A stretch of 54,674 nt of DNA from Nitratiruptor sp. (GTDB lineage Bacteria > Campylobacterota > Campylobacteria > Campylobacterales > Nitratiruptoraceae), in NCBI GenBank assembly GCA_009659925.1, contig PUXW01000005.1, forward strand, positions 1 to 54,674. The letters are read 5' to 3'. The position numbers were made by a program, and so were the translations under genes. Shown piece after piece: positions 1 through 54,674 of this stretch. The notes below the pieces were generated by a model. It made no database searches. It was not told where the DNA came from and saw nothing but the letters and a program-made list of their open reading frames with translations. Within the stretch, counting starts at the first letter, position 1; each line of letters starts with the position of its first letter.

Positions 1-3000
1 TCCCATTGTCGTCGCTCACCCTCTTGGTGGTGATCGTCTTGTCGTCTGCTGGGCGGTACCAGTCTCGGGCGTCGAGGACGATGTTGGGATCATCTTCCAC
101 ATAGATCGTACATTGACTGATGTTGTCCCGGGTATCGTTGTCGTTGATGAGATAGTTCTCCGAACCATTGGAGAGTTGGGCCGTGTTGGTCTTGGTACCC
201 CGTTTGGCATCCTCTTTGACCTTGAGGGTATAGGTGATTGTGTAGTATTTACCCTCTGGGATAGTGCCTTTTTCGAGGCTACAGGAGATGGTATGGCTTC
301 CTTTGGTGTAGTTACAGCTAAATTTAGGATCCCCTGGGACTTTATTGAACTTGACGAACTCGAGATCGTTGGGCAATTTGTCGACAAAGGCGATCTTGAC
401 GATATCGTTCTTCTTGCTTCCCAGATCGACTGAATAGGTGATCTCCTCTCCAGGATAGTAGGTTGGCCACTTGCTATTTTGCTCTTTGCGCTCATTTTCG
501 ATGCGTTTGACGATATAGGCGCCAATCGAGCCGTAGGTCGCCTTGATGGTCGAACTTGTATTCTCTTTGTCGATGTCTTTGTAGTACTTGGTATCGAAGG
601 TCAAATCGGCCTTACCGATGGTGATCTTCGTTCCCGTCTTGTAGGCTTTGGTTATTCTCGCCTTGTACTTGATGCGGTCATATTCTCCCGGGCGATACTT
701 CTTGTTGGGAATACAAGTGATGCGGGGTTCTCCAGCCTCTCTCGTGATCTTGCAGTCAATACCCCTTGGAGTATCGACGATCTCATATTCGAGGTAGTCT
801 TTGAGGGAGCTATTCCAGTAGGGAGCGATGGTGACATTGAACTCGACTGCCTCGGTGGCCTTGGAGCTGTTGCCAAATTCTACCTCGATGAGGAGTTCAT
901 CCCCCGCTACGACCTCTGGTGTTTGGGTGGTTGCCGGTTTGCCGTTGTGTTCGAGAATGCGCTGTTTGACATAGGGATCCACCCGTTTACCGTCGCTGGC
1001 GACGATGGTCACGCTGGAGTTATTATCCGATGTGTCGGTATCTTCTCCGTTGTAGTCGCAAATGCGGCCATAGTTGGTCCACTCGCCCGCCTTGAGGACT
1101 TTGGCAGTATAGACGAGGCGCAAGGGATCATCGGTGATATTGAGATAGGAGCCCGAGCAGTTAATGAAGTTGTTGCTCACGCTACATCGATATCCTTTGG
1201 GCATCACCTTGAATTTGATGAATTCGAGCCCCTTGGGCAGATTGTCCTGGAATCCGATCTTTGTCAGGGTTGCACGCCCCTTGCGGCCAAGGAGGATCTC
1301 AAAGTCGATCTCGTCTCCGACCATTGCATCGACTCGGCGCTTGCCAGGTTGATCCACGACCTGCTTGATGACATAAGGATCGGTAATGGCTCCTCCAGCC
1401 AGGAGTGTTTGGACCTTGACCTCATTATTGGAAGGATCGCTATCTTTGTAGAACTCTCCCTTGATAGAGCCGATGGCATCGACCCGTTTGTTCTGGTTGT
1501 AGCTTTGCGGAAGGGTTGCTTTGACGACGATTGGGAACTCTTGGTTGGGGTTGAGTTCGACTTTACAGGTGAGCTTGTTGCTGCTTCTATCCAGATCGCA
1601 CTTGCCTTGGTCATTGACCTCATCGATGGTCAGCTCTCCTGGGATAGTCAAAGTGATGGTGGCTGGTACCTTCTTCTGATTTTCCTTGGCGAAGGCTGTG
1701 AGGGTATAGGTGATCTTTTCCCCAGGATAGAGGGTGTCTTTGTCGCTTGTGAGTTTTAAACCAAGGTCATACTCATCCAAGTGTTTTGCAATGGTTGTTT
1801 CTTCAATTTCTAGGTTATTGGAGGAGTCTTTTTCTAGAGGATAATCCAGGTAAAACATGGTTTTGATTTTATAGTTATCCTGAGCGGTGTGATTTGTAGA
1901 ATAGAGGAGAAATTGAATAGTTTGGTTGGAAGATGTTTCTGGAATTTGACACCGAAGCGCTATTTTGTAATAGCTTCCATCATCTTGTTTTTGCATAGTC
2001 TCGGGTACATGGGTGTAGTATCCTTTTGCTTCGATGGGCTCACATTTCCAACCATTAGGAGCATTGACTTTGAAAGGAAGTTTTCCATAGCCATCATATG
2101 GCCATCCTTCTCCTTCCGGATCAACCCACTTCGTAGGCCAAATGTAGAGAGTAGCTCCGTTGATTGTGGTAGGAACTTGAATATCTACATCGTATTCTAC
2201 TAAGATGTCCTTGAATTCCTGGGCTTCAACAGGATCCTTTTTATCTTGGACAAAGATAGAAAGATCTGCTGATCCTTGTACAAAGACTTTGTGATTTTCT
2301 TCAGAACTTCCACAGTCGGTAATATCCTGAGTTTGAACATCAACATAAGATCCGATTTGATCTTGAGTTGCTTTGAGGTAAACCTTTGTTACGAGGACAT
2401 TATAACTCTCTGCATGGCGCTCATTAAAGTTCCAGTAGAGTCCTAGATAACCACACTCTAGAGTATCATTGCTCTTTTGAGAACAGGTAGCCAGTTCATC
2501 ATTAGTGATTAATTCTCGCTTGCTCAAATCGTTATAGCTATTAACGTGGCTTCCGTCGTAGTGCTCTACGCGAACAATTTGAAAGCCTGGAAACTTGTAT
2601 CGTGTCTTTACCCACTTAGGAGAATTGAGCTCAATGATAAGTGAATAGATTTTTTGTTCAGGATCTACTAATTTTAATTGTCCAACGGAAATTCCTCTTG
2701 TTACTCCAAGCATGCTAGCATAGTGATTGAGGGAAGAATAAACCTTATCAGAAGTACAGATATTGGTCGGGTCTGTACAGCATTCATATGGGTTGTTGCC
2801 TTGCCAGTGATCGAGGGCATAGACAATGATATTCGACTTCATAGCGCATAGTTCTTCGCCTTTTTGGAGCATGTCTTTGGCATTGTACTGACCACCGACA
2901 CTTCGTGTGCCAACAAGCCAGTAAAGAAGACGGGGTTCTATTTCTATATTGTCGAGGGGTTCTGGAACGTCACAATAAACGTAATGGGAATCACGCTTAA

Positions 3001-3397
3001 AGTAACGGCTTGGAGAGTAAAGTAGTTTATCTCGTGGAACACCTACACTTGTAAGGTCTGAATAAGAGATAACCCGACACTTATTATCTGGTTTAGATTC
3101 GTTTGAGTAGGTCCAATAGTTAACAATTTTGTATGGATTATTGTCTTCATGGACAGGTCCAAACCAGTAAAAACGTTCAAAATTATAGTCATAAAATTTT
3201 AAGAATGGAATTTCTTTGTCTCCGAAAAACCAGGACCTAGCTCCAGATTTTTGCCACTCTATCACAACTTTTTTTACATAGGAAGCTAACATAACGCTTC
3301 CGGTTCCTCTTCCCTCCACCGTCCCAGGACAGTATTTCCCATCTAATTCTCCCCAACTGAGGGAAAGAAAGACAACGAGTAGGAATAACAATCGCAT
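1..3397 (-). CDS. Very large secreted protein with DUF11-like repeats (3' end beyond window)
   Basis: The frame is open from the ATG at 3397 to the window edge (at least 1132 codons), so the C-terminus is missing. The start has TGGAGG just upstream and an N-terminal signal peptide (MRLLFLLVVFLSLSWG, cleavage near residue 16). Residues about 20-545 form a Cys- and Tyr-rich region I do not recognise. From about residue 550 there are at least four repeats of 115-150 residues resembling the DUF11 'conserved repeat' family: each has a YPGE- or VGDE-type strand, a [LI]xFxKF-type strand in two of them, and a pair of Cys 8-13 residues apart. Two begin DPYV. The N-terminal half uses clearly more AT-rich codons than the repeats. 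Export to the cell surface is inferred; the function is unknown. proC lies 52 bases upstream on the same strand. Confidence 0.85.
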   Translation of the reverse strand, partial: MRLLFLLVVFLSLSWGELDGKYCPGTVEGRGTGSVMLASYVKKVVIEWQKSGARSWFFGDKEIPFLKFYDYNFERFYWFGPVHEDNNPYKIVNYWTYSNESKPDNKCRVISYSDLTSVGVPRDKLLYSPSRYFKRDSHYVYCDVPEPLDNIEIEPRLLYWLVGTRSVGGQYNAKDMLQKGEELCAMKSNIIVYALDHWQGNNPYECCTDPTNICTSDKVYSSLNHYASMLGVTRGISVGQLKLVDPEQKIYSLIIELNSPKWVKTRYKFPGFQIVRVEHYDGSHVNSYNDLSKRELITNDELATCSQKSNDTLECGYLGLYWNFNERHAESYNVLVTKVYLKATQDQIGSYVDVQTQDITDCGSSEENHKVFVQGSADLSIFVQDKKDPVEAQEFKDILVEYDVDIQVPTTINGATLYIWPTKWVDPEGEGWPYDGYGKLPFKVNAPNGWKCEPIEAKGYYTHVPETMQKQDDGSYYKIALRCQIPETSSNQTIQFLLYSTNHTAQDNYKIKTMFYLDYPLEKDSSNNLEIEETTIAKHLDEYDLGLKLTSDKDTLYPGEKITYTLTAFAKENQKKVPATITLTIPGELTIDEVNDQGKCDLDRSSNKLTCKVELNPNQEFPIVVKATLPQSYNQNKRVDAIGSIKGEFYKDSDPSNNEVKVQTLLAGGAITDPYVIKQVVDQPGKRRVDAMVGDEIDFEILLGRKGRATLTKIGFQDNLPKGLEFIKFKVMPKGYRCSVSNNFINCSGSYLNITDDPLRLVYTAKVLKAGEWTNYGRICDYNGEDTDTSDNNSSVTIVASDGKRVDPYVKQRILEHNGKPATTQTPEVVAGDELLIEVEFGNSSKATEAVEFNVTIAPYWNSSLKDYLEYEIVDTPRGIDCKITREAGEPRITCIPNKKYRPGEYDRIKYKARITKAYKTGTKITIGKADLTFDTKYYKDIDKENTSSTIKATYGSIGAYIVKRIENERKEQNSKWPTYYPGEEITYSVDLGSKKNDIVKIAFVDKLPNDLEFVKFNKVPGDPKFSCNYTKGSHTISCSLEKGTIPEGKYYTITYTLKVKEDAKRGTKTNTAQLSNGSENYLINDNDTRDNISQCTIYVEDDPNIVLDARDWYRPADDKTITTKRVSDDNG

Positions 3398-3449
3398 CGA
3401 TACCTCCACAAAGTAATTTTTTTCTTCGAGTAAGAGTTATCGGTCGCTC

Positions 3450-4187
3450 TTATTCTTTCTTTAATCCCTCTAATACCGCCTCCATGAAAGCCCCGCGTAC
3501 TCCGGTATTTTCGAGGGTGCGAATACCCTTGGCTGTTACCCCCTTGGGGCTCATGACCTGGTCTTTGATGGTTGCTGGGAGCTGATCGGCTATACTGGCG
3601 TAGCTGCGAAAAAGTCCCGCGACCAGCCGATAGGCTTCCCCTCGCTTCAATCCTCCAGCCACCCCTCCATCGGCCAGTCCCTCCGCCACGAGGGCGAGGA
3701 AAGCGGGGCCACTGCCGGCGATGAGGGTGGCGATTTCAAGCTTCTCTTCGCTCTCCAGCCAGATGGTATCCCCAATGGCACCAAAAAGCTCCAGGGCGGC
3801 GGTTTTCACCTCTTCGTCTCCCGTCAAAGCGGTCATGGAGGCCCCTTGAGCCGCCGCAACGTTGGGCATAGCCCTGACGTAGTTGGCAGCCGTGATGTGC
3901 TCTTTGAGGGTATGGAGGGAGACGCCAGCGAGAATGGAGTAGAGAACCCTGGCCTCTCCTTGGAGCCATTGGGCCACTTCTGGGAGAGCGTGGGGTTTGA
4001 TGGCCAAGATGATGTCGCGATCGTGGATGGAGAATCCATGGAGGTCGAGGGTAGGTACCCCCCACTCGTTTCGGACCTCTTGGAGTCGCTTCTTGGAGCG
4101 TCCGACGATGGTTACCTCGATCTCTTGCCTTTTGAATCCATCCACGATGGCCTTAGCCATCGCTCCATAGCCGATAACATAAACCAT
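3450..4187 (-). CDS. proC: Pyrroline-5-carboxylate reductase
   Basis: Cytoplasmic enzyme for the last step of proline synthesis: NAD(P)H-dependent reduction of 1-pyrroline-5-carboxylate to L-proline. The 245-residue protein opens with a Rossmann fold (VIGYGAMAKAIVDGF, residues 4-18). It carries the family's AIKP and AMPNVAA segments, and GSGPAF followed by a helical dimerisation domain with the C-terminal MSPKGVTAKGIRTLE stretch. Slightly shorter than the usual 260-270 residues but complete. AAGG lies about nine bases before the ATG. It diverges from bamD across 79 AT-rich bases holding a perfect palindrome, and runs towards the large secreted protein gene. Confidence 0.92.
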   Translation of the reverse strand: MVYVIGYGAMAKAIVDGFKRQEIEVTIVGRSKKRLQEVRNEWGVPTLDLHGFSIHDRDIILAIKPHALPEVAQWLQGEARVLYSILAGVSLHTLKEHITAANYVRAMPNVAAAQGASMTALTGDEEVKTAALELFGAIGDTIWLESEEKLEIATLIAGSGPAFLALVAEGLADGGVAGGLKRGEAYRLVAGLFRSYASIADQLPATIKDQVMSPKGVTAKGIRTLENTGVRGAFMEAVLEGLKKE

Positions 4188-4224
4188 CGATCTACCTTGG
4201 CCGTTTTAAACTTTTATAATCTTT

Positions 4225-4246
4225 TTATGTTAAAATTTTAACATAA
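4225..4246. promoter_or_regulatory. Perfect 22-base palindrome in the proC/bamD divergent promoter region
   Basis: Bases 4225-4246 read the same on both strands (half-site TTATGTTAAAA). They lie in the 79-base AT-rich gap between the starts of proC (4187) and bamD (4267). A CATAAT box at 4242-4247 could be the -10 of bamD, and a TATAAA on the minus strand (4213-4218) that of proC. The palindrome therefore covers or touches both candidate promoters. A dimeric repressor or activator site is the simple reading, but the regulator is unknown, and AT-rich DNA gives such symmetry by chance more often than mixed DNA. Confidence 0.5.
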
Positions 4247-4266
4247 TTTAAAGACGATGGGTAACA

Positions 4267-4896
4267 ATGCGGTATCTATTGGTATCCCTAGCGCTTTTCA
4301 TGGTCGTTGGCTGTTCCAGTAAGAATGGACCCGAGTACAACAAGAGCGACATCTACTGGTACAACAAGATGATCCACTATATCGCCGCCGGTGATCTGGA
4401 TCGGGCCGATGACTATTTCACCTCTCTCCAGAGCGAACACTTCTCCTCGCCACTGCTCAAAGAGGCCCTTTTGATCCTGGCCCAAGCCCATATGGACCAG
4501 GACGAGTATCTGCTGGCCAACTACTATCTGGATGAGTATCTCAAGCGCTTTGCCAGGGATGATATGGATTTCATCCACTTCCTCAAGATCAAAGCCTCCT
4601 ATCTCGCTTTCAAAAATATCAATAGGGATCAGAAACTCCTTCAAGAGACCATCGAACAAGGGCTCCAATATAAGAAAGAGTTTCCCGAAAGTCCCTATCT
4701 GCCTATGGTTGATACCATCCTCACCCGACTCTACATGGCCCAATATCTCCTGGACCAGGAGATTGCCGCCCTTTATGAGCGAATTGGGAAGGAAGAGGCT
4801 GCCCGGATCTATCGGCGGCGGATCGAAAACTCCTGGCTGCGCAAGGACCAAATCGAAATTCCTCGAAGCTGGATCGACTACCTCATCAATTGGTAA
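4267..4896 (+). CDS. bamD: Outer-membrane assembly lipoprotein BamD
   Basis: Lipoprotein of the beta-barrel assembly machine, anchored to the inner leaflet of the outer membrane, where it works with BamA to insert barrel proteins. The 209 residues begin with a lipoprotein signal peptide (lipobox VVGC, Cys16) followed by Ser-rich sequence. Tetratricopeptide-type helical repeats then fill the rest of the protein, with aromatic pairs such as DIYWYNKM and YYLDEYLKRF. The length suits the shorter BamD (ComL/YfiO) forms of Campylobacterota. The Shine-Dalgarno sequence is weak (GATGGG). lon follows from its own promoter. Other TPR lipoproteins look similar, so the name rests on the overall fit. Confidence 0.8.
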   Translation: MRYLLVSLALFMVVGCSSKNGPEYNKSDIYWYNKMIHYIAAGDLDRADDYFTSLQSEHFSSPLLKEALLILAQAHMDQDEYLLANYYLDEYLKRFARDDMDFIHFLKIKASYLAFKNINRDQKLLQETIEQGLQYKKEFPESPYLPMVDTILTRLYMAQYLLDQEIAALYERIGKEEAARIYRRRIENSWLRKDQIEIPRSWIDYLINW

Positions 4897-4905
4897 ACCC
4901 CTCCC

Positions 4906-4935
4906 TTGGCACCGAGGGGAAAGACCCGCTATAAT
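4906..4935 (+). promoter_or_regulatory. Sigma-70-type promoter of lon
   Basis: TTGGCA at 4906-4911 and TATAAT at 4930-4935 are 18 bases apart and lie in the bamD-lon gap. Transcription would start near 4942, leaving a leader of about 50 bases. I see no CIRCE (HrcA) or HAIR (HspR) heat-shock operator here. Confidence 0.7.
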
Positions 4936-4953
4936 CCCCTGCAACAATTAACC

Positions 4954-4980
4954 GGCAAAGGAGGAAGTAGGACCTTTGCC
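4954..4980 (+). promoter_or_regulatory. Hairpin in the lon mRNA leader
   Basis: GGCAAAGG (4954-4961) and CCTTTGCC (4973-4980) form an uninterrupted 8-base-pair stem with an 11-base loop that contains AGGA twice. The lon ribosome-binding site (GAAAGGAAG) and start codon follow within 14 bases. The hairpin could influence translation initiation or mRNA stability; no U-run follows, so it is not a terminator. A thermosensor role is only a guess. Confidence 0.5.
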
Positions 4981-4994
4981 CGAAAGGAAGCGCG

Positions 4995-7412
4995 ATGAAA
5001 CTCAGTGATTACAGTGCCTTTCCTGCCACATTGCCTATCATCGTCGAGGATGAACTCTTCCTCTATCCCTTCATGATTTCACCGATCTTTCTCAGCGACG
5101 AGGAGAATATTCTCGCTGCCCAAAAGGCGATTAATGAGAACTCTCTCGTGCTGGTGGTTCCCTCCAAGGAGGGGCGCGAAGGGGGGCGTCGTTTCGAGGA
5201 TATCTATCCTGCGGGGGTGATTGGATCCATCATGCGTAAGGTCAATCTCCCCGATGGACGGGTCAAACTCCTCTTTCAGGGGCTGGCCCGGGGCAAGATC
5301 GTCGAACCCGTTTCCAAGAAGCCCTTGAGCGCCGTGGTCGATGTGATCGAATCGAAGCCCTTCAACGAGCTCAAGGTCAAGGCGATTCTCGAGGTTCTAC
5401 GGGAGAAGGTGGCTACCTTGGCCAGTATCAGCGGTACCTTCCCCCAAGATCTCCTCAAAACCATCGAGGAGAACCATGAACCCAACCGGATCGCCGATTT
5501 GGTCAGTTCCGTCCTCAAACTCGACAAGAAGCGGGCCTATGAGATGTTTATTGAGGAGGATGTGGAACAGCGGCTCATGCTCCTCATCGACGCAGTTACC
5601 GAGGAGATCGAACAGAGCAAACTCCAAAAGGAGATCAAGTCCAAAGTCAGCTCCCGCCTGGAGCAGGCCAATAAGGAGTATTTCCTCAAAGAGCAGCTCA
5701 AACAGATCCAAAAGGAGCTTGGGGTTGATACCCAGCACGAGGAAGAGATCGAAGAGTACCGCAAGAAGTTGGAGGCTATCAAGCCCCATTTACGAGAAGA
5801 TGCCTACAAGGAGATCAAGAAGCAGATCGATCGACTTGCCCGTATGCATCCAGACAGCGCCGAAGCGGCAGTGATCCAGACCTACTTGGACTGGGTTTTG
5901 GAGATCCCCTTTGGCAAATACTCCAAGAAGAAGTTGCGCATCGAGGATGTGAAACGGGAGCTGGATCGGGACCACTACGGTTTGGAGAAGCCCAAGGAGC
6001 GGATCCTCGAATATTTTGCCGTGAAAGAGCTCATGGAGCTGCGGGGAATTCAGAAGGAAAAGGGGAGCGGGGCGATCCTCTGCTTTGCAGGCCCTCCCGG
6101 GATCGGAAAGACCTCCCTGGCTAACTCTATCGCCAAAGCCCTCAAGCGGCCTTTGGTCCGGATCGCCTTGGGAGGGTTGGAGGATGTCAGTGAATTGAGG
6201 GGCCATCGGCGCACTTACATCGGATCGATGCCGGGACGGATTGTCCAGGGGCTCATCGAAGCCAAGGAGATGGATCCGGTCATGGTTTTGGACGAGATCG
6301 ACAAGGTGGGGCGAAGCATGCGGGGAGATCCCACCTCGGTACTCCTGGAAATCCTGGATCCAGAACAGAACACCCACTTCCGGGACTACTACCTCAACTT
6401 CAGCATCGATTTGAGCAATGTGATCTTCATTGCCACTGCCAACGATGTGGGGATGATCCCTCCCCCCTTGCGGGATAGGATGGAGTTCATCTTTTTAAGC
6501 TCCTATACCCCCCAAGAAAAGTTTGAGATCGCCAGACGCTACCTCATCCCCCAGGAGTTGAAGAAGCACGGTCTCAAACGGAGCGAGCTTTCTATCTCCA
6601 AAGGGGCGCTGGAGATGATCATCGAGCGCTATACCCGGGAGGCTGGGGTTCGGAACCTGCGGCGCAAGATCGCCGACATCATCCGTAAGGCGGCCAAGGA
6701 GCTCCTGGAAAACCCTCAAGTCCACAAGATATCCGTCACCGTGAAGAACTTGGAAAAGTTCCTGGAAAAACCGATCTTCGAGATGGAGGAGGCCGAGAGC
6801 GAGCCGCGGGTAGGTGTCGTCAATGGTCTCGCTTGGACTCCCGTGGGCGGGGATCTGCTCAAGATCGAATCGATCAAGATCAAAGGGAAGGGGCTGTTAC
6901 AGCTGACTGGGCGTCTTGGGGAGGTGATGAAGGAGTCGGCTTCCATCGCCTATAGCGTGGTCAAGGTCCTCATCGACGCCAAGAAGTTGCCCATCCCCCA
7001 GGAAGTCATTCCTAAGAGCAAGAAGGAGCGGGAGGAGGGGATCGAAGTCGATCCCACCGAGGTCTATCGCCGCTACGACATCCATCTGCACATTCCCGAA
7101 GGGGCCACTCCAAAGGATGGACCCAGTGCTGGGATCACAATGGCCACTTCCATCGCCTCCCTCTTGAGCGAACGGCGGGTGCGCCCCGATGTGGCCATGA
7201 CGGGAGAGCTCACCCTTACAGGACGGGTTCTTCCCATCGGAGGGCTCAAGGAAAAGCTCATCGCCGCCTACAAGGCAAAGATGAAGAAGGTCCTCATTCC
7301 GAAGAAGAACTACGACCGGGATCTCAACGATATTCCCAAGGAGGTGGTGGAGAACCTCCAGATCGTCCCGGTCACCCAGATCGAGGAGGTACTCCAGGAG
7401 GCCCTCCTCTAG
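4995..7412 (+). CDS. lon: ATP-dependent protease Lon
   Basis: Cytoplasmic AAA+ serine protease that degrades misfolded and regulatory proteins. The 805 residues show the full LonA order: N-terminal substrate-binding domain (1-200), coiled coil (200-265), AAA+ module with Walker [10 protein letters not shown] near residue 366 and Walker B MVLDEIDK, and a C-terminal protease domain. The catalytic pair is visible as Ser711 in PKDGPSAG and Lys754 in GGLKEK, with the same 43-residue spacing as E. coli Lon. GAAAGGAAG precedes the ATG. The TAG stop shares CTAG with the stop of the convergent receiver gene. Confidence 0.98.
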
Positions 7413-7783
7413 AGGGAGCCGTACTTCTCGATCTTCTCGGCGATCACCCCTTCGGTGATCGGTTTGTTGATGAAGTCGTTGGCCCCGGCTTCGATGGCTT
7501 GAATCTTCTGGGTGTCGTCGGTACTGAAGACCACCACGGGAATGTGGCTGAAACGGGGATCCTTTTTCATGAACTTGAGGAGTTCGATCCCGTCGACTTT
7601 AGGCATGATGATGTCCAGGAGGACCAGGTCGATGTCGGGATTCTTGTTTAAAATCCGCAACGCCTCTTGACCGTCCCGGGCCTCCAAACTTTCGTAGACT
7701 CGAGGGTGCTTTTCGAGGATTTTCCCTAGGAGGGTCCGGGTGATGGGATCGTCGTCGACATAGAGTACCTTGATCTCGCTCAT
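7409..7783 (-). CDS. Single-domain response regulator (CheY-like receiver)
   Basis: A stand-alone receiver of 124 residues with no output domain. Acidic residues DDD (10-12), the phosphorylation site Asp57 in LVLLDIIMP, the FST segment near residue 86 and Lys in NKPI near 108 are all present, so it should accept a phosphoryl group. It overlaps the upstream hybrid kinase by four bases (ATGA), which makes it the last gene of a phosphorelay operon. Its output must be protein-protein, as with CheY or Spo0F; the partner cannot be read from the sequence. Confidence 0.93.
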
Positions 7784-10700
7784 CTCTCTCCTATCAATCG
7801 CTCAATGCGTTCTTTGAAGAAGTCTTTTTGGATGATATTTTCGATGATTTCGTCATAGTAGTCCCGCTCCAAGGATGGGAGCTCCTCGGGGGATTCACCG
7901 GGCTCGATGAGGAGGACAAACTTGGTCGTGGGGTACTCCTCCTTGAGCTTGTAGATCTTGTGGAAGTTGTAGTGGTCCGAATCCCGGTCGATGATGACGA
8001 GCCTGTAGGAGCGCTTCTTGAGGCGGCTGAGCATATCGTCGAGATCGAGGGCCATATCGACCCGATAGCCTAGGGAGCGGAGGACATTGGCAAAGAGCTT
8101 GCTCTCCAGGGGGCTTTTTTTAAGCAGAAGGATGTCGTAGTCGTACTCCTGGCTTTGTGGGGGCTCTTGGAGTTTTTGGACGATCTCCTTTTGGGGATCG
8201 GCATAGTAGATCTTGTCGGGGAGGAAGGCCTTGAGGATGGTGATGATGTCGCTCCTATTGATGGGCTTGGTGATATACTCGTCGAAGCCCTTTTGCATGA
8301 AGCGCTCCCGATCCCCTTTGAGGGCATGGGCGGTCAAGGCGATGATGGGAGTTGGAACCAGATGCATCTGCTTCTCATAGAGGTGGATCTCCTGCATCGC
8401 CTCGACCCCATCTTTGACGGGCATCTGGATGTCCATGAAGACGATATCGTAGCGCCCCTGTTTGAACTTCTCGATTGCCTCTTGTCCATCGTCTGCCAAA
8501 TCGACTTCAAGCCCGAGGTCCTCCAGAGTCTTCTTGATGAGCTTCTGGTTGATGGTGTTGTCCTCTACGACTAAGGCTTTGGCTTTGAACTTGGGGGTTC
8601 GGGTACTTGCGAGGATGGTGACCTTGCGCTCGATGGACTGGGTGTTGTCCAGGTAGAACTCCAGGAGCTGGAGGCTCTTGGTGTAGTTGACTGGTTCGTA
8701 GATGTTCTTGATGATCTTGCTGGCCAGCTCTTCAACCTGCTTCTTGTAGATCACCTTGGAGATGAGGGCGACGGGGATCTTGTTCATGGAGAAACTTTGA
8801 ATCTGGGGCTCTTTGAGGTAGTCGTAGTCAATGAGGAGGAAGTTGTACTCTTTTGCTTTGGTGGCAAGTTGCTGGGGATCCCGTTCCACCTCTAGAGTTG
8901 CTCCAAAGAAGTCCATATACTCCTGGACAAAGCGGTTTTGGGTCTTGGGCCGTTTGGGATCTTCGTAGAAGAGGATGCGAATGCCCTGGAAGCGGTTGTG
9001 GTAGCTCTCGGTCATGGCGGGGATCTCTTCGAGCTTAAGGGTAAAGTAGAAGTGGCTTCCCTTCCCCTCTTCGCTCTCCATTTGCAACTCCCCTCCCATG
9101 AGCCGCACGAACTCACTGGAGATCGTCAGTCCAAGACCCGTACCCCCATACTTGCGGGTAATGGAGCTGTCGGCTTGACTGAAGGCCTCAAAGATCTTCT
9201 GCTGCTTGTCGGGAGGGATTCCAATTCCCGTATCCTTTACGTGGAACTCCACCACCGCTTTCGATCCCTCGTTGCCCCGCTTGCGAATCTCCACCACTAC
9301 TTCGCCACCTTTGTTGGTGAATTTGATGGCGTTGGAGATGAGGTTGATGAGGACCTCTTTGATCTTGGTGGGATCGCCTTTGAGGGGCTTTTCCAGGTGG
9401 GGATCGACGAAGAAGGCTAAATCGATGCTCTTTTCCGCCGCTTTTGGGGCGTAGACTTCGATGGCGTTCTCGAAGGTTTCGATTGGCTCGAAGACCACAT
9501 CCTCTAGTTCGATCTTGTTACTCTCGATCTTGGCAATGTCGAGGATGTTGTTGATGATCTCGATCAGGTTCTCCGAACTCTTCTCGATGATGTTGACGAA
9601 CTCCCGTTGCTCCTCGGTCAGCTGGGTGTGTTTGAGGAGATCGGTAAAGCCCATGATCCCATTGAGAGGGGTGCGGATCTCGTGGCTCATGTTAGCTAGG
9701 AACATGCTCTTGGCCTTGTTGGCCTCTTCGGCCGCCTCCTTGGACTCTTCGATTCGACGCAAGGCCCGTTCCAGCAGCTCGTAGGCCCGTTCGATTCCCT
9801 GGACGCTGTTGAAATCGATCCCCTCCACCAGAGCCCGGTCGTCCTCCTCCAGGGCGACCCGCTTGAAGATATCCTCCAAGCGGGCCAGGGTGAAGGTGAA
9901 CTCTTTGCGGAAGAGTTGGCCGTAGATGAGGAGGAGGAGGGCGACGAGGAAGAGGGTAGCGAAGATCCCAAGGGCTACAAGGGTGATCTTGGCCCTTTTC
10001 GCGTCGAGGGTGTAGAGGAGATCGGTGGTCTTGGGCGCCAGGGCGAAGAGGTGTTCGATCCGAGCCTCGTGGGCCTGGCGCCAGCTTCGAAGATCGGGGA
10101 GCTCTCCTTGGGCCAGCTGGACCCGGAGGGTGCGCACCCGATCATAGCTTTCCATGAAGCCCCGATCCTGCTGGAGTCCCTCCAGGAAGCCTTTAAGTGG
10201 AGGGAAGAGGGTCGGGGTGGCCAAGATCGTATCGGCTCTGGCCATGTAGGAGAGCCAGAGCTTGTACTCTTGGGGCTGGAGCTCCCGTTGCTGGAGGAGG
10301 GCTGGAATGGGCAAGAGCTCTTCGAGGGAGGCGTACTCCAGACTCTTGGCCAGGGCGATATGAAAGAGGTTCGTTTCCAAACTCTCTTGGCTCGAAGCCC
10401 CTTTGGCTATGGTTTCGAGAAGCTGGAGGAGGGAGGCGGTGGCGGCGTTGGTATAAAGGCCATAGAGGATCTTCTTGGGATCGTCGCTGCCTTTGAGGGT
10501 CTTGTCCCTGGCAATGCGCACAATGGCCAGATTGCTCATGAGGCGGGGATGGTCCTTGAAGTACTCCCTGATCTGGCGAAGCTTCCCGTCGCTGCGTTCA
10601 TAGGCAAGGCGCAAGGTCCGCTCGTCTAAAGCTCCATAAAGGTACAAAGCGGCCAGGAGTCGTTCGTATCCCAAGGCGCGCAGAGCCTCGTCGACGAGGA

Positions 10701-10833
10701 TCAACTTCCTATCGACCTGGCTCGCCTTTCGGGCCTGGAGGTATTGGGTGGCAAAGTGGTAGATTCCAAAACCGCTCAAAGCCATGAGCAAGAGGGCTGG
10801 TACCAGGGTGGCAAGGAGGAGTTTTCGCTTCAT
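7780..10833 (-). CDS. Membrane hybrid histidine kinase with NIT-like sensor and three receiver-like domains
   Basis: A 1017-residue inner-membrane sensor kinase. A first membrane helix (5-30) and a second (282-305) enclose a helical periplasmic domain resembling the nitrate/nitrite-sensing (NIT) family ([16 protein letters not shown] near 50-65). A linker and coiled coil lead to HisKA with phospho-His384 in [10 protein letters not shown] and a HATPase domain (N-box [11 protein letters not shown]-boxes DTGIGIP and GGTGLGL). Three receiver-like domains follow. The one at about 615-735 lacks a clear acidic pocket, that at 751-870 is complete with Asp801 in FMDIQMP, and that at 898-1017 is degenerate. 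It overlaps both operon neighbours by four bases. The sensed signal is not certain. Confidence 0.93.
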
Positions 10834-12263
10834 GCTTCCTGTATCTCCTTCAAACTTCGCTCCAGCGATTGGATCGCCTCATCCAGCTGCTGCACCAGAT
10901 AGCTGTCGAGGGGGTAGTTGCTGATGAGGTTGTTGAGCAGCAGCACCAAGTTCCCAAGGCGTAAACTCTCGGCCAAGCTCTTGAGCTGCCTCGCCTTTTT
11001 CAAGAACTTCTCCCGCTTCATCTTGACCGAGCGTAAGGTCTTGAGTTCGACGATGAAATCTTCCAGGATCTCGATGAAGTCCCGCCGATCGATCTGGATG
11101 AGCTCCAGGGCCTCTTCCAAGTCTTGGGGGGTGATTAGGAAGGGGTTGGGCTCCCGTTTGAGCTCTTCCAGATCCTTGAGGCAGCGGCGCACCAGTTCCG
11201 GGTTCTGGTTGATGCTTACCTCGTCCAGATATTTGGCACACTCCTGGAGGTAGAGGTTGCGGGCGAAGGAGGCTAGCTTGTGGAGTTCGGCGTAGTTGTT
11301 GTAGGCGAGGTTGATCTTGATCTCGTTGATGAGCTCTCGCAGGTAGTTCTGGTACTCCTCGAAGGAGAGTCCCAGCTCCTTGGTAGCCCGCTGGATCTGC
11401 TCCGGCTTGACGATGGTTGGGCTGGCTGGATCGATGGGAGGGCATGGGTTGGGGGGCTCCTCCTGGATGGGGATTTTCAAGCGCAGCTCGGGGAGGGGGA
11501 GTTCGAAGGCTTTGGCTAGGAATTTGATGTAGCCGTAGAACTCCTGAAGGATCGAAACCAGCTCGGGGAGCTCCTTGGTCTGGCTGCTGCGCGCTAGGAT
11601 CTCTTGGGCCGGTTTGAGGCGGAGGTTGGTGCTCACTCCCCGAAGGGTGTGGATGATGTTCTTGATGGTGGCTATATCCCCCCGGACAATGGCCTCGTTG
11701 AGTTTGTCGAGGCTCTCGGCGGCATGTTTGATGTACTCGTGGATGAAGTCGAGGACGATGGATTGGTCCAGATCCAGCTCTTCGCCGATTTGGGCCAAGT
11801 TGGGTTTGGGGTAGTCCTGGCCCACCTCGATGGTCACGATCTCGTAGACGAGGCCCGATGGTTTGGTGGAAGGGGGAGGAGGGGTAGGGGGAGCCACTGG
11901 ACCGGTACGCGGGGGATCGGGAAGGGGGGCGAGGCACTCGCTGAAGGTATTGGGTTCCAGGGCGACCAGGTAGTAGTTGCGCCCATCCAGTCCGTTGAGG
12001 GGGGTGATATTGATGAAGACCTCTAGCTCCCCTCCATCCCGTTTCTGGACGATGGCCCGGTGGGTGACGGTGGAGTTGGTCAGGCAGTAGTCGATCCAGT
12101 GGAAGCTCTTGAACTCGTGGACATATCCCGATCGTTTGACGAAGAGTTGGGCGATGTCGTAAAAGCCCCGTTTGAACTCTTCCAGGGAGTCAAAGCCCAA
12201 GAGTTCCAAGGTTCGATCGCTGATGGCGATGAGCCGTTTGTACGCGTCGTAGAGAACCACCAC
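10830..12263 (-). CDS. PAS and multi-HPt phosphotransfer protein
   Basis: A soluble 477-residue protein starting at GTG 12263 (AAGG upstream; an in-frame stop lies just before). Residues 1-103 resemble a PAS domain lacking its first strand. A Pro-rich linker (about 113-135) follows, then three HPt-like helical bundles. The first has His205 in IHTLRG and the second His328 in LHKLAS. The third aligns with Arg425 where the His should be and is probably inactive. It is the first gene of the operon with the hybrid kinase and the receiver, and likely relays phosphate between them. The domain calls are by eye and the third HPt is the least certain. Confidence 0.8.
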
Positions 12264-12304
12264 TCCACCTTCTTTGAAATAGCCATATTATGGCATAAAA
12301 AAGC

Positions 12305-14086
12305 CTAAAGCTCTTTGAATCGGTAGTGGTTCCAGACCGCCTTGGCGTCTTGTGGGCTCAAGATCGATTCGAGCTCTTCCAGGGAGGCCTCGGCAATCGC
12401 TTCGAAGGTTCCAAAATAGTCCAGAAGGCGTCGCAGTTTGACCTTTCCGATCCCCGGGATTTGGAGGAGTTCGATCTGCATACTCTCCTTATGCCGCTTC
12501 CTGCGGTGTCTGGCAAGGGCGAAGCGGTGGGCCTCGTCCCGGAGATATTGGAGCAAGAGGAGTTTGGGATCCTTCCGTTCGAGAGAGAAGCTCCCCTGGG
12601 CCCCATAGATTCGATCCCAAGCTCCCCCTCGGGCCCGGCGGACCCGTCCTCCTTGGCGCTCTTTGGCTATGGCCAAAATGTCCGGTTCGATCCCTATTCG
12701 CCTCGTGATTTCAAAGGCGAGATGGTAGGCCTGCTCTCCGCCATCAATGAGCCACAAATCCCCCGGCTCCCCCCTGGCTCCATAGCGCTCGAGCAGTTCT
12801 CCCATCTGTTCCACCTCGCTCTTGCCGCTGAGAGTGTAGTGGCGGTATATGCGAAAGGCTCCCCCTTCATAGAGGAGGGCTGCTCCTACGGGAGCGCTTC
12901 CTTGGAGGTGGGAGACGTCGAAGACCACGATGCGCTGGGGGAGATGGGTGAGGCCAAAGTGGTCCTGGAGTTGAAAAAGGAGCTCCTCGTGAGGGTTGTG
13001 GCCATTGAGAAGTTCTCTGCCCTTTTGTCTCGCCAGCTCTACGAGTCCTTGGTGGTGGAAGGTGGGGGGAGTGATGGAGAGCGACTTTTGAAAGCGCTGT
13101 GCGAGGAGCTCTTCTAGTGCTTGACGATCTTCAAGTTGGAAGGGGAGGAGGATCCTCCCTGGCGGAGGATGGCCGCTCTCGTAGGTGGCAAGAATGAGAT
13201 GGCGGTAGATAGCCTCCAGATCCTCTTGGAGGGGGAAGAGGTGGTGGTCGATGGCGATGAGCTTACCGCCGCGTACTACGAGGCGCAGGGCCACCCCCTG
13301 TTGGTTGTGGGTGAGGACCATGAAGAGATCGAACTCTTCCAAAGCCTCTAGATCGATGGGGCTTTGGATCTGGATTCCCTCGATCTTGGCTATCCAGTCT
13401 CGCACCTTGGCGGCCTCTTCGAAGTGGAGCCCTTGGGCGAGATCTTCCATCTCTTGGCGCAACCGCTTTAAAAGGCTGCTCTTGTCGGAGAGCAGTTTCA
13501 AAGCCTCCTCCAGGATCCTCCTGTACTCCTCTTGGTCGATGCGTCCCTCACAGGGAGCCAGACAGCGGCCCATTTGGAAGAAGAGGCAGGCCCGTCGCTC
13601 CTGGAGGCAGTTGGATCGCTGTACCAGGGGGAAGAGGCGGTAGAGGGCCTGGAGGAGCTCCTTGGCCCCCGTGGGAAAGGGGCCAAAGTAGCGGGCCCGC
13701 TTGTGGGGCTGGAGGCGGCGTGTGATCTTGGGAGTTGGGAAGGGATCCTCCAGGTCGATCCAGATGTAAGGATAGGTCTTGTCGTCCCGAAGGAGGATGT
13801 TGTACTTGGGACCAAGCCCCTTGATGAGCTGGTTTTCGAGGAGGAGGGCCTCCTGTTCGTTGGCCAGAACCACATAGTCGATGTGCTTCGTCTCTTGGAC
13901 CATTTTGGCGATCCGGGGAGGGAGATTGGCGGCAGGTTTGAAGGGATCGAAGCGAAAGTAGCTGCGTACCCGCTTGGCCAGGTTCTTGGCCTTGCCCACA
14001 TACAAGAGCTTTCCCGCGGCGTCGTAGAAGCGGTAGACTCCAGGAAGACCTGGAAGGTGGGCAAGCGTACGCTCAAGAGTGGACAT
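12305..14086 (-). CDS. uvrC: Excinuclease ABC subunit C
   Basis: Nuclease subunit of nucleotide excision repair that makes the 3' and 5' incisions around DNA damage bound by UvrB. The protein has 593 residues: an N-terminal GIY-YIG domain (GVYRFYDAAGKLLYVGKAK), a Cys-containing stretch, a UvrB-binding UVR segment near 200-235, the RNase H-like endonuclease domain (VVFDVSHLQGSAPVGA) and C-terminal helix-hairpin-helix repeats (IPGIGKVKLRRLL). I chose ATG 14086, with AAGGAGG 12 bases upstream, over longer in-frame starts because homology begins there. Its start lies 14 bases inside the 3' end of the DUF721 gene. The phosphorelay operon begins 41 bases downstream. Confidence 0.96.
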   Translation of the reverse strand: MSTLERTLAHLPGLPGVYRFYDAAGKLLYVGKAKNLAKRVRSYFRFDPFKPAANLPPRIAKMVQETKHIDYVVLANEQEALLLENQLIKGLGPKYNILLRDDKTYPYIWIDLEDPFPTPKITRRLQPHKRARYFGPFPTGAKELLQALYRLFPLVQRSNCLQERRACLFFQMGRCLAPCEGRIDQEEYRRILEEALKLLSDKSSLLKRLRQEMEDLAQGLHFEEAAKVRDWIAKIEGIQIQSPIDLEALEEFDLFMVLTHNQQGVALRLVVRGGKLIAIDHHLFPLQEDLEAIYRHLILATYESGHPPPGRILLPFQLEDRQALEELLAQRFQKSLSITPPTFHHQGLVELARQKGRELLNGHNPHEELLFQLQDHFGLTHLPQRIVVFDVSHLQGSAPVGAALLYEGGAFRIYRHYTLSGKSEVEQMGELLERYGARGEPGDLWLIDGGEQAYHLAFEITRRIGIEPDILAIAKERQGGRVRRARGGAWDRIYGAQGSFSLERKDPKLLLLQYLRDEAHRFALARHRRKRHKESMQIELLQIPGIGKVKLRRLLDYFGTFEAIAEASLEELESILSPQDAKAVWNHYRFKEL

Positions 14087-14501
14087 TGCGCCGGATCGCC
14101 TCCTTGATCTTGGCGAAGAGCTCTGGAAATTCCTGGGACTCGCGAAACTCCCCGGTCGCTCGCTCCTTGTAGGAGTGGTGCCACTTGGGAGAGGGTTTGG
14201 GTTCCTGGACAAATTTGGCATAGGCCCGGATCTGGGTGATCTTGATATGGCGGCACGCCTTGTAGCGTTGAGCCAGAGTTGTTAAAATATCTTTTATCAG
14301 TTTTGTATTATAATTGACCTCCATCGCGAATCCGGGATGTTTGAGAACGAAGTAGAGGGTCTCTCCCCGCCGATAGAGGTAGAGGGTCATCTCCCGGAAA
14401 GATGGAGGTAAGAGGGAGAGGAGCTTGTTGAAGCACTTTTGTTCGAAAAAAGGGTAAGGGTTAGGGAAGAGATGGGTAAAAAGGGTCTTTGGATGTTTCA
14501 T
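14073..14501 (-). CDS. DUF721 (DciA-like) protein
   Basis: A 142-residue protein resembling the short DUF721 proteins of Campylobacterota, a family that includes DciA, the loader of the replicative helicase DnaB. Visible features are the opening KCFNKLLSLLPPSFRE helix and strands (TLYFVLKHPGFAMEVNYN) followed by a helix. The C-terminal third is Pro/Lys-rich and probably disordered. The start at 14501 is uncertain. A TATAAT on the minus strand (14508-14513, extended TGC) sits so close that the mRNA would have almost no leader. The gene overlaps uvrC by 14 bases and the divergent small lipoprotein gene by nine. The helicase-loading role is from the family, not from this sequence. Confidence 0.7.
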   Translation of the reverse strand: MKHPKTLFTHLFPNPYPFFEQKCFNKLLSLLPPSFREMTLYLYRRGETLYFVLKHPGFAMEVNYNTKLIKDILTTLAQRYKACRHIKITQIRAYAKFVQEPKPSPKWHHSYKERATGEFRESQEFPELFAKIKEAIRRNVHS

Positions 14502-14591
14502 ATCGTAATTATAGCACTTTTGGTGGCTGGGTGCGGTTACAAAGCCGATCCCTATTACGAGCCCTCCCAGTTTACGAAGGCCTCCCGGTGA
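14493..14591 (+). CDS. 32-residue lipoprotein, LptM-like, translationally coupled to nadB
   Basis: ATG 14493 opens a 32-codon frame with a compact lipoprotein signal: a hydrophobic stretch (FHIVIIALLVAG), lipobox VAGC with Cys14, then GYKADPYYEPSQFTKASR and stop. The mature tail has the CGxK...P-Y pattern of LptM (YifL), the small lipoprotein known in Enterobacteria to help LptD form its correct disulfides. The TGA stop overlaps the nadB GTG start as GTGA (14588-14591), a typical coupling arrangement. The Shine-Dalgarno sequence is weak. The ATG also overlaps the divergent DUF721 start codon region. No other member is visible here to confirm conservation. Confidence 0.6.
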   Translation: MFHIVIIALLVAGCGYKADPYYEPSQFTKASR

Positions 14592-16024
14592 TCTACGATT
14601 ACCTCATCGTCGGTGCTGGAGTGGCCGGTTTGTATGCAAGTCTCCATATTCCCAAGGGCTGCTCCACCCTCATCCTCTCCAAAGATCCAATCTGGGAGTG
14701 CAATACCTTCTATGCCCAGGGGGGAATTAGCCGGGCCGTGGACGAGGAGGATATTCCCCTCCACATTGCCGATACCATTCGGGCCGGGGCTGGCCTTTGC
14801 AATGTGGAGGCGGTAGAGATTCTCGCCCGTAACTCCATTGAGGTCGTGGACGACCTTATCCGCCGTGGCTTCCAGTTCGATCGGGATGAGGCGGGCCGTC
14901 TCCTCTTCACCCAAGAGGCGGCCCATTCCCGTCCCCGAATCCTTCATGCTGGTGGGGATGCAACGGGACGGGAGCTCCATCGCTTCCTTTTGAGCCAGAC
15001 CGGAGCCCAACTCCTCGAAGGGGTTCTGGTCGTCGACCTTCTGGTGGAAGGGGAGCGCTGTTACGGGGTAACCGTCCAGCATGGCCGGCAGCGCACCAAC
15101 ATCTACGCCAAGACCATCCTCCTGGCCTCCGGGGGCATTGGCTCCCTCTACGAATACCATACCAACTCCAAGAAGATCAGTGCCGATATCCATGGGTTGG
15201 CTATTCTCCGGGGCCTACCCCTCAAAGATATGGAGTTCACCCAGTTCCACCCAACCGTCTTCGTTCACAACAAAAGGGCCCGGAAGTATTTGCTCACCGA
15301 AGCCCTTCGAGGCGAAGGGGCAACCGTCGTAGACGAGACGGGGCGCCGCTTCCTCTTCGACTACGATCCCCAGGGAGAGCTGGCTCCCCGGGACATCGTG
15401 GCCCGGGCCATCTTTCGCCACCAACAGGCTGGCCATCGGGTCTACCTCTCCTTCGAGCGATTCAGCGAAGCCTTTTTCAAACGCCGTTTCCCCACGATCT
15501 CCATGATCTTTCGCAATCTCGGCTTCAATGTCCCCTACGACCAGGTTCCCATCTCTCCGGCTTTTCACTTCATGATGGGAGGGATTGAGGTCGATACCAA
15601 CTCCCGGGTCAAGGGATTCGAGAATCTCTATGCCATCGGTGAGGTGGCTTGTACCGGGGTCCATGGGGCCAACCGCCTCGCTTCCAACTCCCTCCTGGAG
15701 GGACTGGTCTTTTCCAAACGGGCCGTCGAGGCAAGTCTGGCCTCTCCTAGCAAGGGTCGGGAGCTCTCCTTTCCCGTCCTCGGCGATGACCTGGTCAAGG
15801 AAGGGGATCAAGAGGCCAAACAGCACCTTCGGGAGACGATGTGGCACAAGGTGGGGATCATCCGGCGACGCCAGGAACTCCAGGAGGCCCGGGAACTGGT
15901 GGAGGGGATGCTCGATCGCCCCATCGGCCACCTCTTGCGGCTTCGAGCCCTCACGGCCCGATCCATCATCGATGGGGCCCTGGCCAGGCGGGAGTCGATC
16001 GGGGCTCACTACATCGAAGATTAA
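14588..16024 (+). CDS. nadB: L-aspartate oxidase
   Basis: FAD enzyme that oxidises L-aspartate to iminoaspartate, the first step of NAD synthesis with NadA. The 478 residues begin with the FAD-binding fold (YLIVGAGVAGLYAS), followed by the family segments NTFYAQGGIS, a HxxGDATGRE active-site region, EFTQFHPT, FHFMMGGIEVD and GVHGANRLASNSLLE. I chose GTG 14588 because GAAGG lies seven bases upstream and the Rossmann strand starts immediately; longer starts add unrelated sequence. The start overlaps the stop of the small lipoprotein by four bases. nadA and nadC are not in the window. Confidence 0.95.
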   Translation: MIYDYLIVGAGVAGLYASLHIPKGCSTLILSKDPIWECNTFYAQGGISRAVDEEDIPLHIADTIRAGAGLCNVEAVEILARNSIEVVDDLIRRGFQFDRDEAGRLLFTQEAAHSRPRILHAGGDATGRELHRFLLSQTGAQLLEGVLVVDLLVEGERCYGVTVQHGRQRTNIYAKTILLASGGIGSLYEYHTNSKKISADIHGLAILRGLPLKDMEFTQFHPTVFVHNKRARKYLLTEALRGEGATVVDETGRRFLFDYDPQGELAPRDIVARAIFRHQQAGHRVYLSFERFSEAFFKRRFPTISMIFRNLGFNVPYDQVPISPAFHFMMGGIEVDTNSRVKGFENLYAIGEVACTGVHGANRLASNSLLEGLVFSKRAVEASLASPSKGRELSFPVLGDDLVKEGDQEAKQHLRETMWHKVGIIRRRQELQEARELVEGMLDRPIGHLLRLRALTARSIIDGALARRESIGAHYIED

Positions 16025-16042
16025 ACTTTGCAAGGAGTCTTT

Positions 16043-17341
16043 ATGCACACCGATTTGACGACGACATGGGTTGGGATCTTGGACCTGCTCATCTTCATCG
16101 TCGGCTACTACTTCATCGCGGCGGAAGAGAAGTTCCACATGAACAAGGCCAAACCGGCCCTGCTCATTGGAACCCTCATGTTCATGCTCCTTGGGGTCTA
16201 CTACGCCATCAACGGCCTCGATCCAGAGCCGCTCCATAATGAAATGGAACACCTGATCTTGGAGATCGCCGAGATCTTCTTCTTCCTCTTCGTCGCTATG
16301 ACCTTCATCGAAACCCTCATCGAGCGTAAGGTCTTCGATGTCCTCAAGTACAAATTGGTCTCCCGGGGCTATAGCTACAAGAAGCTCTTTTGGATCACGG
16401 GAGCCATCGCCTTTTGGCTCTCCCCCGTGGCCGACAACTTGACGACGGCCCTCATCCTCTCTACGGTCCTCTTCACCATCGACAAGACCAACCACCACTT
16501 TCTCGTTCCCGGAGCCATCAATATCGTCGTCGCCGCCAACGCCGGAGGAGCCTGGTCCCCCTTTGGCGATATCACTACCCTCATGGCCTGGACCGCCGGT
16601 AAGGGTGAGTTCGTCGACTTCCTCTACCTCTTCGTCCCGGCAGCTGCGGGATGGCTCCTGACAGCTTGGCTCTTGGTTCGCTTCGTTCCCGAAGGGGAGC
16701 CCCACTTCGATGCCAACCTTCCGCCAGCCCAACTCAAACCCGGAGCCAAGGTGGTGATCTGGCTGGGGGTTTTCACCATCTTTATCGCCGTCGTAGGCCA
16801 CCAGTTCTTCCACTTTCCAGCCATGTGGGGGATGATGTTCGGTCTCGCCCTGCTCAAGATGTACTCCTACTACCACAAGCGCAAAAACCACCACGACCAC
16901 TTCGACGTCTATGTGAACATGAAGAATGTGGAGAACGATACCCTCCTCTTCTTCTTCGGGATTCTCAGTGCCGTGGGGGCCCTCCACTATATCGGCTATT
17001 TGGAGTACATCGTCGAACTCTATGACATCATCGGGCCAACGGCCGGGAACATCGGGGTTGGGTTCATCTCAGCCATCGTCGACAACGTCCCCGTCATGAG
17101 CGCCATCCTCAAAGCCGATCCCCCCATGGGGTTGGATCAGTGGTTGCTGGTCACTTTGACCGCAGGGATCGGGGGAAGCCTCATTAGTTTCGGAAGTGCC
17201 GCCGGAGTCGGGGTTATGGGACGCTTGCGAGGAATCTATACCTTCGGAGCTCATATGAAGTATGCTTGGACGGTTTTAGCGGGCTACATCCTCTCCATCG
17301 CCCTATGGTACGTCCAGTTCGAGATCCTCGGCCTCTACTAG
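16043..17341 (+). CDS. nhaD: Na+/H+ antiporter, NhaD type
   Basis: Inner-membrane antiporter that expels Na+ (or Li+) in exchange for protons. The 432 residues form about 11-12 membrane segments. Family segments seen include SPVADNLTTALILSTVLF, NIVVAANAGGAWSPFGDI (T/S/D-rich re-entrant region) and SAIVDNVPVMSAIL, which hold the conserved Asp and Asn of the ion-transporter superfamily. I chose ATG 16043, preceded by AAGGAG, over the in-frame ATG five codons earlier. It follows nadB by 18 bases and precedes guaA by nine, so the run is probably one transcript. NhaD is common in marine bacteria. Confidence 0.93.
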   Translation: MHTDLTTTWVGILDLLIFIVGYYFIAAEEKFHMNKAKPALLIGTLMFMLLGVYYAINGLDPEPLHNEMEHLILEIAEIFFFLFVAMTFIETLIERKVFDVLKYKLVSRGYSYKKLFWITGAIAFWLSPVADNLTTALILSTVLFTIDKTNHHFLVPGAINIVVAANAGGAWSPFGDITTLMAWTAGKGEFVDFLYLFVPAAAGWLLTAWLLVRFVPEGEPHFDANLPPAQLKPGAKVVIWLGVFTIFIAVVGHQFFHFPAMWGMMFGLALLKMYSYYHKRKNHHDHFDVYVNMKNVENDTLLFFFGILSAVGALHYIGYLEYIVELYDIIGPTAGNIGVGFISAIVDNVPVMSAILKADPPMGLDQWLLVTLTAGIGGSLISFGSAAGVGVMGRLRGIYTFGAHMKYAWTVLAGYILSIALWYVQFEILGLY

Positions 17342-17350
17342 GGGGAGTCT

Positions 17351-18889
17351 ATGGAACACGTGCCAATCGTCATCCTCGACTTCGGGAGCCAGTATACCCA
17401 GCTCATCGCCAGGCGTTTGCGGGAGCGGGGGGTCTATTGCGAGATCTACCCCTACTTCGAGGCCATCGAGTCGATTAAGGCCAAGGGGGCTCAGGGAATC
17501 ATTTTCAGCGGAGGGCCTGCCAGCGTTTACGAGCCGGATGCACCCCGGGTCGATAGGAGAATCTATGAGCTTGGAATCCCGATTCTGGGGATTTGCTATG
17601 GAATGCAGCTCATCGCTACCGATTTCGGAGGTGAGGTGATCCGTGCCCTCGAACACGAATATGGGAAGGCTCGACTCTATCTGGATCGTCCCTCCAAGCT
17701 CTTCGAGGGGACCCAAGATGGCCAGATCGTCTGGATGAGCCATGGAGACAAGGTGGAGCGGCTCCCCTCTGGCTTTGTCCAGATCGCCCACACCGACAAC
17801 TCCCCTTATGCCGCCATCGCCAACGAGGAGCGGGGAATCTACGCCCTCCAGTTCCATCCCGAAGTGGCCCACTCCCAAGAGGGGGGCCAGATCCTCGAGA
17901 ATTTTGCCCGGAGGATTTGTGGGGTGACCTCCCGCTGGGACATGGGCCACTTCGCCAAGGAGCAGATCGAAAAGATCCGGGCCAAGGTTGGTGAGGAGAA
18001 GGTCTTGTGTGCTTTGAGTGGAGGGGTCGATAGTTCGGTGGTCACGGCCCTCTTGTATGAAGCCATCGGGGATCGGCTGGTGCCTGTCTTCGTGGACAAT
18101 GGGCTCTTGCGGGCTGGAGAGCGGGAGAAGGTGGAACATGTCTTCAAGAACATGCTCCAGGTTCCCCTGATCGTTATCGATGGCAAGGAGCGTTTCCTCC
18201 ATGCCCTCAAAGGGGTCCGGGATCCCGAGGAAAAGCGCAAGATTATTGGCCATACCTTCATCGAACTCTTCCAAGAGGAGGCTCGAAAGCACCGGGGCAT
18301 CAAATACCTAGCCCAGGGAACCCTCTACCCGGATGTGATCGAGTCGGTGAGCGTCAAGGGGCCGAGCCAAACCATCAAATCCCACCACAATGTAGGGGGC
18401 CTTCCCGATTGGATGGAGTTCGAACTCATCGAACCGCTTCGGGAACTCTTCAAAGATGAGGTGCGCCAGCTGGGGCTGGAGCTGGGCTTGCCCCGGGAGA
18501 TGGTCTATCGCCACCCCTTTCCGGGTCCGGGCCTTGCCATTCGGATCATGGGGGAGGTGACCCCTGAGGGGCTTGATCTGGTGCGCCGCGCCGACACGAT
18601 CCTGCTGGAGGAGATCAAGGCCCACGGCCTTTACGAGCGGCTGTGGCAAAGCTTCGCCGTCCTGCTCAATGTCAAGAGCGTCGGGGTGATGGGGGATAAG
18701 CGGACCTACGAGAATACGGTGGCCTTGCGTATCGTCGAATCGAGTGATGGGATGACGGCTACCTTCGCCCATATTCCCCACGATCTTCTGGAACTCATCT
18801 CCAACCGGATCATCAACGAGGTGGAGGGAATCAACCGGGTGGTCTTCGATATCACCTCCAAACCCCCTGGAACCATCGAGTGGGAGTGA
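17351..18889 (+). CDS. guaA: GMP synthase (glutamine-hydrolysing)
   Basis: Cytoplasmic purine enzyme converting XMP to GMP with ATP and glutamine ammonia. The 512 residues hold an N-terminal class I glutamine amidotransferase ([11 protein letters not shown]; nucleophile Cys in GICYGMQ; His in FHPEV), an ATP-pyrophosphatase domain (P-loop [10 protein letters not shown]) and the C-terminal dimerisation domain ending in [14 protein letters not shown], which is diagnostic. Length is normal. AGGGGGAG precedes the ATG. Its TGA overlaps the next ATG by one base (TGATG). Confidence 0.98.
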
Positions 18890-19521
18890 TGGCCATCTAT
18901 CTCCTCTCCCCTACCCCCGTCCCCGGGGCCATCTCCCTTCCCATGATCCAGTTCCACTTCTTGCAACCATCCATCGATTTTGGCCGTTACAATTACCTCA
19001 TCTTCACCTCCAAGAATGGGGTTGCCGCCGCCCAGCGTATCGACCCAGCCTGGCGCCAGGTGCCCGCCCTGGTCATTGGAGAGGGAACGGCCAAGGCCGT
19101 GGAACGGGGCGGGGGAATCGTAGCCTATGTGGCCCAGGAAGCCTATGGGGAGAGGTTCGCCCAGGAGATCGTCTCCAACTTCCCCCGAGGGGGCTCCTAT
19201 CTCTATCTGCGTCCGCGCCGGGTCCTCTTCGATCTGGCGGCGGCTCTGGCCCGGGAAGGTTTGATGGTGGAGGAGCAGATCGTCTACGAAACCCGCTGCA
19301 ACCCGGATCCCAGCCTCCAAGCTCCACCTCCAGGATCGACCATCATCTTCTCCTCCCCCTCGACTATCAAGTGTTTCCTGAAGCGCTTTGGTTGGCGCCA
19401 GGACTATCGGGCCGTCGCCATTGGGCGCAAGACAGCCAGCCACTTCCCCTACCCCATCGCCATCAGCCCGACCCAGAGCCTCCAGGGTGCGGTGGCGTTT
19501 GCCAAGGAATTGGAGTTTTAG
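18889..19521 (+). CDS. hemD: Uroporphyrinogen-III synthase-like protein
   Basis: Probable HemD, which closes and rearranges hydroxymethylbilane to uroporphyrinogen III for haem, sirohaem and cobalamin. HemD sequences diverge strongly, so the call rests on the overall pattern over 210 residues: YLIFTSKNGV (strand before the substrate cleft), LVIGEGTAKAVER, GGSYLYLRPRR, VYETRCNPD, and TIIFSSPSTIKCFL near the end, in the order typical of the two-domain fold. The start at 18889 overlaps the guaA stop; a longer start in the same frame adds only three residues. A strong promoter for the following RNA lies in its last codons. Confidence 0.75.
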   Translation: MAIYLLSPTPVPGAISLPMIQFHFLQPSIDFGRYNYLIFTSKNGVAAAQRIDPAWRQVPALVIGEGTAKAVERGGGIVAYVAQEAYGERFAQEIVSNFPRGGSYLYLRPRRVLFDLAAALAREGLMVEEQIVYETRCNPDPSLQAPPPGSTIIFSSPSTIKCFLKRFGWRQDYRAVAIGRKTASHFPYPIAISPTQSLQGAVAFAKELEF

Positions 19522-19527
19522 TATAAT
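19499..19527 (+). promoter_or_regulatory. Strong promoter of the 6S-like RNA, inside hemD 3' end
   Basis: TTGCCA (19499-19504) and TATAAT (19522-19527) with 17-base spacing. The -35 box and spacer lie in the final codons of the hemD-like gene and the -10 directly follows its stop. Transcription should start near 19534, matching the start of the terminal helix of the RNA. Confidence 0.7.
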
Positions 19528-19533
19528 ACCAGC

Positions 19534-19731
19534 TGGAGCCTGAGCGGTGCGCTACCCGCATTATGGGGGTCCGACACAACGCTCTTGAGAGAGGTCTGTA
19601 GTCTTGGCTGTGTGTCGGTGGCTCCGTTGGAGCCAGGGGACCTGGCGAGGAGTTGCCGCCTAAGGCCAAGCTCGCTCTCTCCTCTTGGTCTCTTGGGACC
19701 ATCGCATAGCGTGAACGCCCGCTCGGGCTTT
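19534..19731 (+). ncRNA. ssrS: Probable 6S RNA (SsrS)
   Basis: A non-coding stretch of about 198 bases that folds as 6S RNA should. The ends pair in an 11-base-pair helix (19537-19547 with 19719-19729, one G-U). A second helix (19549-19554 with 19707-19712) follows, and a long central region includes small hairpins such as GGCTCC/GGAGCC near 19619-19633 and GGTC-TCTT-GGGACC on the 3' side. 6S RNA mimics an open promoter and binds sigma-70 RNA polymerase. It has its own promoter and ends in GCCCGCTCGGGC followed by TTTT. I recall 6S RNA lying upstream of purD in Campylobacterota, as here. Primary sequence is poorly conserved, so the fold and place carry the call. Confidence 0.75.
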
Positions 19732-19766
19732 TGCCACCTCAACCCATATCCGCCAAAAGGGAATGG

Positions 19767-21047
19767 ATGCGCGTTTTGATCGTGGGGAGTGGGGGTCGAG
19801 AGTATGCCATTGGACGGGCACTCCATCAAGACCCTGCCGTCACCCAGCTCTATTTTGCTCCAGGTAATGGAGGGACCCTCGCCCTTGGGAAGAATGTGGA
19901 TATTCCCGACTACGAGGAGCTTGCCCAATTCGCCAAAGATGAGGGGATCGATCTGACGATTGTCGGTCCAGAAGGGCCTTTGGTCCAGGGGATCACCGAT
20001 ATCTTCAGGAAGCACGGTCTCCTCATCTTTGGCCCCTCCCAGAAGGCGGCCCTCCTGGAAGGCTCCAAAATCTACATGAAAAACTTCTTGCGCAAGTATG
20101 GCATCCCCACCGCCCGCTATATCGAGACCGATGTCATGGAGGAGGCGGCCGAGTTCATCGACGAGCTGGAGCCCCCCATTGTCGTCAAGGCCGATGGTCT
20201 GTGTGCCGGCAAGGGGGTGATCATCGCCAAGACCAGAGAGGAGGCCAAAGAGGTGGCCGCCCAAATGCTCTCTGGAGCGGCCTTCGGTCCGGCTGGAGAG
20301 CGTATCGTTGTAGAGGAGTTCCTCGATGGCTATGAACTAAGCGTTTTCGCCGTCAGCGATGGGGAGCGTTACATCCTCTTCCCGGCGGCTCAGGATCACA
20401 AGCGACTTTTGGATGGGGATGAAGGGCCCAATACAGGGGGGATGGGGGCCTACGCCCCGACCCCTTTGATCGACGAGGAGCTCTATCGCAAGATCGAAGA
20501 GCGCATCATCGCCCCGACCATCGAGGGGATGCGGGCTGAGGGAACCCCCTTTGAAGGGGTCCTCTTCGCCGGGCTCATGATTGTCGATCGGGAGCCTTAC
20601 GTCCTGGAGTTCAACGTCCGATTCGGCGATCCGGAGTGTGAGGTCCTCATGCCTTTGCTGGAGAGCTCCCCCAGCGAACTCTTCCTCAAGGCAGCCCGGA
20701 GGGAGCTGGACCAGTTGGAGGTAAAATTTGGGAAGCGCTATGCGGTCGGTGTGGTTTTGGCCAGTGAGAACTACCCCTACGGCAAGAGCAAGCCGAGTGA
20801 GATCATTATCGACGAGATCGTCCACAAAGAGTTGGCCGAGCATGCCCACATCTGCTTTGCTGGAGTGAGTTTGATCGAGGGAAAACTCTTCGCCACCGGT
20901 GGGCGGGTTCTCGTTTGCGTCGGTGTGGGGGAGAGCCTCAAGGAGGCCAGGGATTACGCCTACATGCTCACTGGACAGATCCACTTCGCCGGAAAGAAGT
21001 TTCGCAGCGATATAGCCTATCAGGCGCTGCGAGAGGACAATGGGTAG
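19767..21047 (+). CDS. purD: Phosphoribosylamine-glycine ligase (GAR synthetase)
   Basis: Purine synthesis enzyme joining glycine to phosphoribosylamine with ATP. The 426-residue ATP-grasp protein shows the N-terminal fold LIVGSGGREYAIGRAL, APGNGGT, the VVKADGLCAGKGVI ATP-binding strand and loop, and EFNVRFGDPECEVLMPLL near the metal site. I chose ATG 19767 (AAAAGGG upstream) since homology starts at MRVLIVG. It follows the 6S-like RNA by 35 bases and may be partly read through from it. The 3' end overlaps lptD by eight bases. Confidence 0.96.
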   Translation: MRVLIVGSGGREYAIGRALHQDPAVTQLYFAPGNGGTLALGKNVDIPDYEELAQFAKDEGIDLTIVGPEGPLVQGITDIFRKHGLLIFGPSQKAALLEGSKIYMKNFLRKYGIPTARYIETDVMEEAAEFIDELEPPIVVKADGLCAGKGVIIAKTREEAKEVAAQMLSGAAFGPAGERIVVEEFLDGYELSVFAVSDGERYILFPAAQDHKRLLDGDEGPNTGGMGAYAPTPLIDEELYRKIEERIIAPTIEGMRAEGTPFEGVLFAGLMIVDREPYVLEFNVRFGDPECEVLMPLLESSPSELFLKAARRELDQLEVKFGKRYAVGVVLASENYPYGKSKPSEIIIDEIVHKELAEHAHICFAGVSLIEGKLFATGGRVLVCVGVGESLKEARDYAYMLTGQIHFAGKKFRSDIAYQALREDNG

Positions 21048-23097
21048 AGTACTTGCCCTCCTCTTCCTTGGGACATGGCTCCTTGCTCAGGAGCTGGTGC
21101 AAATCCATGGGGAGCTCATCGAGATCGATCCCTCCAAGATCCGCTTGAAAGCCCCTTTCACCCTCGATTATAGCGGCTACCACCTCGAAGCAGACCGGGC
21201 CCACTACGACCAGAATACCTCCCAACTGCGCCTCTTCGGTTCTCTGGAGCTTCTCGATGGCAATGGATCGGCTTTCCATGCCCACTCAGGTAGTTTCGAC
21301 TTGACCAGGAAGCGTTTCCGGCTGGATCGCTTTTTTTTAAGCCAGATGCCCTCCAAGCTCTGGAGCCAGGGGATCCGCTTGGATGGGAACGAAAGCCGGC
21401 TCTCTCTGGCCAAGGCCTTCCTCTCCAGCTGTCAGGTGGGTTGTAGCGACTGGCGGCTCTACTTTGGCATGGGGGAATACGATCGAAAGCGGGAGTGGGT
21501 CAACCTCTACAACGTCGCCTTTTATATCGGGGAGATTCCCATCTTCTACCTCCCCTACATCGGCTTTTCCACCATTACAAGGCGCCATACCGGTCTCTTG
21601 CGCCCAACCATTGGCCTCTCCAATAGAGAGGGGCTGGTCTATATCCAACCCTTCTTCTACGCCCCTACCAACTGGTGGGATCTTGAACTCGATCCCCAGA
21701 TTCGAACCAAGCGGGGGGCCGGTCTGTATGGGACCTTTCGCTTCGTCGATTCACCCAACTCCTATGGGGAGATCCGGACCGGTTTTTTCAAGGAGCGGGA
21801 GCGCTACCGGGAGGACCATGGCATTCGTCACGACAAACACTACGGGCTTGAGCTCTATTACCGCCGCCGGGGGTTGCTGGGGGATCAGGAGGAGGATGGG
21901 ATCTACCTCGATAGCAAGAGCTACAACGATGTAGACTACTTCTACCTCCAGAAGCACTCGCTTCTCTCCAACATTAGCTCCATCATCATTTCCCGGCTCA
22001 ACTACTTCTTCCAGCAGGGGCGCAACTACTTTGGACTCTACGCCAAATATTTCAAGGATAACCGTAAGCTCGACAATGACGATACCCTCCAGATCCTCCC
22101 AGCCCTCCAGTACCACCGCTTCATCCAGTCGGTTTTGAGCCACAACATCTCCTACCTGGTCAACGCCGAGGTCTACCACTACACCCGCAAAGAGGGGCTC
22201 AATGCCATCGAATACCGTTTCGATATGCCCATTCGTATCTATACCGCCCTCTTCGACGACCGCCTCGGCCTCATGTTCAGCGAGAATCTCAACGCCCGGT
22301 ATGCCGATTACAACTTCGTCGACAAGAACCTCAACAAGAAGTGGAAGAACTACTACGCCTATCGCAACTCCCACCAGATCTCCATCTATAGTGATCTCGT
22401 GCGCCCCTACCCCACCTTCCTCCACACCCTCCATCTCGATGCGACCCTCAATATCCCCAGCCTGGAGCGGGAAGGGGGAGATCGGGCGCCATTCATCGAT
22501 GCTGCCAGTAACGAGAAGAGCCTCTACTTGACCCTTAAACACTACTTCTACGATAAACAGGGGCGAGAGCGGTTCTACCATCGACTCACCCAGCCCTTCA
22601 TCTACGACTACCCCCACAAGGCCAAAGAGCTGGAGAATGAATTTGGCTTCATGGTTGGGGGTTGGGAGGTGAATCTCGATACCTTCTACTCCCACCAGGC
22701 GAGTAAACTGGTAGCCATCGCCACCCAGCTCCACTACCAGGACGATGAGGACAACCTCTACCTCTCCCACTTCTACAAGGACCGCCTCTATGGCCAGCGG
22801 GATTCCAACTACCTGCGCTTCGATTACAGCCGCACTTTATCCAAACGCAACCGACTATTTGCTACAATAGATTATGACTTCGTCGACGAGCGGACGAAGA
22901 GTTGGAGTCTCGGTTGGGAGCACCGCTCCCAGTGCTGGGCCTATACCATCAGTTACAAGCAGGATGTGATCCCCGTCCTCACATCGACGGGGAGCAACTC
23001 CTACAACAACAATGTGATCTATTTTCGTATCGAGCTCTATCCCCTGGGCGGGATAGCTCGGTCCATTTCTCAAAGCAATGAGCAAAGGACATTCTAG
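21040..23097 (+). CDS. lptD: LPS-assembly protein LptD
   Basis: Outer-membrane barrel that places lipopolysaccharide (or lipooligosaccharide) in the outer leaflet. The 685 residues have a signal peptide (1-16), an OstA/LptA-like jellyroll (about 20-130) and a long beta-barrel domain. HTGLLRPTIGLSNREG and the TNWWDLELDPQ segment are family hallmarks. Three Cys are seen: 131 and 135 (CQVGC) at the domain boundary and 632 in the barrel, so at least one long-range disulfide is possible. E. coli has four. GAGAGG precedes the ATG. It overlaps purD by eight bases and is followed at three bases by the MCE protein gene. Confidence 0.92.
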   Translation: MGRVLALLFLGTWLLAQELVQIHGELIEIDPSKIRLKAPFTLDYSGYHLEADRAHYDQNTSQLRLFGSLELLDGNGSAFHAHSGSFDLTRKRFRLDRFFLSQMPSKLWSQGIRLDGNESRLSLAKAFLSSCQVGCSDWRLYFGMGEYDRKREWVNLYNVAFYIGEIPIFYLPYIGFSTITRRHTGLLRPTIGLSNREGLVYIQPFFYAPTNWWDLELDPQIRTKRGAGLYGTFRFVDSPNSYGEIRTGFFKERERYREDHGIRHDKHYGLELYYRRRGLLGDQEEDGIYLDSKSYNDVDYFYLQKHSLLSNISSIIISRLNYFFQQGRNYFGLYAKYFKDNRKLDNDDTLQILPALQYHRFIQSVLSHNISYLVNAEVYHYTRKEGLNAIEYRFDMPIRIYTALFDDRLGLMFSENLNARYADYNFVDKNLNKKWKNYYAYRNSHQISIYSDLVRPYPTFLHTLHLDATLNIPSLEREGGDRAPFIDAASNEKSLYLTLKHYFYDKQGRERFYHRLTQPFIYDYPHKAKELENEFGFMVGGWEVNLDTFYSHQASKLVAIATQLHYQDDEDNLYLSHFYKDRLYGQRDSNYLRFDYSRTLSKRNRLFATIDYDFVDERTKSWSLGWEHRSQCWAYTISYKQDVIPVLTSTGSNSYNNNVIYFRIELYPLGGIARSISQSNEQRTF

Positions 23098-23100
23098 ACG

Positions 23101-24567
23101 ATGAAGACCGAAGCCAAGGTAGGACTCTTCGTCGCCCTCGGCCTCATCTTCCTCTTCTTGCTCACAACCCAAGTGAACCGATTTGCTCACATGGGCAAGA
23201 AGGGGTATGAGATCTATGCCCTCTTGGAGGATGCTTCCGGCCTTGAGCGCAACGCCAAGGTCAAGATCAAAGGGGTTGAGGTTGGCTTCGTCAAGGATAT
23301 CGCGCTGGCTGGACGCAAGGTCAAGGTGACCCTCTTCGTCTACGATGGCGTCAAGATCCCCAAGGACTCCGTCGTCACCCTGGAGCAGGAGAGCCTCTTG
23401 GGGACCAAGTATCTTGCCATCGAACCGGGAAGCTCCCAAGCCTTCCTGGCTCCAGGAGAGAGCCTTACCAAGGAGCGTATCTTCGTCTCCTTCGACGAGA
23501 CCAGTACCACCATCAACGAAGCGGCCAAGGAGTTTCGCGCCTTCATCGCCGAGTTACGCCAATCTTTAAAGGGGGAGAGCGGTGAGGATTTGAAGAGGAG
23601 CATTGCCAACTTGCAAAAGATCACCCAGCACCTCAAAGAGCTTATCGAAGAGAACCGGGCCAACATCAACCAATCCATCGAAAACATTCGCCAGATGGGG
23701 CTCAAACTCAGCGAAGCCGGGGAGAAGTTTGGGCGTATGAGTGACCAGTTCGCCTACACGGCCCAGCAGATCAACAAGGAGCTTCCCAAGATCTTGCGCC
23801 GGATCGATGCCATTACCCTCTACTTGCAAAATACCGGCAAGGATCTCAACCAGAAGCTCCCCAAAGTTTTGGATCGCTTCGCCAAGATCGAGGAGGAGAT
23901 CGAGGGGGTTATCAAGGAGAATCGCAAACCCCTCAACCAAACCCTCCTTTCTGCCAACAAGTTCTTCCAAAAAGGGGGGGACTCCTTCCAGAAGCTGGAT
24001 CAATTCTTCGAAGCGATGGGTAAGAGCCAGATCGAGCTCCAGTTTCAAGGGGATTACATGAGCAAGGACGACTATGTCAAGAGCAGGGTCGCCCTCAACT
24101 ACATCCCCTCCCCCAACAAGTACTACATGCTCGAGGTGGTCTCCCGTCAAGACTACTCCCGCCGCGACAAAGAGGGCAATCCGATTCTCCCCCAAAAGCA
24201 CGAGGAGTCCCAATTCCTCGTTTCGGCGATGTATGGCCGCCGCTACGGGGATTGGCGCTTTCGTCTAGGACTTATCGAAAACACCGGAGGGGTCGGCTTG
24301 GACTACTATTTTCACAAGGATCGCGGGAAGGTGCGGGCCGATCTGTACGACTTTGATGCTGTCAACGATGTCCGCGGGGATCGGGCCCACCTCGACTTGA
24401 GTCTGCGCTACCGATTCCTCAAGCACCTGGATACCTATGTCGGAGTCGACAACGCCCTCAATCCCAAAGCCCGGAACTACACCTTCGGCATCGGACTCGA
24501 CTTTATCGACCAAGACATGAAATATCTTCTTGGCACCGTGAGCGGGGCTGGTAGTTATCTTCGATGA
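23101..24567 (+). CDS. MCE/MlaD-family lipid transport protein with beta-rich C-terminus
   Basis: A single N-terminal membrane helix (VGLFVALGLIFLFLLTT, about 7-23) anchors the protein in the inner membrane. An MCE domain follows (about 35-120; NAKVKIKGVEVGFVKDI, GTKYLAIEPG). Residues about 130-320 are long amphipathic helices, as in the coiled tail of PqiB-type MCE proteins. The last 160 residues (about 325-488) alternate like beta strands with many aromatic residues (YYMLEVVSRQDY, FGIGLDFI) and resemble membrane-barrel sequence. MCE proteins carry phospholipids between membranes. The start lies three bases after lptD. A matching permease and ATPase are not in the window. Confidence 0.85.
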   Translation: MKTEAKVGLFVALGLIFLFLLTTQVNRFAHMGKKGYEIYALLEDASGLERNAKVKIKGVEVGFVKDIALAGRKVKVTLFVYDGVKIPKDSVVTLEQESLLGTKYLAIEPGSSQAFLAPGESLTKERIFVSFDETSTTINEAAKEFRAFIAELRQSLKGESGEDLKRSIANLQKITQHLKELIEENRANINQSIENIRQMGLKLSEAGEKFGRMSDQFAYTAQQINKELPKILRRIDAITLYLQNTGKDLNQKLPKVLDRFAKIEEEIEGVIKENRKPLNQTLLSANKFFQKGGDSFQKLDQFFEAMGKSQIELQFQGDYMSKDDYVKSRVALNYIPSPNKYYMLEVVSRQDYSRRDKEGNPILPQKHEESQFLVSAMYGRRYGDWRFRLGLIENTGGVGLDYYFHKDRGKVRADLYDFDAVNDVRGDRAHLDLSLRYRFLKHLDTYVGVDNALNPKARNYTFGIGLDFIDQDMKYLLGTVSGAGSYLR

Positions 24568-24836
24568 TGGACGATCCAATCCAGCAAATCCACTGGGCTC
24601 TGGAGGTTCTGGGCCTTCCTCCAATGAGCACCTATCAGGATTTGAAACACCGCTATCGCCAGCTTGCAGATCGTTACCACCCCGATCGGGGAGGGAGCGA
24701 GGAGGAGATGGCCAAGATCAACGAGGCCTATGAGATCCTCGCTGGATATATGCGCAACTATCGCTTCAGTTTCAGCGACCAAGAGATACTCAGACAGTTT
24801 CCACACGAGGCCCATATGAAGCGATTTCAATTTTGA
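24564..24836 (+). CDS. Short J-domain (DnaJ-like) protein
   Basis: A 90-residue protein consisting largely of one J domain: helix LEVLGLPPMSTYQDLKHRYR, the signature loop YHPDRGG (HPD motif), and KINEAYEIL. J domains stimulate the ATPase of DnaK-family chaperones; there is no zinc or client-binding domain. The C-terminal tail (EAHMKRFQF) is short. Two ATGs are possible (24564, overlapping the previous stop as ATGA, or 24567). The gene lies between the MCE gene and pnp on the same strand. Confidence 0.85.
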   Translation: MMDDPIQQIHWALEVLGLPPMSTYQDLKHRYRQLADRYHPDRGGSEEEMAKINEAYEILAGYMRNYRFSFSDQEILRQFPHEAHMKRFQF

Positions 24837-24846
24837 AAGGGAAGGT

Positions 24847-27054
24847 ATGGTTTGTGAGTTCCAGTTTGAAATGAACAATCTCAAAGAGCTCTACCAATTT
24901 GGCAAGGTAGCCCGACAGGCCAATGGTTCGGTCCTCTTGCGCAGTGGCAAGACGGTGATGTTGGCCACCGTGTGTATCGATGAGGAAAATCCAGTGGACG
25001 AGGATTTTCTCCCCTTGACGGTCCAATACATCGAAAAGAGCTACGCGGCAGGGAAGATCCCTGGTGGATTTGTCAAGCGGGAGCAAAAGCCTGGAGATTT
25101 TGAGACCCTCACCAGTCGCCTCGTCGATCGGGCTTTGCGCCCCCTCTTTCCCAAGGGATTCCTCTATCCGGTGGTTATTACCATCCTGGTCCTGAGTGCC
25201 GATCCTCAAAGCGATATGCAAGTGCTCGCCCTCAACGCCGCTTCCGCCGCCCTTTTCGTCTCAGATATCCCCATCCGCAAAGCGGTGGCCGGATTGCGTG
25301 TGGCCAAGGTCGATGGAGAGGTTATCCTCAACCCAACCCTCGAAGAGCTTCGCAACTCGACCCTCGATCTCTACCTGGCCGGGACCAAGGAGGACCTGCT
25401 CATGATCGAGATGGCCGCCATTGGAACCTATGAGAGCCAGGTGGTTCCAACCAGTGTGGACCCCCTCATGGATCCGGCCCTGGCCGAGGAGGTGGTCCTC
25501 ATCAAGAACCCCAACGCGATGCCCGAGGAAGAGCTTGCCCAACTCATCGCCCAGGGTAAGGAGGCGATCCAGGTAGCCGCCGCCCAGTATGAGCGCTACT
25601 TCATCGAGGTGGCCAAGAGCCAAAAGGAGCTCCCCCTTCAAGAGGCTACCATCGACCAGGAGATCTGGGTCTATGTGGAGGAGTTCTACAAGGAGGAGAT
25701 CCAGGAGGCGATCCGGGCCATGGCCAAGAGCGAGCGTTTCGAACTCTTGCGCTCCATTGCCAAGAAGATCGCCCAAGATCCAATCGCCCAAGAGCAAGGG
25801 TGGGAGCTGGAGACGATCTACAAGGTGGTGGATCGCTACAAGCGGATGCTCTTGCGCAAGATGATCCTCGAAGAGGGAGTTCGAGCCGATGGGCGGGGGC
25901 TCCGGGAGATTCGTCCCATCTCCATCGAGACCAACCTCCTCCCCTCGGCCCATGGATCGTGTCTTTTTACCCGGGGAGAGACCCAAGCCTTGGTGGTTTG
26001 TACCATCGGGGAGAAGACCGATGCCCAGATGTTCGAAACCCTCACCAGCCAAGGACCCGAGTACGAGCACTTCATGGTCCACTACAACTTCCCTCCCTTT
26101 AGTGTTGGAGAGGCCCGTCCCATTAGCGCTCCTGGACGAAGGGAGCTGGGCCATGGAAACCTGGCTAGACGGGCTCTCGAACCGGTGGTCGATGTGACCC
26201 AGGACAAGACGATTCGCCTTGTCTCTGAGATCCTTGAATCCAATGGTTCCTCCTCCATGGCTACAGTGTGTGGCGGGGCTTTGGCGATGCGGGCCGCCAA
26301 CATCGAGTTGGCCGACTTGGTGGCTGGAGTCGCGATGGGATTGGTGGTCGAAGGGGAGCGCTACGCCATCTTGACCGACATCATGGGGCTGGAAGATCAC
26401 GATGGGGATATGGATTTCAAGGTGGCTGGCACCCATGATGGGGTTACGGCGATGCAAATGGATATCAAGCTGGGTGGTATCCGCCAGGAGATCCTCAAAG
26501 AGGCCCTCCAGCAAGCCAGGGAGGCCCGCTTGCAGATCCTCAAAATCATGAAGGATGCCGAGGAGAAGATCGAGATCAACGAGGAGAATTTGCCAACGAG
26601 CAAGACGGTGATGGTCCATCCCAGCAGGATCGTCGACATCATCGGCCAGGCGGGAAAGACCATCAAGGAGATCATCGAACGCTTCGAGGTGAGCATCGAC
26701 ATCGACCGGGAGCGGGGCCGGGTTCGGGTAACAGGGAAGAACAAGCCCAAGGTGATTGCCGCCTGCGAACATATCGAATCCATCGCCAAGCGGCCTACCC
26801 CAGAAACGGTCAAGTTCTCACCTGGCGAGATTCTCCGGGGCAAGGTCAAGCGGACTACGACCTTTGGGGCCTTCGTCACCCTGCCCGGGGGGGTCGACGG
26901 GCTCTTGCACATCTCCAAGTTGGGACAGAGCCGGGTCCATCGGGTCGAGGATGTCATTGGCGAGGGGGATGAGGTGGAGGTAGAAGTCCTCTCCCAACAG
27001 GGCCACAAGATCGAATTGGCCCTACGCAAGATCCTCAAGCGGCGCAATGGTTAG
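24847..27054 (+). CDS. pnp: Polyribonucleotide nucleotidyltransferase (PNPase)
   Basis: Phosphorolytic 3'-to-5' exoribonuclease and polymerase, a trimer in the cytoplasm. The 735 residues contain two RNase PH domains (first with TVQYIEKSYAAGKIPGGF; second with RADGRGLREIRPI and GDMDFKVAGT), the helical domain between them, a KH domain (HPSRIVDIIGQAGKTIKEI) and a C-terminal S1 domain (TTTFGAFVTLPGGVDGLLHI). GAAAGGGAAGG precedes the ATG. The gene overlaps the next one by eight bases (ATGGTTAG). pnp mRNA leaders often carry an autoregulatory RNase III hairpin; the ten-base gap here has no room for one. Confidence 0.98.
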   Translation: MVCEFQFEMNNLKELYQFGKVARQANGSVLLRSGKTVMLATVCIDEENPVDEDFLPLTVQYIEKSYAAGKIPGGFVKREQKPGDFETLTSRLVDRALRPLFPKGFLYPVVITILVLSADPQSDMQVLALNAASAALFVSDIPIRKAVAGLRVAKVDGEVILNPTLEELRNSTLDLYLAGTKEDLLMIEMAAIGTYESQVVPTSVDPLMDPALAEEVVLIKNPNAMPEEELAQLIAQGKEAIQVAAAQYERYFIEVAKSQKELPLQEATIDQEIWVYVEEFYKEEIQEAIRAMAKSERFELLRSIAKKIAQDPIAQEQGWELETIYKVVDRYKRMLLRKMILEEGVRADGRGLREIRPISIETNLLPSAHGSCLFTRGETQALVVCTIGEKTDAQMFETLTSQGPEYEHFMVHYNFPPFSVGEARPISAPGRRELGHGNLARRALEPVVDVTQDKTIRLVSEILESNGSSSMATVCGGALAMRAANIELADLVAGVAMGLVVEGERYAILTDIMGLEDHDGDMDFKVAGTHDGVTAMQMDIKLGGIRQEILKEALQQAREARLQILKIMKDAEEKIEINEENLPTSKTVMVHPSRIVDIIGQAGKTIKEIIERFEVSIDIDRERGRVRVTGKNKPKVIAACEHIESIAKRPTPETVKFSPGEILRGKVKRTTTFGAFVTLPGGVDGLLHISKLGQSRVHRVEDVIGEGDEVEVEVLSQQGHKIELALRKILKRRNG

Positions 27055-27790
27055 AGGGATCCTTGCCCTCTTCTTGAGCCTCAACCTCTACGCCATCGAA
27101 GGGGTCCTCATCCCCTTCTACCACTATCCTCGACCCAATGACCCCCAAGTTGCCCGGCTCATCGCTTTAAAGAAGCGCTTTCCCCAAATCCCCTTCATCG
27201 TCGTCATCAATCCCAACAATGGCCACTTTACCCGGCCCGATCCCAATTTTACCCGGATGATCCGCCAACTCGCGGCGGCCGATATCCAGCTCGTTGGCTA
27301 TGTCTACACCCATTACGGCAAGCGAGATCTCCAGGAGGTCCTCGAAGATATCAACCACTGGGAGCGTTTCTACAAGGAGGCTGGGATCGAGGGGATCTTC
27401 TTGGATGAGGTGGCCTGTTCCAAGGAGGAGTACTACCAGCCCCTGGCCCGAAAGATCAAGGAGCGCTTTTCACTCCTCATTGCCAATCCCGGAGTTCCCT
27501 GCCACCTCCCATGGAGCCACATCACGATTACCCACGAAGAGCGCCACTACCAGGCCTCTCGCCACACCCTAGACCAGCGGGAGGCCATTCTCGTCCACTC
27601 CAGTCCCCCGGTCCCTTTTCAGGCCCTAGCACCCTTTGACTATGCCTATGTTACCGATGCTAGGTTGCCCAATCCCTGGGAGCGGCTCTCGCGCTATCTC
27701 CCCCAGCTTCTAGCCTTCATTCAAAGGACGCGCCTTCAAAAAGATTTAAATGAAAACGGGGTACAATTGCAGATGCGAAATCACAAGTAG
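27047..27790 (+). CDS. Secreted spherulin-4-like (GH-like TIM barrel) protein
   Basis: A 247-residue exported protein with a short signal peptide (VRGILALFLSLNLYAIEG). The body resembles the spherulation-specific family 4: GVLIPFYHYPRP, IPFIVVINPNNG, IQLVGYVYTHYGKRDLQEV, AGIEGIFLDEVAC and LLIANPG. This is the ordered series of strands of a glycosidase-like TIM barrel. An acidic pair (FLDE) lies at the position of a catalytic strand. Substrate unknown; polysaccharide or exopolymer hydrolysis is an inference from the fold. It overlaps pnp by eight bases, and a promoter for atpE lies in its last codons. Confidence 0.7.
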   Translation: MVRGILALFLSLNLYAIEGVLIPFYHYPRPNDPQVARLIALKKRFPQIPFIVVINPNNGHFTRPDPNFTRMIRQLAAADIQLVGYVYTHYGKRDLQEVLEDINHWERFYKEAGIEGIFLDEVACSKEEYYQPLARKIKERFSLLIANPGVPCHLPWSHITITHEERHYQASRHTLDQREAILVHSSPPVPFQALAPFDYAYVTDARLPNPWERLSRYLPQLLAFIQRTRLQKDLNENGVQLQMRNHK

Positions 27791-27838
27791 GGACACGCAA
27801 GCCGAACGGATTTCGCAAAATCTTTCAGGAGGTCTTCT
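27762..27838 (+). promoter_or_regulatory. atpE promoter -10 and leader with stem-loop
   Basis: TACAAT at 27762-27767 lies in the end of the preceding gene and would start transcription near 27774. TGCGAAATC (27774-27782) and GATTTCGCA (27809-27817) then pair perfectly over nine bases at the very 5' end of the mRNA. CAGGAGG, an excellent ribosome-binding site, follows eight bases before the atpE ATG. A 5' stem-loop may protect this abundant mRNA. No clear -35 box is visible. Confidence 0.5.
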
Positions 27839-28144
27839 ATGAAGAAGCTGTTTTTGCTCCTCATCGGGTTCGTGGGATTTGCCTTCGCTGGAGAAGGTGA
27901 GAGCATGATCCAAGCCTACAGCGTCCTTGCCGCTGGTGTTGGTCTTGGAATCGCTGCAGCTGGTGGTGGTATCGGTATGGGACACACCGCAGCCGCTACA
28001 ATTGCTGGAACGGCTCGCAACCCGGGACTTGGTGGAAAACTCATGACAACGATGTTCATCGCTTTGGCGATGATCGAAGCGCAAGTTATCTATACCCTCG
28101 TTATTGCCCTGATCGCCCTCTACGCCAACCCATTCCTCGGCTAA
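27839..28144 (+). CDS. atpE: F0F1 ATP synthase subunit c
   Basis: Ring-forming subunit c of the rotary ATP synthase in the inner membrane. The 101 residues include an N-terminal hydrophobic leader (MKKLFLLLIGFVGFAFAGEG) of the kind I recall on the c subunits of Campylobacterota, then two transmembrane helices joined by a polar loop (GTARNPGLGG). The ion-carrying carboxylate is the Glu in ALAMIEAQVIY of helix 2. A Gly-rich helix 1 (AAAGGGIGMG) packs the ring. CAGGAGG precedes the start. It stands apart from the other atp genes, as in relatives. Confidence 0.95.
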   Translation: MKKLFLLLIGFVGFAFAGEGESMIQAYSVLAAGVGLGIAAAGGGIGMGHTAAATIAGTARNPGLGGKLMTTMFIALAMIEAQVIYTLVIALIALYANPFLG

Positions 28145-28156
28145 AGAGGGGAGCGG

Positions 28157-28181
28157 GACTCTTGCCATTTGGCAGGAGTTT
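28157..28181 (+). terminator. Probable terminator after atpE
   Basis: ACTCTTGCC (28158-28166) and GGCAGGAGT (28171-28179) form nine base pairs (one G-U) around an ATTT loop, followed by only three T. The U-run is short. The -35 box of the tRNA-Leu promoter lies within the stem. Confidence 0.5.
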
Positions 28182-28190
28182 CGCTATAAT
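28162..28190 (+). promoter_or_regulatory. Promoter of tRNA-Leu(GAG)
   Basis: TTGCCA (28162-28167) and TATAAT (28185-28190) with 17-base spacing, 18 bases before the tRNA. The -35 overlaps the atpE terminator hairpin. Confidence 0.7.
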
Positions 28191-28207
28191 TTCCCCCGAA
28201 CAACTGC

Positions 28208-28294
<87 letters not shown>

Positions 28295-28778
28295 GTAAAT
28301 CCCTGCTCAAACTTGCATGAAGCCTTCTTGAAAATAGACTCAAAATCGACTCCCCTTTGCTTCGTAGTGATGACGTAAGCTCTCCTCTTCAGTGTTGCCA
28401 TCCCGAATCACCTCTCGGTGCACATAGAAACATCATCGAAAACATCAAAAAAGAGACGATATGGATCAGCAAACCATGAGTTAGTATGCTGACACCGCTA
28501 CGGGCGGATTTTTTGACTCTTTGACTCATTCATCTTTAAGTGAAGCTACCCAGCCTTAAAAACTCGATTTTTGACCTCATCTGCTTCAGTTGAGCGCAAA
28601 AAGTACCGCTCAAAACCTGAAAGGTTAAATTTCAAAAGTAGCGTACTCTTTAAAGTCTATGAGGAGGCTATTTAAGGATTTTCAAAGTGAAGGTTTTTGT
28701 AGGTAGTAGTTTTTTGTGGTACAAAATCGTTTGCCAGAACTTTAAAGTACCGTAAAGTCCGACTTTTGAGGGATTTTG
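28295..28778. other. 484-base AT-rich gap without a convincing gene
   Basis: Between the tRNA-Leu(GAG) gene and the 3' end of the minus-strand tRNA operon the sequence is AT-rich and has no frame I would accept. It holds a terminator-like hairpin at 28495-28514, a direct repeat TTTGACTC/TTTGACTC near 28513-28528, and a 7-base inverted repeat TTGAGCG/CGCTCAA (28590-28596 and 28607-28613). Frames that enter it from the neighbouring tRNAs encode the false proteins often annotated over tRNA genes. Such a gap beside tRNA genes could be an old integration scar, but no integrase or repeat of the tRNA end is seen. Confidence 0.5.
28495..28514 (+). terminator. Terminator-like hairpin
   Basis: CCGC (28495-28498) and GCGG (28504-28507) with loop TACGG, followed by A and six T. 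It lies about 200 bases after tRNA-Leu(GAG) and would stop transcripts that run past the tRNA. Confidence 0.45.
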
Positions 28779-28863
28779 TGGTGCGGGAGAGAGGACTCGA
28801 ACCTCCACGCCTTGCGGCACCAGATCCTAAGTCTGGCGCGTCTGCCAATTCCGCCACTCCCGC
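28779..28863 (-). tRNA. tRNA-Leu (anticodon TAG)
   Basis: Class II cloverleaf on the minus strand. The acceptor is GCGGGAG/CTCCCGC, and the anticodon stem CCAGA/TCTGG encloses CTTAGGA (anticodon TAG). A long variable arm and the T-loop GGTTCGAGTCC follow, and CCA is encoded. Last tRNA of the five-gene minus-strand operon. Confidence 0.97.
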
Positions 28864-28866
28864 GTC

Positions 28867-28943
28867 TGGTACGCCCGCCAGGACTCGAACCTGGAACCTA
28901 CGGCTTAGAAGGCCGTTGCTCTATCCAGTTGAGCTACGAGCGC
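28867..28943 (-). tRNA. tRNA-Arg (anticodon TCT)
   Basis: The anticodon stem ACGGC/GCCGT encloses CTTCTAA (anticodon TCT). The T-stem is CCAGG/CCTGG, and encoded CCA follows discriminator A. The acceptor (GCGCTCG with CGGGCGT) includes two G-U pairs, one at the very end. Reads AGA and AGG. It is separated from tRNA-Leu(TAG) by three bases. Confidence 0.96.
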
Positions 28944-28974
28944 TTTGGGGGTGTTGCATCTGGAAGTCGTCGAG

Positions 28975-29051
28975 TGGCACGCCCGAGAGGAGTCGAACCT
29001 CTAACCTACGGATCCGAAGTCCGTTGCTCTATCCAATTGAGCTACGGGCGC
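28975..29051 (-). tRNA. tRNA-Arg (anticodon TCG)
   Basis: Acceptor GCGCCCG/CGGGCGT, anticodon stem ACGGA/TCCGT enclosing CTTCGGA (anticodon TCG), T-stem AGAGG/CCTCT, discriminator G and encoded CCA. Its 5' half closely matches the neighbouring tRNA-Arg(TCT), which suggests an old duplication. Confidence 0.96.
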
Positions 29052-29083
29052 ATCGTCTATGAGAGGATATGATTGGGGCGTAA

Positions 29084-29161
29084 TGGGGTGGATGACCGGA
29101 CTCGAACCGGCGACCCCCAGAGCCACAATCTGGTGCTCTAACCATCTGAGCTACACCCACC
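29084..29161 (-). tRNA. tRNA-His (anticodon GTG)
   Basis: Acceptor GTGGGTG/CATCCAC with the extra 5' G (G-1) facing discriminator C, the identity pair of tRNA-His. The anticodon stem CCAGA/TCTGG encloses TTGTGGC (anticodon GTG). CCA is encoded. Confidence 0.97.
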
Positions 29162-29166
29162 ATCGA

Positions 29167-29244
29167 TGGTCGGGGCGGAGGGATTTGAACCCCCGACCCC
29201 CTGGTCCCAAACCAGGTGCGCTAACCAGGCTGCGCTACGCCCCG
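29167..29244 (-). tRNA. tRNA-Pro (anticodon TGG)
   Basis: Acceptor CGGGGCG/CGCCCCG, anticodon stem CCTGG/CCAGG enclosing TTTGGGA (anticodon TGG), T-loop GGTTCAAATCC, discriminator A and encoded CCA. First gene of the operon Pro-His-Arg-Arg-Leu, directly behind a consensus promoter. Confidence 0.97.
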
Positions 29245-29258
29245 TTGATCGGAGTGAA

Positions 29259-29287
29259 ATTATAGGAAAATTATCAATTTTTGTCAA
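29259..29287 (-). promoter_or_regulatory. Consensus promoter of the five-tRNA operon
   Basis: On the minus strand, TTGACA (29287-29282) and TATAAT (29264-29259) with exactly 17 bases between them: a perfect sigma-70 consensus, fitting a strongly expressed stable-RNA operon. Its -35 box overlaps the -35 of the divergent promoter by five bases. Confidence 0.85.
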
Positions 29288-29310
29288 GATAGGACCTGCC
29301 TTGCTATAAT
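29281..29310 (+). promoter_or_regulatory. Promoter of the NSS symporter gene
   Basis: TTGTCA (29281-29286) and TATAAT (29305-29310, extended by TGC) spaced by 18 bases. The start codon of the symporter is 26 bases downstream of the -10. Confidence 0.7.
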
Positions 29311-29336
29311 TAGGAAAACCTTTTCGAGGAGCGCGT

Positions 29337-30689
29337 GTGCACAAGATCCAACGCTTCAGCAAGATCGGTTTCATTATGGCCGCCGCTGGGAGTGCGGTTG
29401 GGCTGGGCAATATCTGGAAATTTCCCTACATGACGGGGGAGTATGGTGGTGGGGCCTTCGTCCTGATCTATCTTATCACCATCGCCTTTATCGGCTTTTC
29501 GGTTATGGTAGCGGAGATGCTCATTGGAGCCCTGGGACGCTCCGATACGGTAACGAGCTTCGAACGGCTCGCTCCCCAGGGACAAAAGTGGTGGAAATAT
29601 GCGGGCTTCATGGGCTTTAACGGGATCGTCATCATGACCTTCTACTCGGTGGTGATTGGGTGGATCTTCTACTACCTCTATGCCATCCTCACCACAGGCC
29701 TTCCCCACACGACCCAAGAGGCCAAAGGGGCCTTTGAGGCCCTCGTCGCAGAGCGGGTTGGAGCCCAGATCCTCTTTCACACCCTCAGCGTCCTCATCGT
29801 TGGTTATATCGTCTACCGGGGGATCAAATCGGGGATCGAGCGGATCAACCTCATCCTCATGCCAGCTCTGATGCTCATTCTCTTTGGCCTCTTGCTCTAT
29901 GCCATGAGTTTGGATGGCTTCAAGGAGGCCTTCGCCTTCATGTTCGAGCCCAAATGGGAGAAGCTCAACTCCGAAGCCCTCATCCGAGCGGTAGGCCACT
30001 CCTTCTTCACCCTCTCCCTGGGAATGGGGGCGATCCTCACCTATGCCGCCTCCTTGCCCCAAGAGGCGAGTATCACCAAGACGGCCTTCATCGTCACCTT
30101 CATGGATACCCTCATCGCTCTGGTGGCGGGCCTTGTGATCTTCAGCTTCCTTTTCCAGTTTGGAGCCCAACCAGGCCAAGGACCCGGCCTCGTCTTCATC
30201 TCTTTGCCCACCATCTTACACAATTTCGGGCCCCTGGGAACCCTGTTTGCCCTCCTCTTCTTCCTCGCCCTCGCCTTTGCGGGGGTCACTTCGGCCATCT
30301 CTTTGGTTGAACCTGTGGTCCAGTACCTCATCGATCGCTTCCATTTCACCCGGGCCAAGGCGGTCATTTTCATCTCCTTCATCTACTGGCTCGTTGGCAT
30401 TGGGGCCTTGCTCTCGTATACCAAGAGCTGGGGGAGCCTCATGAGCTTGGGAGGGAAACCCCTCTTTGATATCCTCGAATATACCACCGATTCCATTCTC
30501 CTTCCCCTGGGAGGCTTTCTCATTGCCATCTTTGTTGGCTACATCCTCCCGCGAAGTAAGGTTGTCCAACACGTCGGGCGGGAGATGGGCCCTGTGGGGT
30601 ACCGAATCTGGCTCTTTTCCATTCGCTATGTGGCTCCCCTCGCCCTGCTTTTCATGATGCTCAACCTCATGGGGGTTATTGAGCTATGA
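29337..30689 (+). CDS. Neurotransmitter:sodium symporter (NSS) family transporter
   Basis: Inner-membrane Na+-coupled transporter, LeuT fold, probably for an amino acid. The 450 residues begin with the family signature GSAVGLGNIWKFPY on helix 1 (residues 18-31), followed by the GGGAFVLIYL helix. Later come SFFTLSLGMGAILTYAAS (helix 6 region with its unwound centre) and about ten further membrane segments. The start is GTG 29337 with GAGGAG about five bases upstream. The substrate cannot be read; tryptophan, tyrosine and leucine carriers all occur in the family. It overlaps the M23 peptidase gene by four bases. Confidence 0.92.
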   Translation: MHKIQRFSKIGFIMAAAGSAVGLGNIWKFPYMTGEYGGGAFVLIYLITIAFIGFSVMVAEMLIGALGRSDTVTSFERLAPQGQKWWKYAGFMGFNGIVIMTFYSVVIGWIFYYLYAILTTGLPHTTQEAKGAFEALVAERVGAQILFHTLSVLIVGYIVYRGIKSGIERINLILMPALMLILFGLLLYAMSLDGFKEAFAFMFEPKWEKLNSEALIRAVGHSFFTLSLGMGAILTYAASLPQEASITKTAFIVTFMDTLIALVAGLVIFSFLFQFGAQPGQGPGLVFISLPTILHNFGPLGTLFALLFFLALAFAGVTSAISLVEPVVQYLIDRFHFTRAKAVIFISFIYWLVGIGALLSYTKSWGSLMSLGGKPLFDILEYTTDSILLPLGGFLIAIFVGYILPRSKVVQHVGREMGPVGYRIWLFSIRYVAPLALLFMMLNLMGVIEL

Positions 30690-31459
30690 GGTGGTGGTGG
30701 CTCCTCTTGGTACCGGTGCTCCTCGGGGCAGCCTCCATCGCCAATGGCCAAACCTATATGGTCCCCTTTCGCAAGGGGCTTGAGGCTCCTATCCCCTATA
30801 CCACCATCGGCAATATCGCCCTTTTCCCCATTCCCTACCGATCCAAGGGGCGGCGGATCCTCTTAAGAGTCGATGGGCAACACCAATTTTTATCCATCCG
30901 CCCCAAAGCGTATCCCAAGGAGCGGCTCCGGGTCGATCCCAAGAAGGTGACTCCCCCCAAAAGTCTTGGCAAGCGGATCCAAGCGGAGTATCGGGAGGCT
31001 ATGGAGCTTTACAAACGGAAGGGGGCTCGCAACTATATCCATCGCCCCTTCATCTTGCCCCTTACCACCACTATAACCAGCCCCTTTGGTACGGCGAGGC
31101 TCTTTAATGGAAAGCTCTCGAGCTACCACTCGGGCGTCGACTTTCGTGCTCCGGTGGGAACACCGGTGAGGGCCATCAACGATGGGAGGGTAGTCCTGGT
31201 TAAAAATCGCTATTTTGCCGGCAATTCGGTGATCATCGACCATGGAGGAGGGGTTTACAGCTGCTACTATCACCTCAGCCGCTTCAAGGTGAAACCTGGA
31301 GAGTTGGTGAAAAGGGGAGAGGTCATCGCCCTTTCTGGAAAGAGTGGGCGGGTGACTGGACCCCATTTGCATCTGGGGATCAGGGTCCTCGGGGTGAGCG
31401 TCGATCCCATCGACTTCATCCAACGCTTCAACGCCCTCTATACCCCTCCCAAGCCCTAA
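30686..31459 (+). CDS. M23-family peptidoglycan endopeptidase
   Basis: Exported zinc metallopeptidase that cuts peptidoglycan cross-links. The 257 residues have an N-terminal signal peptide (WWWLLLVPVLLGAASIANG), a beta-rich domain (about 25-115) and a LytM/M23 domain (about 130-250). The zinc ligands are visible as His and Asp in YHSGVDFRAP and His in GPHLHLGI, with YYHLSRFKV between. In relatives, such enzymes (Csd and Pgp proteins) set cell shape; which one this matches is not clear from length alone. Its ATG overlaps the symporter stop (ATGA), an odd functional pairing. Confidence 0.9.
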   Translation: MRWWWLLLVPVLLGAASIANGQTYMVPFRKGLEAPIPYTTIGNIALFPIPYRSKGRRILLRVDGQHQFLSIRPKAYPKERLRVDPKKVTPPKSLGKRIQAEYREAMELYKRKGARNYIHRPFILPLTTTITSPFGTARLFNGKLSSYHSGVDFRAPVGTPVRAINDGRVVLVKNRYFAGNSVIIDHGGGVYSCYYHLSRFKVKPGELVKRGEVIALSGKSGRVTGPHLHLGIRVLGVSVDPIDFIQRFNALYTPPKP

Positions 31460-31485
31460 CCTCTGCTGAGGGCCAGAAGGGGGAG

Positions 31486-31513
31486 CCAGTTTGAGAGGTG
31501 GGCTTAAAACTGG
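31486..31513. other. Inverted repeat at the M23/thiG convergent ends
   Basis: CCAGTTT (31486-31492) and AAACTGG (31507-31513) pair over seven bases around a 14-base loop that contains the thiG stop. It could act as a weak terminator for either gene, but no T-run follows. Confidence 0.3.
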
Positions 31514-32283
31514 ACCATTCCCTCGGTGGGGGAGCTGGCCGTGGCGTAGGGGCGCTTGGGGATGCGGCCGGCAAGGTAACTGAGCCGTCCGGCGATGACA
31601 GCGTGTTTCATGGCTTCAGCCATCCGGATGGGATTCTTGGCCTGGGCGATGGCGGTGTTGGTGAGGACCCCATCGGCTCCAAGCTCCATTGCGATGGCCG
31701 CATCGCTGGCACATCCTACTCCAGCATCGACGATGACCGGGACCTTCACTGCCTCTTTCACGAAGACAACATTGTAGCGGTTTTGGATCCCCAAACCGCT
31801 CCCAATAGGTGCAGCCAGGGGCATGACCGCGGCGGCCCCTGCCTCTTCGAGCTTCTTAGCAACGATGGGGTCGTCGTTGGTGTAGGCCATGACGGTAAAG
31901 CCCTCCTTGGCCAGAACCTCACAGGCCTTGAGGGTCTCGATCACGTCTGGGTAGAGGGTCTTCTCGGTATCGCCGATGATTTCGAGTTTGATGATGTCGA
32001 TCCCCGTGGCCTCGCGCACCATGCGAAAGAGGGTAATAGCCTCTTGGGCAGTGGTGCATCCAGCACTATTGGGAAGGAGCTGAATGTCGGTCTCTTTGAA
32101 GTAGTCCATCAGATTCTCTTTGTTGGGATCGGTGATATTGACCCGCCGCACCGCCACCGTGATCATTTCGGCGCCACTAGCGATGGTGGCGTCGTAGGTG
32201 GTTTGAAAGTCCGGATACTTCCCGCTCCCGACGATGAGCCTGCTGGTGAACTCGTACTTGCCGATTTTCAAGATGTCGCTCAT
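31504..32283 (-). CDS. thiG: Thiazole synthase
   Basis: Forms the thiazole phosphate of thiamine from 1-deoxyxylulose phosphate, dehydroglycine or iminoglycine, and ThiS thiocarboxylate. The 259-residue TIM barrel shows [15 protein letters not shown], the Schiff-base Lys region ([10 protein letters not shown]), [15 protein letters not shown] and [16 protein letters not shown] chose ATG 32283 (AAGGGAG upstream) rather than an ATG eight codons earlier. thiS, thiF and thiH are not adjacent. Confidence 0.95.
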
Positions 32284-32327
32284 AGCCGCTCCCTTAATAG
32301 GATACATTTTGTCTTATTTTACTTTAA

Positions 32328-32356
32328 TTTGACCCTTTCGTCAAAGTGGCTATAAT
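32328..32356 (+). promoter_or_regulatory. Promoter of the MgtC/DUF4010 gene with an inverted repeat
   Basis: TTGACC (32329-32334) and TATAAT (32351-32356) are 16 bases apart. TTTGAC-N6-GTCAAA (32328-32345) covers the -35 and part of the spacer, a good position for an operator. thiG diverges on the other side; the AT-rich stretch 32308-32327 probably contains its promoter. Confidence 0.55.
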
Positions 32357-32376
32357 CGTCTCAAAGGGAGTCGTGT

Positions 32377-33621
32377 ATGGAAGTTGCAACCATCCAAAAA
32401 GTCGCTCTCGCCCTCCTCTTGGGGTTCATGATCGGCCTCCAGCGCTCTATCGCCACTCAGGGGACCACTCCTCTGGGAAGTCGGACCTTTGCCCTTATCG
32501 CCCTTGTCGGGCTTCTGGCCGCCTGGCTAGAAGAGCGCATCGAGGGACTCTATCTCGTAGTGGCTGGATCCGTGGGGGGGCTTTTGGTGGTAAGTTACTG
32601 GATGAAGGGGAATCGTCTGGCTCGTTTGGGGTTGACAACGCCAATGGCGGCCCTTGCCACCTTCTTGGTGGGGGGATTGGTCTGGTTCGATCTGGGCTCC
32701 TATGCCATTGCCATTGCCGTCTCCATCACCCTCCTCCTCGAACTCAAGCCCCGAATCCAGCGGCTGCGCCGCTATCTCGCACCCCAAGACATGGAGGCTA
32801 TAACCCTCTTGTTGGTGATGAGCTATGTGATTTTGCCTCTGCTCCCCGATCGCCTCATTGGTCCCTATCATCTCTTCAATCCCTACAAAACCTGGCTCAT
32901 GGCCATCTTGATCGCTACCATCAGCTTCGTCGGTTACATGGCGATGAAGCTCTTTGGGGATCGGTATGGGATCTTCGTCACGGGAGCCGCTGGGGGATTG
33001 GTCTCCTCGACGGCGGTAACCATAGGCTTGAGCCGCCTCTACCTCACCCGAGGGGGATCTGTGGCGGCCTATGCCGGAGGAATCGCCATCGCCTCCACCT
33101 TCATGTATCTGCGGGTCTTCATTGAGAGTGCCATTATCAATCCAGCACTCGCCCGCCAGCTCGCCATCCCCTACCTCCTGGCCTCGATCCTTGGCCTGGG
33201 ATATAGCTTCTGGCTCTACCGCCAGGCGGCAACGACGCGAGTTACCGTGGGGGGATTGGAGACCAACCCTCTCCAGCTCAAGGAGGCCATCAAGTTCGCC
33301 CTTCTCTTTGGCCTTATCTATGGGGCCGTGGAGTTCGTCCGCCACCGCTACGGTGCGATGGGGATCTATGCCATCTCCTTCCTCTCGGGGCTGAGCGATG
33401 TGGATGCGATCACCCTCTCCCTGGCTCAAATGGCCAAGGAGGGGCTCTCCTCCTGGACCGCCATAAGCGGTATCGTCATCGCTTCGGCCACCAACTCCCT
33501 GGTCAAATTGGCCCTGACCTTCTGGATTGGAGGGGGAAGGCTTGGATGGGAGGTGGGCAAGTTCTTCCTGATCACTCTGGCTGGGATGTTCCTGGGGCTT
33601 TGGTGGCTAAGAGGCGGCTGA
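32377..33621 (+). CDS. MgtC/SapB-DUF4010 family membrane protein
   Basis: An inner-membrane protein of 414 residues with about 11-13 membrane segments. The N-terminal third matches the MgtC/SapB family (LGFMIGLQRSIA, LGSRTFALIALVG) and the rest the DUF4010 domain (TGAAGGLVSSTAVTIGLS, FLSGLSDVDAITLSLAQMA). MgtC-type proteins are linked to magnesium stress and to control of the ATP synthase. The function of the DUF4010 form is not settled, so no role is claimed. The 3' end overlaps the convergent purN gene by 50 bases. Confidence 0.85.
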   Translation: MEVATIQKVALALLLGFMIGLQRSIATQGTTPLGSRTFALIALVGLLAAWLEERIEGLYLVVAGSVGGLLVVSYWMKGNRLARLGLTTPMAALATFLVGGLVWFDLGSYAIAIAVSITLLLELKPRIQRLRRYLAPQDMEAITLLLVMSYVILPLLPDRLIGPYHLFNPYKTWLMAILIATISFVGYMAMKLFGDRYGIFVTGAAGGLVSSTAVTIGLSRLYLTRGGSVAAYAGGIAIASTFMYLRVFIESAIINPALARQLAIPYLLASILGLGYSFWLYRQAATTRVTVGGLETNPLQLKEAIKFALLFGLIYGAVEFVRHRYGAMGIYAISFLSGLSDVDAITLSLAQMAKEGLSSWTAISGIVIASATNSLVKLALTFWIGGGRLGWEVGKFFLITLAGMFLGLWWLRGG

Positions 33622-34153
33622 TTACCTTGGGATAGAGCTCATATTCCAGGGCGTGGATGGCCGCCTCAAACTCTTCGAGGCTCTTTTGGTCCTTGTAGAA
33701 ACAGGCCTGGTCGATGATACGCCCCCCATCGAGCTCCTCACTCACCCAGTGGACCGTCACCCCTGCCACCTTCATATCGCTGTAAAAACTTCGTTCGATG
33801 GCTTTGAGCCCTTTGAAGCAGGGGAGGAGGGAGGGGTGGATGTTGATGGCGTTGGGGATAGCCGTTGTGAAGATGGGGGTGAGGATGCGCATGAACCCGG
33901 CCAGGACCACCAGGTCGGGATCGACCTCTCGGATCTCTTGAACCAAGGCCCGATCGAAGGCCTCCCGGCTCTGGAAGCGGCGGTGGTCGAGGATGGTCAC
34001 TGGAATGCCAAAGCCCTTTGCCCGTTCGATCCCTTTGGCGTCGGGATTGTTGGTGATGGCTTTGGCAATGAGGAGCTCCTTGTTGTGGAGTTTCCGGGCG
34101 ATATTTTCCAGATTGGTCCCCTGACCGCTGAAAAGGACGACGATCCGTTTCAT
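33572..34153 (-). CDS. purN: Phosphoribosylglycinamide formyltransferase
   Basis: Transfers the formyl group of 10-formyltetrahydrofolate to GAR in purine synthesis; purD in this window makes the substrate. The 193 residues include IVVLFSGQGTNLENIA (phosphate loop), VLAGFMRIL, and the active-site residues Asn-His in NAINIHPSLLPCFKG and Asp in DGGRIIDQACF. Its ATG overlaps the nnrDE stop by four bases, and its 3' end runs 50 bases into the opposite gene. Confidence 0.95.
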   Translation of the reverse strand: MKRIVVLFSGQGTNLENIARKLHNKELLIAKAITNNPDAKGIERAKGFGIPVTILDHRRFQSREAFDRALVQEIREVDPDLVVLAGFMRILTPIFTTAIPNAINIHPSLLPCFKGLKAIERSFYSDMKVAGVTVHWVSEELDGGRIIDQACFYKDQKSLEEFEAAIHALEYELYPKVISRLLATKAPGTSQPE

Positions 34154-35538
34154 AGCTCTTTCAAGGCCTCGATGAGATCCGATGGAGTGAGGGCATAGTT
34201 GGCTATTGGAACCTTGCGAGCTGCGAGGGCATGGGCGAGGCTTCCTTGAATGGCCGCCTCCAGAGGCTCATACCCTTGGGCGAGGAGGGCACCAATGAGG
34301 CCTGTGAGGACGTCACCACTGCCCCCTTTGGCCAGGGCGTTGGTTCCCAGGGGATTGACGTAGAGTTGGGAGCCGTGGGCGATAATGGGGTTGGCCCCTT
34401 TGAGGAGGAGAACGGCGTGGGGGTAGGCTTGGGCGAAGCGAAGGGCCCAGGAGAAGCGCTCCTCCTGGATCTGGGAGGTGGTTGGGGTGCCAAGACCGGT
34501 GCGCTGGAGGAGGGCGGCGAACTCTTTGGGATGGGGGGTGAGGACGATCTTGGGCCGCTCCAGGAGCTGGAGGATCTTGGGGGAGTAGAAGAGATCGGCA
34601 TCAATGACCATGGGTTGGTGGCACTGGAGGACGAGGGCCTCAAACTCGGCATCGCTATATTCAAGGCCCAGGCCCATTCCGACTGCGAGAGCACTACATT
34701 TGGGAGGAAGGGAGCTGGAATACATGAGTTCGTAGGGGATGGTCAAAGGTTCGTTGCGCACTACCGTTACAAGCCCTGTACCAAAACGCAAGGCGGCGAG
34801 GGCGGCCATAATGGCTGCCCCCTCTTTCTCTCCAGCGATGAGCACCAAGTGGCCAAAGTCCCCCTTGTTCACATTCTGCCGCACCCGATAGGGGGGATGG
34901 AGGTCCTGGGCTTCGAGGAGTTTGTACTGGCTCGGGACCTCGTAGAGCTTGGAGCTGACTCCAAGATCGACGACTTGGATCTGGCCGACGAAATCCTTGG
35001 CTAAGTCGTTGAAGAGGGCCAGCTTGGGAGCCCCCATGGTGATGGTTACATCGGCTCTGAAGGCTTGGGGCAGGGGGACTCCCCGTCTGTCGATGCCCGA
35101 GGGGATGTCACAGGCGATCTTGAAGCCCTCCATCTGGTTGAGGCGCTGGATGAGCTGGAGGCTCTCTTCGTTCAATGGACGGGTCAAACCGCTGCCAAAG
35201 AGGGCGTCGACGATGAGGTCGGCCCCTTCCATCTGGGAGACAAGCTCTCCTCCGGCCGCTTGGTAGCGCTCCAACTGGAGTTGGGCCATGGGGCTTTTGG
35301 CTCCAAAGGGGAGGTAGAGGAGGATCTGGCACTCTCCCAGGAGTTGGCGGGCGGCGGCGATGCCGTCTCCTCCATTGTTCCCGGGGCCAGCCACGATGAG
35401 AACTCGGCGGGCCCCATGTTTTCGGACCTCCTGGGCGAGGCCCGTAGCGGCGTGTTCCATTAAGAGATCTTCACTGAGTTTGAAGGTCTCGTAACAGCGT
35501 CGATCTAGTGGGCCGACATCTTCGTAGAGATTACGCAT
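34150..35538 (-). CDS. nnrD: Bifunctional NAD(P)HX epimerase/dehydratase
   Basis: Metabolite-repair enzyme. The N-terminal domain (about 1-205, NnrE/YjeF_N; VLIVAGPGNNGGDGIAAARQ, DALFGSGLTRPL) interconverts R- and S-NAD(P)HX. The C-terminal domain (about 220-462, NnrD; LTPHPKEFAALL, LLKGANPIIAHG, LAKGGSGDVLTGLIGALLAQG) dehydrates S-NAD(P)HX back to NAD(P)H. The fused 462-residue form is the usual bacterial one. It overlaps purN by four bases and the upstream LysR gene by eight. Confidence 0.94.
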   Translation of the reverse strand: MRNLYEDVGPLDRRCYETFKLSEDLLMEHAATGLAQEVRKHGARRVLIVAGPGNNGGDGIAAARQLLGECQILLYLPFGAKSPMAQLQLERYQAAGGELVSQMEGADLIVDALFGSGLTRPLNEESLQLIQRLNQMEGFKIACDIPSGIDRRGVPLPQAFRADVTITMGAPKLALFNDLAKDFVGQIQVVDLGVSSKLYEVPSQYKLLEAQDLHPPYRVRQNVNKGDFGHLVLIAGEKEGAAIMAALAALRFGTGLVTVVRNEPLTIPYELMYSSSLPPKCSALAVGMGLGLEYSDAEFEALVLQCHQPMVIDADLFYSPKILQLLERPKIVLTPHPKEFAALLQRTGLGTPTTSQIQEERFSWALRFAQAYPHAVLLLKGANPIIAHGSQLYVNPLGTNALAKGGSGDVLTGLIGALLAQGYEPLEAAIQGSLAHALAARKVPIANYALTPSDLIEALKEL

Positions 35539-36451
35539 AGGCTTCTCCTAGAATTGATGCAAATTTGCTTCGGGCAAAGAGGGTGAACTTCTTGAACAGT
35601 TCGCTCTGGTATTTGTTCTTGTGGTGGATGGCGAAAAATTCCCGTCCAAAATCGAATCCCTTGATATCCAATCGGAAGAGGCTCCCCTCTTCGAGCTCCT
35701 TTTTGACGGCGATATGGGAGACGCAGCTGAGACTCCCTGGCACCTCTTTGAGGACATTTTTGATCGCTTCGGTGTGGCGGAGTTCGAGGTAGATGTTGAG
35801 ATCTCCGGCGAACTTGCCGAGCCGCTTGATGAACTCGCTCTTTGTCCCGCTTCCCTCTTCCCGCAAGATCCACTTGCGATTCAAGAGGGTATCGATGAAG
35901 TGTTCCCGTTTTTTAGCTAGCTCCTTGTCGGCGGTGATCACCACCAGCTCATCCCGTCCGATCGGAGCCATCTGTGTGAGGGTCGAGTCGATCTTCCCCT
36001 CGATGTAGCCGATGTCGACGGCTCCACTCTCGACCTTTTGGGTGATCTCGGCAGTATTGCCGATGCGCAGTTGGAGTCGTACCTCGGGATAGCGCTCCAT
36101 ATATTCGCACACAATGTGGGGGAGGATGTAGTCGGCAATGGTAGTGCTGGCGCCGATGATGAGCTGCCCCTTGTTCTCCTGGCTCATGAACTCCTGTTCG
36201 ATATCCTTGAGCCGATAGATGAGGGGCTCTACCTCATTGAAGAAGGCCCGTCCCTTTTCATTGAGGACCAGCCGTTTTTGCACTCGTTCGAAGAGCCGGC
36301 AACCGAGGATATTTTCCAGCTCCTTGAGGGACATGGAGACAGCCGACTGGCTTAGGCCAAACTCCTTGGCCACCTGGGTCAAGTGGCCGATCTTAGCCAC
36401 TTCGATGAAGAGTTCCAATTGACGCAGTGTCACACGCATAGACCGAGCCAT
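35531..36451 (-). CDS. LysR-family transcriptional regulator
   Basis: A 306-residue regulator with an N-terminal winged helix-turn-helix (LTQVAKEFGLSQSAVSMSLKELE, cited in two parts: LTQVAKEFGLS and QSAVSMSLKELE; about residues 24-46) and a two-lobed effector domain. AAAGGGG precedes ATG 36451. It diverges from the yeiH-like gene across 103 very AT-rich bases. This LysR-YeiH pairing is widespread, with CysB- or YeiE-like regulators, so it most likely controls that transporter. It also leads into nnrDE and purN. The effector is unknown. Confidence 0.92.
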   Translation of the reverse strand: MARSMRVTLRQLELFIEVAKIGHLTQVAKEFGLSQSAVSMSLKELENILGCRLFERVQKRLVLNEKGRAFFNEVEPLIYRLKDIEQEFMSQENKGQLIIGASTTIADYILPHIVCEYMERYPEVRLQLRIGNTAEITQKVESGAVDIGYIEGKIDSTLTQMAPIGRDELVVITADKELAKKREHFIDTLLNRKWILREEGSGTKSEFIKRLGKFAGDLNIYLELRHTEAIKNVLKEVPGSLSCVSHIAVKKELEEGSLFRLDIKGFDFGREFFAIHHKNKYQSELFKKFTLFARSKFASILGEAYA

Positions 36452-36554
36452 GGACCCCTTTCAGTAATTTTTAATGGAATATAACAATTTATTGATTTTA
36501 CTTATTGAAAATTTCCCATTATAATATTTCACCAAAGATCGGTAAAGGAGTGCC
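36452..36554. promoter_or_regulatory. Divergent promoter region, lysR/yeiH
   Basis: About 100 bases, strongly AT-rich. TATAAT at 36520-36525 serves the plus-strand gene, and GGTAAAGGAG precedes its ATG. No canonical -35 at the right distance is seen. Short near-symmetric motifs such as CAATTTATTG (36486-36495) could be LysR boxes (T-N11-A type), but I cannot single one out. Confidence 0.5.
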
Positions 36555-37604
36555 ATGGCCTTTAGCAAGGAGAATATCAAGTACACCCTCAACGGGATCC
36601 TCTTCGTCGCCCTCTTCACTATCGCCGCTATCCAAATTTCGGAAGTTTCTTTCATCAAGGCCCTTGCTATTAGTCCCCTCATTATCGGGATTCTCATCGG
36701 GATGTTTTATGCCAATACCCTCCGTAGCCATATCCCCAAGGAGTGGGTACCGGGAATTGTCTTTAGCTCCAAACAGCTTCTGCGCTTTGCAATTATACTC
36801 TATGGCTTTCGCATTACCTTCCAGCAGATCGCCCAGGTGGGAATGGCTGGACTGACGGTTTCCACCATCATGCTCACCACCACCTTCATCCTCGGTTGGT
36901 GGGCTGGGGTCAAGCTCCTTGGGCTCGATCGGGATACGTCGATCCTGTGTGCTAGCGGCTCAAGCGTTTGTGGGGCTGCGGCGGTTCTGGCCACGGAGCC
37001 GGTTCTTGAAGCCGAACCTTATAAAAGTGCCGTGGCGGTAGGAACGGTAGTGCTCTTTGGAACGATCGCGATGTTCACCTATCCCGCTCTCTACAAGGCC
37101 GGTATACTCGACATGGATCCTGCGACCTATGGGATCTATGTAGGGGGGACGGTCCATGAGGTAGCCCAGGTTGTTGCGGCTGGGGGTGCTATTGGGGGCG
37201 TGGCGGCGGACAATGCGGTTATCGTGAAGATGACCCGGGTCATGATGATCGCCCCCCTGCTCATCATCCTCGGGATTCTGGTGGCCCGGAGCAAGAAGGG
37301 CCAATCCAAAGGTGGTGGGGTACCCATCTCCATTCCCTGGTTCGCTGTCTGGTTCATTGTAGTGGCAGGGATCAACTCCTTCCTGGTGGATATCCCCTCC
37401 CTCCAGCCCATTATCGCCAAGATCAACGAGTTCGATACCTTCCTCTTGACCATGGCGATGACCGCTTTGGGGATGGAGACCAGCGTCGAGAAGTTCAAAC
37501 AGGCTGGCATCAAGCCGGTCATGCTCGCTTTCATTATGGCGGTTTGGCTTATGGTTGGGGGGTATTTCGTGACCAAGTGGGCTGTTGCTCTTTTTGGGGT
37601 GTGA
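36555..37604 (+). CDS. yeiH: YeiH-family putative sulfate exporter
   Basis: An inner-membrane protein of 349 residues with about ten membrane segments. It matches the YeiH (PSE) family: LAISPLIIGILIGMFYANTL, LRFAIILYGFRIT, ASGSSVCGAAAVLATEPVL and VGGTVHEVAQVVAAGGAIG. The family is proposed to export sulfate or related anions, and in Enterobacteria it is tied to sulfite stress through YeiE; the substrate here is unproved. Sulfide-oxidation genes elsewhere in the window make an anion-export role plausible. GGTAAAGGAG precedes the ATG. Confidence 0.88.
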   Translation: MAFSKENIKYTLNGILFVALFTIAAIQISEVSFIKALAISPLIIGILIGMFYANTLRSHIPKEWVPGIVFSSKQLLRFAIILYGFRITFQQIAQVGMAGLTVSTIMLTTTFILGWWAGVKLLGLDRDTSILCASGSSVCGAAAVLATEPVLEAEPYKSAVAVGTVVLFGTIAMFTYPALYKAGILDMDPATYGIYVGGTVHEVAQVVAAGGAIGGVAADNAVIVKMTRVMMIAPLLIILGILVARSKKGQSKGGGVPISIPWFAVWFIVVAGINSFLVDIPSLQPIIAKINEFDTFLLTMAMTALGMETSVEKFKQAGIKPVMLAFIMAVWLMVGGYFVTKWAVALFGV

Positions 37605-37632
37605 TATGGTATAATCAAAAGAAAAAGGCTTG

Positions 37633-38301
37633 ATGGAGCGGGAACTCGTTCCTTTGAGTCGAAAGATCTGGGCCCTCGCTTCGATCTATGAACTCCCTTT
37701 CAAGAAGGAACCCCTGGCCTCTCCCTACCATCCCCTCCCTTTCCTCCTCTATCCCAAGGCTTTGAGGGGAGAGAGGCTCCAAGCCTTTCGCCAGGCCATC
37801 CCTCAAAGCGGTGTCAAGGCCAAACTTCGAGGTGGTGGATTCAATGAGGAGGTTCGCAAGAGCCTTCTCTACCCTTCCACTCCAGTTATCGAAGAGCTCT
37901 TCGCCCAACTCATCGATCCTTTGCGCCCTGAGATTGAGGCCTTTTTCAATGGGGTCTTGCTGGATGGGACGAAGGTCCAGCTCCTTGGCTATCCGCCGGG
38001 GGGCCATTACCGTTGTCATAGTGACAACGGAAGCGAGCTCGTTCAAGATGGGCAAATCGTAGGCTATCGACTCGTCGCCCCCGAGCGTAAACTCACAACC
38101 CTCCTCTTCCTCAACGAGGAGTTTCAAGGGGGAGGGATTGAGTTTTGCCACCTGCGCTACCCCAACGGGAAGCGGGTCCGCTTGCGACCAAGGGCGGGGA
38201 TGCTCCTGGTCTTTCCAAGCCATGGCCTCTTTGCCCATCGGGTCCATCCAGTCATTGCCGGAATGCGTCTGGCGGCGGTGAAGTGGTGGAATCTATTATG
38301 A
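37633..38301 (+). CDS. 2-oxoglutarate/Fe(II)-dependent dioxygenase
   Basis: A 222-residue soluble protein resembling prolyl-4-hydroxylase-type oxygenases. The iron ligands are His129 and Asp131 in HYRCHSDN and His202 in HRVHPV, and Arg212 (GMRL) should bind 2-oxoglutarate. LTTLLFLNEEFQGGGIEF is the typical strand pair between them. The substrate is unknown; protein hydroxylation is one possibility. The start at 37633 is preceded by an in-frame TTG codon. It lies 28 bases after yeiH and its end overlaps the convergent YkvA-like gene by six bases. Confidence 0.8.
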   Translation: MERELVPLSRKIWALASIYELPFKKEPLASPYHPLPFLLYPKALRGERLQAFRQAIPQSGVKAKLRGGGFNEEVRKSLLYPSTPVIEELFAQLIDPLRPEIEAFFNGVLLDGTKVQLLGYPPGGHYRCHSDNGSELVQDGQIVGYRLVAPERKLTTLLFLNEEFQGGGIEFCHLRYPNGKRVRLRPRAGMLLVFPSHGLFAHRVHPVIAGMRLAAVKWWNLL

Positions 38302-38637
38302 GCACCATTGGCGCATCTTGGTTTTGGCGTGGCTCTTGTGCTCCTCCTTGATGGAGTCTACCAGGAGGGCCATTGTCATGGCCAGGGCCCCCAGATCGTC
38401 GCTGTATCCTCCAACGATAATGTCTGGTACGGCATCGAAGGGGAGGATAAAGTAGCCAAGGGCGGCGAAGATGGTGGCCTTAACCTGGACCGGCGTCTTG
38501 GCATCCTTGGCCACATAGTAGAGGGTGAGGGCCCGCTCCACTACCTCACATCCGGCTACCCGGGCAAAGCGCTTGATCTTCTCCCAGAAACTGCTATCGG
38601 AATATTCCTGTTTGTAGCGTTGTAATCCAATTTCCAA
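38296..38637 (-). CDS. YkvA-like (DUF1232) protein
   Basis: A 113-residue protein with the DUF1232 core: two hydrophobic helices around ATIFAALGYFILPFDAVPDI and GYSDDLGALAMTMALL. It is probably membrane-associated; its function is unknown. I chose TTG 38637 because AAGGAGG lies six bases upstream; longer frames start before the promoter at 38669-38697. Codon use is like its neighbours. Confidence 0.75.
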   Translation of the reverse strand: MEIGLQRYKQEYSDSSFWEKIKRFARVAGCEVVERALTLYYVAKDAKTPVQVKATIFAALGYFILPFDAVPDIIVGGYSDDLGALAMTMALLVDSIKEEHKSHAKTKMRQWCS

Positions 38638-38668
38638 AGGAGACCTCCTTTTTGCATCTTCCCCCTCT

Positions 38669-38697
38669 ATTATCGGCTCTTTCCTTTGGAATTTCAA
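38669..38697 (-). promoter_or_regulatory. Promoter of the YkvA-like gene
   Basis: On the minus strand, TTGAAA (38697-38692) and GATAAT (38674-38669) are 17 bases apart, about 30 bases before the TTG start. Confidence 0.55.
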
Positions 38698-38789
38698 ATG
38701 GGAAGAATGGAAGCAAATTGGAAGCAAGTTGGGAGGAGAAGGTCGAGATTTGGGGGCTTTCTTGGATGATTTTGAAGGAAAATGGCTAA

Positions 38790-38819
38790 AACACTCCCTT
38801 TAGCGTCGGGCGCTGTGTT
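38790..38819 (-). terminator. Possible terminator of the tig-clpP-def-comM transcript
   Basis: AACAC-AGCG and CGCT...GTGTT can pair (minus strand, from 38819 to 38790) with a 7-base bulge, and the 3' side runs into TTTT. It lies eight bases past the stop of the last gene. The bulge makes it weak. Confidence 0.35.
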
Positions 38820-38827
38820 ACGATTTT

Positions 38828-39133
38828 TCACAAGAAGAGGGAGAGGTACTCCTGGATCCCTTTGGGAAGGGGGATGGGACGTTTTTGGAAAAAGGTCTCG
38901 AAGAGCCCCTCCACCCACTCCCGATTGGATCGAAGTTCATGGATGAGGAGGCCCTCCTCGCACAGGCTATATCCCCGGATCGTGATGGTGAGTGGGCGCT
39001 CTTCCCCCTTGAGGAGGAGTTCCACATCGATGGTCTTGGCGGTTGTGTCGATGGAGAGGGAGAGGATCTTGCCAATCCTTTTCAAGGCCATGTTGAGGGC
39101 TCCTTTGAGTGCGAAGGTGAGGGGGCTCCTCAC
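38828..39133 (-). CDS. Small conserved-looking protein of unknown function
   Basis: A 101-residue protein with no recognised domain. A basic N-terminus leads into alternating strands (ILSLSIDTTAKTIDVELLL, PLTITIRGYSL) and an amphipathic helix (EWVEGLFETFF). No signal peptide or membrane helix is present. It overlaps the comM stop by four bases (ATGA), so it is translated from the same mRNA. An alternative start is the ATG at 39091. Confidence 0.65.
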   Translation of the reverse strand: MRSPLTFALKGALNMALKRIGKILSLSIDTTAKTIDVELLLKGEERPLTITIRGYSLCEEGLLIHELRSNREWVEGLFETFFQKRPIPLPKGIQEYLSLFL

Positions 39134-40626
39134 TCTGGATCCTTAGGGAGGTAGGCTCCAGCTTCCAGGAGCTCCCGTTTCCCGATGTGCTCTTGCCCGG
39201 CTAAGTCGGCGATGGTCCGGGCCACCCGTTTGAGGCTTGCGATCCGTCGCAAAGAGAGGCCAAAGCTCTTGGCCATCCGATCCAGGAGGCTCTTGGCTTC
39301 GGAGTCGAGATGGCAATAGCGTTCGATACCCTTCTCATCCAGTTTGCCGTTGAGGGTCCCTTGGCGTTGGATCTGTTTGATGAAGGCTTGGTGTACTTGG
39401 GCGTGGAGTTTGCGGGACGAGGTGACCGGAGGCTGGTCGGGGAGGGGCTCTCCCATGGAGACGAAGAGATCGATACGATCCTTAAGGGGTTCGGAGAGTT
39501 TCGAGCGGTAACGGCGTATTTCGACCTCATTGCAGCGGCACTCCTTGGATCTACTCAAGAGGTTGCCGCAGGGACACGGATTCTGGGCGGCGACGAAGAG
39601 GAAGTCACTCTCGTACTCGACTTTGCAGTTGACCCGAGAGACCAGCAGACGGCGCTCTTGGAGGGGTTCCCGAAGGGCTTCGAGCACTCCCTTGGAGAAG
39701 TGGGGCAGTTCGTCGAAGAAGAGGATCCCCTTGTTGGCGTAGGCGACCTCCCCAGGCTGGGGTTGGTGGCTTCCTCCCCCGAAGATGCTGGCTCTCGTAG
39801 CCGAGTGGTGGGGGGCGCGGAAGGGGCGGATGGGGGCAAAAGTAGGTTCGCGCCCTTCCAGGGCTTCGAGACGGGCTACTTCCAGAATCTCGGCCAGCTC
39901 CATGGGGGGGAGGATATAGCGAAGCCGCTTGGCGATCATGCTCTTACCAGAACCAGGAGAGCCCTCCAGGAGGATGTTGTGCCATCCAGCAGCTGCAATG
40001 AGGGCTCCTCGGATGGCAAACTTTTGGCCCCGGACTTGGGCGAAGTCGAGGGGATAGTCCTCGGTATAGTAGTATTTCCCGAGGACTTTGGGATAGGAGA
40101 GGGAGCGGGTAGGATAGGGTTGAGGTGGTCCTTCCTTGAAGAAGGCGATAGCCTCTTGGAGGTGGGCGATGGGATAGAGGGTGATATTGGGGATTGCGGC
40201 GAGCTTGGAGGCACTTTGGGCCGGAGCAAGGATCTGGATCCTCTGCTCTTTGGCCAAGGCGAGGACGAGGGGGAAGATGGCTGAAGTCTCCTTGAGAGTT
40301 CCATCGAGCCCCAGTTCGCCAAAGAGGAAGAGGTTGGATGGCGGGGAGATATCGGGTGGGAGGGCGATGGCCAGGGCTAGAGCCAGATCGAAGTGGCTTC
40401 CGCTCTTTTTGATGTCGCTTGGGGCAAGGTTGATGGTGATCCGTTTCGGGGGAAGGGTCAAGCCACAAGCCTGGAGTGCCGCCTTGACCCGCTCCTTGGC
40501 CTCCTGGATCGAGGAGCTGGCCAGCCCGACGATTTGAAGCTGGGGAAGGCCATTGGTCAGGGAGGATTCCACCTCTACAGGGTGGACGAGTCCCTGGTCA
40601 AAGGTTGCGCACTGGAGTTTGAGCAC
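39130..40626 (-). CDS. comM: YifB/ComM-family AAA+ ATPase (Mg-chelatase-like)
   Basis: In transformable bacteria ComM is a hexameric helicase that promotes branch migration when single-stranded DNA is integrated. The 498 residues have the N-terminal Lon-protease-like fold (HPVEVESSLTNGLPQLQIVG), Walker A EGSPGSGKSMIAKRL, Walker B GILFFDELPHF, a zinc-type Cys cluster (CPCGNLLSRSKECRC) and the C-terminal helical domain. I chose GTG 40626, where homology begins. It runs 29 bases into the def 3' end and lacks a clear Shine-Dalgarno sequence, so coupling to def is likely. Confidence 0.92.
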   Translation of the reverse strand: MLKLQCATFDQGLVHPVEVESSLTNGLPQLQIVGLASSSIQEAKERVKAALQACGLTLPPKRITINLAPSDIKKSGSHFDLALALAIALPPDISPPSNLFLFGELGLDGTLKETSAIFPLVLALAKEQRIQILAPAQSASKLAAIPNITLYPIAHLQEAIAFFKEGPPQPYPTRSLSYPKVLGKYYYTEDYPLDFAQVRGQKFAIRGALIAAAGWHNILLEGSPGSGKSMIAKRLRYILPPMELAEILEVARLEALEGREPTFAPIRPFRAPHHSATRASIFGGGSHQPQPGEVAYANKGILFFDELPHFSKGVLEALREPLQERRLLVSRVNCKVEYESDFLFVAAQNPCPCGNLLSRSKECRCNEVEIRRYRSKLSEPLKDRIDLFVSMGEPLPDQPPVTSSRKLHAQVHQAFIKQIQRQGTLNGKLDEKGIERYCHLDSEAKSLLDRMAKSFGLSLRRIASLKRVARTIADLAGQEHIGKRELLEAGAYLPKDPE

Positions 40627-41137
40627 TGCCGCGCTTTTGCCGCTTGCGATACTCTTTTTCGATCCGTTTTCGCTTGAGGTAGGGGAGCTTTTCGATGAAG
40701 AGGTGGCCATCGAGATGGTCCATCTCATGCTGGATGGCCACGGCCAGAAGTCCCTCGGCTTCAAGGGTTCGCTCATTGCCGTGGCGGTCGAAGTAGGCCA
40801 CCTTGACCCACTGGGCCCGCTCCACCTCCTCGTAGACCTCGGGAATGGAGAGACATCCTTCAGTATAGAGTTGGGAGCCCTCCTGCTGGAGGATCACCGG
40901 ATTAATGAGTTCGAGGAGATCCTCTTTGTGTTGGTGCCCCTCCTCGTCCGGAAGGTTGATGATGAGGGCCCGCTTGGGGACGGCGATCTGGATGGCCGCC
41001 AATCCGATGCCATTTTTGGCCATCATTGTCTCGTACATGTCGTCCAGAAGGCGGTGGAGCTCGTCGTCGAAACGTTCCACCTCGCTAGAACGCAGGAAGA
41101 GTCGCCGATCGGGGTAGGTGATGATGGGGCGAATCAT
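40598..41137 (-). CDS. def: Peptide deformylase
   Basis: Removes the formyl group from the N-terminal Met of new proteins, acting at the ribosome exit. The 179 residues carry all three motifs: [17 protein letters not shown] (metal Cys) and QHEMDHLDG (HExxH metal ligands and catalytic Glu). It overlaps clpP by four bases. The order tig-clpP-def groups proteins that act on nascent chains, as I recall in Helicobacter and Campylobacter. Confidence 0.97.
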
Positions 41138-41724
41138 TTGGCGCTTTTTTCCAGAACCTGGTCGATGAGACCATATTCCACGGCCTCTTGGGCGCTCATG
41201 AAGAAGTCCCGCTCCGTATCTTTGGCGATCTTCTTGACGCTTTGACCTGTATTCTGGGCGAGGATCTCATTCAAGATCCGTTTGAGCCGTAGGATCTCCT
41301 TGGCTTGGATCTCGATATCGGTTGCTTGACCCTGGGCCCCACCCAGGGGTTGGTGGATCATGATCCGGGCATGGGGGAGGGCGTAGCGTTTCCCCTTAGC
41401 TCCAGAGCTGAGCAAGAAGGCTCCCATACTGGCGGCCTGGCCGATGCAGATGGTGCACACATCCGGCTTGATGTAGTTCATCGTGTCGTAGATGCTCAGC
41501 CCGCTGGTGATGATCCCTCCAGGGGAGTTGATGTAGAGGAAGATATCTTTGTCGGGATCTTCCGCCTCGAGGAAGAGGAGTTGGGCGACGATGGAGGATG
41601 CGACTGCGTCGTTGATCTCCCCACTGAGCATGATGATCCGGTCCTTGAGAAGGCGGGAGTAGATGTCGTAACTGCGCTCCCCCCGCCCCGTGCGTTCGAT
41701 GACATAGGGGATGTAATAGCTCAT
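41134..41724 (-). CDS. clpP: ATP-dependent Clp protease proteolytic subunit
   Basis: Serine protease that forms the double heptameric chamber fed by ClpX or ClpA. The 196 residues contain the Ser in [14 protein letters not shown], the His in [12 protein letters not shown] and a C-terminal Asp of the triad. The N-terminus [20 protein letters not shown] is typical. Its start shares one base with the tig stop (TGATG). Confidence 0.98.
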
Positions 41725-43034
41725 CAGGCCGCCTTGCCTTGGAGTTTTTTGTTGAGCAGATGGGTCAAGAGGCGATCTTCGACCATGGCCATTTTGATGG
41801 CTGGGAGGAGCCCCTGCTTCTGGTAGGTTTCGATGAGTTCCTTGGGATCTCGCCCCATCTGGAGGGCTTCGTAGTAGAGTGCCTGAATGACCTCCTGATC
41901 GCTCACGCTCACCCCTTCCGCTTTGGCCAGGGCGTCGACGATGAAGGTGGCCTTCACGCTTTTTTGGGCCTCGGGCCGGATCTCTTCCCGGAGCTGTTGG
42001 AGCTTTTGCCGGTCTTGCCGGAGCTCCTGAAGCTCCTCTTGGCTCATGGAAGCGGCTCGGCTATTGAGTTGGACATCAATCTCCTGCTCCACGATGTTCT
42101 GGGGTAGGTCGAAGTCGAAACGCTCCACCAGGGCCTCGATGAGCTGGGGTTTGAGCTCGTCGTTGTAGAGTTTGGTGAGCTTCTCGTTGCGGATCTGTTT
42201 GCGGATCTCCTCTCGCAACCGCTCCAAAGAGGCATCTTCGACGCCGGGCATAACCTTCTTGGCGAACTCGTCATCGATGGTGACCGGCTCTTTCTCCTTG
42301 ATGGCCTTGAGGGTTACTTCGAACTTGGCCGGCCGGCCAGCCAGCTCTTTGGCTGGATAGTCTTCGGGGAAGGTAACTTCGATGGTTTTGGTCTCATCCT
42401 TCTTCATTCCCATCACCTGCTCTTCGAAGCCGGGAATGAACTGGCCACTTCCAAGGCGCAATTCGAAGTTCTGGGCGCTCCCCCCTTCGATCTCCTGGCC
42501 ATCTTCAAGGACCCCACGAAAATCGATGACCACCAGATCCCCCTCCTTGGCTACCTTGCGCCGAGGATTCTCGATGAAGCGGGCACTCGCCTCGGCCAGC
42601 TGTTGGAGCCGCTCTTCTACCTCTTCGTCGCTGACCTGGGGCTCTTGGACCTCGGGGATTACCTCTTCATAGCCTTGTAGATCGATCTGGGGTCGGAATC
42701 CGATGTCGAGTTCAAGCTCGATCCCATCCTCACCTTCGTCGAAACGGCGAAAGACCGGCTCTCCGAGGATCTGGTCCCGATCGATTCCAAGCTCTTTGAA
42801 CCCGGCGTCGATGGCCTCTTGGATCAATTCGTTCCTGGCCTCCTGGGTGATTTGATCCTTGTAACGTTGGCGGACGATGGCCACAGGGACTTTTCCCTTG
42901 CGAAACCCGGGGATGCTCACCTGTTTGGCCATCCGCTTCGCAATACGCTCGCCCCGCTCCTCGATCTCTCGAGCCGAAATTGTGGCTGTGATCTGGGCGT
43001 TGGCGTTGTCGACTTTCGTGGCTCTCATCTCCAT
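41724..43034 (-). CDS. tig: Trigger factor
   Basis: Ribosome-bound chaperone with peptidyl-prolyl isomerase activity. The 436 residues show the N-terminal ribosome-binding domain with the signature GFRKGKVP (about 44-51), the FKBP-type domain ([36 protein letters not shown]) and the helical C-terminal domain. Two nearby ATGs (43034, 43028) are possible. It heads the minus-strand operon tig-clpP-def-comM and diverges from folE. Confidence 0.97.
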
Positions 43035-43128
43035 TCAGGCACCTTTTGAAAAATTTTAACCCGTATTTTATCAAAATAATGCTTTAAACAGAAATTGGCT
43101 ACAATGGGAGAAAAAAGTTGGAGGGGCA
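43035..43128. promoter_or_regulatory. Divergent promoters of tig and folE
   Basis: On the plus strand TACAAT (43100-43105) serves folE, whose ATG has GGAGGGG upstream. On the minus strand GTTTAAAGCATTATTTTG (43088 downwards) is followed by TAAAAT. The first part resembles the TTTAAGTnTT element that replaces the -35 in Campylobacter. The same arrangement precedes pyrG. Confidence 0.55.
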
Positions 43129-43707
43129 ATGGATCGACAGCAAGCCTTTGAGGAGGCGGTACGCACTATCTTGCGCCTTATCGGTGAAGATCCCCAGCGG
43201 GAGGGGTTGCGCAAGACCCCGGAGCGGGTCTATCGCGCCTTCCTCCATTTGACCAGCGGGTATGGGAAGGATCCCAAAGAGGTCCTCGGCGAAGCCCTCT
43301 TCCCTTCCACCAACGACGAGATGGTTTTAGTCCGGGACATCGAGTTTTATAGCCTCTGCGAGCACCATTTGCTCCCAATCATCGGGCGGGCCCATGTGGC
43401 CTACATCCCCGATGGGAAGGTCGTCGGCCTCTCCAAGATTCCCCGGATGGTGGAGCTTTTTGCCAGACGCTTGCAGATCCAAGAGCAGTTAACCGAAGAG
43501 ATTGCCGACGCTCTCATGGAGAGCGTTACACCCAAGGGGGTGGGGGTCGTCATCCAGGCCCGCCACATGTGTATGGAGATGCGTGGGGTGGAGAAGATCT
43601 GCTCGACGACGGTGAGCTCGGCGTTGCGGGGGGTCTTCAAGGAGAACCTCAAGACCAGGGAGGAGTTTTTCACCCTGATCAATGCCCCCCAACCCAGCCG
43701 CTTCTAG
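43129..43707 (+). CDS. folE: GTP cyclohydrolase I
   Basis: Converts GTP to 7,8-dihydroneopterin triphosphate for folate and queuosine precursors. The 192 residues include [13 protein letters not shown], zinc ligands Cys and His in [34 protein letters not shown] and the Cys in [11 protein letters not shown]. Length and order are standard. GGAGGGG precedes the ATG. It converges with the BFD-like gene at a hairpin. Confidence 0.97.
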
Positions 43708-43711
43708 CCCT

Positions 43712-43729
43712 GAGGAGTTAGGACTCCTC
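43712..43729. terminator. Bidirectional hairpin between folE and the BFD-like gene
   Basis: GAGGAGT (43712-43718) and ACTCCTC (43723-43729) form a 7-base-pair stem with a TAGG loop between two convergent genes. It overlaps the stop of the minus-strand gene. There is little T-run on either side, so termination is uncertain. Confidence 0.4.
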
Positions 43730-43978
43730 TTCGGGGCAGAGTCCTTCGGCCTTGGCCAGGGCCAGAATCTCGTCCAGGTGGATTGCCCGCTCGTCGGCTG
43801 GATCGTCCACCCGACTCTTGCACTTCCCACAAGCCGTTCCGGCGTCGGTGGCGTCCATGAGGGATTCTAGGTCGCAATTTCCCGCCTTGATGGCGTCAAT
43901 AATCTCCTTATAGGTGACCTCCATACACTCACAGACCACATAGAGATCGTCAATGCTGGAGAGTTGGTCCAACTGCAT
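43718..43978 (-). CDS. BFD-like [2Fe-2S]-binding protein
   Basis: An 86-residue protein with the Cys pattern of bacterioferritin-associated ferredoxin and of the NifU middle domain. Cys16-x-Cys18 is followed after 31 residues by Cys50-x2-Cys53 (VVCECMEVTYKEI ... GTACGKC). The helix EIIDAIKAG lies between them. It should bind one [2Fe-2S] cluster; its partner is unknown. I chose ATG 43978, with AAGGAGG upstream, over a start eight codons earlier. It diverges from nfu, so the two parts of a NifU-type protein lie back to back here. Confidence 0.8.
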   Translation of the reverse strand: MQLDQLSSIDDLYVVCECMEVTYKEIIDAIKAGNCDLESLMDATDAGTACGKCKSRVDDPADERAIHLDEILALAKAEGLCPEEES

Positions 43979-44125
43979 AGGGCCTCCTTTTTTTCTTGCC
44001 ATTGTATAGGAATTGGCTCAAAAGAAGTGCAACTTTAATAGCATTTCTTCCCTTTCAAGTTGGCTTAAGGGCAGGTGCTGTAATATAGCAAATTCGGAGA
44101 TAAATTATCCCATTTAGGAGGCGTG
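43979..44125. promoter_or_regulatory. Divergent region between the BFD-like gene and nfu
   Basis: The region contains TATACAAT on the minus strand near 44001-44008 as a likely -10 for the BFD-like gene. An 11-base palindrome GATAAATTATC (44099-44109) sits just before the nfu ribosome-binding site TAGGAGG. The nfu promoter is not clear; TGCTGTAATATAG (44077-44089) is a candidate. The palindrome is too close to the start for a usual activator site and could be a repressor site. Confidence 0.4.
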
Positions 44126-44407
44126 ATGGAACAGGCAGAGCGCAACTTTCAAGAGCTCTCCCTCCAAGAGAAGCGGGAGGCCATCGAACAGACGATCGAC
44201 GAGGGGATTCGCCAATTCCTCGTGATGGATGGGGGGAATTTGGAGGTGGTCGAGGTCCAGGAGAATGGGGACTATGTGGATGTATACATTCGCTACATGG
44301 GGGCCTGCGTTGGGTGTGCCAGCGCCACGACGGGAACCCTGCTGGGGATCGAACACACCCTTCGGGAGCGCCTCAATTATCCCAACATAAGGGTTCTTCC
44401 GATATAA
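44126..44407 (+). CDS. NifU C-terminal (Nfu) Fe-S scaffold protein
   Basis: A 93-residue protein. The N-terminal third is helical (ELSLQEKREAIEQTIDEGI). It leads into the Nfu domain: FLVMDGGNLEVVEV and the cluster-binding CxxC in GACVGCASATTGTLLGIE, ending in PNIRVLPI. Nfu proteins carry [4Fe-4S] clusters to target enzymes. I chose ATG 44126 with TAGGAGG upstream; an in-frame GTG precedes it by one codon. bpt follows after seven bases. Confidence 0.92.
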   Translation: MEQAERNFQELSLQEKREAIEQTIDEGIRQFLVMDGGNLEVVEVQENGDYVDVYIRYMGACVGCASATTGTLLGIEHTLRERLNYPNIRVLPI

Positions 44408-44414
44408 TTTTCCC

Positions 44415-45152
44415 ATGCAACGTGAGTTTGACCTTCCATCCCTTGACTTTTGCAGCCTCGATACCAAGTGTCCCTACCTGCCCGATCGGCAGATGCGCCT
44501 TTATTATCGCTACATTCCCAAAGCGACCAAGGAGCTAGCCAGCAAGTTGATCCAGCGGGGTTGGCGGCGCTTCGGCCACTCCTACTTTCATCCCATCTGC
44601 CACGGATGCAACGAGTGCAAGAGTTTGCGGATCGATGTGGCCAATTTCAAACCGACCAGGAGCCAGCGCCGGGCCATCAAAAAAAACAGACAGACCCGCA
44701 TCCTCATTCAAAAGCCCTCCCTCAAACTCAAATATGTGGAGCTTTTTGACCGCTTCCACCGCTTCAAGGCCCAAAAGAGCGGATGGGACTACTGGAAGAT
44801 CGACCTGGAAACCTACTACAACGAGTTCGTGGTCGGTGCCCATGACTTCGGCAAAGAGGTCCTCTACTTCCACGAAGATCGGCTCATCGGGGTCGATCTC
44901 ATCGACATTCTGGAGGATGGGATCAGCTCTATCTACTTCTTCTACGATCCCGACTACCAGCACCTCTCCCTTGGTATCTACTCTCTCCTGGTCCAAATCG
45001 ATCTAGCTGCTCAGTTGGGGCTGCCCTGGATCTACCTCGGCTACTGGGTCGATGGATGTCCCTCCTTCGCCTACAAGCTCCAGTTTCGTCCCTACCAGCT
45101 CCTCGATGGCTTTCCCCCCGTGGACGAAGAGCCCTTCTGGGAGCCTCAATGA
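44415..45152 (+). CDS. bpt: Arginyl/leucyl-tRNA--protein transferase (Bpt/Ate family)
   Basis: Adds an amino acid (leucine for Bpt) from its tRNA to proteins with acidic N-termini, marking them for ClpAP degradation by the N-end rule. The 245 residues hold the family's N-terminal Cys cluster (CPYLPDRQMRLYYRY and HPICHGCNECKSLRI), RRAIKKN, and the GNAT-like C-terminal part (LIGVDLIDI, YFFYDPDYQHLSLGIYS, YLGYWVDGCPSFAYK). It overlaps pgi by four bases. Confidence 0.92.
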   Translation: MQREFDLPSLDFCSLDTKCPYLPDRQMRLYYRYIPKATKELASKLIQRGWRRFGHSYFHPICHGCNECKSLRIDVANFKPTRSQRRAIKKNRQTRILIQKPSLKLKYVELFDRFHRFKAQKSGWDYWKIDLETYYNEFVVGAHDFGKEVLYFHEDRLIGVDLIDILEDGISSIYFFYDPDYQHLSLGIYSLLVQIDLAAQLGLPWIYLGYWVDGCPSFAYKLQFRPYQLLDGFPPVDEEPFWEPQ

Positions 45153-46369
45153 TCTTCTACGAAGCCCGACCGGCTCCAGCCTCCACCCAGTGGCTCTACG
45201 AAGCCCTGGTTGCAGAGCGATCCAGCGGCAAAGTGGGCTACTACCACCTCCCCGACCACTCCCTTCCCCTCATCCAGCGGGCCCAGGAATTGGATTGGGG
45301 ATTCGAGACCATTGTCCATATCGGAATCGGGGGCTCTTCCCTGGGTCCTAAGGCCTTGGCCCATCTCTTCGCTTCCAAGTTGAAGCGACCCATCATCTTC
45401 CTCGAAAATCCCGATCCGGTGGAGATCCGTCTCAAGCTAGCCTCCCTCGATCCACAAAAAGCCCAGATCTTCGTGGTCTCCAAATCGGGAAGGACGGTGG
45501 AGACCCTGGCCATTTTCAAGGCCCTCTTGAACCACTTTCAAATCGATCCCAAAGGGGCGAGGAACATCGCTGTCATCACCGATCCCGACTCCCCCCTCGA
45601 TCGTTTCGCCTCCTGGGCGAAGGTGCCCTCCTTTCACATTCCCCCCAATGTGGGGGGGCGTTTCTCGGTGCTCAGCGCTGTTGGAATCGTCCCCTTGACC
45701 CTGGCTGGCCTTGATACTGCCGCCCTCCTCGAGGGGGCTCGAACCTTCCGGGAGCTCTTCTTCGCTCAGCAGGCCAACCACCTCCTGGCCAAGGCCCTTT
45801 TCTTCGCCCACAACGCCAAGCGCTATCCGATCACCGTCCTTTTTAGCTATGCCAGCGAGTTGGAGGAGTTCACCCGCTGGTATGTCCAACTCTGGGGGGA
45901 GTCCTTGGGAAAGCGTAAGGGGCAAGAGCGCGTTGGTCTTACGCCTGTGGGGCTTTTGGGAACGAGTGATCAGCACTCCTTCCTCCAGCTGCTCATCGAC
46001 GGCCCCCGGGACAAGAGCGTGACCTTCCTCAAGGTGGCCCGATTCGGAGAGGATCTGCCCATTGGCTCCCGCTCCCTCCCCCATCTGGAGGGGGTCGACT
46101 TCCTCGACGGCCACTCCCTGGCCCAACTCCTCAACGCCGAGTGCGACGCGACCAAACGGGCCTTGGAGCTGGCTGGGGTACCCAACGACCTCATCGAGCT
46201 CCAATCCCTCGACGAGGAGAGTATTGGGGAGTTGATCTTCTACTTTCAACTCTTGACCTCGGCGACGGCCCTCGCCCTTGGCATCAATGCCTACGACCAG
46301 CCCGGGGTGGAGCTGGGCAAACGGGTTTTACGCCAGCTCTTCAGCGGCGACGGGAGGCAAAGTGGATGA
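45149..46369 (+). CDS. pgi: Glucose-6-phosphate isomerase
   Basis: Interconverts glucose 6-phosphate and fructose 6-phosphate. The 406 residues, short like other Campylobacterota forms, include the phosphate-binding HIGIGGSSLGPKALAHL, VVSKSGRTVETLA, NVGGRFSVLSAVGIVPLTLAG and DQPGVELGKRVLRQL. I chose ATG 45149, overlapping the bpt stop as ATGA; a longer in-frame start would lie deep in bpt. Its 3' end overlaps the convergent small membrane-protein gene by 29 bases. Confidence 0.95.
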   Translation: MIFYEARPAPASTQWLYEALVAERSSGKVGYYHLPDHSLPLIQRAQELDWGFETIVHIGIGGSSLGPKALAHLFASKLKRPIIFLENPDPVEIRLKLASLDPQKAQIFVVSKSGRTVETLAIFKALLNHFQIDPKGARNIAVITDPDSPLDRFASWAKVPSFHIPPNVGGRFSVLSAVGIVPLTLAGLDTAALLEGARTFRELFFAQQANHLLAKALFFAHNAKRYPITVLFSYASELEEFTRWYVQLWGESLGKRKGQERVGLTPVGLLGTSDQHSFLQLLIDGPRDKSVTFLKVARFGEDLPIGSRSLPHLEGVDFLDGHSLAQLLNAECDATKRALELAGVPNDLIELQSLDEESIGELIFYFQLLTSATALALGINAYDQPGVELGKRVLRQLFSGDGRQSG

Positions 46370-46565
46370 GGATGCGGATCAGGAGGATGAGGAGGTAGAA
46401 GGGGATGGTATAGACCAGGGGGTGGACCATCTTCGCTGGGTCGGCGAAGAAGGCTTGCAAAAAGGGGATGGGGTCGGCCAAAAACTCCTTGGCGTGGAAG
46501 GAGAGGGTGAAGAGGATGAGCAAAAGGGCATAGACGAAAAGTTCCCGCAGTATCAGAGTAGCCAT
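46341..46565 (-). CDS. Small two-helix membrane protein
   Basis: A 74-residue protein with two hydrophobic segments (LFVYALLLILFTLSF and VYTIPFYLLILLIRILIHF) and a charged C-terminal tail. No family is recognised. The start at 46565 has AGGAGG five bases upstream; the ribosome-binding site overlaps the stop of the SQR-like gene, so the two are probably co-expressed. It might anchor the exported flavoprotein, but this is only suggested by position. Confidence 0.65.
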   Translation of the reverse strand: MATLILRELFVYALLLILFTLSFHAKEFLADPIPFLQAFFADPAKMVHPLVYTIPFYLLILLIRILIHFASRRR

Positions 46566-46573
46566 GAATCCTC

Positions 46574-47902
46574 CTAGATGAGACCACGTAAGAGGAAATT
46601 CCAGTATATCGGTTTGGCCAAGTAGCGATCGAGCCACCACCAGATCCGACTGGGTTTGAGGGGATCGAGAGGGAGCTCTTTCACGGGATCTTCATAGTCG
46701 AAAGCGGCGACCATCGCCTGGGAGTAGCCGGTTTTGATGGGGGAGAGGGTGGTCCCGTCAAACTGGGCTGGGAGAGGACGCCCCTCCATCTGGGCGACGA
46801 TGTTGGCGGCTACAACCCGACTCTGGTAGAGAATGGTCCATGCGCTCTTGCCCCCTGGAGTGGCGACCACATCGCCGATTCCGAAGATATTGGGATAGCG
46901 CCGATGTTGAAGGGTCTTGGGATCGACCTCCATCCACTCCTTGGCTTCTCTTTCTCCAGCCAGGGGGGAGTGGCGGAGTTCGTTGGCCCCACTCATGGGA
47001 GGGGTGATGTGGATGAAGTCGTAGGGGAGTTCCCTCTCTCCCCCTTGTCCAGCGACGATGGCCCGTTCGGGGGTCAAGGCGATGAGTTCGTAGTCTGGTA
47101 GGACCTCGATGTTGGGGTATTTCTCCTGGACGGCTTCGAGTGCCTGGCGGTAGGGGGAGCGTTGCCAGAGGGGACTGGGGCCGATGTGGGTCACTTCGAT
47201 CTTGCCTTTGGTTTTGGGTAGGGGACCCCCACCCTGAAAGAGGTGGCTGGCGAGGTAGAGAATACTCCACGGAGCGCCAATGCATTTGATCGGAGTGGAG
47301 GGGTGGGTCAAGAGGAGGCGCACAGGTTTAGAGGGATTGGAGGTGAGCCGTTGGTGGATGGCGGTGAGCCACTTCCAGGTGGTCGTTCCCCCCTGCAGCC
47401 CGCCGCTTTCTGGGTCGTTGAGGTAGACGCTGGCGATGGAGCCTCGACCCACCAGCTCCCGGGAGAGCCCCTCGATGCGCTGATAGTGGTAGGAGGTTCC
47501 CACGGCCACCACTAAAAGATCGTAGAAGAGCTCCTTTCCCTCGTCGGTGAGGAGCCGGTTGTGCTTGGGATCGAACTCGGCCACCTTGGCCCGGATCCAT
47601 TGGATTCCCGGAGGCAAGAAGTCCCGGGTCGGTTTACGCATCTCACTGCCCCGGGCCAGTCCCGCGGCCATGAAGAGTTGGCCTGGCTGGTAGATCTGGA
47701 TCTCGTTGGGGGTAATGAGGGTGATTTTGGCGTTAGGAGCCATCCGGGAGAGTTTGGACAAGATAGCGATTCCCCCAGCTCCTCCCCCTACAATAGCGAT
47801 GTGGACCCTCTTTGGACTGCTCTGGACCTGGGCCCAACTTGCCGATCCCAAGGCTAGACTAGCCAGGAGTTTGAGGGCTTTGCGCCGATGGATGGTAGCC
47901 AT
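46574..47902 (-). CDS. Exported SQR/FCSD-like flavoprotein
   Basis: A 442-residue FAD protein of the sulfide:quinone oxidoreductase / flavocytochrome c sulfide dehydrogenase group. The N-terminus has a twin-Arg-like export signal (HRRKALKLLASLALGSASWA, about 5-24), then the FAD fold VHIAIVGGGAGGIAIL and VVAVGTSYHY. TPIKCIGAPW carries Cys207 (matching Cys160 of Acidithiobacillus SQR), and FGIGDVVATPGGKSA lies near the flavin. The C-terminus ends in an aromatic amphipathic tail. It has only this one Cys: the usual Cys in the SVC and SCP motifs are Tyr (SVY) and no Cys (LSP). So sulfide oxidation by the standard disulfide mechanism is doubtful. The small membrane protein gene follows. Confidence 0.8.
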   Translation of the reverse strand: MATIHRRKALKLLASLALGSASWAQVQSSPKRVHIAIVGGGAGGIAILSKLSRMAPNAKITLITPNEIQIYQPGQLFMAAGLARGSEMRKPTRDFLPPGIQWIRAKVAEFDPKHNRLLTDEGKELFYDLLVVAVGTSYHYQRIEGLSRELVGRGSIASVYLNDPESGGLQGGTTTWKWLTAIHQRLTSNPSKPVRLLLTHPSTPIKCIGAPWSILYLASHLFQGGGPLPKTKGKIEVTHIGPSPLWQRSPYRQALEAVQEKYPNIEVLPDYELIALTPERAIVAGQGGERELPYDFIHITPPMSGANELRHSPLAGEREAKEWMEVDPKTLQHRRYPNIFGIGDVVATPGGKSAWTILYQSRVVAANIVAQMEGRPLPAQFDGTTLSPIKTGYSQAMVAAFDYEDPVKELPLDPLKPSRIWWWLDRYLAKPIYWNFLLRGLI

Positions 47903-47912
47903 GGTTCCCTCC

Positions 47913-49478
47913 TTATTCGAGGATCTGGGTGATGAAGAGCTGGATCGTCATGGTCTCATTGAACTCGTTTCGGGCTGGATAGTAGACGATGTCGATCCGC
48001 TCCTTCCCGGGGATCTTGGAGCTGCGAAACCAGATCCCGCGAAAGGTAGCCCCCCCTTGGCGAAGGGTTAAGAGGAGATGCTCCCCCTGCTCCCCGACGT
48101 TGCGCCAGTTGAGGACTTCCACCCCCTTGGCGAGGAATTTGGGCATTGGATTGGACTCGCCGTAGGGGGCGAAGGTGTCGAGAATTTTGATGAGCTCCCA
48201 ATCCACCTGGGTGAGGGGGAGTTCTCCGAGGATCTCCTCTTCGGACTCAAAAGCCTCTTGAGGGAGGTTGGCGGCAAGGTGGTGGAGTCTGGTGCGCAAG
48301 GCCTCGAGATTTGCCGCTTCGAGGCTAAGTCCAGCCGCTTTCTTGTGGCCTCCAAAGCCAAGGAGGAGGTCCCGACTCCCATCGAGGAGGTGGTAGAGAT
48401 CGACATCCCCGACGCTGCGGCCACTCCCCTTGAGGTGGCCCTCGTGGGTCTGGGTCAAGACGATGGCCGGCCGCTTGAACCGATCGGCCAATTGAGCCGC
48501 CACGATTCCAACGACCCCTTGGTTCCAATCCTCCCCCACGCTCACGATCACCCGCCTTTCATCCACGAACTCTAGGGATTCCTGGAAGACCCGGCGCTCT
48601 TCGGCTTTGCGTTGGCTGTTGAGGGCGAGGAGCTTGGAGTAGTGGATAGAGGCCTCCAAGTGGCTCTTGGAACGCAAGAAGGCGAGGGCCAAAGAGGCAT
48701 CGGCCATGCGTCCGGCGCTGTTGAGGACGGGGGCAATTCCAAAGGCGAGATCTTCGCTGGTAAAGGAGCGCTTCTTCAAGATCGAGCGCAGGAAGGAGAT
48801 GGCTGGACGCTGGCTTTGCTCCATGGCCCGTAGGCCGGCTTGGAGGAGGGGGCGGTTGATGTGGCGCAAAGGCATGATATCGGCGACGATGGCTAAGGCC
48901 AAAAGGTCAAGGAGGGAGCCCATGTGAAGCTGGAGCCCCAGCTCCCGTTTGAGCTGGCCGATGAGGAACCAGGCCACCTGGGCGCCACAGATCTCTTTGT
49001 GGCGGAAGGAGCACCCGTCCTGCTTCGGGTTGATGATGGCATAAGCTTCAGGGAGGGTTGCCGCAGGGGTGTGGTGGTCGGTGATGATGAGGTCGATGCC
49101 CTGCTGGGCACAATACGCGGCGGCTTCGTGGGCACCGATCCCGTTGTCGACGGTAATGATGAGATCGGCTTCGAGGCGTTCGATGATGGCGGGACTGAGT
49201 CCATAGCCGTCGTGGAAGCGGTTGGGGATGGCCACTTGGATGGGATAGCCGATGTGGTCGAAAAACTCTTCCATGAGGGCGGTGGCAACCACTCCGTCCA
49301 CGTCGTAGTCCCCGACGATGGCGATGCGCTCCTGGCGCTGGATAGCCTGGACGATCCGTCGGGCGCCCCGCTCCATGTCCTTGAAGGTTGCTGGCTGGGG
49401 GAGCTCCTTGAGTTTGAAGAACCCTTCTTTGAAGCGCTCCCGAAGGATCCGCTCCACATCGGCTTTGGTGAGGGTCAT
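47913..49478 (-). CDS. recJ: Single-stranded-DNA-specific exonuclease RecJ
   Basis: 5'-to-3' exonuclease of recombination and mismatch repair. The 521 residues include the DHH phosphoesterase motifs [23 protein letters not shown] and [19 protein letters not shown], and the DHHA1 domain with [15 protein letters not shown] chose ATG 49478, which overlaps the pyrG stop by four bases (ATGA); longer starts lie inside pyrG. It ends ten bases before the SQR-like gene start. Confidence 0.95.
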
Positions 49479-51097
49479 CGCCGCTTCAAGGAGTTGGCGA
49501 TGAAAGCGGTGATGAGGGGGTTGGGGTTTTGGAGGTGAGAGGTGAACTCGGGATGGAACTGGACCCCCACGAACCATGGGTGCCCCTCGATCTCCACCGC
49601 TTCGATGAGCCCCTCCTGGCTCTCTCCACTGACCACCATTCCCCGCTCTTCCAACATGGGGCGATAAGCGGGATTGGCCTCGTAGCGGTGGCGGTGGCGC
49701 TCGTAGATGGTCTTGGCTCCCCCGTAGGCCTCCCAGAGCTTGGTGCCTTCCCGTACATGGCAGGCATACTCCCCAAGGCGCATGGTCCCTCCCATTGGGG
49801 ATTTGCGGGTGCGAATCTGCTTCTGGCCCGAGGTGTCGATGAACTCGTCGATGAGGTAGATGAAGGGGTAGGGGGTGTTGGGATCGAACTCGATAGAGTT
49901 GGCTTCGGGAATGCCCAGGACATTCCGGGCAAATTCGATGATGGCCAGCTGCATCCCCAAACAGATCCCCAGGTAGGGGAGCTTGTGTTCTCGAGCGTAG
50001 CGGATCGCTTCGATCTTCCCTTGGACCCCCCGCTCTCCAAAGCCTCCGGCTACCAGAATACCCTGGACGTCCCGAAAGAGTCCCTCGCTCCCCTCGGCTT
50101 CGATGAGTTCGCTATCGATCCATTTGATCTGAACCTTGGTATCGAGGGCCGCTCCCGAGTGGACCAGAGCCTCGGTAAGGGATTTGTAGGACTCCTTGAG
50201 GCCTAGATATTTGCCGACGAAGGCGATTTTGACCTCATCCTTGGGGGCGATGATCTTCTTGACGATGAAGTCCCATTCGTCCATTTGCGGTTCTAGGGGA
50301 CCCAAGGCGAATTGGCGGCTGATGGGAGCGAGAATATCCTGGCGCAGGAAGTTGAGGGGTACTTTGTAGATGGTCTCGGCATCCTTGGCTTCGATGACGC
50401 TCTCGAGAGGGATGCCACAGCTTCTGGCGATCTTCTCCCGCACTTCAGGGGGGAGGGGGCGTTCGCACCGGGCGATGATCATGTCTGGACTGATCCCGAT
50501 ACGTCGGAGCTCCTGGACGCTGTGTTGGGTCGGTTTGGTTTTGAGCTCTCCGGCGGCGGCTATGTAGGGGACCAGGGTGACATGGACATTGAAGGCCTTT
50601 TGGGGACCAAGCTCATGGGTGAGTTCCCGGATCGCTTCGAGGAAGGGGAGCCCCTCGATGTCCCCAACGGTGCCGCCAAGTTCGACAATGAGCAGATCGT
50701 GGCCTTTACCTGCCTTTTTAATACGATTTTTGATCTCCTCGACGATGTGGGGGACGACTTGGATGGTCTTGCCCAGATAGTCCCCCTTGCGCTCCCGGGT
50801 GATGACTGAGAGGTAGACCTGGCCGGTGGTGAAGTTGTTGAGGCGGGAGAGTTTGACATTGAGAAAACGCTCGTAGTGGCCCAGATCCAAGTCGGTCTCA
50901 GCTCCATCGGCTGTAACGAAGACCTCCCCATGTTCCAGGGGGCTCATGGTTCCTGGATCGACGTTGATGTAGGGGTCGATTTTGAGGATGGAGACATCCA
51001 GGCCGCTGTTTTTCAGGAGGGCTCCGATGCTGGCACTGGAGATCCCCTTGCCCAAGGAGCTGAGCACTCCCCCGGTGACGAAGATATATCGAGTCAT
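49475..51097 (-). CDS. pyrG: CTP synthase
   Basis: Makes CTP from UTP, ATP and glutamine. The 540 residues have the synthetase domain ([20 protein letters not shown] at the N-terminus, [13 protein letters not shown]) and a class I glutamine amidotransferase domain ([18 protein letters not shown]; nucleophile Cys in GICLGMQLA; His in FHPEFTSH). Length is standard. The leader has an AT-rich Campylobacterota-type promoter. recJ is co-transcribed. Confidence 0.98.
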
Positions 51098-51174
51098 CCG
51101 CGCGCCTTGATTTTTTAAGGAAAATTTTAACTCAATAATGCTTAAACTTGGTACAATAGGAAAAAAGGAGCCCG
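51098..51174. promoter_or_regulatory. Divergent promoters of pyrG and the DUF302 gene
   Basis: On the minus strand TTTAAGCATTATT (51146 downwards) is followed by TTAAAAT, as before tig. On the plus strand TACAAT at 51152-51157 serves the DUF302 gene, whose start has AAAAAAGGAG upstream. Confidence 0.55.
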
Positions 51175-51603
51175 ATGAGATTGCTCTTCGCCCTCCTTTT
51201 CATCGCCCATAGCGGCTGGGCCGGATGCCACATCATCATGAAGAAGTCCCGCTACCCCTTCTACGAGACCCTCGTTCGCGTGATCTACGCCATCAAGGCC
51301 CACAACCTCTCGACGGCGGCGGTCATCGACTTCAAGAAACGGGCCAAGGCCTTTGGAGTTCAGATCCCTTCGGCCATCTCCATCCTCATCAGCGATCCCG
51401 AGCTAGAAAGTGAACTGGTGGCCAAAAATCCCAAGATCGGCGTCGATCTCCCATTGAAGATCTACATCTACCAGCGTACGAGTGGGGTCTTTTTGACCTA
51501 CCACTCCCCCCAGGAGTTTAAGGAGAACTACTACCTCCCCGAGAGCCTCATTGAGAAGATGGATCGGCTTTTGCGCAGTATCAGCGACTATGCGACCCGC
51601 TAA
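51175..51603 (+). CDS. Exported DUF302 protein
   Basis: A 142-residue protein with a signal peptide ([14 protein letters not shown], cleavage near 16) and a single Cys just after it. The rest fits the DUF302 fold: [21 protein letters not shown] and a C-terminal strand region ([21 protein letters not shown]), ending in an amphipathic helix. DUF302 proteins are common in sulfur-oxidising and metal-stressed bacteria but their role is unknown. The stop lies 14 bases inside the next gene. Confidence 0.75.
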
Positions 51604-52282
51604 GGTTCTTGGCCTCCTGCTCCTTCCCCTCCTTGGTGCAACCCACAAGGTCGAACTAGGTTACTTCGGGACCACGGGGAATACCAATATCACATCCCTT
51701 ACCGCCGCCTACCGCCTCCAATACCCCCTGAAATCGGGAGACAAGATCCACTTGAGGGGCGATGTACTCTATAGCACCCGCCGAGGGAAGAAGAGTGGCG
51801 AGCGCTACCGCCTCCATCTCGACTACACCCACGCCCTCTCCTCGACCACCTACACCGTGACGGGCCTCTCCTTCCTGCGCAATGTCTTTGGCGGCTACAA
51901 CCAGCAGTACAACCTCTCCCTCGCTTTGGGCTATCGCCTCCAGGATAGAACCAAGCAGCGCTTCGATCTACTTGTGGGCTACCTCTTTCGCCGGGACAAC
52001 TATACCCGAGGGGGTTCGGACAACTTCAACTACCTCAAGGGGGAGCTCAAGTACCGCTACCGCCTCACCAAACGCAATACCTTCAAGACCCGGCTGAGCT
52101 TCATCGAAAATATGGAGCGCTCCCAGGACTTTGAGAGTCAGTGGGTCAGTGCCCTCTCCATTTGGATTGTCGATGCCTTCCATTTGAAGGTGAGTTTTGA
52201 ACTCAAGTACGACCACCTCCCGCCCCCTTCCAAAAAGCGGGTCGACACCATCACCAAGGGGACCATCGTCTACTCCTTCTAG
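51590..52282 (+). CDS. DUF481-type outer-membrane barrel protein
   Basis: A 230-residue exported protein: signal peptide (VLGLLLLPLLGATHK) and then regular amphipathic strands with many Tyr and Arg (ELGYFGTTGNTNITSLTAAY, RYRLHLDYTHAL, RFDLLVGYLFRR, LKVSFELKYDHLP). These end in a C-terminal aromatic residue (IVYSF), as barrel-assembly substrates do. GNTN near the start is the DUF481 hallmark. I chose ATG 51590, which overlaps the DUF302 gene by 14 bases. The stop shares CTAG with the convergent lipoprotein stop. Confidence 0.8.
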   Translation: MRPAKVLGLLLLPLLGATHKVELGYFGTTGNTNITSLTAAYRLQYPLKSGDKIHLRGDVLYSTRRGKKSGERYRLHLDYTHALSSTTYTVTGLSFLRNVFGGYNQQYNLSLALGYRLQDRTKQRFDLLVGYLFRRDNYTRGGSDNFNYLKGELKYRYRLTKRNTFKTRLSFIENMERSQDFESQWVSALSIWIVDAFHLKVSFELKYDHLPPPSKKRVDTITKGTIVYSF

Positions 52283-52692
52283 GGCCAGGCGGCATACTCC
52301 TTGAGGGCTTGGACGAGGGTGGCGATCTCCCCTCGATCGACGGGTTCGTAACTTGAGATCTGGGAGCGATAGAGGAGCTTCCCTTGGTGGGAGAGTTCGA
52401 AACGGACCACGAAGTGTGGGTGGGGTTGGGAGGGGGTGGTCAGATTGGTGCAGCGAGATGGCATGGTGGAGAGAATTTCGAGACGGTAGGGGCATTGGGG
52501 ATTTGTGTAGGGGGCAAGGAGGGTTTTCACTTGGGAGGCGAGGGAGAGGTCGTTGGAGGAGATGCGAAGACAGGTTGGGCGCTCCCTGGCGTAGATCTTT
52601 TCTTGGACTTTTTGCTCGCACCCTCCCAGCAGGAGGGCGCTGGCAAGCAGAAGGAGGCTAAATCTTGCCGCTGTGGGCTTTGTGGGCTGCAA
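52279..52692 (-). CDS. Small lipoprotein of unknown function
   Basis: A 137-residue lipoprotein: signal (RFSLLLLASALLLGGC, Cys near 25) followed by a domain with three further Cys (TCLRIS, QCPYRLEIL, RCTNLTTP). No family recognised. I chose TTG 52692 with GAGG six bases upstream; the longer frame runs far into the rhodanese gene. It overlaps that gene by 35 bases, so it is probably coupled to it. The domain pattern (strands, then helix LVQALKEYA) could fit an LptE-like or other envelope protein, without proof. Confidence 0.6.
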   Translation of the reverse strand: MQPTKPTAARFSLLLLASALLLGGCEQKVQEKIYARERPTCLRISSNDLSLASQVKTLLAPYTNPQCPYRLEILSTMPSRCTNLTTPSQPHPHFVVRFELSHQGKLLYRSQISSYEPVDRGEIATLVQALKEYAAWP

Positions 52693-53074
52693 TCCAATCC
52701 TCAATGTTGCCAGTGAAGACAAAGACATTCTCATATCCCAGCACTTCGAGATAGGCCTTGACCCGGCTGGCAAAGAGTCCCTTGAGGCAGGCGGTTACGA
52801 TGGGAGTTGTCTTGTCTTCTGGGAGGATATCCAGGTAGTTGGTGAACTCGGTGTAAGGGGTGTAGTAACTATCTGGGATATCGGCCTCCTCGGCATTTTC
52901 CCCACTCACTTTGGCTGGGGGACGCACATCGAGGAGGATGGCTCCCGCCTCTTTAACCAGCTCGATGGCCTTTTGCAGATCGACATTCCCGAGTTCGGGC
53001 TTCTCTTTGTTGAGTTCGATTTGCTCCTTGATCCGTTCGGCGATATTGCGCTCAAATTCTGTCAGCTTCGCCAT
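52658..53074 (-). CDS. Rhodanese-like protein
   Basis: A 138-residue protein with a helical N-terminal part (1-40) and a rhodanese fold: AILLDVRPPAKVSG, then the active-site Cys in TACLKGLFASRVKAYL, and YENVFVFTGNIEDWIA. The six-residue active loop suggests sulfur transfer (persulfide or thiosulfate). There is no signal peptide. GTAAGGAGG precedes the ATG and a -10 lies at 53106-53111. Between two SQR-like and lipoprotein genes, a role in handling sulfane sulfur is plausible. Confidence 0.88.
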   Translation of the reverse strand: MAKLTEFERNIAERIKEQIELNKEKPELGNVDLQKAIELVKEAGAILLDVRPPAKVSGENAEEADIPDSYYTPYTEFTNYLDILPEDKTTPIVTACLKGLFASRVKAYLEVLGYENVFVFTGNIEDWIAAHKAHSGKI

Positions 53075-53105
53075 GGCAACCTCCTTACATCGTTTTTGTC
53101 AGCTT

Positions 53106-53111
53106 ATTATA
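53106..53111 (-). promoter_or_regulatory. -10 box of the rhodanese gene
   Basis: TATAAT on the minus strand, 32 bases before the start codon. A TTGACT lies nine bases further up, too near to be its -35. A TGTGC/GCACA inverted repeat (53133-53150) between the SQR-like stop and this promoter may end the upstream transcript. Confidence 0.5.
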
Positions 53112-53151
53112 TTCCATTCAAGTCAAATTCTGTGCTACTTTTGGCACATAT

Positions 53152-54321
53152 TCACAGACCGGGGATGCGGGGGATCTTGTTGAGCTTGGAGTTGCGAAAA
53201 TACCAGCCCCACCCCCGTTTGATCCAGTGGCCGATAATGGGCATGGGAACCATGAGTCCGCGTTTCTGGCTTCGGTAGACGAAGGCTGCCCCGTCGCCGC
53301 TATCCATAACACAGATGATGTTGAGGTGGGGGAGGTAGCTTTTGGGCTGGCCACTGCGCTTTCCGCTAGCGATAGCGATGTTATAGGCGCTGTTACGGGC
53401 CATGACCTCGGCGATGTGGCCCTGTTTCGCTCTCCATTGAGGCCCCTCGATGTAGGCGCTATCGCCGATGGCGTAGACCCCAGGGCGATCATGGACCTGG
53501 CAGTACTCGTCAATCTTGATGAATCCGGCTTCGCTCAAGGGGAGATCGCTTTGGGCAAAGACCGGATGGCCCTGGTTGGCGGGGATGAACATGGTGTAAT
53601 CGGATTCCAGCAGGCTCCCATCTTCGAAAAGGATCCCATCGGGACGAAACTCCTGGATCTTCTTGCCAAAGTGTTTACGGATCTGGAGCTTCGTAAAGAA
53701 GAGTTCCATCATCTTAAGGGCCTGGGGACCCAGCCGCTTGCCCGGTTCTGCCATGGTGGCGAAGAAGGTCAGCTCGAAGCGGTCCCGAATGCCCAACTTT
53801 TTCAGATAGGTGTGGATGTTGAAGATGACCTCAAAGGCGGGACCGCCCCGGACGGCGGTGGAGTCCTTGGGGTTTCCACCAAAGCCGATGGCGATTTTGC
53901 CCCCCCGTTTTTCTGTGATCAGGCGGTCCAGTTCGTCCCGAAGGGTGATGGCCTCCTCTGGGGCCCCACAGATGCTCATGTAATGCTGCTCCCCTGGATG
54001 GTGGACCTTGCCAGCTCCCATTGCGATAACTAGATAGTCTCCCTGGTATTCTCCCTTGTTGCCTATGGCTTTGCGCTCTTGGGAGTGGATTTGAACGATC
54101 TCATCCTGGATCCAGCGAAATCCATGGACCTGTTGGAGCTCATCGAGACTCAAGCAGACATCGGCGAATGTGGTCTTGCACACGGGAATCCAGATGGAGG
54201 TGGGGTAGATGTAGAGGTAGGGGCGGGGGGAGATAAGCTCCACCTCGAACCCCTCCTTGCGCAAAAAGATGGCTGCTTCTACCCCGGCAAACCCTCCACC
54301 AAGAACGACAACCTTACTCAT
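53152..54321 (-). CDS. SQR-like FAD/NAD(P)-binding oxidoreductase
   Basis: A 389-residue flavoprotein of the sulfide:quinone oxidoreductase group, probably on the cytoplasmic or periplasmic membrane face without a signal peptide. It shows VVVLGGGFAGVEAAIFL (FAD), YLVIAMGAGKVHHPG, GNPKDSTAVRGGPAFE, and VYAIGDSAYIEGPQWRAKQG near the flavin, with an amphipathic C-terminal tail (GHWIKRGWGWYFRNSK) for membrane contact. Cys118 (SICGAPEEA) and Cys337 (IICVMDSGD) are candidates for the redox pair, with Cys48, 56 and 274 besides. ATG 54321 has GAAGGAGG upstream. Sulfide oxidation with quinone reduction is likely but untested. Confidence 0.82.
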   Translation of the reverse strand: MSKVVVLGGGFAGVEAAIFLRKEGFEVELISPRPYLYIYPTSIWIPVCKTTFADVCLSLDELQQVHGFRWIQDEIVQIHSQERKAIGNKGEYQGDYLVIAMGAGKVHHPGEQHYMSICGAPEEAITLRDELDRLITEKRGGKIAIGFGGNPKDSTAVRGGPAFEVIFNIHTYLKKLGIRDRFELTFFATMAEPGKRLGPQALKMMELFFTKLQIRKHFGKKIQEFRPDGILFEDGSLLESDYTMFIPANQGHPVFAQSDLPLSEAGFIKIDEYCQVHDRPGVYAIGDSAYIEGPQWRAKQGHIAEVMARNSAYNIAIASGKRSGQPKSYLPHLNIICVMDSGDGAAFVYRSQKRGLMVPMPIIGHWIKRGWGWYFRNSKLNKIPRIPGL

Positions 54322-54331
54322 CACTCCTCCT

Positions 54332-54547
54332 TCAATAGTGGAAAATCCGCTGTTCCTGGGGGATTTGAACCTCTTGAATCCCCGCATCCTTGAAGTAGTG
54401 TTTGGCCAAGGCGTAGAAGACCCCCAGGATCAGTCCGGTCACGATAACCCAAAAGACCGCCTTGCGTTTTGGCTCTGGAGCCCTCTGCCCGTAATCGTCA
54501 AGCTTATGGAGGGTCGGCTCTCCATGTTCGTCAAATCCTTGGCGCAT
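54332..54547 (-). CDS. Small single-helix membrane protein
   Basis: A 71-residue protein: a charged N-terminal half (FDEHGEPTLHKLDDYG), one membrane helix (AVFWVIVTGLILGVFYALA, about 30-48) and a short tail. No family recognised. It lies ten bases before the SQR-like gene, whose ribosome-binding site directly follows its stop, and three bases after the next upstream gene, so all three are one transcript. It could be an accessory membrane subunit. Confidence 0.65.
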   Translation of the reverse strand: MRQGFDEHGEPTLHKLDDYGQRAPEPKRKAVFWVIVTGLILGVFYALAKHYFKDAGIQEVQIPQEQRIFHY

Positions 54548-54550
54548 TCC

Positions 54551-54674
54551 TTACTCCTTTGCTCCCCGTTTGGTCTTCTCCAAGTAGATATCCCAGCGCG
54601 GGAAGACGAAGATGGTATCCCTGACGACGGAGATGGAGGGGTCGTCAAGGGAGAAGGCGCGGATTTTAATGGGG
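54551..54674 (-). CDS. C-terminal end of an unidentified protein (5' part beyond window)
   Basis: The frame is open from the window edge to a TAA at 54551. The visible 40 residues (including IRAFSLDDPSISVVRDTIF and FPRWDIYLEKTKRGAKE) do not let me name the protein. It is followed after three bases by the small membrane protein gene, so it is likely the first visible member of the SQR-like operon. Confidence 0.6.
   Translation of the reverse strand, partial: PIKIRAFSLDDPSISVVRDTIFVFPRWDIYLEKTKRGAKE

Follow-up and report, generated by a model that had tools for sequence, protein, structure and literature searches.

The window analysed here is a stretch of 54,674 nucleotides from Nitratiruptor sp. 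(contig PUXW01000005.1), whose plus strand carries at 14472-14591 the coding sequence of an LptM-like lipoprotein of 39 amino acids, MGKKGLWMFHIVIIALLVAGCGYKADPYYEPSQFTKASR. Its type II signal peptide, MGKKGLWMFHIVIIALLVAG, is encoded at 14472-14531 and leads into the lipobox VAGC, cut before the Cys. The mature lipoprotein, CGYKADPYYEPSQFTKASR, follows at 14532-14588, as read from the sequence and from column statistics of 136 sequences. The lipobox Cys is Cys21 of the 39-residue protein (codon at 14532-14534) and is predicted to be lipidated. An AGGGA that resembles a ribosome binding site lies at 14463-14467 on the plus strand, 5′ of the ATG at 14472. A preliminary description of this DNA had recognized the frame, and its VAGC lipobox and CGYK...YY pattern are all present, but it placed the start at ATG 14493, giving 32 residues with the Cys at position 14. 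That start was rejected, since Met8 of the 39-residue protein (the Met at 14493) is replaced by I, L, V, F, A, or T in relatives. The relatives have basic residues ahead of the hydrophobic stretch and start at the equivalent of the in-frame ATG at 14472, so that the gene spans 14472-14591. A promoter scan of the plus strand gave a single weak sigma-70-like site at 14282-14311, and no RNA family in Rfam was matched at the locus.

Two genes overlap this ORF. Downstream on the plus strand, nadB (L-aspartate oxidase, 14588-16024) begins with a GTG at 14588 that overlaps the lipoprotein stop codon TGA (14589-14591), forming the GTGA reported earlier. nadB is the next downstream gene in most relatives, with 52-78% identity, but elsewhere, as in Campylobacter and Helicobacter, its place is taken by guaA, nhaD, an aminotransferase-murC pair or another gene (neighbours were named from their sequences). 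The coupling to nadB proposed in the preliminary description is thus one of several downstream arrangements. Because the peptide persists whichever gene lies downstream, nadB does not belong to the system and was rejected as its defining context. The constant setting is on the other side, where the lipoprotein gene diverges from a DciA-like gene, usually followed by uvrC. In the window, this DciA-like gene, an orthologue of hp0820/cj1247c conserved in nearly all loci, lies at 14073-14501 on the minus strand and shares 30 bp with the lipoprotein ORF in a head-to-head overlap. PF05258 (DciA) matches five of nine DciA-like members; the best E value, 2.4e-7, belongs to a relative, and the window member scores 18.1 bits, below the gathering cut-off of 24. 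The DciA-like profile found no relevant match in the PDB. The DciA-like (DUF721) gene beside uvrC is a putative replicative helicase loader, and PF05258 genes adjoining uvrC have been reported in Epsilonproteobacteria (PMC5109545).

The protein is conserved well beyond the genus. When the 39-residue sequence was searched against whole genomes, a match at E<=10 was obtained in 40 of 41 related genomes, and E values within the same family were mostly between 1e-14 and 4e-7 (lowest 1.5e-14). A profile built from 26 members matched all 298 Campylobacterota genomes at E<=1, a set whose weakest matches include other lipoproteins, and about 269 of them at E<=1e-5 (counted from the table). Among 30 selected genomes that were inspected closely, many of them with weak profile matches, the same locus was found in most, and a Helicobacter-type group carries ...QACGYKAPPFN there. 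For a few genomes, the best profile match is another lipoprotein, LptE-like in G200 and unrelated in G295; in G200 (L248), the LptM-like gene itself may be missing or diverged. Named records with the family include Nitratiruptor, Sulfurimonas, Sulfuricurvum, Sulfurovum, Aliarcobacter, and Helicobacter. The family is thus nearly, though perhaps not fully, universal among the Campylobacterota genomes examined, relatives of Helicobacter and Campylobacter among them. No LptM relatives were found in the viral contigs searched.

Conservation is concentrated in the first nine mature residues, counted from the acylated Cys, which read C-G-[YHF]-K-x-x-P-[YFV]-Y; the rest is variable. In 136 retrieved members, the Cys is present in all and the Gly in 99%, though the retrieval pattern itself demanded Cys and Gly or Ala. 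The codons behind these residues are not fixed. TGT and TGC encode the mature Cys in a ratio of 77:59, and the mature part uses all four Gly codons and all four Pro codons. With family E values of this order, phylum-wide profile matches and free synonymous sites, the ORF is confirmed as a real, usually unannotated lipoprotein gene, as had been suggested. The frame and its Cys, for which conservation upstream of nadB in relatives had been proposed as the check, are indeed conserved there. The earlier statement that automatic annotation misses the gene is usually right, but the Campylobacter version had been detected before as CJsORF25, an ORF of 69 amino acids in the guaA 5′UTR that was found by Ribo-seq and detected in most Campylobacter species (PMC11955535). 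In a Campylobacter-type genome (L234), the ORF that separates guaA from the DciA-like gene also has 69 amino acids by our own count. From this position and length, we infer that CJsORF25 is the Campylobacter member of the LptM-like family; it was published without a function or a link to LptM (PMC11955535). The gene is therefore partly known already, and NCBIfam would name a few members LptM.

Several tests point to LptM (YifL of E. coli) as the nearest known family. The NCBIfam model NF047847 was the most-matched family, found by 44 of 52 members with a best E value of 1.4e-7, and two full-length relatives, at 29.6 and 28.3 bits, lie above its curated cut-off of 27.7 bits. The window protein scores 22.5 bits, below this equivalog cut-off. 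LptM_cons (PF13627) was likewise the most-matched Pfam family (22 of 26 members); here the window protein reaches 18.3 bits and the best of ten relatives 22.8 bits, against a gathering cut-off of 27.3. In the genome of the window, the LptM model places this ORF on top, at 21.4 bits, followed by a match of 16.7 bits, and genome-wide searches of 61 genomes with the model gave nothing above the cut-off. In the reverse direction, LptM was the best match of the family profile in the whole Proteus mirabilis chromosome (E of 0.010 vs. 0.25 for the next), and a trimmed profile, A2, found no match in the Aeromonas caviae chromosome. Profile-profile comparison by hhalign with four LptM sequences, all of gamma type, the only type found in a plasmid collection, gave a probability of 89.8 over 15 columns and an E value of 1.8e-6 that is valid for one comparison. 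Profile A1 found two LptM chains as its top matches in the PDB, though with weak E values of 0.22 and 0.26.

The two families are also alike in design. Both are small lipoproteins with a GCG-x-K lipobox, a short conserved mature N-terminus and a variable tail, both have the Cys-Gly mature start that LptM membership requires, and LptD, the substrate of LptM, is encoded in the same Campylobacterota genomes. When residues 20-29 of E. coli LptM (CGLKGPLYFP) are laid against the family, there is agreement at C, G, K, and the aromatic positions, but not at G24, P25, and L26. The motif is CGLKGPLYFPP in E. coli and CGYKxxPYY in Campylobacterota, where the tail is shorter and an invariant Pro stands at mature position 7 in place of Leu. 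The cyaY-lptM-dapF neighbourhood of E. coli was not found in Campylobacterota; the gene lies instead between the uvrC and dciA-like pair and nadB, guaA, nhaD or other genes. The earlier proposal of an LptM relative is supported by the NCBIfam and Pfam rankings, the profile-profile comparison and the Proteus match, but not by the scores of the window member, which stay below both cut-offs. These scores count against full membership in LptM, as do the higher scores of other lipoproteins in some genomes, the negative Aeromonas search, the PDB ranking with A2, the register of the Pro and the difference in locus, and "LptM-like" is the right name.

A further link to the LPS translocon may come from LptE. 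In these genomes, mature LptE (PF04390) begins with CGYKP and so shares its N-terminus with the LptM-like protein, but LptE has a folded domain of about 150 residues and is unrelated to it past the first residues. In 8 of 21 genomes (G000, G001, G003, G005, G009, G011, G024, and G026), coded GCG[YH]K is limited to LptE and the LptM-like protein, counting Gly and excluding Ala before the Cys. In G000, the GCGYK coding pattern matches just two places, lptE (L258) at C5:69518-69532 and the window at 14529-14543. The remaining genomes show additional matches, and the count is limited by the incompleteness of the assemblies. CGYK may have a docking or sorting role common to LptE and the LptM-like protein.

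On the other hand, the LptM score might arise from a generic lipobox followed by Gly, the protein being a short conserved lipoprotein that serves the envelope in some unrelated way. In part, the LptM model detects lipoboxes as such: other lipoproteins score 16-23 bits with it, and in several Campylobacter and Helicobacter-type genomes it ranks one of them above the family member. In addition, TssJ/VasD appear alongside the family in the PDB with profile A2 and rank above LptM. However, the stronger family matches extend to position 25-31 of the LptM model, whereas the competing lipoproteins mostly stop near 21-25. LptM being the best match in Proteus, the two members above the equivalog cut-off and the sharing of GCGYK with LptE alone in eight genomes also speak against an unrelated function, which we regard as rather unlikely but a serious competitor.

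The overlap with the DciA-like gene constrains the signal peptide. On the minus strand, an extended -10 box, TGCTATAAT (14508-14516), of the form TGC-TATAAT lies exactly 6 nt before the ATG of the DciA-like gene (14499-14501), which starts at 14501. In 149 retrieved sequences, which include some off-target matches, TATAAT at this fixed spacing is matched at all six positions in 82, at five in 33 and at four in 10, that is, at four or more in 125 of 149. The DciA-like mRNA in the window is accordingly predicted to be leaderless. This spacing agrees with the published prediction that cj1247c/hp0820 is the one gene leaderless in all species having it (PMC3847290). In the passages of this paper that were consulted, no overlap with a lipoprotein ORF is mentioned. 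The DciA-like gene is a separate gene, with its antisense start codon and -10 box inside the lipoprotein ORF, and these fix several residues of the signal peptide. The residues FH..II overlap them, and this restricts their codons to TTYCAT and ATT-NTA: all 121 His codons of FH are CAT, 111 of 121 codons for the first Ile of II are ATT (94 of 190 for Ile elsewhere), and the codon after this Ile always ends in TA. A signal peptide shaped by the promoter and start of a putative replication gene on the opposite strand clearly illustrates constraint from both strands, which may bias the scores of profiles and the choice of start codons.

One might picture the ORF as a leader whose translation is coupled to nadB or controls it, with a peptide that is itself useless. 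The GTGA or ATGA overlap with nadB in many relatives would suit such a leader, but the peptide is kept where the downstream gene becomes guaA, nhaD, an aminotransferase gene or another, and the mature part conserves amino acids and not codons, which makes this very improbable. That there is no protein function at all, conservation being that of the antisense dciA-like promoter and start codon, fits the held codons of FH and II but can practically be dismissed, and is already refuted for the mature region, because CGYK..P.Y lies outside the antisense element and its synonymous sites are free, Sulfuricurvum-type loci that lack the divergent gene lose FH..II but retain GCGYKxPPxY, and the Campylobacter version is translated (PMC11955535). 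Since its codons are free and its motif persists without the divergent gene, the mature part is conserved for the sake of the protein.

The proposed partner, lptD, lies at 21040-23097 on the plus strand, 6.45 kb downstream, close to the 6.5 kb given in the preliminary description; it was identified by LptD matches in the PDB and by aligning it with relatives and with LptD of E. coli. In the window LptD, Cys131 corresponds to C173 of E. coli and Cys632 to C725, and Cys135 is also present. In LptD of relatives, the equivalents of C173 and C725 are kept wherever the alignment covers them, those of P231 and P246 are kept with one exception, and no equivalents of C31 or C724 were found. E. coli LptD has two inter-domain cysteine pairs, whereas Campylobacterota LptD has one conserved pair. 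LptD E275 was considered as a conserved salt-bridge partner of LptM K23 and rejected, as E275 is not conserved in the alignment.

In E. coli, LptD maturation is a rearrangement between two disulfides (PMC10567701). As Campylobacterota LptD keeps a single conserved pair, such a rearrangement cannot be the general role, whereas occupancy of the gate can. The earlier suggestion of the same kind of helper for LptD maturation is therefore not simply transferable in the disulfide sense, and a structural task at the gate of LptD seems likelier than disulfide shuffling. Residues 20-29 of E. coli LptM were resolved lining the LptD gate and hinge; LptM can be co-purified with the translocon when residues 44-67 are removed, and largely not when residues 22-30 are missing (PMC12644819). 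The sole conserved stretch of the Campylobacterota family coincides with these residues 20-29. As far as sequence comparison can tell, the protein is probably a short outer-membrane lipoprotein that is distantly related or functionally equivalent to LptM. It would be lipidated and delivered by Lol to the outer membrane, where its first mature residues would insert at the hinge between the beta-taco and barrel of LptD beside the lateral gate, as in E. coli LptM. While the LptD-LptE translocon is being assembled or is releasing LPS, this insertion would stabilize it, and the conserved task would be to occupy and steady the gate, not to rearrange disulfides.

LptM-like genes were reported to be virtually absent outside Proteobacteria (PMC10567701), and the literature searched yielded no paper that connects LptM to Campylobacter or Helicobacter. 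A broader reading, which we offer tentatively and with somewhat less than even confidence, is that LptM is not limited to Proteobacteria and would be a near-universal additional subunit of the Campylobacterota translocon, with gate occupancy as its ancestral role and CGYK in common with LptE. If this is true, the known composition of the LPS translocon extends to another phylum, including Helicobacter and Campylobacter, and gate binding by LptM is separated from disulfide rearrangement, as LptD there has one conserved pair. A testable function is also offered for CJsORF25, a translated, uncharacterised small protein.

Two minor observations concern lptD. In most of the genus of the window, LptD has an extra Cys four residues past the C173 equivalent (CxxxC, 21430-21444 in the window). 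This Cys is missing from several other families, which have the pair alone, and it may allow an alternative disulfide. Directly 3′ of lptD, at 23101-24567, the window encodes a protein that was judged by eye to be MCE/MlaD-like.
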